Shown here in pieces: positions 1 through 42,571 of a DNA stretch of 42,571 nt. The DNA is from Candidatus Latescibacterota bacterium. GTDB lineage: Bacteria > Krumholzibacteriota > Krumholzibacteriia > WVZY01. The notes beneath the pieces are model-generated. The model was not told the origin of the DNA. It worked only from the letters and a program-made list of their open reading frames with translations, and did no database searches. A program made the position numbers and the translations under genes. Position 1 is the stretch's first letter. Each line of letters starts with the position of its first letter. Location: the NCBI GenBank assembly GCA_011772205.1, contig WVZY01000047.1, positions 1 to 42,571 of the forward strand. Reading direction: 5' to 3'.

Positions 1-135
1 GTGTGTTGGATAAAAAATGAGCATTATTAGATGCCAGGCACGTTCTGTCAACCGGCTGAGATCGGGATGTTCTTAGGAGATGTAACTAAAGGAAAGCTGG
101 TGAGTTGGATATGGGCTGAATATTTTCACCCTACG
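1..135 (+). repeat. Dispersed repeat R1, copy 1 (left end cut by window)
   Basis: This stretch matches 5421-5596 and 26372-26560 over more than 100 bases in the same orientation. Shared blocks include AATGAGCATT, CTGTCAACCGGCTGA and GATGTAACTAAA. With copy 3 it also shares GTTGGATATGGGCTGAATAT. It lies just past the 3' end of the CHAT gene. No convincing protein is encoded in either direction; a short reading frame across it changes between copies. Confidence 0.75.
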
Positions 136-258
136 GGTTCGCTCTTGCTAGCGATCAACTTGAGCGGGAGTGCCACGAGTGGCAAACACGGGCGAAGGGG
201 CCCATGCAATTGTCACTAGTAATAGTCGGACAGGAAATATGCGTTACCGAATATAAAG

Positions 259-3159
259 CTACAAGCCACCGATCGCGATTGCATACGCTGCCCAGATGAA
301 CGGGTGACGTACGTGTCGCGATCCGTAAAGCATCTCTCGTCGTGAGTCGTTGAGGGCTTGAATGGGAAGGGCTCCTCGATTTCTCCATCGTTGTAGAAAT
401 TGTGTCATCTGCTCCCGGGCCGTGTCATCCCGCACATCCCAGAATGTTTGAACGACCGCGCTGGCGCCGGCATCGAGAAAAGCATCACCGAGGCTGGGTC
501 CCTCCGCAACCGAGTCGGTGTACGGAGCTCCGGTTGAGCAGCCCGACATAAAAACTACTCGGCATCGGCTCATATCGGCGGCCCGGATGTCAGCGATATC
601 GAGATAGTTGGCGTCGGGACCCTGATGGGCGTCCGGTTGCGCAACGGGAATCAGCATCAGGTAGGGCACCTGGGGATCACGAAGTGTATGCACAGCGAGA
701 TAGATAATCTCGGCATTTTGCCAGGTCGATTCGAGATTGGCCTTTGTCGCATGTTTGCCCTCGAAGAGTGTCGCGCCAGGGTACAGCCCCGCGACGGCCC
801 ATCCCTCGGCCGCCGCTTCCTTGAGGCGTGGTAGCGGATAGCGTCTTTGCAGCTCTCGCGACGGCTTTGTCCCGACCAGGATGATGCCGGCACTCGTCTG
901 CAGCTCGCTCCTGTCCTCGAATCCGGAGACTGCCTCGGCATGGCGGAGATAGGCAACATCCCAGTTCGCGAGAAGCGGAATGTATTCGTCTCGCTCACCC
1001 ACATCGAACGTCTCGAAAGGCACACGGTTGAGGAAACCATCGCTCGATACGAGAAACAGCCGAGGAGCTCCATGACCTGTATCGCGAACCTCGTGGGGCA
1101 GCAACCAACGAGCGAGCCTTCGCAGATCGTCCACAAGCTGTGCGGGGACATGATCCGTTTCATCACCCGGGTCTGTGGACAATAAGCTCCACGCACCGCT
1201 GATATGCTCACGCACCTCCTCGACAGAAGCGCCAATGACATCGCGGCGAATCGTACCTTGCGAGTTGGTCCAGCACCAGAGCGAATCATGGCGCACGACA
1301 TAGACACTGTGTACGGCGTTCAATTCCATTACCCTCGCAGTCGTTGCGCTAGCCCGCAAGCGAAAGCGCTCGGCCAGCGAGGCACCCGACGGGACCAATC
1401 GCCCCCTACCGCCCAACTTAGCACCATCGCCCACGGAGGCCGGACCGGGACCATTATCCGCGTTGTTACCTATCCAACGATAGAAATCACGCCAGTAGAG
1501 CTCTGCACCATACCCCAGATGGGGATCGCCGGCGGTCAGGTCCTGCATCAACTGCCTTAGGACTTCGCACGCCCCGAGCCATAGATAGCTGTGTGCGCTC
1601 GCGTCCATATGAGACAACGTCATTCTCAACCGCTCCATTCCCTCCTCGAGAGTTCTCCACGCACTATCCGTGTTGCCCGACTCGAGCGCCACGCGACCCA
1701 GCAGCGCATCCCTCCATACGAGCTCTCTTCGGAGGACCTGTTCATTCCCGTGAGAGAGCTCGTCGAATTGTCCGATTGATGCGCTCGCATCTCCCAGCCG
1801 GCCAGCCTGCAGTTCGGCGCGCGCACGCAGCAGAGCGAATCGCGCCGTCATCCGTGGCAGCCGTGCCCCAACGGAGCGTTGGTACCCTTTCTCGATGATC
1901 TCCAGCGCCCGCACCGCGTGGCCGTTGTCGACAAGCCCCACGGCCCAGTAGTACAAGAGTGATGGCTGTTCGGTTCGATAGGGCAGCACCTCAATCGGAT
2001 CGCGGATGCGATTCATAATGGCCTCCGCCCCCAAGACGTCACCGCGAGCCATCAACATGCGCGCCTCGAGCAAGTCGCCCCGCAGCAGATACACGGTCGC
2101 GATCCCGTCCAACTCCTCTTCATACTTGTGCTGCAGCACATGAAGCCGGCGCAGCAGACGCTCGACGATCTGCCAGCAACCGAGCCGAGCATAGAACCTC
2201 ATCGCATCCACGACAAACCGTATCTCGATGTACCGTCCTTTGTACTCACGGCATAGATCCATCGCCTGCGTGTAAAGATCGTGAGCGAGCGAGAGCCGCC
2301 CGAGACGGCCGTAGTGAGCGGCATAAAACGTTTTGATCCGACCTACTTGATGGGGTGCTCGGATTTGCTGCGCGATCTCCAGCGCCTCGTCATAACAGAT
2401 GACCATCGAATCAATCTTGCCAACCGACTCATAGTGCGCGCCAAAAACACCGAGCAACTGGCATGTCATGGGATTTGGCCCCAACGCCTTGAATCCCTCA
2501 TATGCCGCCCGGCGGTAGCGCCACTCGGCTTCCTCGTCACCGATGTTCGAATAAAGATTAGCCAGCAAGTTCAGGCTCATCGGTAACCAAAAAACATCGT
2601 CGTGTGTTTCCAACTCTCGTTTGTATCGTTGCGCTTTCTCGATCTTGTCGCTAATCGTTAGCGATGTATCGGCAAAGATCGATATTAGTTCTCTTCGGAG
2701 TTTTGTAAGCGTCACGCGTCTTTCGGGCGATAAACCCTCCATAAATTCCTGGTGCTCGAGAGACATGCCAAAATGGTACTCCGAGTGCAGTATGAGCGCG
2801 ATGCGTCTTTGGCAGTTCATCAATTGCGAAGCGCAACGTTTGTATGTGTTCAGGTCCACCGTCGCCCCGTATTGCTCCAAATCCCAGATCGCATAGACGA
2901 GCAGGTCGAACCCGGCTTCACGACCGAATCGTACGAGCGTACTGTCGTCGCTCGCGATCAAGTGGCGGGCAAGCTCGGGTGGCAGTGAAGACAAGAACTC
3001 GGGCAGCTCGTCGCTTCGATTGGAACAGGCACACAAGAGCAACGTGAACAAGACGCCGAGGAGTGCCCGCACAGCAACGCCTTGCGGATACCTGTAGCCT
3101 ACAACATTGGAGACGTGATTGGTCTCGCGGCGCTGATGGTTGGGGCGAAAATGTCGCAT
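259..3159 (-). CDS. TPR-CHAT protease-like lipoprotein
   Basis: A 966-residue protein with a hydrophobic N-terminus (about residues 30-44) ending in the lipobox LCAC, so Cys45 is the likely lipidated residue and the protein should be exported. Residues about 190-500 read as degenerate helical TPR-type repeats. The C-terminal 250 residues are a CHAT (caspase HetF-associated with TPRs) domain: His824 in YLAVHTLRD and Cys874 in FMSGCSTGA form the expected dyad, followed by the family GASAVVQTFW block. CHAT domains are caspase-like cysteine peptidases; the substrate here is unknown. It is divergent from the sigma/anti-sigma pair, 260 bp apart. A TATAAT at 3171-3166 sits so close to the ATG that the mRNA may be leaderless. 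An alternative later start (a GTG near residue 28) would leave the signal peptide intact. Function by family; partnership with the sigma factor is inferred. Confidence 0.85.
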   Translation of the reverse strand: MRHFRPNHQRRETNHVSNVVGYRYPQGVAVRALLGVLFTLLLCACSNRSDELPEFLSSLPPELARHLIASDDSTLVRFGREAGFDLLVYAIWDLEQYGATVDLNTYKRCASQLMNCQRRIALILHSEYHFGMSLEHQEFMEGLSPERRVTLTKLRRELISIFADTSLTISDKIEKAQRYKRELETHDDVFWLPMSLNLLANLYSNIGDEEAEWRYRRAAYEGFKALGPNPMTCQLLGVFGAHYESVGKIDSMVICYDEALEIAQQIRAPHQVGRIKTFYAAHYGRLGRLSLAHDLYTQAMDLCREYKGRYIEIRFVVDAMRFYARLGCWQIVERLLRRLHVLQHKYEEELDGIATVYLLRGDLLEARMLMARGDVLGAEAIMNRIRDPIEVLPYRTEQPSLLYYWAVGLVDNGHAVRALEIIEKGYQRSVGARLPRMTARFALLRARAELQAGRLGDASASIGQFDELSHGNEQVLRRELVWRDALLGRVALESGNTDSAWRTLEEGMERLRMTLSHMDASAHSYLWLGACEVLRQLMQDLTAGDPHLGYGAELYWRDFYRWIGNNADNGPGPASVGDGAKLGGRGRLVPSGASLAERFRLRASATTARVMELNAVHSVYVVRHDSLWCWTNSQGTIRRDVIGASVEEVREHISGAWSLLSTDPGDETDHVPAQLVDDLRRLARWLLPHEVRDTGHGAPRLFLVSSDGFLNRVPFETFDVGERDEYIPLLANWDVAYLRHAEAVSGFEDRSELQTSAGIILVGTKPSRELQRRYPLPRLKEAAAEGWAVAGLYPGATLFEGKHATKANLESTWQNAEIIYLAVHTLRDPQVPYLMLIPVAQPDAHQGPDANYLDIADIRAADMSRCRVVFMSGCSTGAPYTDSVAEGPSLGDAFLDAGASAVVQTFWDVRDDTAREQMTQFLQRWRNRGALPIQALNDSRREMLYGSRHVRHPFIWAAYAIAIGGL

Positions 3160-3165
3160 TGAAGC

Positions 3166-3171
3166 ATTATA
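3166..3171 (-). promoter_or_regulatory. Candidate -10 box for the CHAT gene (leaderless?)
   Basis: TATAAT on the minus strand ends 7 bases before the ATG at 3159, the usual distance from a -10 box to +1. Transcription would then start at or next to the start codon. No good -35 box is visible 16-18 bases upstream. Confidence 0.3.
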
Positions 3172-3258
3172 TCACGCAATCGCGTCTCTTGGGTGGTTTT
3201 CGTGCAAGCGATAGGGGGAGATAAAGAAAGTGGTCGGACAAGAGCCAGAGATTACGAA

Positions 3259-3295
3259 AACTTTTTTCGTTGTGTCGTGATGGCGAAAAAAAGTT
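3259..3295. promoter_or_regulatory. Inverted repeat in the divergent CHAT/sigma promoter region
   Basis: The arms AACTTTTTTCG (3259-3269) and CGAAAAAAAGTT (3284-3295) are complementary apart from one extra base, around a 14-base centre. It lies between the two divergent genes and could be an operator or a hairpin. It is followed by a TATAAT at 3339-3344 facing the sigma gene, for which no clear -35 box is seen. Confidence 0.4.
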
Positions 3296-3419
3296 TGCGT
3301 ACGGAGTGATATTACTACCATACCTTTTGTGCGTGTTGTATAATTATATAAAACCCTACATCATTGCAGCGTGCGGAGTGCAAAATAGCTCCGCGTGATT
3401 CCGCTATCTGGATGCGGCT

Positions 3420-4268
3420 ATGAAACCTCGAGGCAATCGCAACGTACCCCGCGAGGGGAACCACGAAAGCAAAGAATCTCTCAAACTCGTGGAGCAGATT
3501 GCCGCCGGGAGCGAGCCGGCGTGGCACCTATTCCTCGAGCGATATTCGGGGCTGATCTATCACGTCGTTCGCCGCCATTTGTTCATTGCAGACGAAGACG
3601 ATACGCGAAACGTTTACGTCGACATACTGAAGGAGCTTTACAACGGCGGGCTCTCGAACTATCGGGGTGAATCCCAGCTCTCCACCTGGCTGATCGTAGT
3701 GGCGAGGCGGCGAGTGGCTGATTTTGTGAGAGTGCGTTACGGCAGGCGGCGCACGCCGCGTGGGTACGATGAACTGTCCGAGTTCGATAAGCAGGTCCTG
3801 CGTCTTGTTTTTGTGGAACGTTTTCCGTTGGAAATCGTGCTTCATACGCTCAACTGGAATGGGCACCCCGCGGAAACGGACGACATCATTGAATCGATCG
3901 ACCGGATCGAGCGGTGTATCGACAAAAGATATCTGAGCCAGCTCGACAAGGAGCACGAGTCGATAAAAGCAGGCACCGCAAATTATCGGATGCTCGAGTA
4001 TATGATTCACGCGAGATTGGAATATGAGGATAGAGCTCGTAATAGCACACCGGATGTCCGACTAATAGAAAGTGAAATAGAGCAGAAGGCCGATCGCCTC
4101 CGCGAGCTGATTTCCGAGCTGCCCATCCTGGAACAACGAGTCATCGATTTGCGATTCCGGCGCGGCTGGTCGGCACGTCAGATATCAGAACGTTTGAACT
4201 TAGGTGGCCAACGACGCACATACACGATAATCGATCGCGCGCTCCGAAAACTCCGGGCCGCTCTGTGA
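3420..4268 (+). CDS. ECF-like RNA polymerase sigma factor with long insert
   Basis: A 282-residue sigma-70 family protein. Residues about 20-105 are region 2, with the core-binding/-10 recognition block YRGESQLSTWLIVVARRRV. Residues about 225-282 are region 4, a helix-turn-helix starting LPILEQRVIDLRF and containing WSARQISERL. ECF factors are usually about 170-200 residues; here some 120 residues separate regions 2 and 4. The insert begins with LSEFDKQVLRLVFVERFPLE, itself like a degenerate second region 4. The start is the ATG at 3420; the ribosome site is weak. It is followed after 46 bases by a membrane zinc-finger protein, the usual place of an anti-sigma factor, and is divergent from the TPR-CHAT lipoprotein. 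The role is therefore probably transcription of a small regulon in response to an envelope signal. The regulon is unknown. Confidence 0.85.
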   Translation: MKPRGNRNVPREGNHESKESLKLVEQIAAGSEPAWHLFLERYSGLIYHVVRRHLFIADEDDTRNVYVDILKELYNGGLSNYRGESQLSTWLIVVARRRVADFVRVRYGRRRTPRGYDELSEFDKQVLRLVFVERFPLEIVLHTLNWNGHPAETDDIIESIDRIERCIDKRYLSQLDKEHESIKAGTANYRMLEYMIHARLEYEDRARNSTPDVRLIESEIEQKADRLRELISELPILEQRVIDLRFRRGWSARQISERLNLGGQRRTYTIIDRALRKLRAAL

Positions 4269-4302
4269 GGTACGAAGAACGGCGTGGATTCACACCCGAA
4301 CA

Positions 4303-4307
4303 AAGGA
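4303..4307 (+). promoter_or_regulatory. Ribosome binding site in front of an ATA codon
   Basis: AGGAG lies 7 bases before an in-frame ATA (4315). No ATG, GTG or TTG lies at a suitable distance. This site argues that translation of the anti-sigma-like gene starts at 4315 rather than at the GTG at 4357. Confidence 0.45.
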
Positions 4308-4314
4308 GTTCGAC

Positions 4315-5250
4315 ATAAAAACCAGACCCCACCTGACCGATACCGACATCGCACGGGTGATCGACGGCACGCTGGATAGACCGGGAAAAGAACGGATTCT
4401 GAGGCACTTGCGATCCTGCGCGAGCTGTTTTGAAGTCTATCAGGACGCTTTGCTCTACAAAGGGCTATGGAAGACTGACGCCTCAAGGCTCGAGTCTACG
4501 GAGGATCTCGTCGCGGCGGGCAAGACGATATCCCGATCCCCTCTCGAAGTCGGGGCCACGACAGGGTCGCATGTGGGCAAGGCGGAATCGATTGGCGAAG
4601 CGCTGTTTCGGCATCGGCTTCGCTTTGGGATTGCTGCGTCGGGCTTGCTCGCCTTCATCGCCGCCGCGGCATTCTGGTTGGGGCACTCTCAGACGTCCCG
4701 GGAACAGCTGGCGCTGGAACCGGTCCGAACAGCGATTGAGACCGCATCGATGTGGGGCTCCGTGATTATCCCGGGTGCGGAGAGGTCTCTCGTTCCCGAA
4801 GGTGCCGCCCTTCGCTCCGTGTACACGCCGATTAGCGAGTCGCTCGACGATGCGCTAACAGATCTCCACGAGCGGTTTCAAAAGGAATCCTCTCCCGCGG
4901 ATGTCGCGCACTGGCTTGTCGCGGGGTATCTGGCAACAGGGCGAATCGATATCACGCGTGATCTCGCGGAAGACGCCCTCCGCAAACACCCCGACGACGT
5001 GAGAATTGTGACTCTCTCGGCGCTCGTCGCCTACGTCGACGGCGATCTCGATCGAGCGGAGCGTCTCCTTCAGCGCGCGCTCACCATCCAACCCCGTGAC
5101 GCGGTCGCGGGGCTTAACCTTGCCGTCGTGTTGGCGGAAAAGGGAGAAAACCTCGAGGCTCGTGAGATACTCGAGGGGATCATCGATCGACATGTCGATA
5201 CGCCGTTCGCCGACAGGGCTCGGGCTATTCTTGAAGAACGCCTTCCGTGA
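4315..5250 (+). CDS. Single-pass zinc-finger/TPR anti-sigma-like protein
   Basis: The second gene of the sigma operon. From the GTG at 4357 the product has 297 residues; the frame stays open back to an ATA at 4315 behind AGGAG, adding KTRPHLTDTDIARV-type sequence that fits an anti-sigma N-terminus well. A HLRSCASC motif (H-x3-C-x2-C, residues 17-24 from the GTG) matches the zf-HC2 zinc-binding anti-sigma fold. One transmembrane segment follows (about 89-109), then an extracytoplasmic part of about 190 residues containing TPR-like repeats (PADVAHWLVAGYLATGRIDI and RAERLLQRALTIQPRD). The expected topology is cytoplasmic zinc finger holding the sigma factor, with a periplasmic TPR sensor or docking domain. 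The nearby exported CHAT protein could cut or bind that domain; this is inference. The start codon is uncertain. Confidence 0.75.
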   Translation: MKTRPHLTDTDIARVIDGTLDRPGKERILRHLRSCASCFEVYQDALLYKGLWKTDASRLESTEDLVAAGKTISRSPLEVGATTGSHVGKAESIGEALFRHRLRFGIAASGLLAFIAAAAFWLGHSQTSREQLALEPVRTAIETASMWGSVIIPGAERSLVPEGAALRSVYTPISESLDDALTDLHERFQKESSPADVAHWLVAGYLATGRIDITRDLAEDALRKHPDDVRIVTLSALVAYVDGDLDRAERLLQRALTIQPRDAVAGLNLAVVLAEKGENLEAREILEGIIDRHVDTPFADRARAILEERLP

Positions 5251-5420
5251 CCTTGACGACCCGAGCAATCGCCGCTACCGACCGAAAACTGTAACGCCAC
5301 CGGAGAAGCGACAGACGGCAACCTACCTGATGGAGAAGCAGGGCTTGAGCATCCGGCGCACGTGTGCTGTGAGGATTGTAAGCCACTTGCCCAGGAAGTT
5401 TTTGATATAGTACAGATTGG
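5251..5420. other. Intergenic space without recognised gene
   Basis: Between the anti-sigma gene and repeat R1 copy 2. Short overlapping frames only; no hairpin with a T-run and no promoter that I can defend. Confidence 0.5.
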
Positions 5421-5596
5421 CTCCCCAAGCGTGATCCTCTTCATAACCACTCTCTGTTTTTTGCTTATTTCCCCTTGAAGTTTTGGACAAGAAATGAGCA
5501 TTGTCAGGTGCCAGGCTTGGTCTGTCAACCGGCTGAAATCGGCACGTTTTTATCAGATGTAACTAAAGGAAAGATTGTGAATTGGGCTTCAGCTGA
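5421..5596 (+). repeat. Dispersed repeat R1, copy 2
   Basis: It starts CTCCCCAAGCGTGATCCTC and is nearly identical to 26372-26470 for its first 90 bases, then matches copies 1 and 3 through GATGTAACTAAAGGAAAG. The same orientation as copy 1 makes the CHAT/sigma module lie between two direct repeats. Its last 20 bases diverge from the other copies. Confidence 0.75.
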
Positions 5597-5747
5597 TTGC
5601 CCGAATATGAGGAGCGTTTCGCCAGGCATATCATTCAGTTGTGGACCTCGAGAATTCCGTCATGTCGACTTTTTGCCTTGCTGGATCCACGTACAGAATA
5701 TTTCAATATATTTTCCAATGCTATTTAGTCTATGATGACACATTGTT

Positions 5748-7082
5748 TTATTCTTCATCAAGTTTTTTCAGCATCTCCCTGGCATTGTCATTTTCAGGGT
5801 TGAGTTCGAGGGATTTTCTATAGTTTTCAATCGCCTTTTGAGTGTCCCCGTTTTTCAAATAGGCTTCACCCAGAAAGTAATAAGCCCTGTCCGATTTGGG
5901 GTATTCCAAAACCGCACACTCGAATGCTTTAATGGCCTGTTTTGTTTCGTTATTTTCCATAAGTTCATAACCCAGAGCGAGAAGATGCCCTTCGACAACA
6001 GACATCTGATAATTATTAAAATCTCCTCTTTTTATTTCCCTAAAAAGAGCAAGCGCTCCTTCGGTCCCTTCTACACCTTTTTCAATCGCCCTCTCCTTTA
6101 ACAGTTCGAGTATCCATTGAGCTTTATGTCGTTTTGCAGCATACGTCTCATAGGGAAAAAGTGATAAGATGGAAAGGTACCTTTCTCCTTTTTTCAGCTC
6201 TTCCCGCAAATTGATTTTCACAACATCTGCAAAATTATGAAAATGATAAATGTAGATATCTCCTTTCTTCAAGTCACAAATGTAAGAATAAAGTGTAACG
6301 GTCATCGATCCACTGTATTCCTCCCAATGAGTCGCATTCAAGATACTTTGGAATAAGTCAACAGAGATGTTCTTGGATTTTTTGAATATTTCATCCGCCA
6401 TTCGATATCTTGTGTCGGTTATGTTTTCCGGTTTGATTCTCGACTGAAAGAAATTGGTCGCAATTTGATATTTCTCTTTTTTCCTGATGATACTTCCCGT
6501 CGCTTCCATAATTACTGAATTGCCAAACCGGTCCCCATACATTAATTGTCCATCCCCAACTGACATATGATATCTTTCATACAAATTCAGTACTTCTTCC
6601 ACTGTAGAGCATTCTTCCATTGCCTTCAGATGTAAATCATCGACGGGGGGTATTAAACTTGAATCTCGCGGTGGTTTTATGACCGTTTCTGCCGAAGTGC
6701 CATCATAGAATAATCCCTGATCATTCATTCCTCCTTGAGGAATGCGTTCGCCACTGAAATTCAATCCAAAATATACTCTTCCGAATTTTCCTTTTTCAGG
6801 CGGCAAAAACCAAATATCATTTAAGTGGCTCGTCCAGTCTTCATTGCTTCCGGCGAGCGCCGTCCTGTCGTCAGAGGCATAGATCAACGTACAATTTTGT
6901 TGAACATCCAATCCTGTCACAAAGGGATCACCGGCTACCTCGCCTGACTCCGCCTTGATGAGCTCCACAACAGCGGCCGGTGTGCTTTTGATACTGCCTT
7001 CATCTGACCTTGCGAAACCAACTCCCGATATCATGACCAGCCATCCCACCGAGACGGCGATGATTATCTTCCGAGTTCTCAT
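5748..7082 (-). CDS. Secreted Ntn-type linear amide hydrolase with C-terminal TPRs
   Basis: A 444-residue protein with a Sec signal peptide (about residues 1-24, ending near GFARS). A Cys in QQNCTLIYASDDRTALAGSN followed by NEDW resembles the nucleophile region of the choloylglycine hydrolase / acyl-CoA:6-APA acyltransferase-like Ntn family, in which Cys becomes N-terminal after processing. The middle (FGLNFSGERIPQGGMNDQGL) also fits that family. Residues about 360-440 carry TPRs (YYFLGEAYLKNGDTQKAIEN). A ribosome site (GGGAGA) precedes the ATG. The likely role is hydrolysis of a C-N amide bond outside the cytoplasm; the substrate cannot be told. Codons are clearly more AT-rich than in the flanking module, which suggests separate ancestry. 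It is convergent with the sigma operon and has no co-transcribed neighbour. Confidence 0.75.
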   Translation of the reverse strand: MRTRKIIIAVSVGWLVMISGVGFARSDEGSIKSTPAAVVELIKAESGEVAGDPFVTGLDVQQNCTLIYASDDRTALAGSNEDWTSHLNDIWFLPPEKGKFGRVYFGLNFSGERIPQGGMNDQGLFYDGTSAETVIKPPRDSSLIPPVDDLHLKAMEECSTVEEVLNLYERYHMSVGDGQLMYGDRFGNSVIMEATGSIIRKKEKYQIATNFFQSRIKPENITDTRYRMADEIFKKSKNISVDLFQSILNATHWEEYSGSMTVTLYSYICDLKKGDIYIYHFHNFADVVKINLREELKKGERYLSILSLFPYETYAAKRHKAQWILELLKERAIEKGVEGTEGALALFREIKRGDFNNYQMSVVEGHLLALGYELMENNETKQAIKAFECAVLEYPKSDRAYYFLGEAYLKNGDTQKAIENYRKSLELNPENDNAREMLKKLDEE

Positions 7083-7410
7083 TTTCGTTTCTCCCTTCCA
7101 TGGATTCCCTTCTCTACGTTCATGATCGGTCAGTCTCCTCTTCTCACGTTATGTACCTTCTTGACCTCCTTCCAAAAAATTATTACGCGTCCGGTGGGGT
7201 GGCCCGGAGCTGGCGCAACTTGGCTTGACCTCACGCCCTTCCTGTTCGGATTGGGCCGGAGGGAAATTCCCGTCCACAATTGGGTTTCAACGGTTGCTCG
7301 TTACTTTCCCGGATCCGACACTCTTCACTGGATATCGCGAGTTAAATCTATATTGGTATTGACGTTTGTAGTGTAAAAAAAGTTACATTATGTGAAATCT
7401 GACCGCTTAG
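7083..7410. other. Intergenic region between hydrolase gene and insertion sequence
   Basis: 328 bases. Small frames on both strands show no recognisable similarity. It contains presumably the promoter of the hydrolase gene, but no strong -35/-10 pair was found. Confidence 0.4.
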
Positions 7411-8558
7411 TATCCGAAAACTCGATTGAGCTGTGCCGTCTTCCTTTAATAATACTTGAGTAGCCCACCCAGTCGCCCTCGGGCCTCAATGACCCCCTCG
7501 CTTTGAGGGTCTGCCCCACTGATTAGGGCGTTCCCGATGCCCTGATGACTGCGCTCGTCGTGGCGTGCGCAGCGTACTCGGCGATAGCCCGAACAAGTGC
7601 CCCTCGCCCAAGGAAGATCATTTGATCGAGACACTCCGACTTGATCGATCTCACGAAGCGTTCGGCGTATGCGTTCATGTCCGGTGCGAGGCATGACGTG
7701 AACAGAACTTCGACACCGGAACTCTCTGGGATTGATCGGAATCTTGGCGAGTACTTCGCGTCTCGGTCAATGACCAAGAAACGTTTTCCAGTCAGGAAGC
7801 CCTCGTCGCAGTCAGCCAGATTTCGGGCAATCTGCTCCATCCACGAGGAAGCCGGGTTTGCGGTCGTACCAGCGATGTGGACACGACGCTTGGCGATATC
7901 GATGACAAATAACGTGAAGTACCTGACCAACCCCCGAGCCGTCTGCACTTCGGTCGTGAAAAAGTCCGCGGCGGCGATCATATGAGCGTGCGAGCGCACG
8001 AATGTCCTCCAGTTCATGGGTCGATCAGGTGAGGGCTTGATCCCGTGCTCCTTCAGCACCTTGGCGACCGTGCTGCGAGCCACACGATGGTTCAAATGCT
8101 TGAGCTGGCCTTGTATCCGCGCATGTCCCCAGCTGGGGTTCTCCTCCGCCATCCGGACAATCAGCTCACGATCACCTTCATGACTCCGGGACGGCCCACT
8201 CGCTTGCTAGGATACGTCCACTTGGCAGCGATGAGCTTGCGGTGCCACGCCAGAATCGTGTCCGGTGTGACGATTGTGGCGATCTGGTGCAAGAGCTTCC
8301 GGCCGAGCGGCTTTCCCTTGGACGCCAGTCCGCGGCGCTGATCGTCGCTGAAACGCAGGCGCTTTCCGCCTGATTCGAGCTGTTCTTTCAACACGCGGTT
8401 CTCTTCAATGAGGTAGCTGATCACGGCCGACTGCTGGCGGCCAACCCAGCCGGCGAATGTGGCCAGCAGGAGCTGGAATCGAATGGCTTCAATCATCCCT
8501 GGAGTATATCAGACGATCTGGAAGTGGTTGTGCTGCCGCGCGATCGATTTTTCGGACA
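7411..8558 (-). mobile_element. Insertion sequence with terminal inverted repeats, decayed
   Basis: About 1.15 kb. The left end reads TATCCGAAAACTCGATTG on the plus strand. The right end reads TGTCCGAAAAATCGATCG on the minus strand. These match at 15 of 18 positions and enclose the transposase pseudogene. No clear target duplication is seen (CTTAG left, CTACG right). The right end interrupts a LuxR-type gene. The transposase type (rve DDE core) places it near the IS3/IS481 group. Confidence 0.7.
7446..8496 (-). pseudogene. DDE (rve-core) transposase, two frameshifts
   Basis: The N-terminal part (8496-8161) reads up to GRPGVMKVI and then runs into a stop. The next frame resumes with [21 protein letters not shown]. 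Adding one base near 8170 restores a single frame. A second one-base loss near 7557-7566 shifts out the end (HDERSHQGIGNALI, closing at GGLLKYY). All catalytic residues are still readable: Asp in AADFF, Asp in VIDRDAKY and Glu in YAERFVRS. Two independent losses argue for a dead copy, unless both are base-calling errors. Programmed frameshifting is unlikely because this family is normally encoded in one frame. Confidence 0.8.
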
Positions 8559-8690
8559 CTACGCCCTTATTACCAGGGATATGATCTCGCGCTCCCGCGG
8601 CGTAACGCCGTAGCGCTCCTCCAGCCATCGCGGTCGGCTCTTCCATCTCCACCACCGCGTGGCCAACGTTGAGCTGAAGTAACAATTATC
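8559..8690 (-). pseudogene. LuxR-type helix-turn-helix gene fragment cut by the insertion sequence
   Basis: Reading the minus strand into the insertion end gives RWLEERYGVTPREREIISL, the start of a GerE/LuxR DNA-binding domain (YGxTPREREI signature), preceded by basic and Trp-rich residues. The frame ends in TAG at the junction with the insertion end at 8559. Nothing on the far side of the insertion continues the domain, so the gene is a remnant. Confidence 0.55.
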
Positions 8691-8756
8691 TTTCTCTTCG
8701 TGATATTGCTGGAGAAAATGCCCACTCACCCGCACGTATAGCGGTTATGTGAGACA

Positions 8757-10259
8757 CTAAGGAGTAGCGGCCAGAATGCCAGTTGGGTAGCGCTTGAATT
8801 CGAACGGCTTTCCCTTCAGCTGTTCTACGATTTCCAGTGGTATCTCACCTTCGTTACCTAACGCAATGATATAATCATACCCATAGTAATGCGCCAGCTT
8901 ATTGAAATCCTTTGGCCATATCAAGGGTGGGTATCGTAGCCTCCATTTCCTGTATTTCACCGGACTCGCCAGCAACCAAGCGAAAGTATAAGGCGAACTC
9001 CCCCCCTTACTTAGATGATATTCACAAAATAGGAACTTGTAAGGATTCTGAAAAACAAGAGAATCATTGCGCTTGAAATCTAGAAAAAGCAATGTCTGCT
9101 CTCGAGGAATATGATCAATAACTTCGCTGTTCTGCGCAATCTTTTCCCCAACTCGAACATGCACAAACACAACCATTACGACGCATAATAAAGGCAGCAG
9201 CACCCATGCAATCGCCCTTTCGAACCGGTGAGTGCTCGGCTCCGATCGAAGAACTAGGGTAAGACTTGCACCAGTCATAAGAAAAATCAAATTTAACCTC
9301 GTGTATCCGGCAAATGGAATCATATCGGGAAATGTCCAAAATAGTGCAAACGAAATGGCGGCGAGAATAGTCATAAAAAGGGTCCTTTGATTGCGAAAAA
9401 AGAAAAATTTGTTATCGATGTTCAAGGCACCAGCTATTGATCGGAATATAAATATGAGATAAAGGCCGACTGGAATGGCGAAGAGAATAAATCCGAACAA
9501 GTTTTTCCAGATAGCAACGAATTCATAAATGAATTGAAAATTCCTATTGAAACTTGGCCATCGCAGCCTCATAGGAAGTCCCATTCCGTCGCTCAACAGG
9601 AAATCAAAATCGAGACTATGCACGTATTGACCCTGTTTTCCCAAAGCTATAAAATAGAATAATAATGCCGCCAGGCCCAATGCCACCGGCAATGCCCCAA
9701 GAAATCGGCGGTAGTAAGATCTATGCAGTAGATCGAAAATGATGCATGCGAATAGAAATAATACGAACAGTGAAATATGGGCGAGATATAGTAAGCATCC
9801 AATGATTATGATCAGAAGAATCCAAATTCTCCGGGATGTTCCGTCCGTTCCAAGCAGAAAGACTAGCAAAGATGTTCCTAACAAGAATATTGGAAGACCG
9901 AATAACAGACTAAAGCTTCCCTCATAAAAAAACCATCCATATATCAACAATAGGCTATACGCTATGCAAGTACCCGATCGGCCATGAATCAGTCGTGATA
10001 GGCAAAAAAACGCAGCGACCATAAGAAGAATATATAGAGTTAGCGCTAATTTTCCTGTTAGATATACTGGGAACTCACTACCGAATAAACGAGAGAACCA
10101 ATAGAATAACGAGCCGGGAACTAGTTTCCAGGAGATGGCAAAGATATCGGAATCTTGTTGGACACTTCGACTCAATTTGACCATTAGAAGGTGTTGTGGA
10201 AACTCCCTCCCTGGGAGTCGCACACCGATCCATAACGGCAGGATATAAGCCGCCGTCAA
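8757..10259 (-). CDS. Multi-pass membrane protein, GT-C glycosyltransferase-like
   Basis: About 500 residues with 10 or more hydrophobic helices in the first 380 residues and a soluble C-terminal part of about 120 residues (ending with KGKPFEFKRYPTGILAATP). This layout is that of polyprenyl-phosphate-sugar-dependent GT-C enzymes, but no diagnostic acidic motif is clear, so the call is by topology and neighbourhood. The TTG at 10259 is the first usual start, yet it lies inside a hydrophobic helix. The frame is open upstream to 10307, where ATC begins a very natural N-terminus (IKRLNDNKGSALFLSFL). That start would overlap the preceding TMTC-like gene by 13 bases and suggests coupled translation. 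Codons are AT-rich like the upstream gene. Substrate unknown. Confidence 0.65.
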   Translation of the reverse strand: MTAAYILPLWIGVRLPGREFPQHLLMVKLSRSVQQDSDIFAISWKLVPGSLFYWFSRLFGSEFPVYLTGKLALTLYILLMVAAFFCLSRLIHGRSGTCIAYSLLLIYGWFFYEGSFSLLFGLPIFLLGTSLLVFLLGTDGTSRRIWILLIIIIGCLLYLAHISLFVLFLFACIIFDLLHRSYYRRFLGALPVALGLAALLFYFIALGKQGQYVHSLDFDFLLSDGMGLPMRLRWPSFNRNFQFIYEFVAIWKNLFGFILFAIPVGLYLIFIFRSIAGALNIDNKFFFFRNQRTLFMTILAAISFALFWTFPDMIPFAGYTRLNLIFLMTGASLTLVLRSEPSTHRFERAIAWVLLPLLCVVMVVFVHVRVGEKIAQNSEVIDHIPREQTLLFLDFKRNDSLVFQNPYKFLFCEYHLSKGGSSPYTFAWLLASPVKYRKWRLRYPPLIWPKDFNKLAHYYGYDYIIALGNEGEIPLEIVEQLKGKPFEFKRYPTGILAATP

Positions 10260-10294
10260 GAACGACAGGAAAAGCGCAGATCCCTTATTATCAT

Positions 10295-12778
10295 TTAACC
10301 TTTTGATTGTTCTGTCAGGTCCTTCAGATAATCTCTGACTATTTGATTATCGAGAGCTTTCGTTTCACTTCTAATCAGATCGAGTACCTCTTCGTCATCA
10401 AATGCCTTCTCGATCGCTATCAAATAGTAGTGGAGGCTCATCTTGTGATAACCCATGTCTCCATAAAGATCGCCATGGTACGCATACGATAATGGCTCAT
10501 CCTCAAGTAAGAATTGATATTGATCCAGAAATTGTTCTGCCTTATCGAAGTTGCCCAGGTGATGGTAGGCGCGTCCGATGTTTCCTGAAGCAAGATAATA
10601 ATTGGGGGCCTGCTGAGCTAGCTGGACAAATATTGAGCTCGCCGTTTCCTTCTCGCCAATCATCAAGTAACAGTAGGCAAGACTGTTGAGCATGTCAGGT
10701 TGATCCGGTACAAGTTCGAGACCTTCAGAAAGACTGAGGATTGCCTTATCGTACTGCTTGTTTCGAATGTAGAAGTACGCCAGGTTGTAATATGCCATCC
10801 AGAAATCGGTGACTTTAGATTTTATTAAATTGAAAATCAGCTCAGCCTCGTTTGCTCTACCGACTTTGCTCAAACTCACGGCATATCCCGTCATGTTAAC
10901 GAAGGTACTATCATATTCGCTGATATACTTTTCCCATTCACTGATCGCGGCATCATACATTTCCTGTTCGTCCAAATAGTAAGCTTTTAGATACCTTGCA
11001 TGTTCTTCGTAATTCGGGAAATTCTTTATTAGCTCTTCCTTCGCCTTTTGATAGGTTTCTTCATCATCTTGCAGAATTGCCCCCGTGGCAAGAGCCATGA
11101 GAAATTTGGCATCCCTATCTTCTCCGTCGTATTTACTCAGGTACTCATAAGCTTCCTCTGGCTTCCCCTTATCCAACAGGATCTGACCCAATAGTTTTCG
11201 AGGAGGTTTCTCTTGCGGATCCATTTTGATCGCATCCCTCAGCTGCTGCTCAGCTTTGGTTTTATTGCCGAGCATGATCCAGATCGCGGCCATCTCTAAT
11301 TGGAAGCGACCTGTATATCTTTGAGCGCGTCGATAACTGGAGAGGAGTCGCACGTAATCTTTGCTATCCCACAACGTGCCGCAATAGTTACCGTGTGCGC
11401 GTGGGTTGAAAAGATTTTGGATAACCGCCTGCTGCCATAACGCTTGTTCACTCCGCCATACTCTATTTTGGAAGAATGTCCGCACGCCAAGCAGCATGAT
11501 AAGTGTTATGCAGAAGGCAAGGACATACTTTTTCATTGAAAAGCTTCGGACAGAATCAAACAAGCGAATACGAAAGTTTACCAGGTTACCGAACAGGAGA
11601 ATAACAACCGCTGAAATTCCCGATGAAGGTATGAAGAGATAGCGCTCTGCCTTTGGTGTCCCTCCTGTCGGGATCAAATTCGATACTGGCAGGAGCGTTA
11701 TGAAGAACCAAGCGAAAAAAAAGAATGTCACTGCATCCCGTCTCCGCACAACGATAAAAGCAATTATCAGAAACAGCAAAACCGCTGCGATAAGGAGCGC
11801 GTACCAGATCTGTCCTTTTCCCAGAATTTCAAAATAGTGATCAACAAGGAGGTTTCCAGGGACGAGCAGTAAATGCAGATAGTCGAGGATGACTTTACAC
11901 ATGGAAAGTGAGCTGGCAAAAACCGATCCACCATAGGGAGGAATTCCGCGACTCAATTGCCCCAGGATTATATAGCGATACAAAATATAAATGGCAACTA
12001 CCAGGAGGTAGGCAGCAATCTGAAAGAATGGCCTACCGCTCAAGGAACTGGTCTCTCGATCACCAGTCCTTTTATCCCGTCCGCGGAGGAGAAGCATGTA
12101 TAAGAGCACAACGACCGGAAAGCTGAGTGCCATCTCGGTCGTCAAAAGACTCAGCATAAAAGACAAAAGAGAAAGCCAGAGTTTGCCATGTTGAAATAAA
12201 AGAAATGCAATGAGAAAAAAGAGGCCACACACCGCGTAACCCCCCCCGGACAGCCACGTTACCGCCTCTATGTGTATGGGATGTGCCAGGAAGTAAAGGC
12301 CTGCCAACTCCGGGATCCCAGTATACAGGCGGGCATCTTCCGCACTCTTCAACTGGTGTATCGCCCGACGTACAATGGATGCCAAAGCGATTGCGGCGAG
12401 GATATGGCATATAATAAGAAAGAGTCTCAATCCACGGGCTTTGCCGCCATCGGCCCAGTAGAGAATGGTGTGATATACGTAAACAATGGGACGGAACACA
12501 CCGCCATGCGTCTTCTGAGGCTCAGCAATAAAGTACTGCGGAATACTCTTCAAGGATCGGATCTGCTCATTCAATTCGAAGAAATCATGATCATCCCAGA
12601 CTGGTGGATAGGACAATGTATGCAGATACAATCCGATTCCGAGCGCTATGAAAACCATTATGAATGCTGCCCGGATTCGCCTGTTTGTTCGGTTTTCTAA
12701 CGGGGCGCTGAGATATTTAGGAAGATTTTCGGCTATTCCCACTGCGCCGTTTGAATGTAGTGATCCGTTCGCGAGCAT
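10295..12778 (-). CDS. TMTC-like membrane O-mannosyltransferase with C-terminal TPRs
   Basis: An 827-residue protein with about 10 membrane helices (residues about 35-445) and then a TPR array to the end. Diagnostic pieces of the TMTC/PMT-like GT-C group are present: the early acidic loop VWDDHDFF, then GVFRPIVY, then AHPIHIEAVTW and finally KAERYLFIPSSG. Typical repeats include AYYNLAYFYIRNKQYDKAI and NIGRAYHHLGNFDKAEQF. TMTC proteins transfer mannose from a lipid carrier to Ser/Thr of exported proteins in eukaryotes. Bacterial members are common in environmental genomes but poorly studied, so acceptor and sugar are open. It is the first gene of a two-gene unit with the GT-C-like gene at 8757, and has an imperfect long hairpin just upstream. 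Confidence 0.75.
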   Translation of the reverse strand: MLANGSLHSNGAVGIAENLPKYLSAPLENRTNRRIRAAFIMVFIALGIGLYLHTLSYPPVWDDHDFFELNEQIRSLKSIPQYFIAEPQKTHGGVFRPIVYVYHTILYWADGGKARGLRLFLIICHILAAIALASIVRRAIHQLKSAEDARLYTGIPELAGLYFLAHPIHIEAVTWLSGGGYAVCGLFFLIAFLLFQHGKLWLSLLSFMLSLLTTEMALSFPVVVLLYMLLLRGRDKRTGDRETSSLSGRPFFQIAAYLLVVAIYILYRYIILGQLSRGIPPYGGSVFASSLSMCKVILDYLHLLLVPGNLLVDHYFEILGKGQIWYALLIAAVLLFLIIAFIVVRRRDAVTFFFFAWFFITLLPVSNLIPTGGTPKAERYLFIPSSGISAVVILLFGNLVNFRIRLFDSVRSFSMKKYVLAFCITLIMLLGVRTFFQNRVWRSEQALWQQAVIQNLFNPRAHGNYCGTLWDSKDYVRLLSSYRRAQRYTGRFQLEMAAIWIMLGNKTKAEQQLRDAIKMDPQEKPPRKLLGQILLDKGKPEEAYEYLSKYDGEDRDAKFLMALATGAILQDDEETYQKAKEELIKNFPNYEEHARYLKAYYLDEQEMYDAAISEWEKYISEYDSTFVNMTGYAVSLSKVGRANEAELIFNLIKSKVTDFWMAYYNLAYFYIRNKQYDKAILSLSEGLELVPDQPDMLNSLAYCYLMIGEKETASSIFVQLAQQAPNYYLASGNIGRAYHHLGNFDKAEQFLDQYQFLLEDEPLSYAYHGDLYGDMGYHKMSLHYYLIAIEKAFDDEEVLDLIRSETKALDNQIVRDYLKDLTEQSKG

Positions 12779-12825
12779 GCTCGGAGTATATCAACATTTT
12801 TTTTAAATATAAATTTAAATATAAA

Positions 12826-12919
12826 TAGAAAACGGTGTACATGCTTATTGCTCGACCGGATCCTCGCTTAAAACGCGAGTAGATCCATTGATACATATAA
12901 GGATGCACACCGTTTTCTA
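12826..12919. repeat. 94-base imperfect palindrome (long hairpin)
   Basis: The outer arms TAGAAAACGGTGT (12826-12838) and ACACCGTTTTCTA (12907-12919) are perfectly complementary. Inside, pairing continues imperfectly and ends in GGATCCTCGC...GCGAGTAGATCC around TTAAAAC. It lies between two minus-strand genes. It could be a MITE-like element, a structured leader of the downstream gene or a transcription stop. It sits beside an A/T-only run (12797-12826). Confidence 0.6.
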
Positions 12920-12953
12920 ATAGTAATCCGGATTAAATTAGCTTTTGAGAATT

Positions 12954-12996
12954 AGCATCTCAATCGTGCCGAGGTGGAAATAGCCACCGAGATGCT
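12954..12996 (-). terminator. Candidate stem-loop after the IPTL-CTERM gene
   Basis: AGCATCTC (12954-12961) pairs with GAGATGCT (12989-12996), and GGTGG (12973-12977) pairs with CCACC (12984-12988) inside. It is 35 bases after the stop codon of the gene at 13031. The T-run behind it is poor, so the terminator role is only suggested. Confidence 0.4.
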
Positions 12997-13030
12997 TTCA
13001 GTCCTAGCAATCTTTAGTTATTCATCTCCG

Positions 13031-13543
13031 CTATGCAGCCGTCCGCCGATGAACGGTCTTCCTTCGGAGGAAGAACACTGCCAGGATCCCCAAAACCAGG
13101 ATAAGAATCAACATCCCTGCTCTACCCAGCGTTGGTATATCACCCAAGCCATTGACATCGACATACTCATATATGAGAAGATCGTCCGCGCCGCCGGAAT
13201 TGTCGCCAATAACCGGGATGATGACTGTCGAGCAAGATGAATAGTTCGCCAAGGTTTGGGTACTGTACCAGGTAGAGAACCAAGTCCAGGATGAATTGCT
13301 CGAATTGGGCCCTGCAACCGTATGCACGCCCCTACTGCTTATGGTCCTCCAGACAAGAGTGAGCACCCAATCCTTCGTGAAATGCACTGTTATGTAATCT
13401 GTCGTAACCTGTCCTGGGGAGACACTTAATTCAACCGGATTGTTCCAATATTCCGCTACTGGCCGAGATGCATTGGTGATGGACGGAATGGTAAGTAGCG
13501 GAATTGCCAACAAGCCAATTACAAACGGAAAGTACTTTCTCAA
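13031..13543 (-). CDS. Small IPTL-CTERM surface protein
   Basis: A 170-residue secreted protein. Residues 1-25 are a Sec signal peptide. The body is rich in Ser, Thr, Trp and Tyr (NSSNSSWTWFSTWYST). The C-terminus is a sorting signal: IPTLGRAG, then a transmembrane helix, then the basic tail FLRRK. This is the IPTL-CTERM pattern, which in other bacteria is processed by an exosortase-type enzyme; none is in this window. The start is a TTG at 13543, chosen because GGAGG (13550-13554) lies 6 bases upstream and residues from there give a clean signal peptide. It has its own good promoter at 13716-13744. The Ser/Thr-rich body and the O-mannosyltransferase-like neighbour make a glycosylated surface protein possible; that is inference. 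Confidence 0.75.
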   Translation of the reverse strand: MRKYFPFVIGLLAIPLLTIPSITNASRPVAEYWNNPVELSVSPGQVTTDYITVHFTKDWVLTLVWRTISSRGVHTVAGPNSSNSSWTWFSTWYSTQTLANYSSCSTVIIPVIGDNSGGADDLLIYEYVDVNGLGDIPTLGRAGMLILILVLGILAVFFLRRKTVHRRTAA

Positions 13544-13715
13544 AATGAACCTCCATAGCTTAATGGTTTATTCCGCAATATATCGTAAATCCTAAATCCA
13601 AGAACACTTAGCCCATAGAATCATACAATCGGGATAACGAAAAAAAACCATACGCTAAGATGACATACCTCCCTTCCAGTCTGGATGTCTTGGTTCTTAG
13701 GATAGATGGCTAAAT

Positions 13716-13744
13716 ATTGTACCACAGGCTCGTTCAATTGTCAA
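13716..13744 (-). promoter_or_regulatory. Sigma-70 promoter of the IPTL-CTERM gene
   Basis: On the minus strand TTGACA (13744-13739), a 17-base spacer and TACAAT (13721-13716) form a near-consensus promoter. It would start transcription near 13709, leaving a leader of about 165 bases. The leader contains a loose inverted repeat (CCTAAGAACCAAGACA near its start, and the complement of CCTAAATCCAAGAACA near 13590). Confidence 0.65.
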
Positions 13745-13914
13745 GTCGAAGATTTGTATTGCTATTCATCAAAGATCAAAGTATTCCAGCATGGAAACGC
13801 CTTTGGACTCGGTTGCGCGCGGGGCGTTGATGTGAGGAGGACCGTACTGAACGGGGCCCGTGCCTATGCATCCGCAGCGCCCTGACCTGATACAATAACC
13901 GCCACATGGCGGCT

Positions 13915-15010
13915 TGTGCCTACCCGAAATTCCGTCCACCTTGCCTGACTTGCACTTACCTCCCTCAGATTATATCTTTCGCTTCATGTTACTTCTACTA
14001 TTTCGCACCTTATTCTCAGCGCTGAGGTCGCATCGTGCGCTTGCCCTGGAAAACCTCGCGCTCCGGCATCAACTTGAACTCCTGAAACGAAATACAAAGA
14101 GACCGCATATCAAGAATCGAGACCGGTTGTTCTGGATTCTATTTGCACGGTTTTTCAAGGATTGGCGAAAACAGCTGCTCTTCGTCCGTCCTGAAACCGT
14201 CATCCGGTGGCACAAGGAGGGATTCCGTAGGTATTGGAAATGGAAGAGCGTACGAAATGGCCGGGAAGAAAGAAGGTTCCCAGGGATATTCGCGATCTTA
14301 TTCGCACCATGTCTCGGGATAATCCCCTCTGGGGAGCTCCCAGAATTCACGGAGAACCATTAAAACTCGGTATCGAGATTAGCGAAACCACCGTTTCCAA
14401 ATACATAGTTCGTCACCGAAAGCCTCCCTCGCCGTCCTGGCGGACATTCTTGAAGAATCACGCCAAGGACATTATTTCCGTTGATTTCTTTACCGTTCCA
14501 ACCGCCGCATTTCGCGTACTTTATGTATTCATCATTCTATCGAATGCGCGCCGACGCATCGTTCATTTTAACGTCACGGAATCTCCCACTGCTTCATGGA
14601 CAGGACAGCAGATAGTGGAAGCATTTCCCTGGGATACCGCACCACGTTACATGATTCGAGATCGAGACAAGAAATATGGAGAGGAGTTCACTCAACGTGT
14701 CACATCATTGGACATAAAACAGGTCCTGATTGCTGCTCGATCCCCATGGCAGAATCCATATGTCGAACGAGCGATTGGTTCAATACGGCGAGATTGTCTC
14801 GACCACACCATCATTTTCCATGAGCGGCATCTAAGGCGTGTGCTCCTGGAATACATCCAATACTATAATGAGTATCGGACTCATCTTGGTCTTGAGAAGG
14901 ATTGTCCCGAGCCGTGCTCGATCGAGCATCCGAATTCGGGGCCGGTTCAATCGGCGCCGCTGGTGGGGGGATTGAATCATCGCTACTTCCGGCAGGCTGC
15001 TTAAGAATCT
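13915..15010 (+). mobile_element. Second insertion sequence of rve-transposase type (ends approximate)
   Basis: The body is the frameshifted transposase. The left limit is taken from similarity with the relic at 30839-31024, which shares the non-coding stretch AATTCCGTCCACCTTGCC and TTGCACTTA just before the start codon. A clear inverted terminal repeat was not found, so both limits are approximate. Confidence 0.5.
13986..15004 (+). pseudogene. DDE (rve-core) transposase, one frameshift
   Basis: It starts at the ATG at 13986 (MLLLLFRTLFSALRSHRAL, a usual N-terminus for this group). The first frame reads to WKWKSVRNG. Near 14250-14262 the reading moves to the next frame, KVPRDIRDLIRTMSRDNPLW, and continues to 15004. 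The catalytic residues are intact: Asp in SVDFFTV, Asp in MIRDRDKKY and Glu in YVERAIGSIRRD. Apart from the single shift the protein seems full length (about 340 residues), so loss is recent or a base-calling error. It differs clearly from the transposase at 7446-8496. Confidence 0.75.
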
Positions 15011-15386
15011 CCCAGCGACCTACCTCTCCTGATCGCAAGGATTACTGTGTCCAAAAAGGTAGAATTCCTCTAACTTGCAGTCCTTTACCCTCGATTCCAA
15101 TTGCAAAATCAGTATTTCATGCTGGAGGATCACTCAATTATGAGCAAGCGGAGCACCAATTCCTGGTTGGATTGGATTTTTGGGAAGGACACCCCTTTTG
15201 ATCGGATGGAGTTTTCAGAAGGCACAAGCATTGCGGACGGAACTCTCAGGGGGGACAACTTTCCAAGCATGTTCGATCGTTCACACCGATCCGGCTACTG
15301 AGAACATTAGACTGGTGAAGCACGCCCCTCCTCCGCTATAATAACACGCTCAAATAGTGGATTGTTCCAACGAATTTTCCAGGACC
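15011..15386. other. Intergenic region before a membrane glycosyltransferase gene
   Basis: About 375 bases. A frame from 15139 to 15301 (MSKRSTNSWLDWIFGKD start) has no ribosome site and no known similarity. A TATAAT at 15337-15342 is a likely -10 box for the following gene, with no convincing -35 box. Confidence 0.4.
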
Positions 15387-17009
15387 ATGCATAACCGACT
15401 GCTCAAAAGTTGGCCGCTTGCAGCATCCTTGGTGTTGCTGCTTGCCACGAGTCTCTTCGTTCTCCGCTGTTCCCTCAGCAAAACCGATTCCCACGTAATA
15501 TACGTCCTGGATGATGCCTACATCCACATGGCGATTGCCAAGAACCTAGCCGAACACGGTGTCTTTGGTGTGACGCAACACGCATTCACGTCTAGCTCGT
15601 CTTCGCTTCTATGGCCCCTTCTGCTCGCCTTGATCTACACCATATTCGGTGTCAATGCAATCGCGCCCCTCGTACTGAACCTCTTATTCGCCGTTATCGG
15701 GCTCTATGTCGCTCACCGGATGCTGATGCGTCACAGCGTTCACCTTGTGATGGTGTTCTTTGTTCTCGTCGGAATCGTACTCCTCGTGCCGCTGGTTCCG
15801 GTGATTTTCCTTGGAATGGAACACACGCTACACATGCTCATCATGATGGTCTTCTTCTACGTGGCCGCCGTCAGCGTATCATGCGCCGACGACGAATATT
15901 GCAGCGAGCGGCGGTGGCTTCTCGTACTCGCTCCCGTGCTAATGATGACTCGCTACGAGGGTGTGTTCGCAGTATTCGCCGTCTGCATGTTATTGGCACT
16001 TCGGCGTCGACACCGGTACGCGCTTGCCGTGGGGCTGTTGGGACTCCTTCCCGTGAGCGTTTTCGCAGTTATTTCCGTTGCAAACGGGTGGTTTGCGATA
16101 CCCAATTCTGTTCTGGGTCACGCCTCGGGACCAAGCAACGCTCGTTCCTTGTTTAGCGTTCTCGGCTACCTAGTTCGTGCTTTCACGCGCATCGCTAATA
16201 ATAATCATCTGTTCATCATTTCGGCCGTGTCTTTGTTTCTTTATGTCCTGTCCATCCGGCGCTGGCGGTGGTTCGACTTTCAACCTGCAATGATCAGCCT
16301 GTTCTTGATCACGCTGGTCTTGCATACTCAACTCGCCGAGCTGGGCATGTTCTATCGTTACGAAGCCTACCTCATGGGTGTTAGTGTACTAATCGTCGGT
16401 TTGACGGCTGCGGAGTTCGGGGAGCGCGGGAAAGAAAACGAAGCTCGCCAACGGTGGCTTCATTACGTTGCAATCGCGGCTTTAGTCAGCTTGTTCGTCC
16501 TGCCGCTCGGGACCAGGGGGGTGCGGGCTTTGCAGCAAACGCCGACAGCGGCCGCGAACATCTACGAACAGCAGTATCAGATGGGAATGTTCGTACGAGA
16601 ATATTACACCGGCCGTGGTGTCGGGACGAATGATGTTGGCGTTGTTAATTACCTTGCTGACATACGGCATCTCGACTTGCTGGGCCTGACCAACATCAAG
16701 GTGGCTCGTGCGCGTATGTTCGGCGAATTCGGAAAGAATACCGTTGCGTCGTTCGGTCGCGACTTCGACTTGCGCATCGCGATAATTTACGATCACTGGT
16801 TCCATGGATGGGGTGGTGCACCAAGTGAGTGGACAAAAGTCTGTGAGTGGACGATATCAAACAACGTCGTTTGCGGAGGAGCCACCGTTTCCTTCTATGC
16901 GACCGATAGCTTGGGAGCTTCCAATCTCGTCGAAAACCTTCGCTCGTACGCGCCCAGACTACCCGCCGGCGTCAGCCAAGCAGGCCCGTTCGTCACGGGC
17001 GACTCTTGA
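15387..17009 (+). CDS. GT-C-type membrane glycosyltransferase
   Basis: 540 residues with about 11 membrane helices and a soluble C-terminal part of about 150 residues. Near the N-terminus, VLDDAYIHMAIAKNLAEHG matches the acidic first-loop motif (DD followed by aromatic and Ala-rich helix) of GT-C enzymes using lipid-linked sugars. SSSLLWPLLLAL and MTRYEG further on also fit. The ATG at 15387 is chosen over a GTG at 15357 because the TATAAT at 15337-15342 would start the message only a few bases before the GTG. The C-terminal segment (TNDVGVVNYLADIRHLDLLG) resembles the conserved periplasmic tail seen in many such proteins. The acceptor is unknown; with the neighbours at 8757, 10295 and 17474 it points to surface glycan or glycoprotein assembly. 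Confidence 0.7.
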   Translation: MHNRLLKSWPLAASLVLLLATSLFVLRCSLSKTDSHVIYVLDDAYIHMAIAKNLAEHGVFGVTQHAFTSSSSSLLWPLLLALIYTIFGVNAIAPLVLNLLFAVIGLYVAHRMLMRHSVHLVMVFFVLVGIVLLVPLVPVIFLGMEHTLHMLIMMVFFYVAAVSVSCADDEYCSERRWLLVLAPVLMMTRYEGVFAVFAVCMLLALRRRHRYALAVGLLGLLPVSVFAVISVANGWFAIPNSVLGHASGPSNARSLFSVLGYLVRAFTRIANNNHLFIISAVSLFLYVLSIRRWRWFDFQPAMISLFLITLVLHTQLAELGMFYRYEAYLMGVSVLIVGLTAAEFGERGKENEARQRWLHYVAIAALVSLFVLPLGTRGVRALQQTPTAAANIYEQQYQMGMFVREYYTGRGVGTNDVGVVNYLADIRHLDLLGLTNIKVARARMFGEFGKNTVASFGRDFDLRIAIIYDHWFHGWGGAPSEWTKVCEWTISNNVVCGGATVSFYATDSLGASNLVENLRSYAPRLPAGVSQAGPFVTGDS

Positions 17010-17473
17010 GGGCTGTGCTGCCGGGCTCGGGTTGAGGACGTGCTTTAGGACATCGACCCTCCTCCGCCGAATCATCGGCTCCCCGAGGTGGTGTTTGGGA
17101 TCGTTGTGCTGTGGGATCGAGTCGGCTTGGCAAGGGTGCGGAGTGGCACGAAGACGACAAGACCTGAAACTAGCATGGCGCGATTGCGTGGCTCCTGCCT
17201 GAACAGTGACCGACGAGTCAGATCAACCGATCTTAAGCGGATCGGCGTCGACGTCAGAGGCCAGCCAGGAAAAAGGCTTTTTAGAGTCTTTCAAGAACGT
17301 CGTATAATCAATAGATTTTCGGAGCAGCATCGATTTCAGAAATCGAAAACTGCTCGTTCATTCTTTCATTGCTTCGCGCTACGGCGAACGGGCAACGCGA
17401 GCGGTTCTTCTCAAATAGGCTCCTGTGCGGGCCTCCATTCCAGTGCGGGACCTGACCTGAAGGTCGATCCTTG
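17010..17473. other. Intergenic region with two small hairpins
   Basis: 464 bases between two glycosyltransferase-like genes. CCGATC/GATCGG (17227-17245) and CGATTT/AAATCG (17331-17345) form short stem-loops. The frames that cross it have no recognisable similarity. Confidence 0.45.
17280..17308 (+). promoter_or_regulatory. Candidate promoter of the GT87-like gene
   Basis: TTTAGA (17280-17285), a 17-base spacer and TATAAT (17303-17308). The -10 box is perfect, the -35 box matches 4 of 6. The leader would be about 160 bases and would include the stem-loop at 17331-17345. Confidence 0.4.
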
Positions 17474-18775
17474 ATGAGCATGGCGATTCTAAAACCAGTC
17501 ACCTTCGTTTTTCTCGCGATTGGGGCCTTTGTCTTGTTCGCGCACGCGAGGAACAAAGCGTGGGAAATCAATCTGTACCGACGGGCCGTTATAATTGGCA
17601 CACTGTTGAAGCTGGTTCTGTGCGTGTGTGTCTATGTGATCAGGCCATCACTGAACCAGCACTCCGACGCCGCGAATTTCTATCTGCCGCAGACGCAGGC
17701 CCTTCTATCGGGCGAGGTGCCCTACTCGGATTTCGCTTCGTCGTATTCCCCCCTATTTACCATTCTCCTTGCCGTCCCAGTGAAGATCTGGCCCTCCGTC
17801 GGATCGATCGTTCTCACGATGCTGCTCCTTGAGACGGCGATGCTGTATCTCTACATCAGGCGGGCGCAGGCGATCAACTGGGATCCGGGCTGGCGGGCGG
17901 CGTTTCTGTACGCGTCCTCACCCTTCTCGTGCTATTGGGTGGCGTTTTCGGGTCACAATGGTGTTATCATCGCTTTCTTCGTGATGGCAAGCCTGCTCGT
18001 GGCCGAAAGGGGGAGATCGTGGATTTCGGGAGTGATCGGAGCCTGTGGATACCTATTCTCGAAACTGCTTGCCATTCTCTCTTGGCCGGGGCTCGTCTTT
18101 TACGAGCGCCCTGGATGGTGGCGGCCGACCGTGCCGTTAGCACTGTCGTTGGCGGCCGTCGCCAGCCTCGTCCTTTTCCATATCGATGTGACCGCTTCCA
18201 TACGAACACAGTCGCTGATGGACACAACGGGGAACCTTTGGTACCTCCTGGTTCGATTGATTCCGGGCGTGGATATTAGTGACGTCTGGGTGGGGCTCCC
18301 CGCCCTGTCGTTCGCCGTGGTCTTTGTTCCCATGTTGATAGCGTTCGTGAAACACCGGGACGCGGCCGCCAAGTTCGATACCGCCGCGGCCTTCATCGCC
18401 GCGACGAATCTGCTGTTTTTTGTTGTGAGCAAGAAGGTGTTCAGCTTCTACATGGTTATGACGCTCGTTTTCGTCATTCACGCCATTGTCGCGGATGGAC
18501 GGCACCTGGTGAGACGGCTCGTTCCACTCGCGTTTCTTGGATCCGTTGCATTCATCGAGGAGTCCCACCATTGGCGTAGTCCGGTGTCCCTGGTGATAGA
18601 GGTCTTGAGAGTGAGTGCGTACGTCTATTGGTTCGTGGTGTGTCTGAAGCTTTCCATGCGGCCGGCGGACGAGAGCAAAGGCCAAGGCGGAACTCACCGA
18701 AGTGTTCAGATCCTTGCGGATGGAGTTGAAACGGATGAAGCGTTGCGTGCCTCGAACACCCCGAATCGGCCATAA
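17474..18775 (+). CDS. GT87/PimE-like membrane mannosyltransferase family protein
   Basis: About 433 residues with 10 or so membrane helices. After the first helices comes the loop NQHSDAANFYLPQTQALLSGEVPYSDFASSY, given here only as a landmark: an Asp followed by Y/F-x-P and PYSDF, which is typical of polyprenyl-phosphate-mannose-dependent GT87 (DUF2029-type) enzymes. SYSPLF then fits the family PPL-like turn. The protein ends in a hydrophilic tail of about 40 residues. ATG 17474 is used; a TTG just before it and a second ATG at 17480 are alternatives. No close co-transcribed gene follows; the end is convergent with the kinase operon. Mannosyl transfer is by family; acceptor unknown. Confidence 0.65.
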   Translation: MSMAILKPVTFVFLAIGAFVLFAHARNKAWEINLYRRAVIIGTLLKLVLCVCVYVIRPSLNQHSDAANFYLPQTQALLSGEVPYSDFASSYSPLFTILLAVPVKIWPSVGSIVLTMLLLETAMLYLYIRRAQAINWDPGWRAAFLYASSPFSCYWVAFSGHNGVIIAFFVMASLLVAERGRSWISGVIGACGYLFSKLLAILSWPGLVFYERPGWWRPTVPLALSLAAVASLVLFHIDVTASIRTQSLMDTTGNLWYLLVRLIPGVDISDVWVGLPALSFAVVFVPMLIAFVKHRDAAAKFDTAAAFIAATNLLFFVVSKKVFSFYMVMTLVFVIHAIVADGRHLVRRLVPLAFLGSVAFIEESHHWRSPVSLVIEVLRVSAYVYWFVVCLKLSMRPADESKGQGGTHRSVQILADGVETDEALRASNTPNRP

Positions 18776-18786
18776 ATGAAGAATGG

Positions 18787-18923
18787 CTCCCCAAGCGTAA
18801 CCCTCGGAATGTTCTGAGAATTTTGGCGTGTTTTTAGAGAGCAAAACTGCGTTAACCGGAGGGGCGTTAGTTCCGAAACCGAAGAAACTGGACCCCGGTT
18901 GTTACTCTTTTCGGAATATTCCC
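18787..18923 (+). repeat. Dispersed repeat R2, copy a
   Basis: It matches 31424-31560 along its whole length: AACCCTCGGAATGTTCT, then AAAACTGCGTTAACC, then a block ending CGGAATATTC. Its first bases (CTCCCCAAGCGT) are also the first bases of R1 copies 2 and 3, so the two families share an end. It lies just past the end of both convergent genes. Confidence 0.6.
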
Positions 18924-18973
18924 GGAATCCCATTCATTACTCGCGTACAGATCCCGGGTACTTATCGCGCGCT

Positions 18974-21210
18974 TCAAGTGATTACTTCGCGCCTGACCTT
19001 GTCGAAAAACGCCCGGATGCGGCGATCCTTCATATGGTCCTCCAAGAAGACATCCCATTTCATGGTGGGCACAATCAGATATAGATCGCGGGCTTCATAC
19101 GATTTCTCCAGCCAGGCGAGGGCCTTATCGAGCTCTCCGAGCCCAATGTAAAGATAAGCGAAATAGAGCGCCTGAACGTATTCGCGTTTGGATCTGTCGA
19201 TAAGCTCGGCGAGCACCTCTCGCGCTTCCGACGTCTTGCCAAGACTTCCGTATACCGAACCGAGCGTCGAGAGCATCCACGGATTCCTGCCCGAGAGCGT
19301 CACCGCCTTCTCAAGTTCGGTAAGCGCGTCTTCGTTTCTTGATAACATATAGTAATTACCGCCGAGCAGCCAGTGGGCGAGCGTACAATCCGGATTTAGC
19401 TTGAGCGCCCGGTTGAGCCTCTTGACCGATTGTTCGAACTGGCGTACGCCGATCAGGTCCCAGCCGGACCGCCAATGGGCAGGGACGGAGAGGGGATCCA
19501 ATGCTATCGCCCGCTCGTCCTCGCGCAGCGCCTCGTCGGGCCGATCCGCTAAAATCAGCATGGAGGCATACCAGTAATGGGCGGGAGTGTACGCCGGATT
19601 GAGCTCGATAGCCCGCTTGAATTCCTGCTCCGCCTTGGTGAAATCCCAATCGTAGAACAGGTGAATATATGCCAGGGCGTTGTGGGCTTCCGCGATTGTG
19701 TCGTCGATCTCAAGGGCCTTCTGGGCGTATTCCCTCGCCTTGGGCATCGCATCGTGCGAAGGCAGAAAGCCATAGAACGCGAGAAGGGTGTAGGAATCCG
19801 CGATCCCGGCGTAGGGCGCTACGTACTTCGGGTCCTTCTCGATCGCCTCTTTGAAATATTCGACCGCCTTTTTCAATCCCAACCCCCGCTTTTCCCAGAA
19901 GAAGCGGCCAAGTATATAGAGATCGTCCGCCTCGAGATCCGCTGTGCCGCGCTTTACAAGCAGGGCCGCTTCATCTTCCAGGAGTTCTATTTTCAGCCTG
20001 TCGACTATCGCGAGGGAAATCTCATCCTGAATGGCGAAGATGTCTTTCATATTTCTATCGTACTTTTCGGACCACAGGTGATAGCCGTCGCTAACACTGA
20101 CGAGCTGTGCAGTGATGCGCAGTCGATCACCCGCCTTTCGAATGCTGCCTTCGAGTACGGTATCCACGTTCAGCTTGTCGCCGATCTCATGAACATCATA
20201 CTTTTCGCCCTTGAATGAAAAGGCAGATGTCCGGGCGGCCACCCGCAGTGTCTTGACGTGAGTCAACGCGTTGATCAGCTCTTCGGCGAGCCCATCGCAG
20301 AAATACTCCTGGTCTTTATCGGGACTCATATCCACGAAGGGGAGGACGGCGATGGAATACTTTTCTTTTGTGGAATCATCGTGTTTGCTTTTCGTGGTGG
20401 CATGATCCTTAGCTCTCGTAGGTCGGCGGCGAACGCTTCCATCCGCTCGTACCGGTCCTCCGGATCTTTGGCGAGGGCCTTCCCTATAATCTGTTCGAGC
20501 TCTTTGGGTACATCAGAACGTCGGCTTTTTATCGACGGAGGTTTCCCATTTATAATGCGGTATATTGTTGCTTGCTCGTAGTCGGCCTTGAAGTGCAGCT
20601 CGCCCGTTATCATCTCATAGAGCACAATCCCCAGTGACCAGATGTCGGTTCGATGATCGACGGCATCCCCCCTTCCCTGTTCAGGAGACATATATGCTAC
20701 CGTTCCAATCGTTGTTCCTGATTGAGTGAGCTGCGTCCTGCCAGACGACTTCGCCAAGCCAAAATCCATCACCTTCACCCGACCGGCCGCGGTGAGCATG
20801 ATGTTGGCAGATTTGATGTCGCGGTGGATGATCCCTTTACTATGCGCTTCTTGCAACCCTTCTGCAATCTGGACGGTGATCTCAATGGCTTCATCGAGTT
20901 GCAATGGGCCCGATTTGATCTTGGCTTTGAGGCTTTTTCCCTCAACACACTCCATCGCAATGAAGGATTGATCCTTATACTCGTCAATTTCGTGGACCGT
21001 GCAGATATACGGATGATTCAAGGCGGCTGCTGCCTGGGCCTCGTGGATAAAACGGATTTTGTCTTCCTCGGTACCGACAGCGTGAGAAGAGAGGAACTTG
21101 AGCGCGACGGTTCGTTTGAGCTTGGTGTCCTCGGCCTTGTAGACCACGCCCATACCACCCCCGCCGGGCTTTTCGAGGATTTTATAGTGGGATATAATTT
21201 TACCGATCAT
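18974..21210 (-). pseudogene. Ser/Thr kinase-TolB-like-TPR protein, split by a frameshift (third of array)
   Basis: The N-terminal frame (21210-20326) is a Hanks-type kinase: a Gly loop read as PGGGGMG, Lys in TVALKFL, HRDIKSAN, VMDFGLAK and YMSPEQ. It then leaves frame near 20380-20412. The other frame carries SIAVLPFVDMSP and the rest of a TolB-like N-terminal domain (DQEYFCDGLAEELINAL), followed by a long TPR array to 18974. Without the shift the protein would be about 740 residues, as in the intact paralogue at 23725-25953. The ATG at 21210 overlaps the end of the preceding gene by 11 bases, so translation is coupled. As written it would give a free kinase and a TPR protein. No membrane segment is visible in the linker. 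Confidence 0.8.
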
Positions 21211-23723
21211 TCTTCTCCACTCGTTCCCGCATGTTAGCGATACGCGCTTTGAAATCCGCCGTCATTTCCTTGAATTGTGGGTCATCACGAAGATCTGCCA
21301 GAAGCGGATCCATCTCTACCACGCGAATGACGACAAAATCGGAATCTAACGCTTTTTGCAGCCACCGGAGAGCTTCGGTTCGATTACCCCTGATGCACTC
21401 GGCTTGGGCGAGCCAATAGAATTGTTCCCCCTCTTCATTACCGTCTTTGATCGCACGCTTAATGGCGTTCGACGCCTCATCGAGCAAAACGTTTGCAGCT
21501 TCGATTTCGCCCAGCTGCCATAGGACATAGGCCAGCTGTACTTGACAATCGCGAGGTCCACCTAAGAGCGATCGACGGCCCTCGTACAATTCGACAGCTT
21601 TAGCAAGGTGCTGTCTTGCCTCGGAGAGATTCCCCTCCATGACCTCGACCATCCCCAGCCATTGGAGAAGAGAGGGGTGATCTGGAGTCAACATCATTAA
21701 GCGCAATATTCGATCTCTTATTTCATCGTAACGCTGTTCCGCCATCTCAAGCCACATTAGACCAGCGTTCGAGAATAACTCATAACGCCTGATCTCGAGC
21801 GCTTTTTCAAAATATTGTCGTGCCGTTTCCAGATCATCGAGAAGCAAATATGCTATTCCTAATCCACCAAAGGTTTCAGCTAGTGACTCTTCGTCTCTCC
21901 CCAGTCGAATTGATTTATTGAACAAATGAATCGCCTCGTCCGCCCGACCGGATACTAGGGCGTTCCATCCTAGATTTTCTACGGCGACTACAAGGTTCGG
22001 ATTGTATTCCAGCGCCTTCGTGTAGGCATCCCGGGCCTCGCTGTATCGTCCCTCTAGGTCGTACACGAGACCGAGGGCTTTGTGAGCTTCGGCGAGCTCC
22101 GAATTCAATCCGATCGCTTTGTTGGCGGCAACGTACGCCGAATCGAGCCAAACCTGAGCAAAATCAAATCTAAACGCCCGCTGCGCATACGCGTCCGCCA
22201 GGCCAGCGTGAGCGAGAGCGTACTCTGGATCGATCTCTAATGCTTTTTTGAACATCACAGTCGCGGCTTCGTTGTCTTCTTTCCGAAACTTGTTGTAGTA
22301 TTCGCGGCCTCTGAGATACGCGTCGTATGCGGCCATGTCCTGAGTCGGTTCCGCTGTGATTCTGCTTTTTTCTTCCCGTGTAAGTCTTACTTCGAGCGCG
22401 CGCGATTTTTTCGGCCACATCGCTCTGGATTTTGAATATGTCTCTGAGCTCACGATCGTACGTCTCCGCCAAGAGGTGCTCATCGGATCGCGCATCGATC
22501 AGCTGGCTTATAATTCGGACTTGTCCGCCCGCGCGCCGAACACTGCCTTCCAAAATCGCGTCGACGTTCAACTCCTCACCGATCTCGCGCAGACTCTTGT
22601 CGGTGTCTTTGTATCGCATCGTGGATGTTCGCGAAATCACACTCAGATCCGAAATTTGTGATAACTGCGTGATGATGTCTTCGGTGATACCGTCGCTGAA
22701 ATATTCGTTCTCGGGATCGGCACTGAGGTTCTCGAATGGAAGGACGGCAATCCAGGTCCGGTCGGAGGGCACCGGCGGCTGTCGCGGGGCCCGCTGAATT
22801 ACGGCAATAGCAGCAATGGCGACAACGGCAATTACACCGAGTACCGCCCATCGGGCACGGCGTGAGTTAAGCAGGGTTCTCTTTTTGTCCGTTGCTTCTT
22901 TGGGAAGAAGCGCGTTTAGCGCTTCCGACAGTTCCTTGGCACTTCCAATGCGTCGTTCCCTGTCTTTTTCTAGACACCGTGTGATCACACGGGCCAAGTC
23001 GTCGGGTAAATCGGGGCGAAGGGTTTTGGGCGAGACCGGCTCTTCGTTGACAATCGAATAGCCGATGGCCATTTCGTGTTCTCCACGAAACGGCAGCTGT
23101 CCGGTCGCCAACTGATACAAAATAACACCCAAGGAGAACAGATCCGATCGAGCATCCAACTCTTCCCCGCGGGTCTGTTCCGGTGACATATATGAAACCG
23201 TTCCTACAGTGCTCCCTGATTTTGTCAGTTGCGGAGAACCTTTGAGTTTGGCCAATCCAAAATCGGTGATCTTGACCTGTCCTTTATCAGTTAGCAGGAG
23301 ATTGTCCGGTTTGAGATCTCTGTGGACGACCCCGTTTTCGTGGGCGTGTGCGAGCCCCCGGGCGATCTGGACACTGAAATCCACGACCTGTTCCAGACTC
23401 AGATTGCGGCCGGCGTCATGAACATTCTTCGCGAACGTTTTGAGCGTACCGCCGGGGACATACTCGAGAGCGATGAACTTTCTCCCGTCGACCTCATCCA
23501 GTTCGTAGATCGTTGCGATGTGAGGGTCGTTGAGCGCCGAGACCGCTCGGGCTTCTCTGTTGAATCGTTCAACTTCCTCGGCGTTTTCGAGCCGATCCGG
23601 AGGCGGAAACTTGAGCGCCACAGTACGGCCAAGCCGGATGTCCTCGGCCTTGTAGACCACGCCCATCCCGCCCTCGCCGAGCTTTTCGAGGATCTTGTAG
23701 TGGGATATGGTCCGGCCGATCAT
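21200..23723 (-). pseudogene. Membrane Ser/Thr kinase-TolB-like-TPR protein, split by a frameshift (second of array)
   Basis: The kinase domain is complete: LGEGGMG at 15-21, Lys38 in TVALKF, HRD 134-136, DFG 154-156, YMSPEQ. A transmembrane helix follows (about residues 291-310), then the TolB-like domain starting WIAVLPFENLS. The frame breaks at GCGCGCGC (about 22397-22404): restoring a GC pair, or removing one base, joins SDVAEKIARA to LEVRLTREEKSR and an intact TPR array of about 400 residues. Only this member of the array has a membrane helix, so its TPR part would lie outside if the helix is real. The ATG at 23723 is one base after the stop of the preceding gene. Whether the break is slippage, decay or error is open. 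Confidence 0.8.
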
Positions 23724-23724
23724 G

Positions 23725-25953
23725 TCACAATCCGATCTTTTTCAGTAACTCATTGTACTGTAAGTCGGGTAAATGAACGCCGTAGAAGGAACCAACTTTC
23801 AACCACGTCAACAACGGATCCCTTTCTACGTAGGCTTTCTCAAAATAATCAAATGCCTCGTCAATCCTGCCAAGGCCAATGAGGGTGTGGGCCTGGTGCA
23901 TTGGAGAAACGTACCGCGTTTTTGCCAGTTCGTTCAGAATGTCAAGGATTCTCAAGGCATCTCTGGCTTGACCACACGCCCCGTAGTAATATCCGAAATA
24001 CCCAAGCGTGAAAGGGTGTTCTGCAGCAGACGCTTCGACTTGGCTCATTATCCGGATAGCTCTGTCACACATGCCATTTTCCGCATAAGCCATAACGATC
24101 CACCCGTTCGCTATCAGGAAGTTAGGGTCTAATTCGAGGGTTTTCTTCTGGTTCGCGATGCTCTCTTCGTACCGACGTGCGAAATAATACAGAAGCCCAA
24201 CGATCGCATTTATAATCAGCGATAGGGGGTCCAAATCCCGAGCTTTCTCTGCCTCATTGATCCCCTCATCGAATCTACCCGTAACAGTGAGGTACAGGCC
24301 ATACCACTCATGGGCCGTTGCGTAGTTCGGGCTAAGCTCGATAGCGCGGATGAATTCGCTTTCTGCAGCGGACCAGTCCCATTCATAAAATGTCTTCGCG
24401 AAGCCCAGCGACGCGTGGGCCTCTCCCAGCGTGTCATCGATCTCCAACGCTTTTTTTGCCGCTGCTATTGCCTTCGGGAAGGCCTCTTTGGGTGGAAGAT
24501 AGCCAAACATACCGGTAATATTGTATGTATCGGCAACTCCAACGTGGGCGAGCGCATAACCGGGATCTTTATCGATTGCCTGGCGGAAGCACTCCATAGC
24601 CCTTTTCATACCGCCTTCGTGCCGACGATTCCAGAAGTAGAGGCCCTTGAGATAAAGATTGTGGGCTTCCTGGTTGATGGTATGCCGTTTTACGAGCGCG
24701 CTTCTCTCTTCTCCAAGAAGTTTGACTTTGAGCTTCTTCACAATCGCCAACGATATTTCGTCCTGGATCGCGAAGATATCATCGAGTTCTCGGTCATATT
24801 TCTCCGACCAAATGTGAAATCCATCTTCGATGTTTATCAGCTGTGCGGTGATCCGCAGCCGATTGCCCGCTTTTCGAATGCTCCCCTCAAGAACCGTTTT
24901 TACCTCAAGTTTGTGTCCAATCGTTTTAATATCACTGTCGTGTTCTTTGAACTGGAATGCCGAGGTCCGCGCCGCCACCCGAAGATCCTTCAGTTTGACT
25001 AGTGCGTTTATGAGCTCCTCGGCAATCCCTTCGCAGAAATATTCCTGGTCTCTCTGGGAGCTCATATCTCTGAATGGAAGCACTGCTATCGAAGGCTTGG
25101 ATTCTTTTGCACTTGCCTCCCTTTCTGTAGTCCGAGGTCTTCGAGTTTCCAAAAGCGATTCCAAATCCTTCCTTAGATCTTCAGCGCTCGCGTACCGTTC
25201 CCCAATGTCCTTTTTCAAAGCCTTTTCGATGATCTGCTCGAGCTTTCTCGGCACATCAGAACGACGACTTCTGATCGACGGAGTCTCCTCATTCATAATG
25301 AGATATATCGTTGCCTGTTCGTAGTCAGCCTTGAAGGGCAGTTCGCCCGTAAGCATCTCGTAGAGCACAATCCCCAGTGACCAGATGTCGGTCTGAAAAC
25401 CAACCGGATCCCCTCTTCCCTGTTCGGGAGACATATAAGCCACCGTTCCAACCGTTGTTCCCGCTTGAGTCAGCTGCGTTCTACCAGACGACTTGGCCAG
25501 GCCAAAGTCCATCACCTTCACCCGTCCGGCCGTGGTGAGCATGATGTTGGCAGACTTGATGTCGCGGTGAATGATCCCTTTGCTATGGGCTTCCTCCAGT
25601 CCTTCCGCGATCTCGACGGCTATCTCGACGGCTTCATCGATTTGTAATGGGCCTGATTTGATCTTGGCTTTGAGACTCTCTCCCTCGACATATTCCATAG
25701 CGATGAAGGATTGATCTTCATACTCATCAATCTCGTAGACCGTGCAGATATTCGGGTGATTCAAAGCGGCCGCAGCCTGAGCCTCGTGGATAAAACGAGT
25801 CTTGTCTTCCTCGGTGCCGACGGCTTGAGGAGAGAGGAACTTGAGGGCGACGGTGCGCTTGAGCTTGGTGTCCTCGGCCTTGTAGACCACGCCCATACCG
25901 CCTTCGCCGAGTTTTTCGAGGATCTTGTAGTGGGATATGGTCTGGCCGATCAT
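23725..25953 (-). CDS. Ser/Thr protein kinase with TolB-like and TPR domains (first of array)
   Basis: 742 residues from the ATG at 25953, chosen because GGAGGG (25958-25963) lies just upstream and because the promoter at 26020-26048 is downstream of the longer frame's start at 26067. Residues 1-270 are a Hanks-type kinase: LGEGGMG at 15-21, Lys38, HRD 129-131, DFG 149-151, YMSPEQGRG. Residues about 320-440 are a TolB N-terminal-like domain (PSIAVLPFRDMSS, then YFCEGIAEELINAL), and the rest is a TPR array. No membrane helix is seen, so it should act in the cytoplasm. Such proteins phosphorylate Ser/Thr of partner proteins; the TPR part probably selects them. It begins a three-gene operon of paralogues and is the only unbroken one. 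Confidence 0.85.
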   Translation of the reverse strand: MIGQTISHYKILEKLGEGGMGVVYKAEDTKLKRTVALKFLSPQAVGTEEDKTRFIHEAQAAAALNHPNICTVYEIDEYEDQSFIAMEYVEGESLKAKIKSGPLQIDEAVEIAVEIAEGLEEAHSKGIIHRDIKSANIMLTTAGRVKVMDFGLAKSSGRTQLTQAGTTVGTVAYMSPEQGRGDPVGFQTDIWSLGIVLYEMLTGELPFKADYEQATIYLIMNEETPSIRSRRSDVPRKLEQIIEKALKKDIGERYASAEDLRKDLESLLETRRPRTTEREASAKESKPSIAVLPFRDMSSQRDQEYFCEGIAEELINALVKLKDLRVAARTSAFQFKEHDSDIKTIGHKLEVKTVLEGSIRKAGNRLRITAQLINIEDGFHIWSEKYDRELDDIFAIQDEISLAIVKKLKVKLLGEERSALVKRHTINQEAHNLYLKGLYFWNRRHEGGMKRAMECFRQAIDKDPGYALAHVGVADTYNITGMFGYLPPKEAFPKAIAAAKKALEIDDTLGEAHASLGFAKTFYEWDWSAAESEFIRAIELSPNYATAHEWYGLYLTVTGRFDEGINEAEKARDLDPLSLIINAIVGLLYYFARRYEESIANQKKTLELDPNFLIANGWIVMAYAENGMCDRAIRIMSQVEASAAEHPFTLGYFGYYYGACGQARDALRILDILNELAKTRYVSPMHQAHTLIGLGRIDEAFDYFEKAYVERDPLLTWLKVGSFYGVHLPDLQYNELLKKIGL

Positions 25954-26019
25954 TTTACCCTCCAGCAGGTTAGCAACGTGGTGGGCAAGACAAAAGGTGC
26001 GGTTCCCGGGAGTGGTCCC

Positions 26020-26048
26020 ATTATAGCCTAGTGAAAAACGGCTGTACA
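26020..26048 (-). promoter_or_regulatory. Sigma-70 promoter of the kinase operon
   Basis: On the minus strand TGTACA (26048-26043), a 17-base spacer and TATAAT (26025-26020). The start of transcription would be near 26013, giving a leader of about 60 bases before the kinase ATG. Confidence 0.55.
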
Positions 26049-26099
26049 GGATCAACTCCTTGATCACCCGATAGATGTGGATGTTCCAGTATTTTGCAG

Positions 26100-26200
26100 A
26101 TGGCTAATAGTGAACCAATTTGGGATAGACCGCGTTAACCAAATTGGAAAGTTGTTTTCAGAATCTGAGACTTTGAGAGCGATTCGGCCGACCTCTTTGA
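26100..26200 (+). repeat. Partial R2-type repeat
   Basis: Contains GCGTTAACC (26132-26140) followed by CAGAATCTGAGACTTTGAGA, which recurs at 31195-31245 as GCGTTAACC then TAGAATCTGAGACTCTGAGA. No gene is seen in 26049-26371. Confidence 0.45.
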
Positions 26201-26371
26201 CTACGTCCTCGTCATGGAGAGTCCTTTTGGTTAACGGCACAGGTTTCGCCCTGCTTTGGTGGATCGGCTAAGTTCTTCGGCTATTTGAAAATGTAGGAAA
26301 TGTAAAACCTGCGGAATTGGCATGATTGCTCTCGAACGGAGAATTCCGAAGAGTTTTACGAACGATATTGA

Positions 26372-26560
26372 CTCCCCAAGCGTGATCCTCTTCATAACCA
26401 CTCTCTGTTTTTTGCTTATTTCCCCCTGAAGTTTTGGACAAGAAATGAGCATTACCGGTGCCAAGCACTGTTTGTCAATCGGCTGAAATCGGCATGTTTT
26501 TGGAGATGTAACTAAAAGAAAGATTGTGAGTTGGATATGGGCTGAATATTTTTACCCCAC
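26372..26560 (+). repeat. Dispersed repeat R1, copy 3
   Basis: Nearly identical to copy 2 through its first 90 bases (CTCCCCAAGCGTGATCCTC onward) and to copy 1 in its last 40 bases (GTTGGATATGGGCTGAATAT). This is the most complete copy and defines the repeat as about 190 bases. Confidence 0.75.
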
Positions 26561-26574
26561 GCGGTATACGCTTG

Positions 26575-26834
26575 TCCTACATCCTATGATACTGGCTTCC
26601 CCGCTCAAATACCGGGTCGCCCTCCTCAGTTTGGTTTTTACGAGGCTACATCTAGGTTCACTCGCGTTACGGCCTGCCGGTTTGCGTTGCCTCCTTTTAG
26701 AGACGTTGTCGCATCGCTCAGGCAGCGAGCGTTACCGCTCTTACCCGATCCCTCGCTACGGGGCTGACAAGCAGTTACCCCGGTCGGCACCTTTCAGCCG
26801 ACTAGAACAACGCGCCCTTCGCTGGGCGCTCACT
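26575..26834 (-). ncRNA. Structured RNA segment like the 5' domain of a group II intron
   Basis: Reading the minus strand from 26834 gives GTGAGCGCCC, within the GUGYG-type 5' end of group II introns. Consecutive stems follow: GCGCCC/GGGCGC, GTCGGC/GCCGAC, CGGGG/CCCCG and GAGCG/CGCTC around GTAA. The order and the spacing resemble domain I of bacterial introns. No reverse transcriptase, domain V or 3' end follows; the segment runs into repeat R1. It starts inside the last two codons of the beta-helix gene. The first stem alone might act as that gene's terminator. The intron call is from memory of such sequences and needs a covariance search. Confidence 0.45.
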
Positions 26835-29800
26835 GGAGTAACACCATCTTTCTCGTCATCTCGAACCCCGGGGCTGTCATCCTATAGAAATACACGCCGG
26901 TCGCCACACCATGCCCATCGTCATTCTGCCCATTCCACGTCACGCGCTTCTTGCCGGCGGTTTGCATGCTATTAACGAGCGTCCGTACCAGCCGACCGGC
27001 GACATCATAGATCCGAAGTTTCACCCGACCGCCACTGGCTGGGACGTCGTAACGAATCACCGTCGTCGGATTGAACGGATTTGGCACATTCTGGTAGAGC
27101 GCATATTTATTCAGAATCATTGAGTCATCGTGAATCCCGGTCCCATCATCCGGAACGACAAGGGCAAAAGGTGATAGTGAGTCCGTTACACCGCACACCA
27201 CGTTGAGTAGTGTATCCAGGGTCGTCGTGATATCGACCCATTCCGGTGGAACTAGAGTCTGGTCGTAGTGCAGCAGTAAAAGATCACCTTCAGATCCGGG
27301 GCCCGAGCCTTCAACGTAATTGATGCACACCTCGATCGAATCCAGAAATACTGCCGTGGTGCTCAAGTTGTAGTATGTTGCTGGGTCGCCGACGATGAAC
27401 TTGCTGGGCACCGGTGGACCGGTGTCTCCAATCAACAGACTCGTAATGCCGGGCGTCGAGACGCTGTCGAAGGTCACGGTGACCGGTGAATTCCCCGTCG
27501 CCGAGTCGGCCGGCTGGACAACAACGGATCTGCCTGCCGGCGTGTTTATAGCCGGTACGCAAGGGCAAAACTCCGACGTATTCCCGGCTGGATCCGTTGC
27601 GGTGGCCGTAACGAACGAACCTGGGAACACGGTGGTCGGAAAATTGACGTTGAAGCTCACATCGCCCAGAGCGTCGGTCGTGACAGGGGTTGATCCGATG
27701 AGCATTTCGCCTTCTCCGTTGCCAGTGGGATCGCACTCCTCGTTTGAAAAAAATTCGAGTCTGAACTCCGTATTGGGCGTGCTGTTGAGAACGCCTTCGG
27801 TCTGGACGCTGCCCGACGTTACCATAGTCAGGACCGGGAAATTCTGGAAATCGTTGGAACCTGTGTCCGCGTCACCGGCATCGTTCGTCGTCACGCCGTC
27901 GTTTCCCAGATCTATCCCCATTTGACTGTTCGAGAAGATCGAGTTGGCAAGGATGGTATTGCCAAGAAAACTGTCTGCCACCACCACGCCCGAGTAACCG
28001 TTGAAGGCGATGATGTTCCCCGCGCTTACCTCTGTTCCGCCGATGGTGTTGTCCGATGCCGCTCTCCGAATGCTCACCCCTCCAGACATGTTGCCGAGCG
28101 GAGAGGTTCCCGAAGCGTCCGTTCCGATGAGATTATCCTGGACGACAATGCCCGTCGAAGTCTCGTACTTGATTTCGATACCATAGCCGCTTGTGGAAGC
28201 TGATATGACATTGCCCGCGCCGTCCGCGGTGCCGCCGATAATGTTGCCGGGCGACCGGCTCAAGCTAATGCCGCCGTACTCATTACCCATGGCCACAGTC
28301 CCGGTGACATCAGTGCCGATATAGTTACCCTGTACAATGTTGTCTGCACCAATATATTCACCTTCACTCGAAATAGAGATACCCCAGCTGTTCCCGGAGA
28401 TGACGTTTCGGGCGGCTGCGGTCGTGCCTCCGATCGTGTTACCCACGCCCTGGATTTTCACGCCCTGGCTGCCGTTACCCATCGCAACCGCACCGGTGGC
28501 ATCGGTACCAATTAGGTTGCCTTGCACGACGTTCCCATCGCCGGACATGTAAATGGCAGTGTAGTCGTTCCCCGATACGACGTTGCGCGCCGCCGGGAAC
28601 GTCCCGCCGACGGTCGAGTTGTCGCCGCCGTACAGGTTCACGGCAGAAAAGCCCCCGTTGCCCATGTCGACGGTACCGGTCAGATCGGTGCCGATGTAGT
28701 TCCCCTGTATGACATGGCCGCCGCTGTTCTGGCCATAGATTGCCGAACTGCCAAAGTGATGGATGGCCAATCCACGGACCTTGCAGCTGTCCGCGGTCAG
28801 CGTCAGACCGTTCCAACCCGGACCCATGGCATCTCCGGAAAGTGCGACTTTCAAGATCGCATTTCCGGCAACGCCCGCTGGATTGGTGTTGGGCCTCGCC
28901 CCGGGCTGGGTGTACCCGTCGATGAAAATTGGTTCCGTTATTGCGGGTAGCCCAGTCAGAGGTTGAATGGTGTGGGGGCCGGCGCCGGGGATGGTGAATC
29001 CAATCCGACTGGCCCCCGGAGAGGCGTTGGCATCGAGGATCGCCCGGCGTAACGATCCCGCGCCCGAATCATTCGTGTTGGTCACTTTGAAATCGTAGGT
29101 CGTCCGAGTGGAAATCCTCACATTATCGAACAACGGCGAATGACTGTGGCAAGCTCCCGTGCCCCAGAGGCCGCACCATAAGAAACATAAGTCGCGCGCG
29201 CCGAGCGCCAATTGAATATGAGTGGCTCCCGGTTCAACTGCGAATTCCAACGCGACCTTATGCCAATCCTTCTCTCCACCGGGACTGTAGAAGACAAAAC
29301 CTTCGTTATACCAATCGGTATTGAAACCATCGCTTATGAAACGCCAGAGGTACAGGTAGAACACAAGATTGTCAAGGGGCAGATCCCGGTAGACGTCAAA
29401 CTCGAGCACTAAGGAGTCCGGCCGATCGATCGGTTGGCCGTACTTGTCAAGTGTCAAGTCGATTAGTGGAGACCAAACCTCATTGTGGATGTAATCGAAA
29501 TAGCTCTGCGAACCGGGACTGGACGTGGACGGGACGGCGGTCTGCCCGGGATGACCGCCGCACGAGTAATTGTCCGGCGAGCCGCTGAAGAATCCCCACA
29601 TGTATGTGTTGTTCGTAACATAGGGATCTTCTTGAACGACCGTTGCGCCGTCGAACAATCCCGAAAAATCACCGAATGGCGGTGCTGCCACCGCTGTCCA
29701 GTTCCCGTCGGAGGTTGTGAAATCGCCCGGACTCTCACTTTCGAAATCCTGAAAGTCGATGATTCCGCCGGTGTCCATCACCGTCAGGCTGTCGATGATC

Positions 29801-30528
29801 ACGGCACCTTCCGAGTCGTATATGCCGTCCTGGTCGGAATAGTGTTCATCGGACGAAAATTCGAACCTCAGCTTGACGCTGCCACTCAGGCTATCGGCCG
29901 GGATGACGGAACTGGCCAACGAGTCACCTTTGCCAATAAAGCTTATTACAGTTTCCCAATTACCGTTTTTCGAGAAATACTGTAGCGTCGTGAAGTCCTC
30001 CTCCGGGTCCCAGATATCGTCGCTGTCATGACGAATGAGAAACGTCACCGTCACGTCGCCAGCTGACGGAAAAACCACGGATTCGAACCACTGCAGCCAT
30101 CCATCGCCGTATCCTGGATAGGTGGATTCAAGCCGGGGATCGTGACCGACTCGCGTGCCGCACCACAACGACTGGCTCCCTCGCAGTGGCTCAAGTGGAG
30201 CGCTGAGTCCTGCGAAATCGTCGACGTGAAAATAGGTGCCGGTCTGTTCGGTCCGGTCAGCGGGAATCCACCCCTGTGCGTCCGGGCCCCCGCCCGAAGC
30301 GTCGAAGGTGTATTCCGCAAGGACTATTGTATCCAGGAAGGCCATCGCACTCGTCTGCGGGCCGGTGGAAGTCGCCGCCTGAATGGTTATGCGATGATCG
30401 GGAAGGGTCAGTCCATCAGAAGGTGTGGAACTTTTTACTGGCGGCTGTACAAGAAGTGCGAATGACGATATGACGGCTAGTATTATGGTTAATGGAAGAA
30501 GAATGTGCACACGAGGGGAGGCTCTCAT
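26830..30528 (-). CDS. Secreted right-handed beta-helix protein with FlgD-like C-terminal domain
   Basis: 1232 residues. A signal peptide covers about residues 1-28. The next 450 residues are beta-rich, probably lectin- or jelly-roll-like. A segment with TNTNDSGAGSLRRAILDAN opens a parallel beta-helix made of about six turns-sets with the recurring pattern IGGT..A.RNVISGN...VQGN.IGTD..G....GN (about residues 500-880). The last 92 residues are a FlgD-Ig-like domain, starting YALYQNVPNPFNPTTVIRYD and ending YFYRMTAPGFEMTRKMVLLQ, which in FCB bacteria serves as a secretion and sorting tail for type IX-like systems. The expected place is the cell surface or medium, with a role in binding or cutting polysaccharide; no catalytic residues could be assigned. 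Its ATG overlaps the stop of a small upstream frame (ATGA). Confidence 0.8.
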   Translation of the reverse strand: MRASPRVHILLPLTIILAVISSFALLVQPPVKSSTPSDGLTLPDHRITIQAATSTGPQTSAMAFLDTIVLAEYTFDASGGGPDAQGWIPADRTEQTGTYFHVDDFAGLSAPLEPLRGSQSLWCGTRVGHDPRLESTYPGYGDGWLQWFESVVFPSAGDVTVTFLIRHDSDDIWDPEEDFTTLQYFSKNGNWETVISFIGKGDSLASSVIPADSLSGSVKLRFEFSSDEHYSDQDGIYDSEGAVIIDSLTVMDTGGIIDFQDFESESPGDFTTSDGNWTAVAAPPFGDFSGLFDGATVVQEDPYVTNNTYMWGFFSGSPDNYSCGGHPGQTAVPSTSSPGSQSYFDYIHNEVWSPLIDLTLDKYGQPIDRPDSLVLEFDVYRDLPLDNLVFYLYLWRFISDGFNTDWYNEGFVFYSPGGEKDWHKVALEFAVEPGATHIQLALGARDLCFLWCGLWGTGACHSHSPLFDNVRISTRTTYDFKVTNTNDSGAGSLRRAILDANASPGASRIGFTIPGAGPHTIQPLTGLPAITEPIFIDGYTQPGARPNTNPAGVAGNAILKVALSGDAMGPGWNGLTLTADSCKVRGLAIHHFGSSAIYGQNSGGHVIQGNYIGTDLTGTVDMGNGGFSAVNLYGGDNSTVGGTFPAARNVVSGNDYTAIYMSGDGNVVQGNLIGTDATGAVAMGNGSQGVKIQGVGNTIGGTTAAARNVISGNSWGISISSEGEYIGADNIVQGNYIGTDVTGTVAMGNEYGGISLSRSPGNIIGGTADGAGNVISASTSGYGIEIKYETSTGIVVQDNLIGTDASGTSPLGNMSGGVSIRRAASDNTIGGTEVSAGNIIAFNGYSGVVVADSFLGNTILANSIFSNSQMGIDLGNDGVTTNDAGDADTGSNDFQNFPVLTMVTSGSVQTEGVLNSTPNTEFRLEFFSNEECDPTGNGEGEMLIGSTPVTTDALGDVSFNVNFPTTVFPGSFVTATATDPAGNTSEFCPCVPAINTPAGRSVVVQPADSATGNSPVTVTFDSVSTPGITSLLIGDTGPPVPSKFIVGDPATYYNLSTTAVFLDSIEVCINYVEGSGPGSEGDLLLLHYDQTLVPPEWVDITTTLDTLLNVVCGVTDSLSPFALVVPDDGTGIHDDSMILNKYALYQNVPNPFNPTTVIRYDVPASGGRVKLRIYDVAGRLVRTLVNSMQTAGKKRVTWNGQNDDGHGVATGVYFYRMTAPGFEMTRKMVLLQ

Positions 30529-30650
30529 CTCACGGTTCTTTCGTCTGTAGGTACGCCCGTTTTTTTACCGCCGTTTCCCGCGGAGCGAGGTGCCGCGGCC
30601 ACCAAGGCAAAAAGTCCGAACGCAGCCGCTGCATTCAGGACTTTGAAAAT
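30525..30650 (-). other. Possible small exported peptide frame without normal start
   Basis: A minus-strand frame of about 42 codons starting at ATT 30650 gives FKVLNAAAAFGLFALVAAAP, a good signal-peptide core, and ends ERTVR. Its TGA overlaps the ATG of the beta-helix gene as ATGA, a common sign of coupled translation. No ATG, GTG or TTG lies in frame close upstream (CTG at about 30665 is the nearest rare start). It may be the tail or head of a decayed gene. Confidence 0.25.
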
Positions 30651-30838
30651 TGATCTAACTATCAGTCGCCATTCGCATCGTCACCGCATCCCTTTGGGGG
30701 GTACGACGGGCCCGTTGCCTCGGAGTCATGGGTCAGGTGGGTATCAAGTATAGCCTGAATTTCAAACGCTAATCTTGCCTCGTAGCTTACATCCTACCAC
30801 AAATGCACTTATCGAGCAATCAATAATCATCAAAGGGT
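30529..30838. other. Intergenic region upstream of the beta-helix gene
   Basis: Apart from the small frame at 30525-30650, a second open stretch ends at about 30668 (THLTHDSEATGPSYPPKGCG on the minus strand) without a start. Both could be gene remnants. No promoter could be assigned with confidence. Confidence 0.35.
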
Positions 30839-31024
30839 GTCTATTTTAAAAACTCCGTCCGCCTTGCATATTTGCACTTACGCCTGTTCCATTATATCAT
30901 GCATTTCATGCTCAAAATCATCTTACGCACAATTTTCTCAGCTTTGAGGTCTCACCGTGCGTTGGTCCTGGAAAACCGCGCGCTACGTCATCAAACTGAT
31001 GCCTTGAAACGAAATGCGAAATGA
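30839..31024 (+). pseudogene. Truncated relic of the second transposase type
   Basis: The ATG at 30908 begins LKIILRTIFSALRSHRALVL, matching the first 38 codons of the transposase at 13986, then stops at TGA 31022-31024. The similarity extends into the upstream non-coding bases (CTCCGTCCGCCTTGCATA). Everything after this is missing, so only the 5' end remains. Confidence 0.65.
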
Positions 31025-31129
31025 TCCGCTTTGATCCTGCGGCAACATTAAGGGCCCAATTCATTCGCGGCTTCCCGTGATGCAGGCAACAGGGGGGTGG
31101 GGCAATAGTAGAACAAGAGCTGGAATTGC

Positions 31130-31423
31130 GTTTCTACGCGAGCCACGGTCTATTTCCGAAAAGGGTTACGCTCGGACCCCAGATAGTACGAAATGCGTTA
31201 ACCAAATCCAGGACCGATGCTTAGAATCTGAGACTCTGAGACTATTTCTCGACAAAATGCCGCTTCAAAACGGACCCCGAGCGTAACGCTTTTTAGAGCA
31301 GAGAACGCGGGCGAACCGCAAATCTATTTGCTTTCTGCATGTATACGACGCCCCCGCCCTCAACTGAGAATAGGGATCGCGTTAACCGAAGGGGCCTCAG
31401 TTCCCATCCCAAAACATCTGGCT
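31130..31423 (+). repeat. Scrambled R2-type repeat units
   Basis: Contains GCGTTAACC at 31195 and 31379, AGAATCTGAGACTCTGAGAC near 31222 and the head motif CCCCGAGCGTAAC near 31277. The same head motif appears inverted at 31163-31180. It looks like several partial repeat units joined in both orientations. Confidence 0.45.
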
Positions 31424-31560
31424 ACCCCGGGAGTAACCCTTCGGAATGTTCTCGGTTTTTCGAAGAATTTCGAGAGAACAAAATTGCGTTAACCAGAGGG
31501 TTGCCGGTTCCGACTTCAAGGAAACCGGAGCCCAGTCGTTATCTTCTTCGGAATATTCAA
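31424..31560 (+). repeat. Dispersed repeat R2, copy b
   Basis: It matches 18787-18923: AACCCTTCGGAATGTTCT, AAAATTGCGTTAACC and the terminal CGGAATATTC. At its right end it joins directly to a beta-helix gene fragment. Confidence 0.6.
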
Positions 31561-31988
31561 GCGGCAGCGGTGTGCATATCATCGGACAGGGAGCAAAGGC
31601 TACTATTAAAGAGTCGTTCATAGATAATCATGAAGGTTTTGGTGTGAAATGCGATGGATGTGGTATCGGTACTAGCATCAAAAATAGTTACCTCAGATAT
31701 AATGGACTCCATGGATTTCAGATTTCGAATCGATCGGGAATTACTGTTGAGTCATGCCAGATCGATAATAACACTTATAGTGGAATTCAATGTGTTACTG
31801 CTTCTCCTACGATAAAGAAGTGCAGTATGGAGAATAATAGCTCTATGGGCATTGATTGCACATATAATTCAAATCCCCCTGTGAGTTATTCATCTGTCAA
31901 GAATAATCAAATTGGAGTTGTTGGGTCCGATAATAGCCATCCGATGCTCGGCGATTATGGCTTTGAGGCTCATAATTGTATTTTCGTG
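31560..31988 (+). pseudogene. Beta-helix protein gene fragment
   Basis: Reads SGVHIIGQGAKATIKESFID and then repeats such as GIQCVTASPTIKKCSMENNS, the turn pattern of a right-handed parallel beta-helix of the pectate-lyase-like type. No start codon of its own is present; the frame runs in from repeat R2 (ATG 31446) and out into the reverse complement of a hydrolase gene (to 32132), so the 228-codon frame is a chimera. The fragment is clearly AT-rich. It differs from the beta-helix gene at 26830. Confidence 0.6.
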
Positions 31989-32258
31989 AACGAGCTTGCC
32001 GTTTTTGATTATGAGATAGCTATGGATGCCTTCGAAGCGGCCGTTCGCAATACCTTCCGTGATTTTTGCGATGCGGGCTTCGTCCAGGCCTTCGGCCGCC
32101 AGCGTCGAAGTCCGCCACCCGTCGCCGATTGACTCCGGCCTTGAGATAACTTCCCCCCTTGCCGGCGATGCACCGCACCATGCCGACATGCAGATGGAGA
32201 GCGCTACGGCCAGACATTGCAGATGTAATTTCTCGTTCATCCCCCTCATTACTTTCAT
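31989..32258 (-). pseudogene. Serine hydrolase (beta-lactamase-like) gene, 5' fragment only
   Basis: About 90 codons: a signal peptide (CLAVALSICMSAWCGASPA), then DGWRTSTLAAEGLDEARIAK and FEGIHSYLIIKNGKLVHE. This is the usual N-terminus of class C beta-lactamase-fold serine hydrolases. The coding similarity ends at about 31989, where the beta-helix fragment begins, well before the Ser-x-x-Lys motif. The frame runs on to 31890 in unrelated sequence. It lies 18 bases after the CocE-like gene and was probably the last gene of the efflux operon. Confidence 0.6.
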
Positions 32259-32276
32259 TGAAACGTAAGTTTCCTG

Positions 32277-35240
32277 CTATTCCCTTCGCAGCGCTTCCAG
32301 CAGCATTCCGTTTTGATGCAAAATGAGGCAGCGGATCTTGCCGCCCTCGTCTTCCTCGAAGGTAATGGCCGCATCGACGATCTTGTAAAAAAACGTCCTC
32401 TCGGAGGAAGGAAACACGGGAACGGCCGGCTGCCCGGTCAGCTGCACGATGAGCTGTCCGTCCTTCATCGTGACGGATATGATTTGCCCTCGAGCCAGGT
32501 TATATTCTCCGACATACTTCTCGCAGGCGGATGGATCGATGTCAATTTCCTCGCGCGACACCTGTGCCCTCCCGGGATGCATCTCCTCATTGGATGCGCG
32601 AAGGCGGTAACCGTCCCGGCAGACGAGAACGTACGGCACCTGTCCGTTTTCGTCGTGCATGAATTCGAACGTTGCATTCCCATCCGGGTGGGCGTAGCGG
32701 GTTGCAGAAACGGCTTCGAGTTTCACCTTTTCCTCACCCGTCACCTGCAGCTCCAGAGTGTCTTCTTCACGCGTGAATTGCATGAAGAGCCCGGGGCGCA
32801 GCGTATATTTTCTCGCCAAAATGTCGATTGGGGACGGTCCGGGGTGGGGCGCTCCGGACTCTTTCGGCAAGTCATCCAGCTTCACAACCGGTATCGTGAG
32901 ATAGGACGCATGGGGCTTGGTAAGAAATATTTTTTGCGTTGCAGATCTGTAATTGGTTTCTTTTTCGTTATGTCCTCCCGTATTCAGGTTTCGCGAGAAT
33001 TCGGGGAACCATGCCGATGAGATCTCAACTCGCAGCTTTTCTCCGCGGCGAAGCGTGATACCGGTGTGCCACATGTCGATCGAGTACTCGTAGATCCGCC
33101 CGGGTTTCAGCAGTTTCGGTTTCTTCGTCGATTCCCGGAAGCGGGCCCTTAGCGCGCCGCGAACCAGCGGGACTTCGTCATCACCGCAATCCAGAGCCGT
33201 CAGCGACACAAACCAGTCCGTGTCCCTCGCCGAACTCGAAGCGCTCAGCGTGAACGACATGGGCCCCGCGATGGTCAGCGGTTCTTCGAGAGGTTCGGTC
33301 TCGTACGTGAGTATGTCTTGACGCGCGTAACTGCGTGATCCCTTATGCCCGGACTTCTTGAGACGCATCCGCTGCCGCGGTGATGGCGTTGGATCGGCTG
33401 GATTGTATGTGTATGTGTCGAAACCGGGACCTCCCGCCGACGGCTCCCAACCAAGCCGCCCGGCACGGCGTTCCGAGTCCGACGGGTCTGCGCTGTGCAG
33501 GTAGAGCCGCTTGAATTCGGTCCCCGGGAGCGGGTACTCGCCGCCCTCCAGCCAGCGATTTGAGTTCATTGCATACAGGCTCACGGCCGGCTCTTCGAGA
33601 ATACCGTTGTCGATTTCCTTGAGCCAGTAATCGCACCACCTAAGATACAAACCGCTCAGATCGATGCCCGCTTCTTCCCCGACTTCCCGGCCGGCGACGT
33701 GCGTCGAAGCCTGGTCCTGGTGCCCCCAGGGCCCGATTACCAGCTTCACGAACGGCGCATTCGATTTCTTCAGTGCGGCGTATGCCAGTTTCGCGCCGAT
33801 GCCGTCGCCATCGAACCAGCCCGTTTGCAGGAAGACGGGAATGTTCGCGTCCTCCAGGCGTTCGAGATAACACGCCCTCTCCCAGAAGGAATCATTGGTG
33901 TTGTGTTCCACCCATGATTGCCAGGTATCGTCCCTCTCTCCCAGCAGTCTGATATCCAGATCGCTGACGGGGAGATGATTCAGCCGTTCGTACCAGTCAC
34001 GATCGTTCAAATCTGCGAGCGCTCTTCCTGACAGATCGGCGGTTGCGGCGCTTCGCACGACCTCGTTCCACCACATCGATCCGAGGAGGAAAAAGCAGCC
34101 GTACTCGTACGGTATATTATAGAACGGGTCCGGAGGTGCGACGCTGGGGATTATCGTCACCAGATGCGGCGGCCTTTCAACCGCCGCGACGAGCTGCGCA
34201 TAACCGAGGTACGATGCGCCGACCATGCCCAACCGCCCGCTGCACCACTCGCGCCGCGCCAGCCACTCCACCGTGTCGTACCCGTCTCGGGATTCGTTTA
34301 CGAACGGCATCCAATCTCCTTCCGAGGCAAAGCGGCCGCGTACGTCCTGTATGGCGCACACGTACCCGTTTCGCGCCCAATGGTAACCCTCAATCTCGAG
34401 CATCTCCTTCTTGTAGGGAGTGCGTATGAGGATTACGGGCAGATCTTCCCGTTTCGAATCGGGAAAGTAGAGATCGATGGAGAGTCGCACACCGTCGCGC
34501 ATGGGCACCCAATCCGCCTCCTTCAACCTTGAAAGTTCGACATTCGTCTCCCGGAAAGGGAGCAGTTCTTCGAAACCGGCGCGGACGCCCACCATTTGCT
34601 CGACCGGACTGTCGATCATGTAAATCCGGCAATCTCCGTCAACCCAGTAGGTCGCATTCACACCTTTGACTTTATAAGAGAACAGATGAAATGACCGGTT
34701 TTCCCCACCCACGCGGCGTGACTCCTCCCGCAGGTACTCGACCATCACATCGAAGGTCCATCCGGGGAACGTCTCCGGATAACGGACGCGTTTGAACGTC
34801 TGCGCACCCTTCAAATCCATGTCATAGCGCCGCAGCATCAAGCTCTCGAACAGCACGCCGAAATCATCGTAGAGGACGTACTCGCCGGGAAGCTCGGGCG
34901 GCTGCTCCCCATCCCCTTCGACCCTGATCTTTCCGCCACGATTGAGCAACGTGACTTCGCCTTTCACGGGATTGTGCAGCTCGATGGAGGCCCATACGCC
35001 TTCCGCGTCCGACGCCATGCTCATCTCATATACAGCGGTCTGTCCGCCGGTGGATAAGGAGCACACACGTTCATACTTCCCCAATGAGTCGATCGTGCTG
35101 ACGATTGATCCCAGCGGTGATTCGCGTAAAAACAATCTGAACTCGATTTCATCTTGGAATCCGGACACATTCTGTGCGCGCGGACGATGTGGGAATGCCA
35201 CCAGCAGTAAGGCCAGGCTGGCCCATAAAATGCGTTTCAT
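32277..35240 (-). CDS. Secreted CocE/NonD-type alpha/beta hydrolase with extra N- and C-terminal domains
   Basis: 987 residues with a signal peptide (1-22, ending PRAQ). Residues about 25-230 are an additional domain of unknown function. The CocE/NonD core runs from about 240 (VPMRDGVRLSIDLYFP): Ser343 in GASYLG, Asp477 in GWFDGDG and His507 in GPWGHQ form the triad. An X-Pro dipeptidyl-peptidase C-terminal-like beta domain follows to about 790. The last 80 residues (YVGEYNLARGQIISVTMKDG) resemble DUF3471, more often found behind beta-lactamase-like domains. The family hydrolyses acyl esters and amides, including glutaryl-7-ACA, cocaine and X-Pro peptides. It lies 30 bases after the permease gene with its own GAGGAG site, so it belongs to the efflux operon; it may act on the exported compound or on a peptide. 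Substrate unknown. Confidence 0.8.
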   Translation of the reverse strand: MKRILWASLALLLVAFPHRPRAQNVSGFQDEIEFRLFLRESPLGSIVSTIDSLGKYERVCSLSTGGQTAVYEMSMASDAEGVWASIELHNPVKGEVTLLNRGGKIRVEGDGEQPPELPGEYVLYDDFGVLFESLMLRRYDMDLKGAQTFKRVRYPETFPGWTFDVMVEYLREESRRVGGENRSFHLFSYKVKGVNATYWVDGDCRIYMIDSPVEQMVGVRAGFEELLPFRETNVELSRLKEADWVPMRDGVRLSIDLYFPDSKREDLPVILIRTPYKKEMLEIEGYHWARNGYVCAIQDVRGRFASEGDWMPFVNESRDGYDTVEWLARREWCSGRLGMVGASYLGYAQLVAAVERPPHLVTIIPSVAPPDPFYNIPYEYGCFFLLGSMWWNEVVRSAATADLSGRALADLNDRDWYERLNHLPVSDLDIRLLGERDDTWQSWVEHNTNDSFWERACYLERLEDANIPVFLQTGWFDGDGIGAKLAYAALKKSNAPFVKLVIGPWGHQDQASTHVAGREVGEEAGIDLSGLYLRWCDYWLKEIDNGILEEPAVSLYAMNSNRWLEGGEYPLPGTEFKRLYLHSADPSDSERRAGRLGWEPSAGGPGFDTYTYNPADPTPSPRQRMRLKKSGHKGSRSYARQDILTYETEPLEEPLTIAGPMSFTLSASSSARDTDWFVSLTALDCGDDEVPLVRGALRARFRESTKKPKLLKPGRIYEYSIDMWHTGITLRRGEKLRVEISSAWFPEFSRNLNTGGHNEKETNYRSATQKIFLTKPHASYLTIPVVKLDDLPKESGAPHPGPSPIDILARKYTLRPGLFMQFTREEDTLELQVTGEEKVKLEAVSATRYAHPDGNATFEFMHDENGQVPYVLVCRDGYRLRASNEEMHPGRAQVSREEIDIDPSACEKYVGEYNLARGQIISVTMKDGQLIVQLTGQPAVPVFPSSERTFFYKIVDAAITFEEDEGGKIRCLILHQNGMLLEALRRE

Positions 35241-35270
35241 GATATCTCCTCGTACAATTTGACCGCGCGT

Positions 35271-37646
35271 TTATTCATAACGGATCGTCTGAGCCGGGTC
35301 CGAAAGCGCAGCACGCACGGCCTGCACCGAAACAGCCAGCGTCGCCAGTAATATCGATAGCAAGGAAACCAGCACGTACGGTATGATGCCGGGATCGGCC
35401 CGGTAGCTGAATCCCTCGAGATAGCCTCGGATGAGCGAGTATGCCACGGGCCAAGCGATTGCATTGGCCACAACGACCCAGCGCACAAAATCCCTGGTGA
35501 GAAGGCTTACGACGCTCACCACCGACGCCCCCAGCACTTTGCGAATCCCGATCTCTTTGGAACGCTGTTCGGTCATATATGACGCCAATCCGTACAGGCC
35601 AAGACAGGACAAACAAATTGCGATAATCGCGTAATACTGCAGAACGTCACCGCGTATTTCAACGAATCGGTATAGGTTCTCGTATTCATCGGCCACCCAT
35701 GTGAGTTCGAACAAGCGGTCTGGGCGAAACTCTCGATATATTTTTTCTACATGGGCAACTGCTCGCCCGCGAGCGCCATCCGCAAACCGGATGAACACGA
35801 AATTGTTCGACCGCTCATTGTCGAATTCAATGAGCAGCGGTCCGATCGGTGCGTGCAGGGGTTTATAATGGAAATCCTTTACGACACCGACGATTGTGTA
35901 GTCGGTAACGTCGGGATCATCGTGGTCATCGTGATGAATCGTCTTGCCCAGTACCGATCCGCCGCCGATAAGGCGGGCGAAAGTCTCATTGACTACGACA
36001 TCACTCCCATCCCCCCCTGCGTCTCTCTTCGAGAAAAAGCGCCCCTCGACGACTTCCAGCCGCATCACGTCCTGATAGTCGATCCCGACGCCGAGATAAG
36101 AGACCAGCGGATTGACGTTTGGATCTCTCCCTTGCCAATCCCAGTTGTGGCCGTTCGTGTAAATTCCTGCAAGGGAACGGCTGCCCTTGGCAACCGCAAT
36201 GATGTCGGGACTGCGCAAGAGAGCCTGCTTGAACGCGTCAAAGCCGGCCTTGAGCTCATCATCCATAGGCATGTATGCGAGGTTTTCCCTGTCATATCCG
36301 ACGGGTTTTGTTTCCATAAACTCGAACTGTTTATATACAATGGATGCGCAAATTAATAGAACGACCGTCGCTCCGAACTGCAACACAACGAGCGCGCGCC
36401 GGAAGACCGCCCCGCGGCCGCCGGTCGCCGTCATCCCCTTCAGAACGACCCCGGGCCGGAACGACGATAACAGCAGCGCCGGATAGCTTCCGGCTGCAAT
36501 TCCGGCGACCAACGTCACGAGCAGCGCTCCCACGATCAGCACGGGATCGCTGAAATCGAGCCCCACATCGATCCAGGGCAGAAGTTCCTCGAACCGGGGG
36601 AGGAATTGCTCAACCAGAACGAAAGCAACCATCAGTGCGAGGAACGCCTGGAGGAGAGATTCGAAATAGAACTGTGCGATCAGTTCACGCCTCGAGGCCC
36701 CAAGGGCCTTGCGGATTCCCACTTCGCGCGCCCGTTCACCCGACCGCGCCGTCGCCAGATTCATAAAATTTATGCAGGCGATCGCAAGTATCACCAGAGC
36801 AATGATGGCAAACATAATCAGAACCGTGATGAATCCTCCCTCGCCGCTCACTGAATGCAGGTTGAGATCGGCGAACGGAAAAAGAAAGGGACGCAGATTG
36901 GTTTCCGGGTCCGACCTCTCTATCCGCCCTGCGATCTCCTGCCCCAGAGCTTCAATATCGGCATCTTCGCGCAGCTGCACGTACGTGTTAAAGGAGCAGT
37001 TGTACCAGGTGAGCAGATAGTTTTCCCACCCGGGAAGCGAGCCGACCAGATCGAACGGCAGCAGAAGCTGGAACCGCAACGTTGAATTCGCCGGAATATC
37101 CGCGACAACACCACTGACCGTCAAGTCCCACTCGTAATTCACCCGGACGGTTTTCCCCAGCGCCGGTTCGTCTCCGAAATACTTTCGCGCCATACTCTCC
37201 GTCATAACGATCGAATAGCGATCGGTAAGCGCCGTACCGGGATCGCCTTCGACGAAGCGAAACGAAAAGATGCGAAAGAACCCGGGATCGGCACAGAACA
37301 GCCGTTCGGCGAACTCGGCTTCGCCGTACTTGATGATGCGCGATCCGTAATTCGTGATCCGCGTAAAATCAACCACTTCCGGGTATTCCCGCACCATCGC
37401 CGGACCCAGGGCCGGCGGCGACTGGTCGCTCCAGGTTCCTGTTGTCCCGTACTGATGATGGGTTCCAATCAGATAGATGTTTTCCAATTTCTCGTGAAAT
37501 TTGTCGTAGCCGGTTTCGAACCGGATCCAGAGCAGCATGAGAACACAGCTTGCGATGCCGATGGACAATCCCACAATGTTGATCACGGATACGATTTTGC
37601 GCCGCTGCATGCAGCGCAGCGCGATCTTCAAATGGGCTCTAAACAT
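35271..37646 (-). CDS. MacB/FtsX-type ABC transporter permease
   Basis: 791 residues from the ATG at 37646 ([17 protein letters not shown]), which has AGGAT 7 bases upstream; a longer frame upstream overlaps the ATPase gene and is unlikely. Typical double-module layout: helix 1 (IVSVINIVGLSIGIASCVL), a large periplasmic MacB_PCD domain, three helices with GIRKALGASRREL, a central helix with a second periplasmic domain, and a last three-helix FtsX unit with KEIGIRKVLGASV. This class couples ATP hydrolysis in the cytoplasm to movement of periplasmic substrates without carrying them through the inner membrane. The start overlaps the ATPase stop by 8 bases. With adaptor and ATPase it makes an efflux or export complex. 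Confidence 0.85.
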   Translation of the reverse strand: MFRAHLKIALRCMQRRKIVSVINIVGLSIGIASCVLMLLWIRFETGYDKFHEKLENIYLIGTHHQYGTTGTWSDQSPPALGPAMVREYPEVVDFTRITNYGSRIIKYGEAEFAERLFCADPGFFRIFSFRFVEGDPGTALTDRYSIVMTESMARKYFGDEPALGKTVRVNYEWDLTVSGVVADIPANSTLRFQLLLPFDLVGSLPGWENYLLTWYNCSFNTYVQLREDADIEALGQEIAGRIERSDPETNLRPFLFPFADLNLHSVSGEGGFITVLIMFAIIALVILAIACINFMNLATARSGERAREVGIRKALGASRRELIAQFYFESLLQAFLALMVAFVLVEQFLPRFEELLPWIDVGLDFSDPVLIVGALLVTLVAGIAAGSYPALLLSSFRPGVVLKGMTATGGRGAVFRRALVVLQFGATVVLLICASIVYKQFEFMETKPVGYDRENLAYMPMDDELKAGFDAFKQALLRSPDIIAVAKGSRSLAGIYTNGHNWDWQGRDPNVNPLVSYLGVGIDYQDVMRLEVVEGRFFSKRDAGGDGSDVVVNETFARLIGGGSVLGKTIHHDDHDDPDVTDYTIVGVVKDFHYKPLHAPIGPLLIEFDNERSNNFVFIRFADGARGRAVAHVEKIYREFRPDRLFELTWVADEYENLYRFVEIRGDVLQYYAIIAICLSCLGLYGLASYMTEQRSKEIGIRKVLGASVVSVVSLLTRDFVRWVVVANAIAWPVAYSLIRGYLEGFSYRADPGIIPYVLVSLLSILLATLAVSVQAVRAALSDPAQTIRYE

Positions 37647-38328
37647 GGGAAATCCTGCCGCGTTGCTCCGTGACGATCCTCCCGTCGAAGAGGTTGACCA
37701 CACGATGTGCATGCGCCGCGCAGGCCGGCGAGTGCGTGACCATGACGATCGATGTGCCCGCCTCATTGAGATCCATCAGCAATTTCATGACTTCTTCGCC
37801 GTGAGCGGAATCGAGGTTACCCGTAGGCTCGTCGGCCAGAATCAGCTTGGGTTCCGTGACTACCGCGCGCGCGACGGCAACCCGCTGTTGCTGCCCTCCG
37901 GACAGCTGTTGCGGAAAGTGGTTGCGGCGCGGTTGCAGGGAGAATTTTTCCAGGAGTTCGGAGACTTTGCGTTTCCGCTCGTCTGCCGTTACGCGCTGAT
38001 AAACGAGCGGCAACTCGACGTTCTCCGCAACGGTCAGATCGTCGATCAAGTTGAAACTTTGAAACACGAATCCGATGCTTCCCCGCCGGAGCCGGCTGCG
38101 CTTGCGCTCCGGGCAGCTTGAAACGTCGTCGCCATGAAACATGTATTCGCCGCCCGTGGGAGTATCCAAAAGCCCGAGGATATTCAACAAGGTGGATTTG
38201 CCGCATCCGGAAGGACCCATAACCGCGACGAACTCGCCGTCGTCAACGGTCAGCCGGATCCGGTCCAGGGCGGTCGTTTCCACCTCCTCCGTCCGGAATA
38301 CTTTCGTCAAGTCTCTGGCTGCAATCAC
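37639..38328 (-). CDS. MacB/LolD-type ABC transporter ATPase
   Basis: 229 residues from the GTG at 38328, chosen because GGAGG lies 9 bases upstream and the product then begins at [14 protein letters not shown], the usual length and N-terminus. Walker A is GPSGCGKST, the Q-loop FVFQSFNLI, the signature LSGGQQQR, Walker [13 protein letters not shown] and the switch His is in VTHS. It would energise the permease whose gene overlaps it by 8 bases. It starts 38 bases after the adaptor gene. A frame upstream of 38328 is open but overlaps the adaptor gene and has no family similarity. Confidence 0.85.
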
Positions 38329-38366
38329 TGTCAACCACCTCCGTTTGAATGTTCCATGATCAGCCG

Positions 38367-39617
38367 CTACTCCAGGACGACACGATCGGCTTCTCCAAAT
38401 CGTTCGTACGAGGAAACGATTACCCGGTCTCCTTCCGCAAGGCCGCCGAGTACTTCGCAGCTTCGGGGATTTTTCCTCCCCACCGTGATCTGATGCCTGC
38501 ACGCGGTCTTGCCTTCCTCGTCGAGCAAGTATACCCAGCGGCCTGAAGTGTCGTGGAAGAAACCTCCCATTTGCAGAAGAAGCGCCTGCGCCGTCTCGCC
38601 CAGCTCCAACCGCAGATGAACCGTTCTTCCGCGCCGCAATCCCTCGGGTTCGCCGTCCACAAAGCAAAGGTCGATGTCAAAGCGGCCGGATATTACCCGG
38701 GGGTAAACCTTCTCGACGGCGAGTGCAAATGTATTCCCTGATAGCTCGAGCGAGGCCGGCTGTCCTTTGCCGACCCGCGCGACATGGTACTCATCGACCG
38801 ATGCGCGCACTTTGAATCCACTCAGGACGTCGATCTGCCCAAGGCGCTCGCCGCTCGACTTCACCTGCCCCACTTCAGCGTTCAACGATGTCAGCCGTCC
38901 GGACACCGGTGCGCGCACAATCAGCTCGTTGAGATTTCCCCTCACCATATCGAGGTTTGACTGCATGCGCGCGAGTGATTCCTGGATCCGATGAACCTGC
39001 TCCGCGCGATACAGCGAATCCTGTCTCTGCATGGCGGCGAGCAGGCGGCGCTTTTCCATCAGGTATTCGAGCTCTTCTCTTGCCTCCTCGTAATCGTCCC
39101 GGGATATCAGGTCTCGGTGGGCGAGTTCCGTGGCGTTTTTTGTCAGGCGCCGCTGACGCGCGATTTCGTGTTCGACATCGAGAAGCTCCCGCAGCATTCG
39201 CAGACGGTTCTCCTCCATGGCGATTATCGTGTTGCGCAGGTTATTGCTCTGGCTGTATAACTCCGCTTCGCGATACATAATATCCAGGAGCAGGTCGGTG
39301 TTCGATAATCTGAGTATGCTATCACCGGCTTCGACGATGCTCCCCTCCTCGACGAAGGCTTCCTCCACCACACCGCCTCGGATCGCATCAACATAATGTG
39401 TCGACATAGGAATGACGGATCCGGTCACCGGGATGTACTCCTGAAACTCCCCGAGTTCCACGGTGGCCACCTCAATGCGCTCGGCCGGCACCCGCAGGCG
39501 CCTGCCGCCTCCCGCGTCGATGAAACGCCCCACGATGATCAATAAAATCAAACCCGCGCCGCCGATAAGAAGGATCGTTCTCCAGGACCAGCGCTTCTTT
39601 TCGATCATCCGATCCAT
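38367..39617 (-). CDS. HlyD/MacA-type membrane fusion adaptor
   Basis: 416 residues: a single N-terminal transmembrane helix (about 12-31), then the first lipoyl half (GVVEEAFVEEGSIVEAGDSIL), a long coiled coil (about 115-230, rich in Glu, Arg and Leu), the second lipoyl half (VRAPVSGRLTSLNAEVGQVKS) and beta-barrel domains. Adaptors of this type join an inner-membrane pump with an outer-membrane channel; no channel gene is in this window. The ATG at 39617 has GGAGGAG a few bases upstream. It is the first gene of the operon and is preceded by a sigma-54-type promoter. Confidence 0.85.
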   Translation of the reverse strand: MDRMIEKKRWSWRTILLIGGAGLILLIIVGRFIDAGGGRRLRVPAERIEVATVELGEFQEYIPVTGSVIPMSTHYVDAIRGGVVEEAFVEEGSIVEAGDSILRLSNTDLLLDIMYREAELYSQSNNLRNTIIAMEENRLRMLRELLDVEHEIARQRRLTKNATELAHRDLISRDDYEEAREELEYLMEKRRLLAAMQRQDSLYRAEQVHRIQESLARMQSNLDMVRGNLNELIVRAPVSGRLTSLNAEVGQVKSSGERLGQIDVLSGFKVRASVDEYHVARVGKGQPASLELSGNTFALAVEKVYPRVISGRFDIDLCFVDGEPEGLRRGRTVHLRLELGETAQALLLQMGGFFHDTSGRWVYLLDEEGKTACRHQITVGRKNPRSCEVLGGLAEGDRVIVSSYERFGEADRVVLE

Positions 39618-39656
39618 CCAACTCCTCCGATTGGTTCAGCAGTTGCACATATATAG

Positions 39657-39672
39657 AACAAGAGCCGTGCCA
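39657..39672 (-). promoter_or_regulatory. Sigma-54 (-24/-12) promoter of the efflux operon
   Basis: The minus strand reads TGGCACGGCTCTTGTT: a perfect TGGCAC -24 element and a -12 element TTGT in place of TTGC, at the correct spacing. It lies 40 bases before the adaptor ATG. The divergent gene encodes a sigma-54 activator, which supports the assignment. Confidence 0.65.
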
Positions 39673-39749
39673 GTTATGTATGTTGTTTTTTTACAATTAA
39701 TTAAATAAATATACGAGGTTTGCTTGGTGTAAATTATCGTTACATGTTG

Positions 39750-39765
39750 TGTCCGCGAGTGGACA
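39750..39765. promoter_or_regulatory. Inverted repeat, candidate enhancer site for the response regulator
   Basis: TGTCC-N6-GGACA, a perfect 5-base inverted repeat with TGT-N10-ACA ends. It is about 80 bases upstream of the -24 element and 30 bases before the response-regulator start, with an A/T-rich stretch (39680-39715) between it and the promoter that could help bending. It may allow both activation of the efflux operon and autoregulation. Confidence 0.5.
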
Positions 39766-39794
39766 TATGATAGAATGGATCCGGGAGGAGAATG

Positions 39795-41171
39795 ATGGAT
39801 CGCATTGGACGAGTTTTGATCGCCGACGACAACGAAGACATTCTGTTTGCCGCCAAACTCCTGCTCGAGAAGCATGTCGCCGAGGTCCACACCACTACCG
39901 ATCCGGAGAGTATCCCTGATCTGATGTGGCGCCAAAGATTCGATCTCATACTGCTGGACATGAACTTCACGCGCGATGTAACCAGCGGCCAGGAAGGATT
40001 CGATTGGCTCGCGCGAATTCTCGAATTGGACCCGTTCGTCGTCGTGATCATGATAACGGCCTACGCCGATGTTGACATGGCCGTAAAGGCCATCAAATCC
40101 GGCGCCACCGATTTCGTTGTCAAGCCCTGGGAAAATGAGAAGCTCATCGCCACCGTGTCGGCGGCTCTCCGGCTCAGCCGATCCCGTCGGGAGGTGCAGG
40201 ACCTGCGGTCGCGCCAGGAGCGGTTGACCGCCGACATCAACCTTCCTTTCCAGGATTTCGTGGGTGATTCGCCCGCCATCCAGCGCGTGAGGGATATCAT
40301 CAACAAAGTCGCCCCAACCGACGCCAACGTGCTGATCACCGGCGAAAGCGGTACAGGCAAGGAACTCGTCGCCCGTGCCCTTCATCGGGAATCGAATCGA
40401 TCCAGTGAGGCATTCATCAGTGTTGATGTGGCGGCGTTGAGCGGCTCGCTTTTCGAGAGCGAACTCTTTGGCCATGTGAAAGGAGCGTTCACGGACGCAA
40501 AAGAAGACCGGGCCGGGCGCTTCGAACTCGCTTCAAAGGGAACGCTTCTCTTGGATGAAATCGGCAACTTACCGCTCGCCCTTCAGGCAAAGCTCCTCGC
40601 GGTGATTCAAACCCGCCGGGTGACTCGCGTGGGATCCAACCATCCGCATGATGTTGACGTACGCCTGATATGCGCAACCAATATGTCACTGCCGGACATG
40701 ATCGAGAGAGGGGAGTTTCGCCAGGACTTGCTCTATCGCATCAACACCGTCGAGATCGAACTGCCCGCCCTGCGTGAGCGTGTGGACGATATCCCACTGC
40801 TGGCACATCACTTCCTTCGGATTTACGCGCGCAAGTACAGGAAACAGGCGGGGGGAATCAACCAGGCTTCTCTCAATAAGCTAAAAGCGTATCATTGGCC
40901 GGGGAACGTGCGCGAGCTGCAGCATTCCATCGAGCGCGCCGTGATCATGTCGTCGTCACCGACGCTCCGCCCCTCCGATCTGCAGCTTCCAACTTCGACT
41001 GCGGCCACTGCCCTTTCGATAGATCGAACTTACCAGCTCGAAAAGATTGAAGAACTGACGATCCGAAGGGCAATGGCTGACTTCGGCGGCAATGTCAGCA
41101 GGGTGGCCCGCGAGTTGGGGATCAGCCGTCCCGCGCTCTACCGCAGGCTGGAACGATATGGCCTTATTTAG
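39795..41171 (+). CDS. Sigma-54-dependent response regulator (NtrC family)
   Basis: 458 residues. Numbering here starts at the ATG at 39792: receiver domain with Asp12/Asp13, phospho-acceptor Asp56 (LILLDMNF) and Lys111; AAA+ domain with Walker A GESGTGKE (184-191), the sigma-54 contact loop GAFTDA (231-236, usual GAFTGA), Walker B TLLLDEIG and an arginine-rich FRQDLLYR block; C-terminal Fis-type helix-turn-helix (GNVSRVARELGISRPALYRR). The second ATG (39795) is preferred because GGGAGG (39783-39788) is then 6 bases away. It is divergent from the efflux operon, whose promoter is of -24/-12 type, and overlaps the histidine kinase gene by 14 bases. Confidence 0.9.
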   Translation: MDRIGRVLIADDNEDILFAAKLLLEKHVAEVHTTTDPESIPDLMWRQRFDLILLDMNFTRDVTSGQEGFDWLARILELDPFVVVIMITAYADVDMAVKAIKSGATDFVVKPWENEKLIATVSAALRLSRSRREVQDLRSRQERLTADINLPFQDFVGDSPAIQRVRDIINKVAPTDANVLITGESGTGKELVARALHRESNRSSEAFISVDVAALSGSLFESELFGHVKGAFTDAKEDRAGRFELASKGTLLLDEIGNLPLALQAKLLAVIQTRRVTRVGSNHPHDVDVRLICATNMSLPDMIERGEFRQDLLYRINTVEIELPALRERVDDIPLLAHHFLRIYARKYRKQAGGINQASLNKLKAYHWPGNVRELQHSIERAVIMSSSPTLRPSDLQLPTSTAATALSIDRTYQLEKIEELTIRRAMADFGGNVSRVARELGISRPALYRRLERYGLI

Positions 41172-42489
41172 GAGCTTTCGCGTGAATTGCGGGGTACGTG
41201 TCGCTCTGATTGTGATCACGGCCTTGATCATAGCTTACATGATTCATGCCGGGAAGTACGTGACAACCGCCGTTTTTTCTGCGTTTCTTCTGGTTCAGGC
41301 GTTCGCGCTCGTGCGCTTTGTCGAAAGTTCCAGCCGTATGATAGGTCAATTCATTCAGTCGATCGAGTTCTCGGATCTTTCTATCCGTTTTCGACGCGGT
41401 CCAACAGGTCGGATTTTTGATGAGCTTCGAAACGCGCTCGATGCCGCTGTATCCCGATTCCGGCGGGCATCCATCGAGCGTGAGGAATTGGCTTCTCACC
41501 TGCGCGGCATCATTCAGCAGGTCGGCGTGGGCCTCATCGTATACGACGGGCACGGCAAGGTCACACTCTTCAACACGGTGGGCAAACAGCTACTAGGAAT
41601 CGGTTCTCTAACCCGGATCGCGGAGATTGACCAAATACACCCTGAACTCGGGAACCGTATGCGATCGTTGAAACCTGGTGACAGATCCCTTGCAACCGTG
41701 TACATCGGCGACCGGGCTCAACACGTTGCATTGAAGGCCAGTGAGTTCAGACGCGGCACCGAGGCGTTGACTCTCGTGTCCTTGCACAATATCAGCCCGG
41801 AATTGAACGAGAAGGAGCTCGAGGCCTGGCACAATCTCATACGCGTTCTTACCCACGAAGTGAAAAACTCTCTCACCCCGATACAGTCGCTTTCCAAAAG
41901 CATCGAGGACATCCTGTTCAAGGACGGCGCAGAGCCACTATCGTCCCCGGAAGTAGCCGAGGCTCTGCGAATCATTCAAAAGCGCAGCGAAGGATTACAG
42001 CAATTTGTCGATGCGTACCGCAGTCTTACTCATCTCCCCCGGCCCAACTATCAGCAATGTGTCGTAAGCGAGCTGTTCCGCCGCGTTAAAACCCTCGTCG
42101 CCCCACAGATCGATGCGGCGGGGATCAAGTTCAGCATGAACGTCGATCCGCCCGACATGGCGATCACCGCCGATGCACAAATGATCGAGCAGGCACTGAT
42201 CAACCTGACCGTCAATGCAATCGAAGCTGTTACAGAAACAGAACAGCCGGAAATACACTTGGCGGCGGAGGTAGACGGCAAGGCCCGGGTGATCCTGCGT
42301 GTGATCGACAACGGAAGAGGAATCATGGGGGGATCGCTGGAGAAGATATTCATTCCGTTTTACAGCACAAAGAAATCAGGCTCCGGGATCGGTCTGAGCC
42401 TATCCCGCCAGATCGCCCGGCTGCATGGGGGCGATCTGACCGCGCAATCCGCAGCAAACGACGTCACAGTATTCACAATTACGCTGTGA
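41158..42489 (+). CDS. Membrane sensor histidine kinase
   Basis: 443 residues from the ATG at 41158, which overlaps the regulator's end; a longer in-frame stretch upstream lies inside the regulator gene. Two transmembrane helices (about 12-30 and 35-53) with almost no periplasmic loop suggest sensing within the membrane. A HAMP-like or linker segment and a PAS-like domain (GIIQQVGVGLIVYDGHGKV) follow. His233 in LTHEVKNSLTPIQ is the phosphorylation site, with N-box NLTVNAIEAV, G1 DNGRGI, and F/G2 boxes FIPFYSTKKSGSGIGLSLS. It resembles NtrY-type kinases. It should phosphorylate Asp56 of the adjacent regulator. Confidence 0.9.
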   Translation: MALFRSFRVNCGVRVALIVITALIIAYMIHAGKYVTTAVFSAFLLVQAFALVRFVESSSRMIGQFIQSIEFSDLSIRFRRGPTGRIFDELRNALDAAVSRFRRASIEREELASHLRGIIQQVGVGLIVYDGHGKVTLFNTVGKQLLGIGSLTRIAEIDQIHPELGNRMRSLKPGDRSLATVYIGDRAQHVALKASEFRRGTEALTLVSLHNISPELNEKELEAWHNLIRVLTHEVKNSLTPIQSLSKSIEDILFKDGAEPLSSPEVAEALRIIQKRSEGLQQFVDAYRSLTHLPRPNYQQCVVSELFRRVKTLVAPQIDAAGIKFSMNVDPPDMAITADAQMIEQALINLTVNAIEAVTETEQPEIHLAAEVDGKARVILRVIDNGRGIMGGSLEKIFIPFYSTKKSGSGIGLSLSRQIARLHGGDLTAQSAANDVTVFTITL

Positions 42490-42520
42490 ATTGAATTTCG
42501 TTCCAGAGGCCAGAAAGTGA

Positions 42521-42544
42521 GATAATTCATGCATTGAAATTATC
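42521..42544. terminator. Weak stem-loop after the histidine kinase gene
   Basis: GATAATT (42521-42527) and AATTATC (42538-42544) form a 7-base A/T-rich stem 32 bases after the stop codon. There is no T-run, so a terminator role is doubtful. Confidence 0.2.
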
Positions 42545-42571
42545 GAATCGGCGCTAATTGAATATTCTCAC

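Follow-up and report, generated by a model that had tools for sequence, protein, structure and literature searches.

Genes and features of the locus

The window (the whole 42,571-nucleotide stretch that was analysed) contains three adjoining genes that encode a TPR-CHAT protein, an ECF-type sigma factor and a zinc-finger membrane protein, the first being divergent from the other two (Table 1). The CHAT protein scores 119.7 bits against PF12770 (cut-off 24) and carries the His/Cys dyad. Its TPR part gives weak profile matches and is predicted to form a TPR superhelix (AF2 pLDDT 84, pTM 0.84). The original prediction had placed a TPR-like region and a His824/Cys874 dyad in one gene, and both are found there. 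It had also reported a lipobox; the N-terminus is lipobox-like (LCA/C45) rather than a true lipobox.

Table 1. Features of the CHAT, sigma and anti-sigma genes and of the region between them (window coordinates)
Feature	Position	Strand	Basis or remark
TPR-CHAT protein, 966 aa, N-terminal signal/anchor, extracytoplasmic	259..3159	-	PF12770 E=2.2e-34; AF2 model; hydrophobic N-terminus then Cys45
CHAT (caspase/separase-like) domain, residues 678-964	268..1128	-	Pfam profile; fold like DdvA, separase, Csx29
Cys874 codon (predicted catalytic)	538..540	-	invariant in A1 and A3; 15/15 scored module CHATs
His824 codon (predicted catalytic)	688..690	-	invariant in A1 and A3; 15/15 scored module CHATs
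Cys45, lipobox-like LCA/C	3025..3027	-	sequence; Cys or TM anchor here in relatives
Inverted repeat between divergent genes, arms 3253-3267 and 3287-3301	3253..3301		candidate shared control element
ECF-type sigma factor with extra middle domain, 282 aa	3420..4268	+	TIGR02937, Sigma70_r4, AF2 model
Sigma region 2, residues 13-107	3456..3740	+	AF2 helices; sigmaE region 2 structures matched, TMt 0.65-0.77
Middle helical domain, residues 121-183, weakly sigma4-like	3780..3968	+	AF2; hhalign
Sigma region 4, residues 212-282	4053..4265	+	PF04545 (Sigma70_r4) E=5e-8
Putative anti-sigma: zf-HC2, one TM helix, outer TPR	4315..5250	+	inferred start ATA 4315 after AAAGGAG
Zinc-binding anti-sigma (ZAS) motif His8, His31, Cys35, Cys38	4336..4428	+	zf-HC2 E=6e-8; C35, C38 invariant in 22 relatives
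Single transmembrane (TM) helix of anti-sigma	4624..4680	+	hydropathy 2.05 over 19 aa
Arg167 in outer linker (ALR/S), candidate P1 of CHAT cut	4813..4815	+	invariant 22/22; motif test vs controls

His824 and Cys874 are invariant across 12 relatives, and together with Asp911 they are present in all 15 CHAT proteins of this module that could be scored. Thus the dyad survives among close homologues, where its loss would have spoken against the original prediction. It is equally well kept in CHAT proteins remote from any sigma gene and is therefore no pointer to the anti-sigma factor as the substrate. A signal peptide or an N-terminal anchor was found in 16/16 module CHATs checked; in three of them it is a plain TM anchor, which would keep those proteins at the inner membrane.

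The sigma gene product scores 59.8 bits against TIGR02937 (sigma70-ECF, cut-off 42.9, E=2.4e-16). Region 4 is recognized by the Sigma70_r4 profile. Region 2 alone falls under the Pfam cut-off; nonetheless the AF2 model fits sigmaE region 2 (TMt about 0.75), so that both regions claimed for this gene are present. Regions 2 and 4 without region 3 make an ECF factor, in which the extra middle domain is unusual. This domain aligns with the protein's own sigma4 (hhalign E=2e-5, probability 77%).

The third gene adjoins the sigma gene and has the sequence of a ZAS membrane anti-sigma factor, with an HxxxCxxC zinc finger before one TM helix and an outer TPR match (E about 1e-10) after it, as had been predicted. 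Judging from the families, it probably restrains the neighbouring sigma factor. The start proposed earlier, GTG at 4357, is too late and would lose the first zinc-finger His; the reading frame continues upstream without a stop, and the alignment with relatives begins at about 4315. ATA 4315, downstream of AAAGGAG, is the likely start.

The core of the intergenic inverted repeat, AAAAAGTTTKCGTA, has no further exact copy in the genome and thus yields no regulon, and the repeat was not seen in relatives. When the seven closest intergenic regions were compared for a shared promoter motif, no 9-mer was common to at least three of them; 3100-3480 contains neither a sigma70-like site nor a terminator. 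The window contains no CRISPR-like repeats and no Cas7-11 gene adjoins the trio, which bears out for the window the claim of a setting without CRISPR. PADLOC gave no convincing match for a defence system.

Conservation of the three-gene linkage

We surveyed 80 genomes of the phylum (Krumholzibacteriota-like MAGs) and found 27 full-length relatives of the sigma factor in 22 of them. An anti-sigma gene lies beside the sigma gene in 26/27 loci and a CHAT gene in 23/27. The CHAT-bearing loci show two gene orders, 15 divergent and 8 collinear (sigma-anti-CHAT), so the linkage outlasts rearrangement and chance is excluded. The distance matrices of the three proteins are pairwise correlated with r = 0.90-0.91. 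The genome itself holds a second copy of the module. Three loci (L041, L049 and L054) retain sigma, anti-sigma and the arginine described below with no neighbouring CHAT gene. The co-occurrence and kept order that the original prediction had named as its main check are therefore found in relatives. It had also called for a common compartment, and the locations are compatible, since the anti-sigma TPR lies beyond the TM helix and the CHAT proteins checked are all exported or anchored.

An invariant arginine in the outer linker

Alignment of the anti-sigma factor with 22 relatives (16-41% identical to it) left only two zinc cysteines and one arginine, Arg167, invariant. This arginine is situated in the outer linker just beyond the membrane helix and before the TPR, in the context (hydrophobic)-R-(small), and the residues following it are small and changeable. 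It looks like a CHAT cut site; its conservation could instead be structural. We looked for (hydrophobic)R(small) outside the TM helix in two sets of 16 CHAT-linked anti-sigma factors from outside the family, the second fetched after the motif had been fixed, and in 52 controls. Within 60 aa of the helix the motif occurs in 15/16 of the first set and 14/16 of the second, compared to 16/52 controls (one-sided Fisher p = 8e-6 and 7e-5, respectively). Within 5-35 aa the counts are again 15/16 and 14/16 (29/32 together, the motif being absent from 3/32), and only 7/52 for controls. The contrast is weaker when counted by sequence clusters (6/8 vs. 3/23, p = 0.0026).

Comparison with known systems

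The solved folds nearest to the CHAT protein are DdvA (top), separase and Csx29. A full-length profile searched against PDB sequences was overwhelmed by generic TPR matches, and the CHAT half was used alone; DdvA was then best and separase weak (E=1e-5). Separase is an Arg-P1 protease. The weak separase match and the invariant arginine are only indirect signs of an Arg-specific, separase-like clan CD protease. The parallel with the TPR-CHAT protease of type III-E CRISPR systems drawn in the original prediction holds as a fold match to that protease, Csx29; the nearest solved relatives also include DdvA, which had not been named.

The proposed arrangement resembles RseA-DegS-RseP and RsiW in having a membrane-spanning anti-sigma factor controlled from outside, a putative cut in the outer linker and an M50 protease in the genome. 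The site-1 protease here would be a co-encoded clan CD cysteine protease (CHAT) rather than a PDZ serine protease. DdvS-DdvA of Myxococcus xanthus (PDB 8rot, 8rw5) likewise comprises an ECF sigma factor, a transmembrane anti-sigma factor and a CHAT domain keeping His and Cys. Unlike DdvA, a 991 aa chain with CHAT within the anti-sigma polypeptide, the anti-sigma factor of the window bears a small TPR domain only, and CHAT is a separate exported protein. The two are on separate genes, divergent or collinear, which sets the locus apart from the DdvA type. The signal that inactivates DdvA is not known (PMC4374960).

Type III-E Craspase (Cas7-11, Csx29, Csx30, CASP-sigma) also places a TPR-CHAT protease beside an inhibitor of an ECF-type sigma factor. 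There, Csx29 sits in an RNA-guided complex and is switched by target-RNA-bound Cas7-11; it cuts the sigma inhibitor Csx30 in loop 427-429 and requires no single substrate residue (PMC10028731), so Arg specificity is no general trait of CHAT proteins. Here, in contrast, the CHAT protein is exported, the anti-sigma factor is a zinc-finger membrane protein, and the score against the Csx29 family is 16.4 bits (NF041237, cut-off 300). ECF54 sigma genes have CHAT-domain proteins in their genetic context as well and were described without an anti-sigma factor (PMC8999054); here a ZAS anti-sigma gene is found in nearly every locus (26/27), which argues against ECF54 membership.

Proposed mechanism and alternatives

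Because the trio is kept together and the outer arginine is invariant, the three genes probably form a signalling pathway from the envelope to the genes. We put at about one half the probability that they are one envelope-to-genome module in which the CHAT protein acts as a site-1 protease of the separase kind, cutting the anti-sigma factor and freeing the sigma factor. The zinc-finger protein would tether the sigma factor to the inner membrane, as its family suggests. The exported CHAT protein would sit on the outer face of that membrane or as a lipoprotein, with its TPR superhelix serving as a sensor or as the docking arm of a complex with its substrate. Once activated, it would cut the anti-sigma factor in the linker that joins its membrane helix to the outer TPR, most likely after Arg167. 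An intramembrane protease, for which the M50 family protease encoded in the genome is a candidate, and cytoplasmic proteases would then finish the degradation and release the sigma factor. The original prediction of an exported CHAT protein acting on the outer anti-sigma part thus agrees with the co-occurrence, the dyad, the compartments and the linker arginine; its proteolytic step we infer.

The close match to DdvA, in which CHAT is inside a transmembrane anti-sigma factor, and the TPRs borne by both proteins here would also suit a split DdvA, the CHAT protein being a non-proteolytic sensor or co-restrainer that docks on the outer TPR and signals by conformation. We consider this rather unlikely, since a pure scaffold has no need of the His, Cys and Asp kept in every scored CHAT, and the single invariant arginine belongs to the linker rather than to the TPR. 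The relation could also be reversed, the sigma factor inducing the CHAT protein as an envelope protease with other targets, an effector in stress or death, and the anti-sigma factor answering another trigger via its TPR. The divergent layout, with its inverted repeat separating the two promoters, would fit a target gene, and the three loci with sigma and anti-sigma and no CHAT beside them would also suit this reading. This is unlikely: the linkage is also kept in collinear operons, relatives have no common promoter motif, and neither the invariant arginine nor its recurrence in other CHAT-linked anti-sigma factors would be explained.

Securin is the inhibitor of separase, and the separase fold match raises an inverse control in which the anti-sigma outer domain inhibits CHAT and the activity of the sigma factor mirrors the state of their complex. 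The linker arginine could then occupy the S1 pocket as a pseudosubstrate, but the small, changeable residues after it resemble those at a cut site, and we regard this as very improbable.

Wider occurrence

Among alternative sigma factors the ECF type is the commonest, but to our knowledge few ECF factors have an identified site-1 protease. Here a caspase-like protease is encoded alongside and its cut residue can be predicted, which opens the site-1 step to direct testing. If CHAT does cut the anti-sigma factor, CHAT proteins of bacteria outside CRISPR systems would gain a defined substrate, and an origin is suggested for the way in which Craspase connects a protease to a sigma inhibitor and a sigma factor. 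More tentatively, exported CHAT proteases may be a widespread site-1 class acting on ECF anti-sigma factors, with the cut placed behind an arginine close to the membrane, and Craspase and the fused DdvA may be two offshoots.

Outside the phylum, one genome has sigma and ZAS genes but no CHAT gene, and four sigma relatives in three genomes are also near CHAT genes. A first set of 60 other CHAT loci was partly picked for known nearby sigma hits, so its share with sigma neighbours is no unbiased estimate. A second set comprised 40 loci, one of them picked because a zinc-finger gene was already known beside it; in about 31 of the 40 an ECF-like hit lies no more than 3.5 kb away.

Conservation of the CHAT, sigma and anti-sigma genes

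The genome comprises 4.13 Mb in 81 contigs; the window is one of these in full (42.6 kb), with the module at its left end. Relatives of the sigma factor were collected by searching the protein against 98 related genomes and its profile against 80 genomes of the phylum, and gene neighbourhoods were taken from the fetched loci. Both searches together gave 27 full-length relatives in 22 genomes. A CHAT gene adjoins the sigma locus in 23 of the 27, with the divergent order of the window in 15 and the order sigma, anti-sigma, CHAT in 8; an adjoining CHAT is absent at three loci (L041, L049 and L054), and locus L055 stops at a contig edge. The anti-sigma gene directly follows the sigma gene in 26/27 loci, the sole exception (L039) having a run of N at this position. 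A second complete module is found on contig C74 of the same genome. Pairwise distances of the three proteins correlate at 0.90-0.91 across 12 modules (uncorrected for the species tree), which shows their joint descent.

Features of the module and of the rest of the window
Feature	Position	Strand	Description
CHAT protein	left end	minus	966 aa
Sigma factor	left end	plus	282 aa
Extra sigma domain	3780-3968		residues 121-183; helical, between regions 2 and 4
Anti-sigma factor	left end		zinc finger, single membrane helix, TPR tail
C45-like frame	5748-7082		adjoins the module
Integrase fragment	7523-8152		IS3-type transposase-like
Kinase-like frames	20326-26067		serine/threonine kinase-like; three, in tandem
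Shared 28-bp stretch	21125, 23638, 25868		within the kinase-like frames

When 84,980 genomes were scanned for two CHAT peptide patterns, 13 relatives came up, mostly from MAGs titled Krumholzibacteriota, Latescibacterota or similar. In a set of 387 genomes from across the domain, the long sigma factor occurs in four that do not belong to the phylum; it lies near CHAT in three, twice in one of these, and no CHAT was found anywhere in the fourth.

Properties of the three proteins

His824 and Cys874 are invariant in an alignment of 12 CHAT sequences and, with Asp911, present in all 15 module CHATs scored; these residues are conserved just as well in CHATs distant from sigma genes. All 16 module CHATs checked have an N-terminal hydrophobic signal or anchor, followed in most by Cys; three (L034, L046 and L047) have a plain anchor. 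The best PDB match of the AF2 model of the window protein (pLDDT 84, pTM 0.84) was DdvA, a transmembrane anti-sigma factor; separase and Csx29 followed in that order. At the sequence level, the profile of the CHAT half found DdvA at E = 4e-17, with His and Cys conserved, and then separase at 1e-5.

Regions 2 and 4 of the sigma factor are both clear. The extra domain is also found in aligned relatives across the phylum and shows a weak alignment to region 4 of the same protein (probability 77%).

The original prediction placed the anti-sigma start at GTG 4357. With this start the first His of the zinc ligands is lost; the open frame continues farther upstream, and relatives align from about 4315. 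Neither anti-sigma gene of the genome has ATG, GTG or TTG ahead of the zinc finger (window 4231-4357; paralogous locus L031, 4309-5271). In the window an ATA codon at about 4315 stands behind a good Shine-Dalgarno sequence (AAAGGAG). A rare start codon holding expression low, or an assembly error, may explain the missing usual starts.

A candidate cleavage site in the anti-sigma factor

Only three residues are invariant in 22 anti-sigmas sharing 16-41% identity with that of the window: two zinc cysteines and Arg167. This arginine lies in the outer linker, 39-52 residues beyond the membrane helix and ahead of the TPR; it is preceded by a hydrophobic or aromatic residue across the family (Thr in L040) and followed by a small one (S, G, D, N or A).

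Elsewhere in the phylum, many CHAT genes adjoin a sigma gene of the ordinary ECF type and a zinc-finger membrane protein whose outer domain differs. CHAT and ECF genes are often neighbours in this phylum, a broad association seen at many loci of L077-L133 and L204-L243; the membrane proteins there have a zinc finger or are of another type, and in some an Ig-like or different outer domain replaces the TPR.

The hydrophobic-Arg-small motif, derived from the family alignment, occurs near the membrane in 15/16 anti-sigmas at other CHAT loci. In a second set, from 40 further CHAT loci fetched once the motif had been fixed, 14/16 zinc-finger anti-sigmas have it. These same counts hold within 5-35 residues, a range picked after the first set had been seen. 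Controls were 52 zinc-finger membrane proteins of the phylum whose fetched stretch, in some only 1.5-kb flanks, lacks CHAT; 16/52 have the motif within 60 residues and 7/52 within 5-35. Counted by sequence-similarity clusters, it is present in 6/8 CHAT-linked vs. 3/23 control clusters (p = 0.0026).

Possible roles of the CHAT protein

If CHAT cut after Arg167, the outer TPR part would come away from the membrane helix, a classical site-1 event that would make the anti-sigma accessible to intramembrane proteolysis. The genome encodes an M50 protease. Among eukaryotic relatives whose specificity is known, separase is the closest, and it cleaves after Arg. On these grounds we consider a site-1 protease the most likely role, at a probability of about one half. 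The rival readings are a CHAT protein acting as scaffold or sensor, one acting as downstream effector, and one forming an inhibitor complex with the anti-sigma.

The CHAT-sigma link is already known from Craspase (PMC10028731), from CHAT proteins in the genetic context of ECF54 (PMC8999054) and from DdvA (PDB 8rot). A literature search, with subscription papers mostly outside reach, found no description of the present arrangement. As far as the tools and the accessible literature show, the split, exported CHAT form paired with a zinc-finger anti-sigma, the breadth of the module in one phylum and beyond, the unusual sigma factor, and the invariant candidate cut site of the anti-sigma are new.

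Other features of the window

The frame next to the module has weak similarity to C45 autoproteolytic acyltransferases and a fused C-terminal TPR. The integrase fragment matches rve_3 and HTH_21 under the cut-off. The kinase-like frames are similar to one another, and some are possibly broken.
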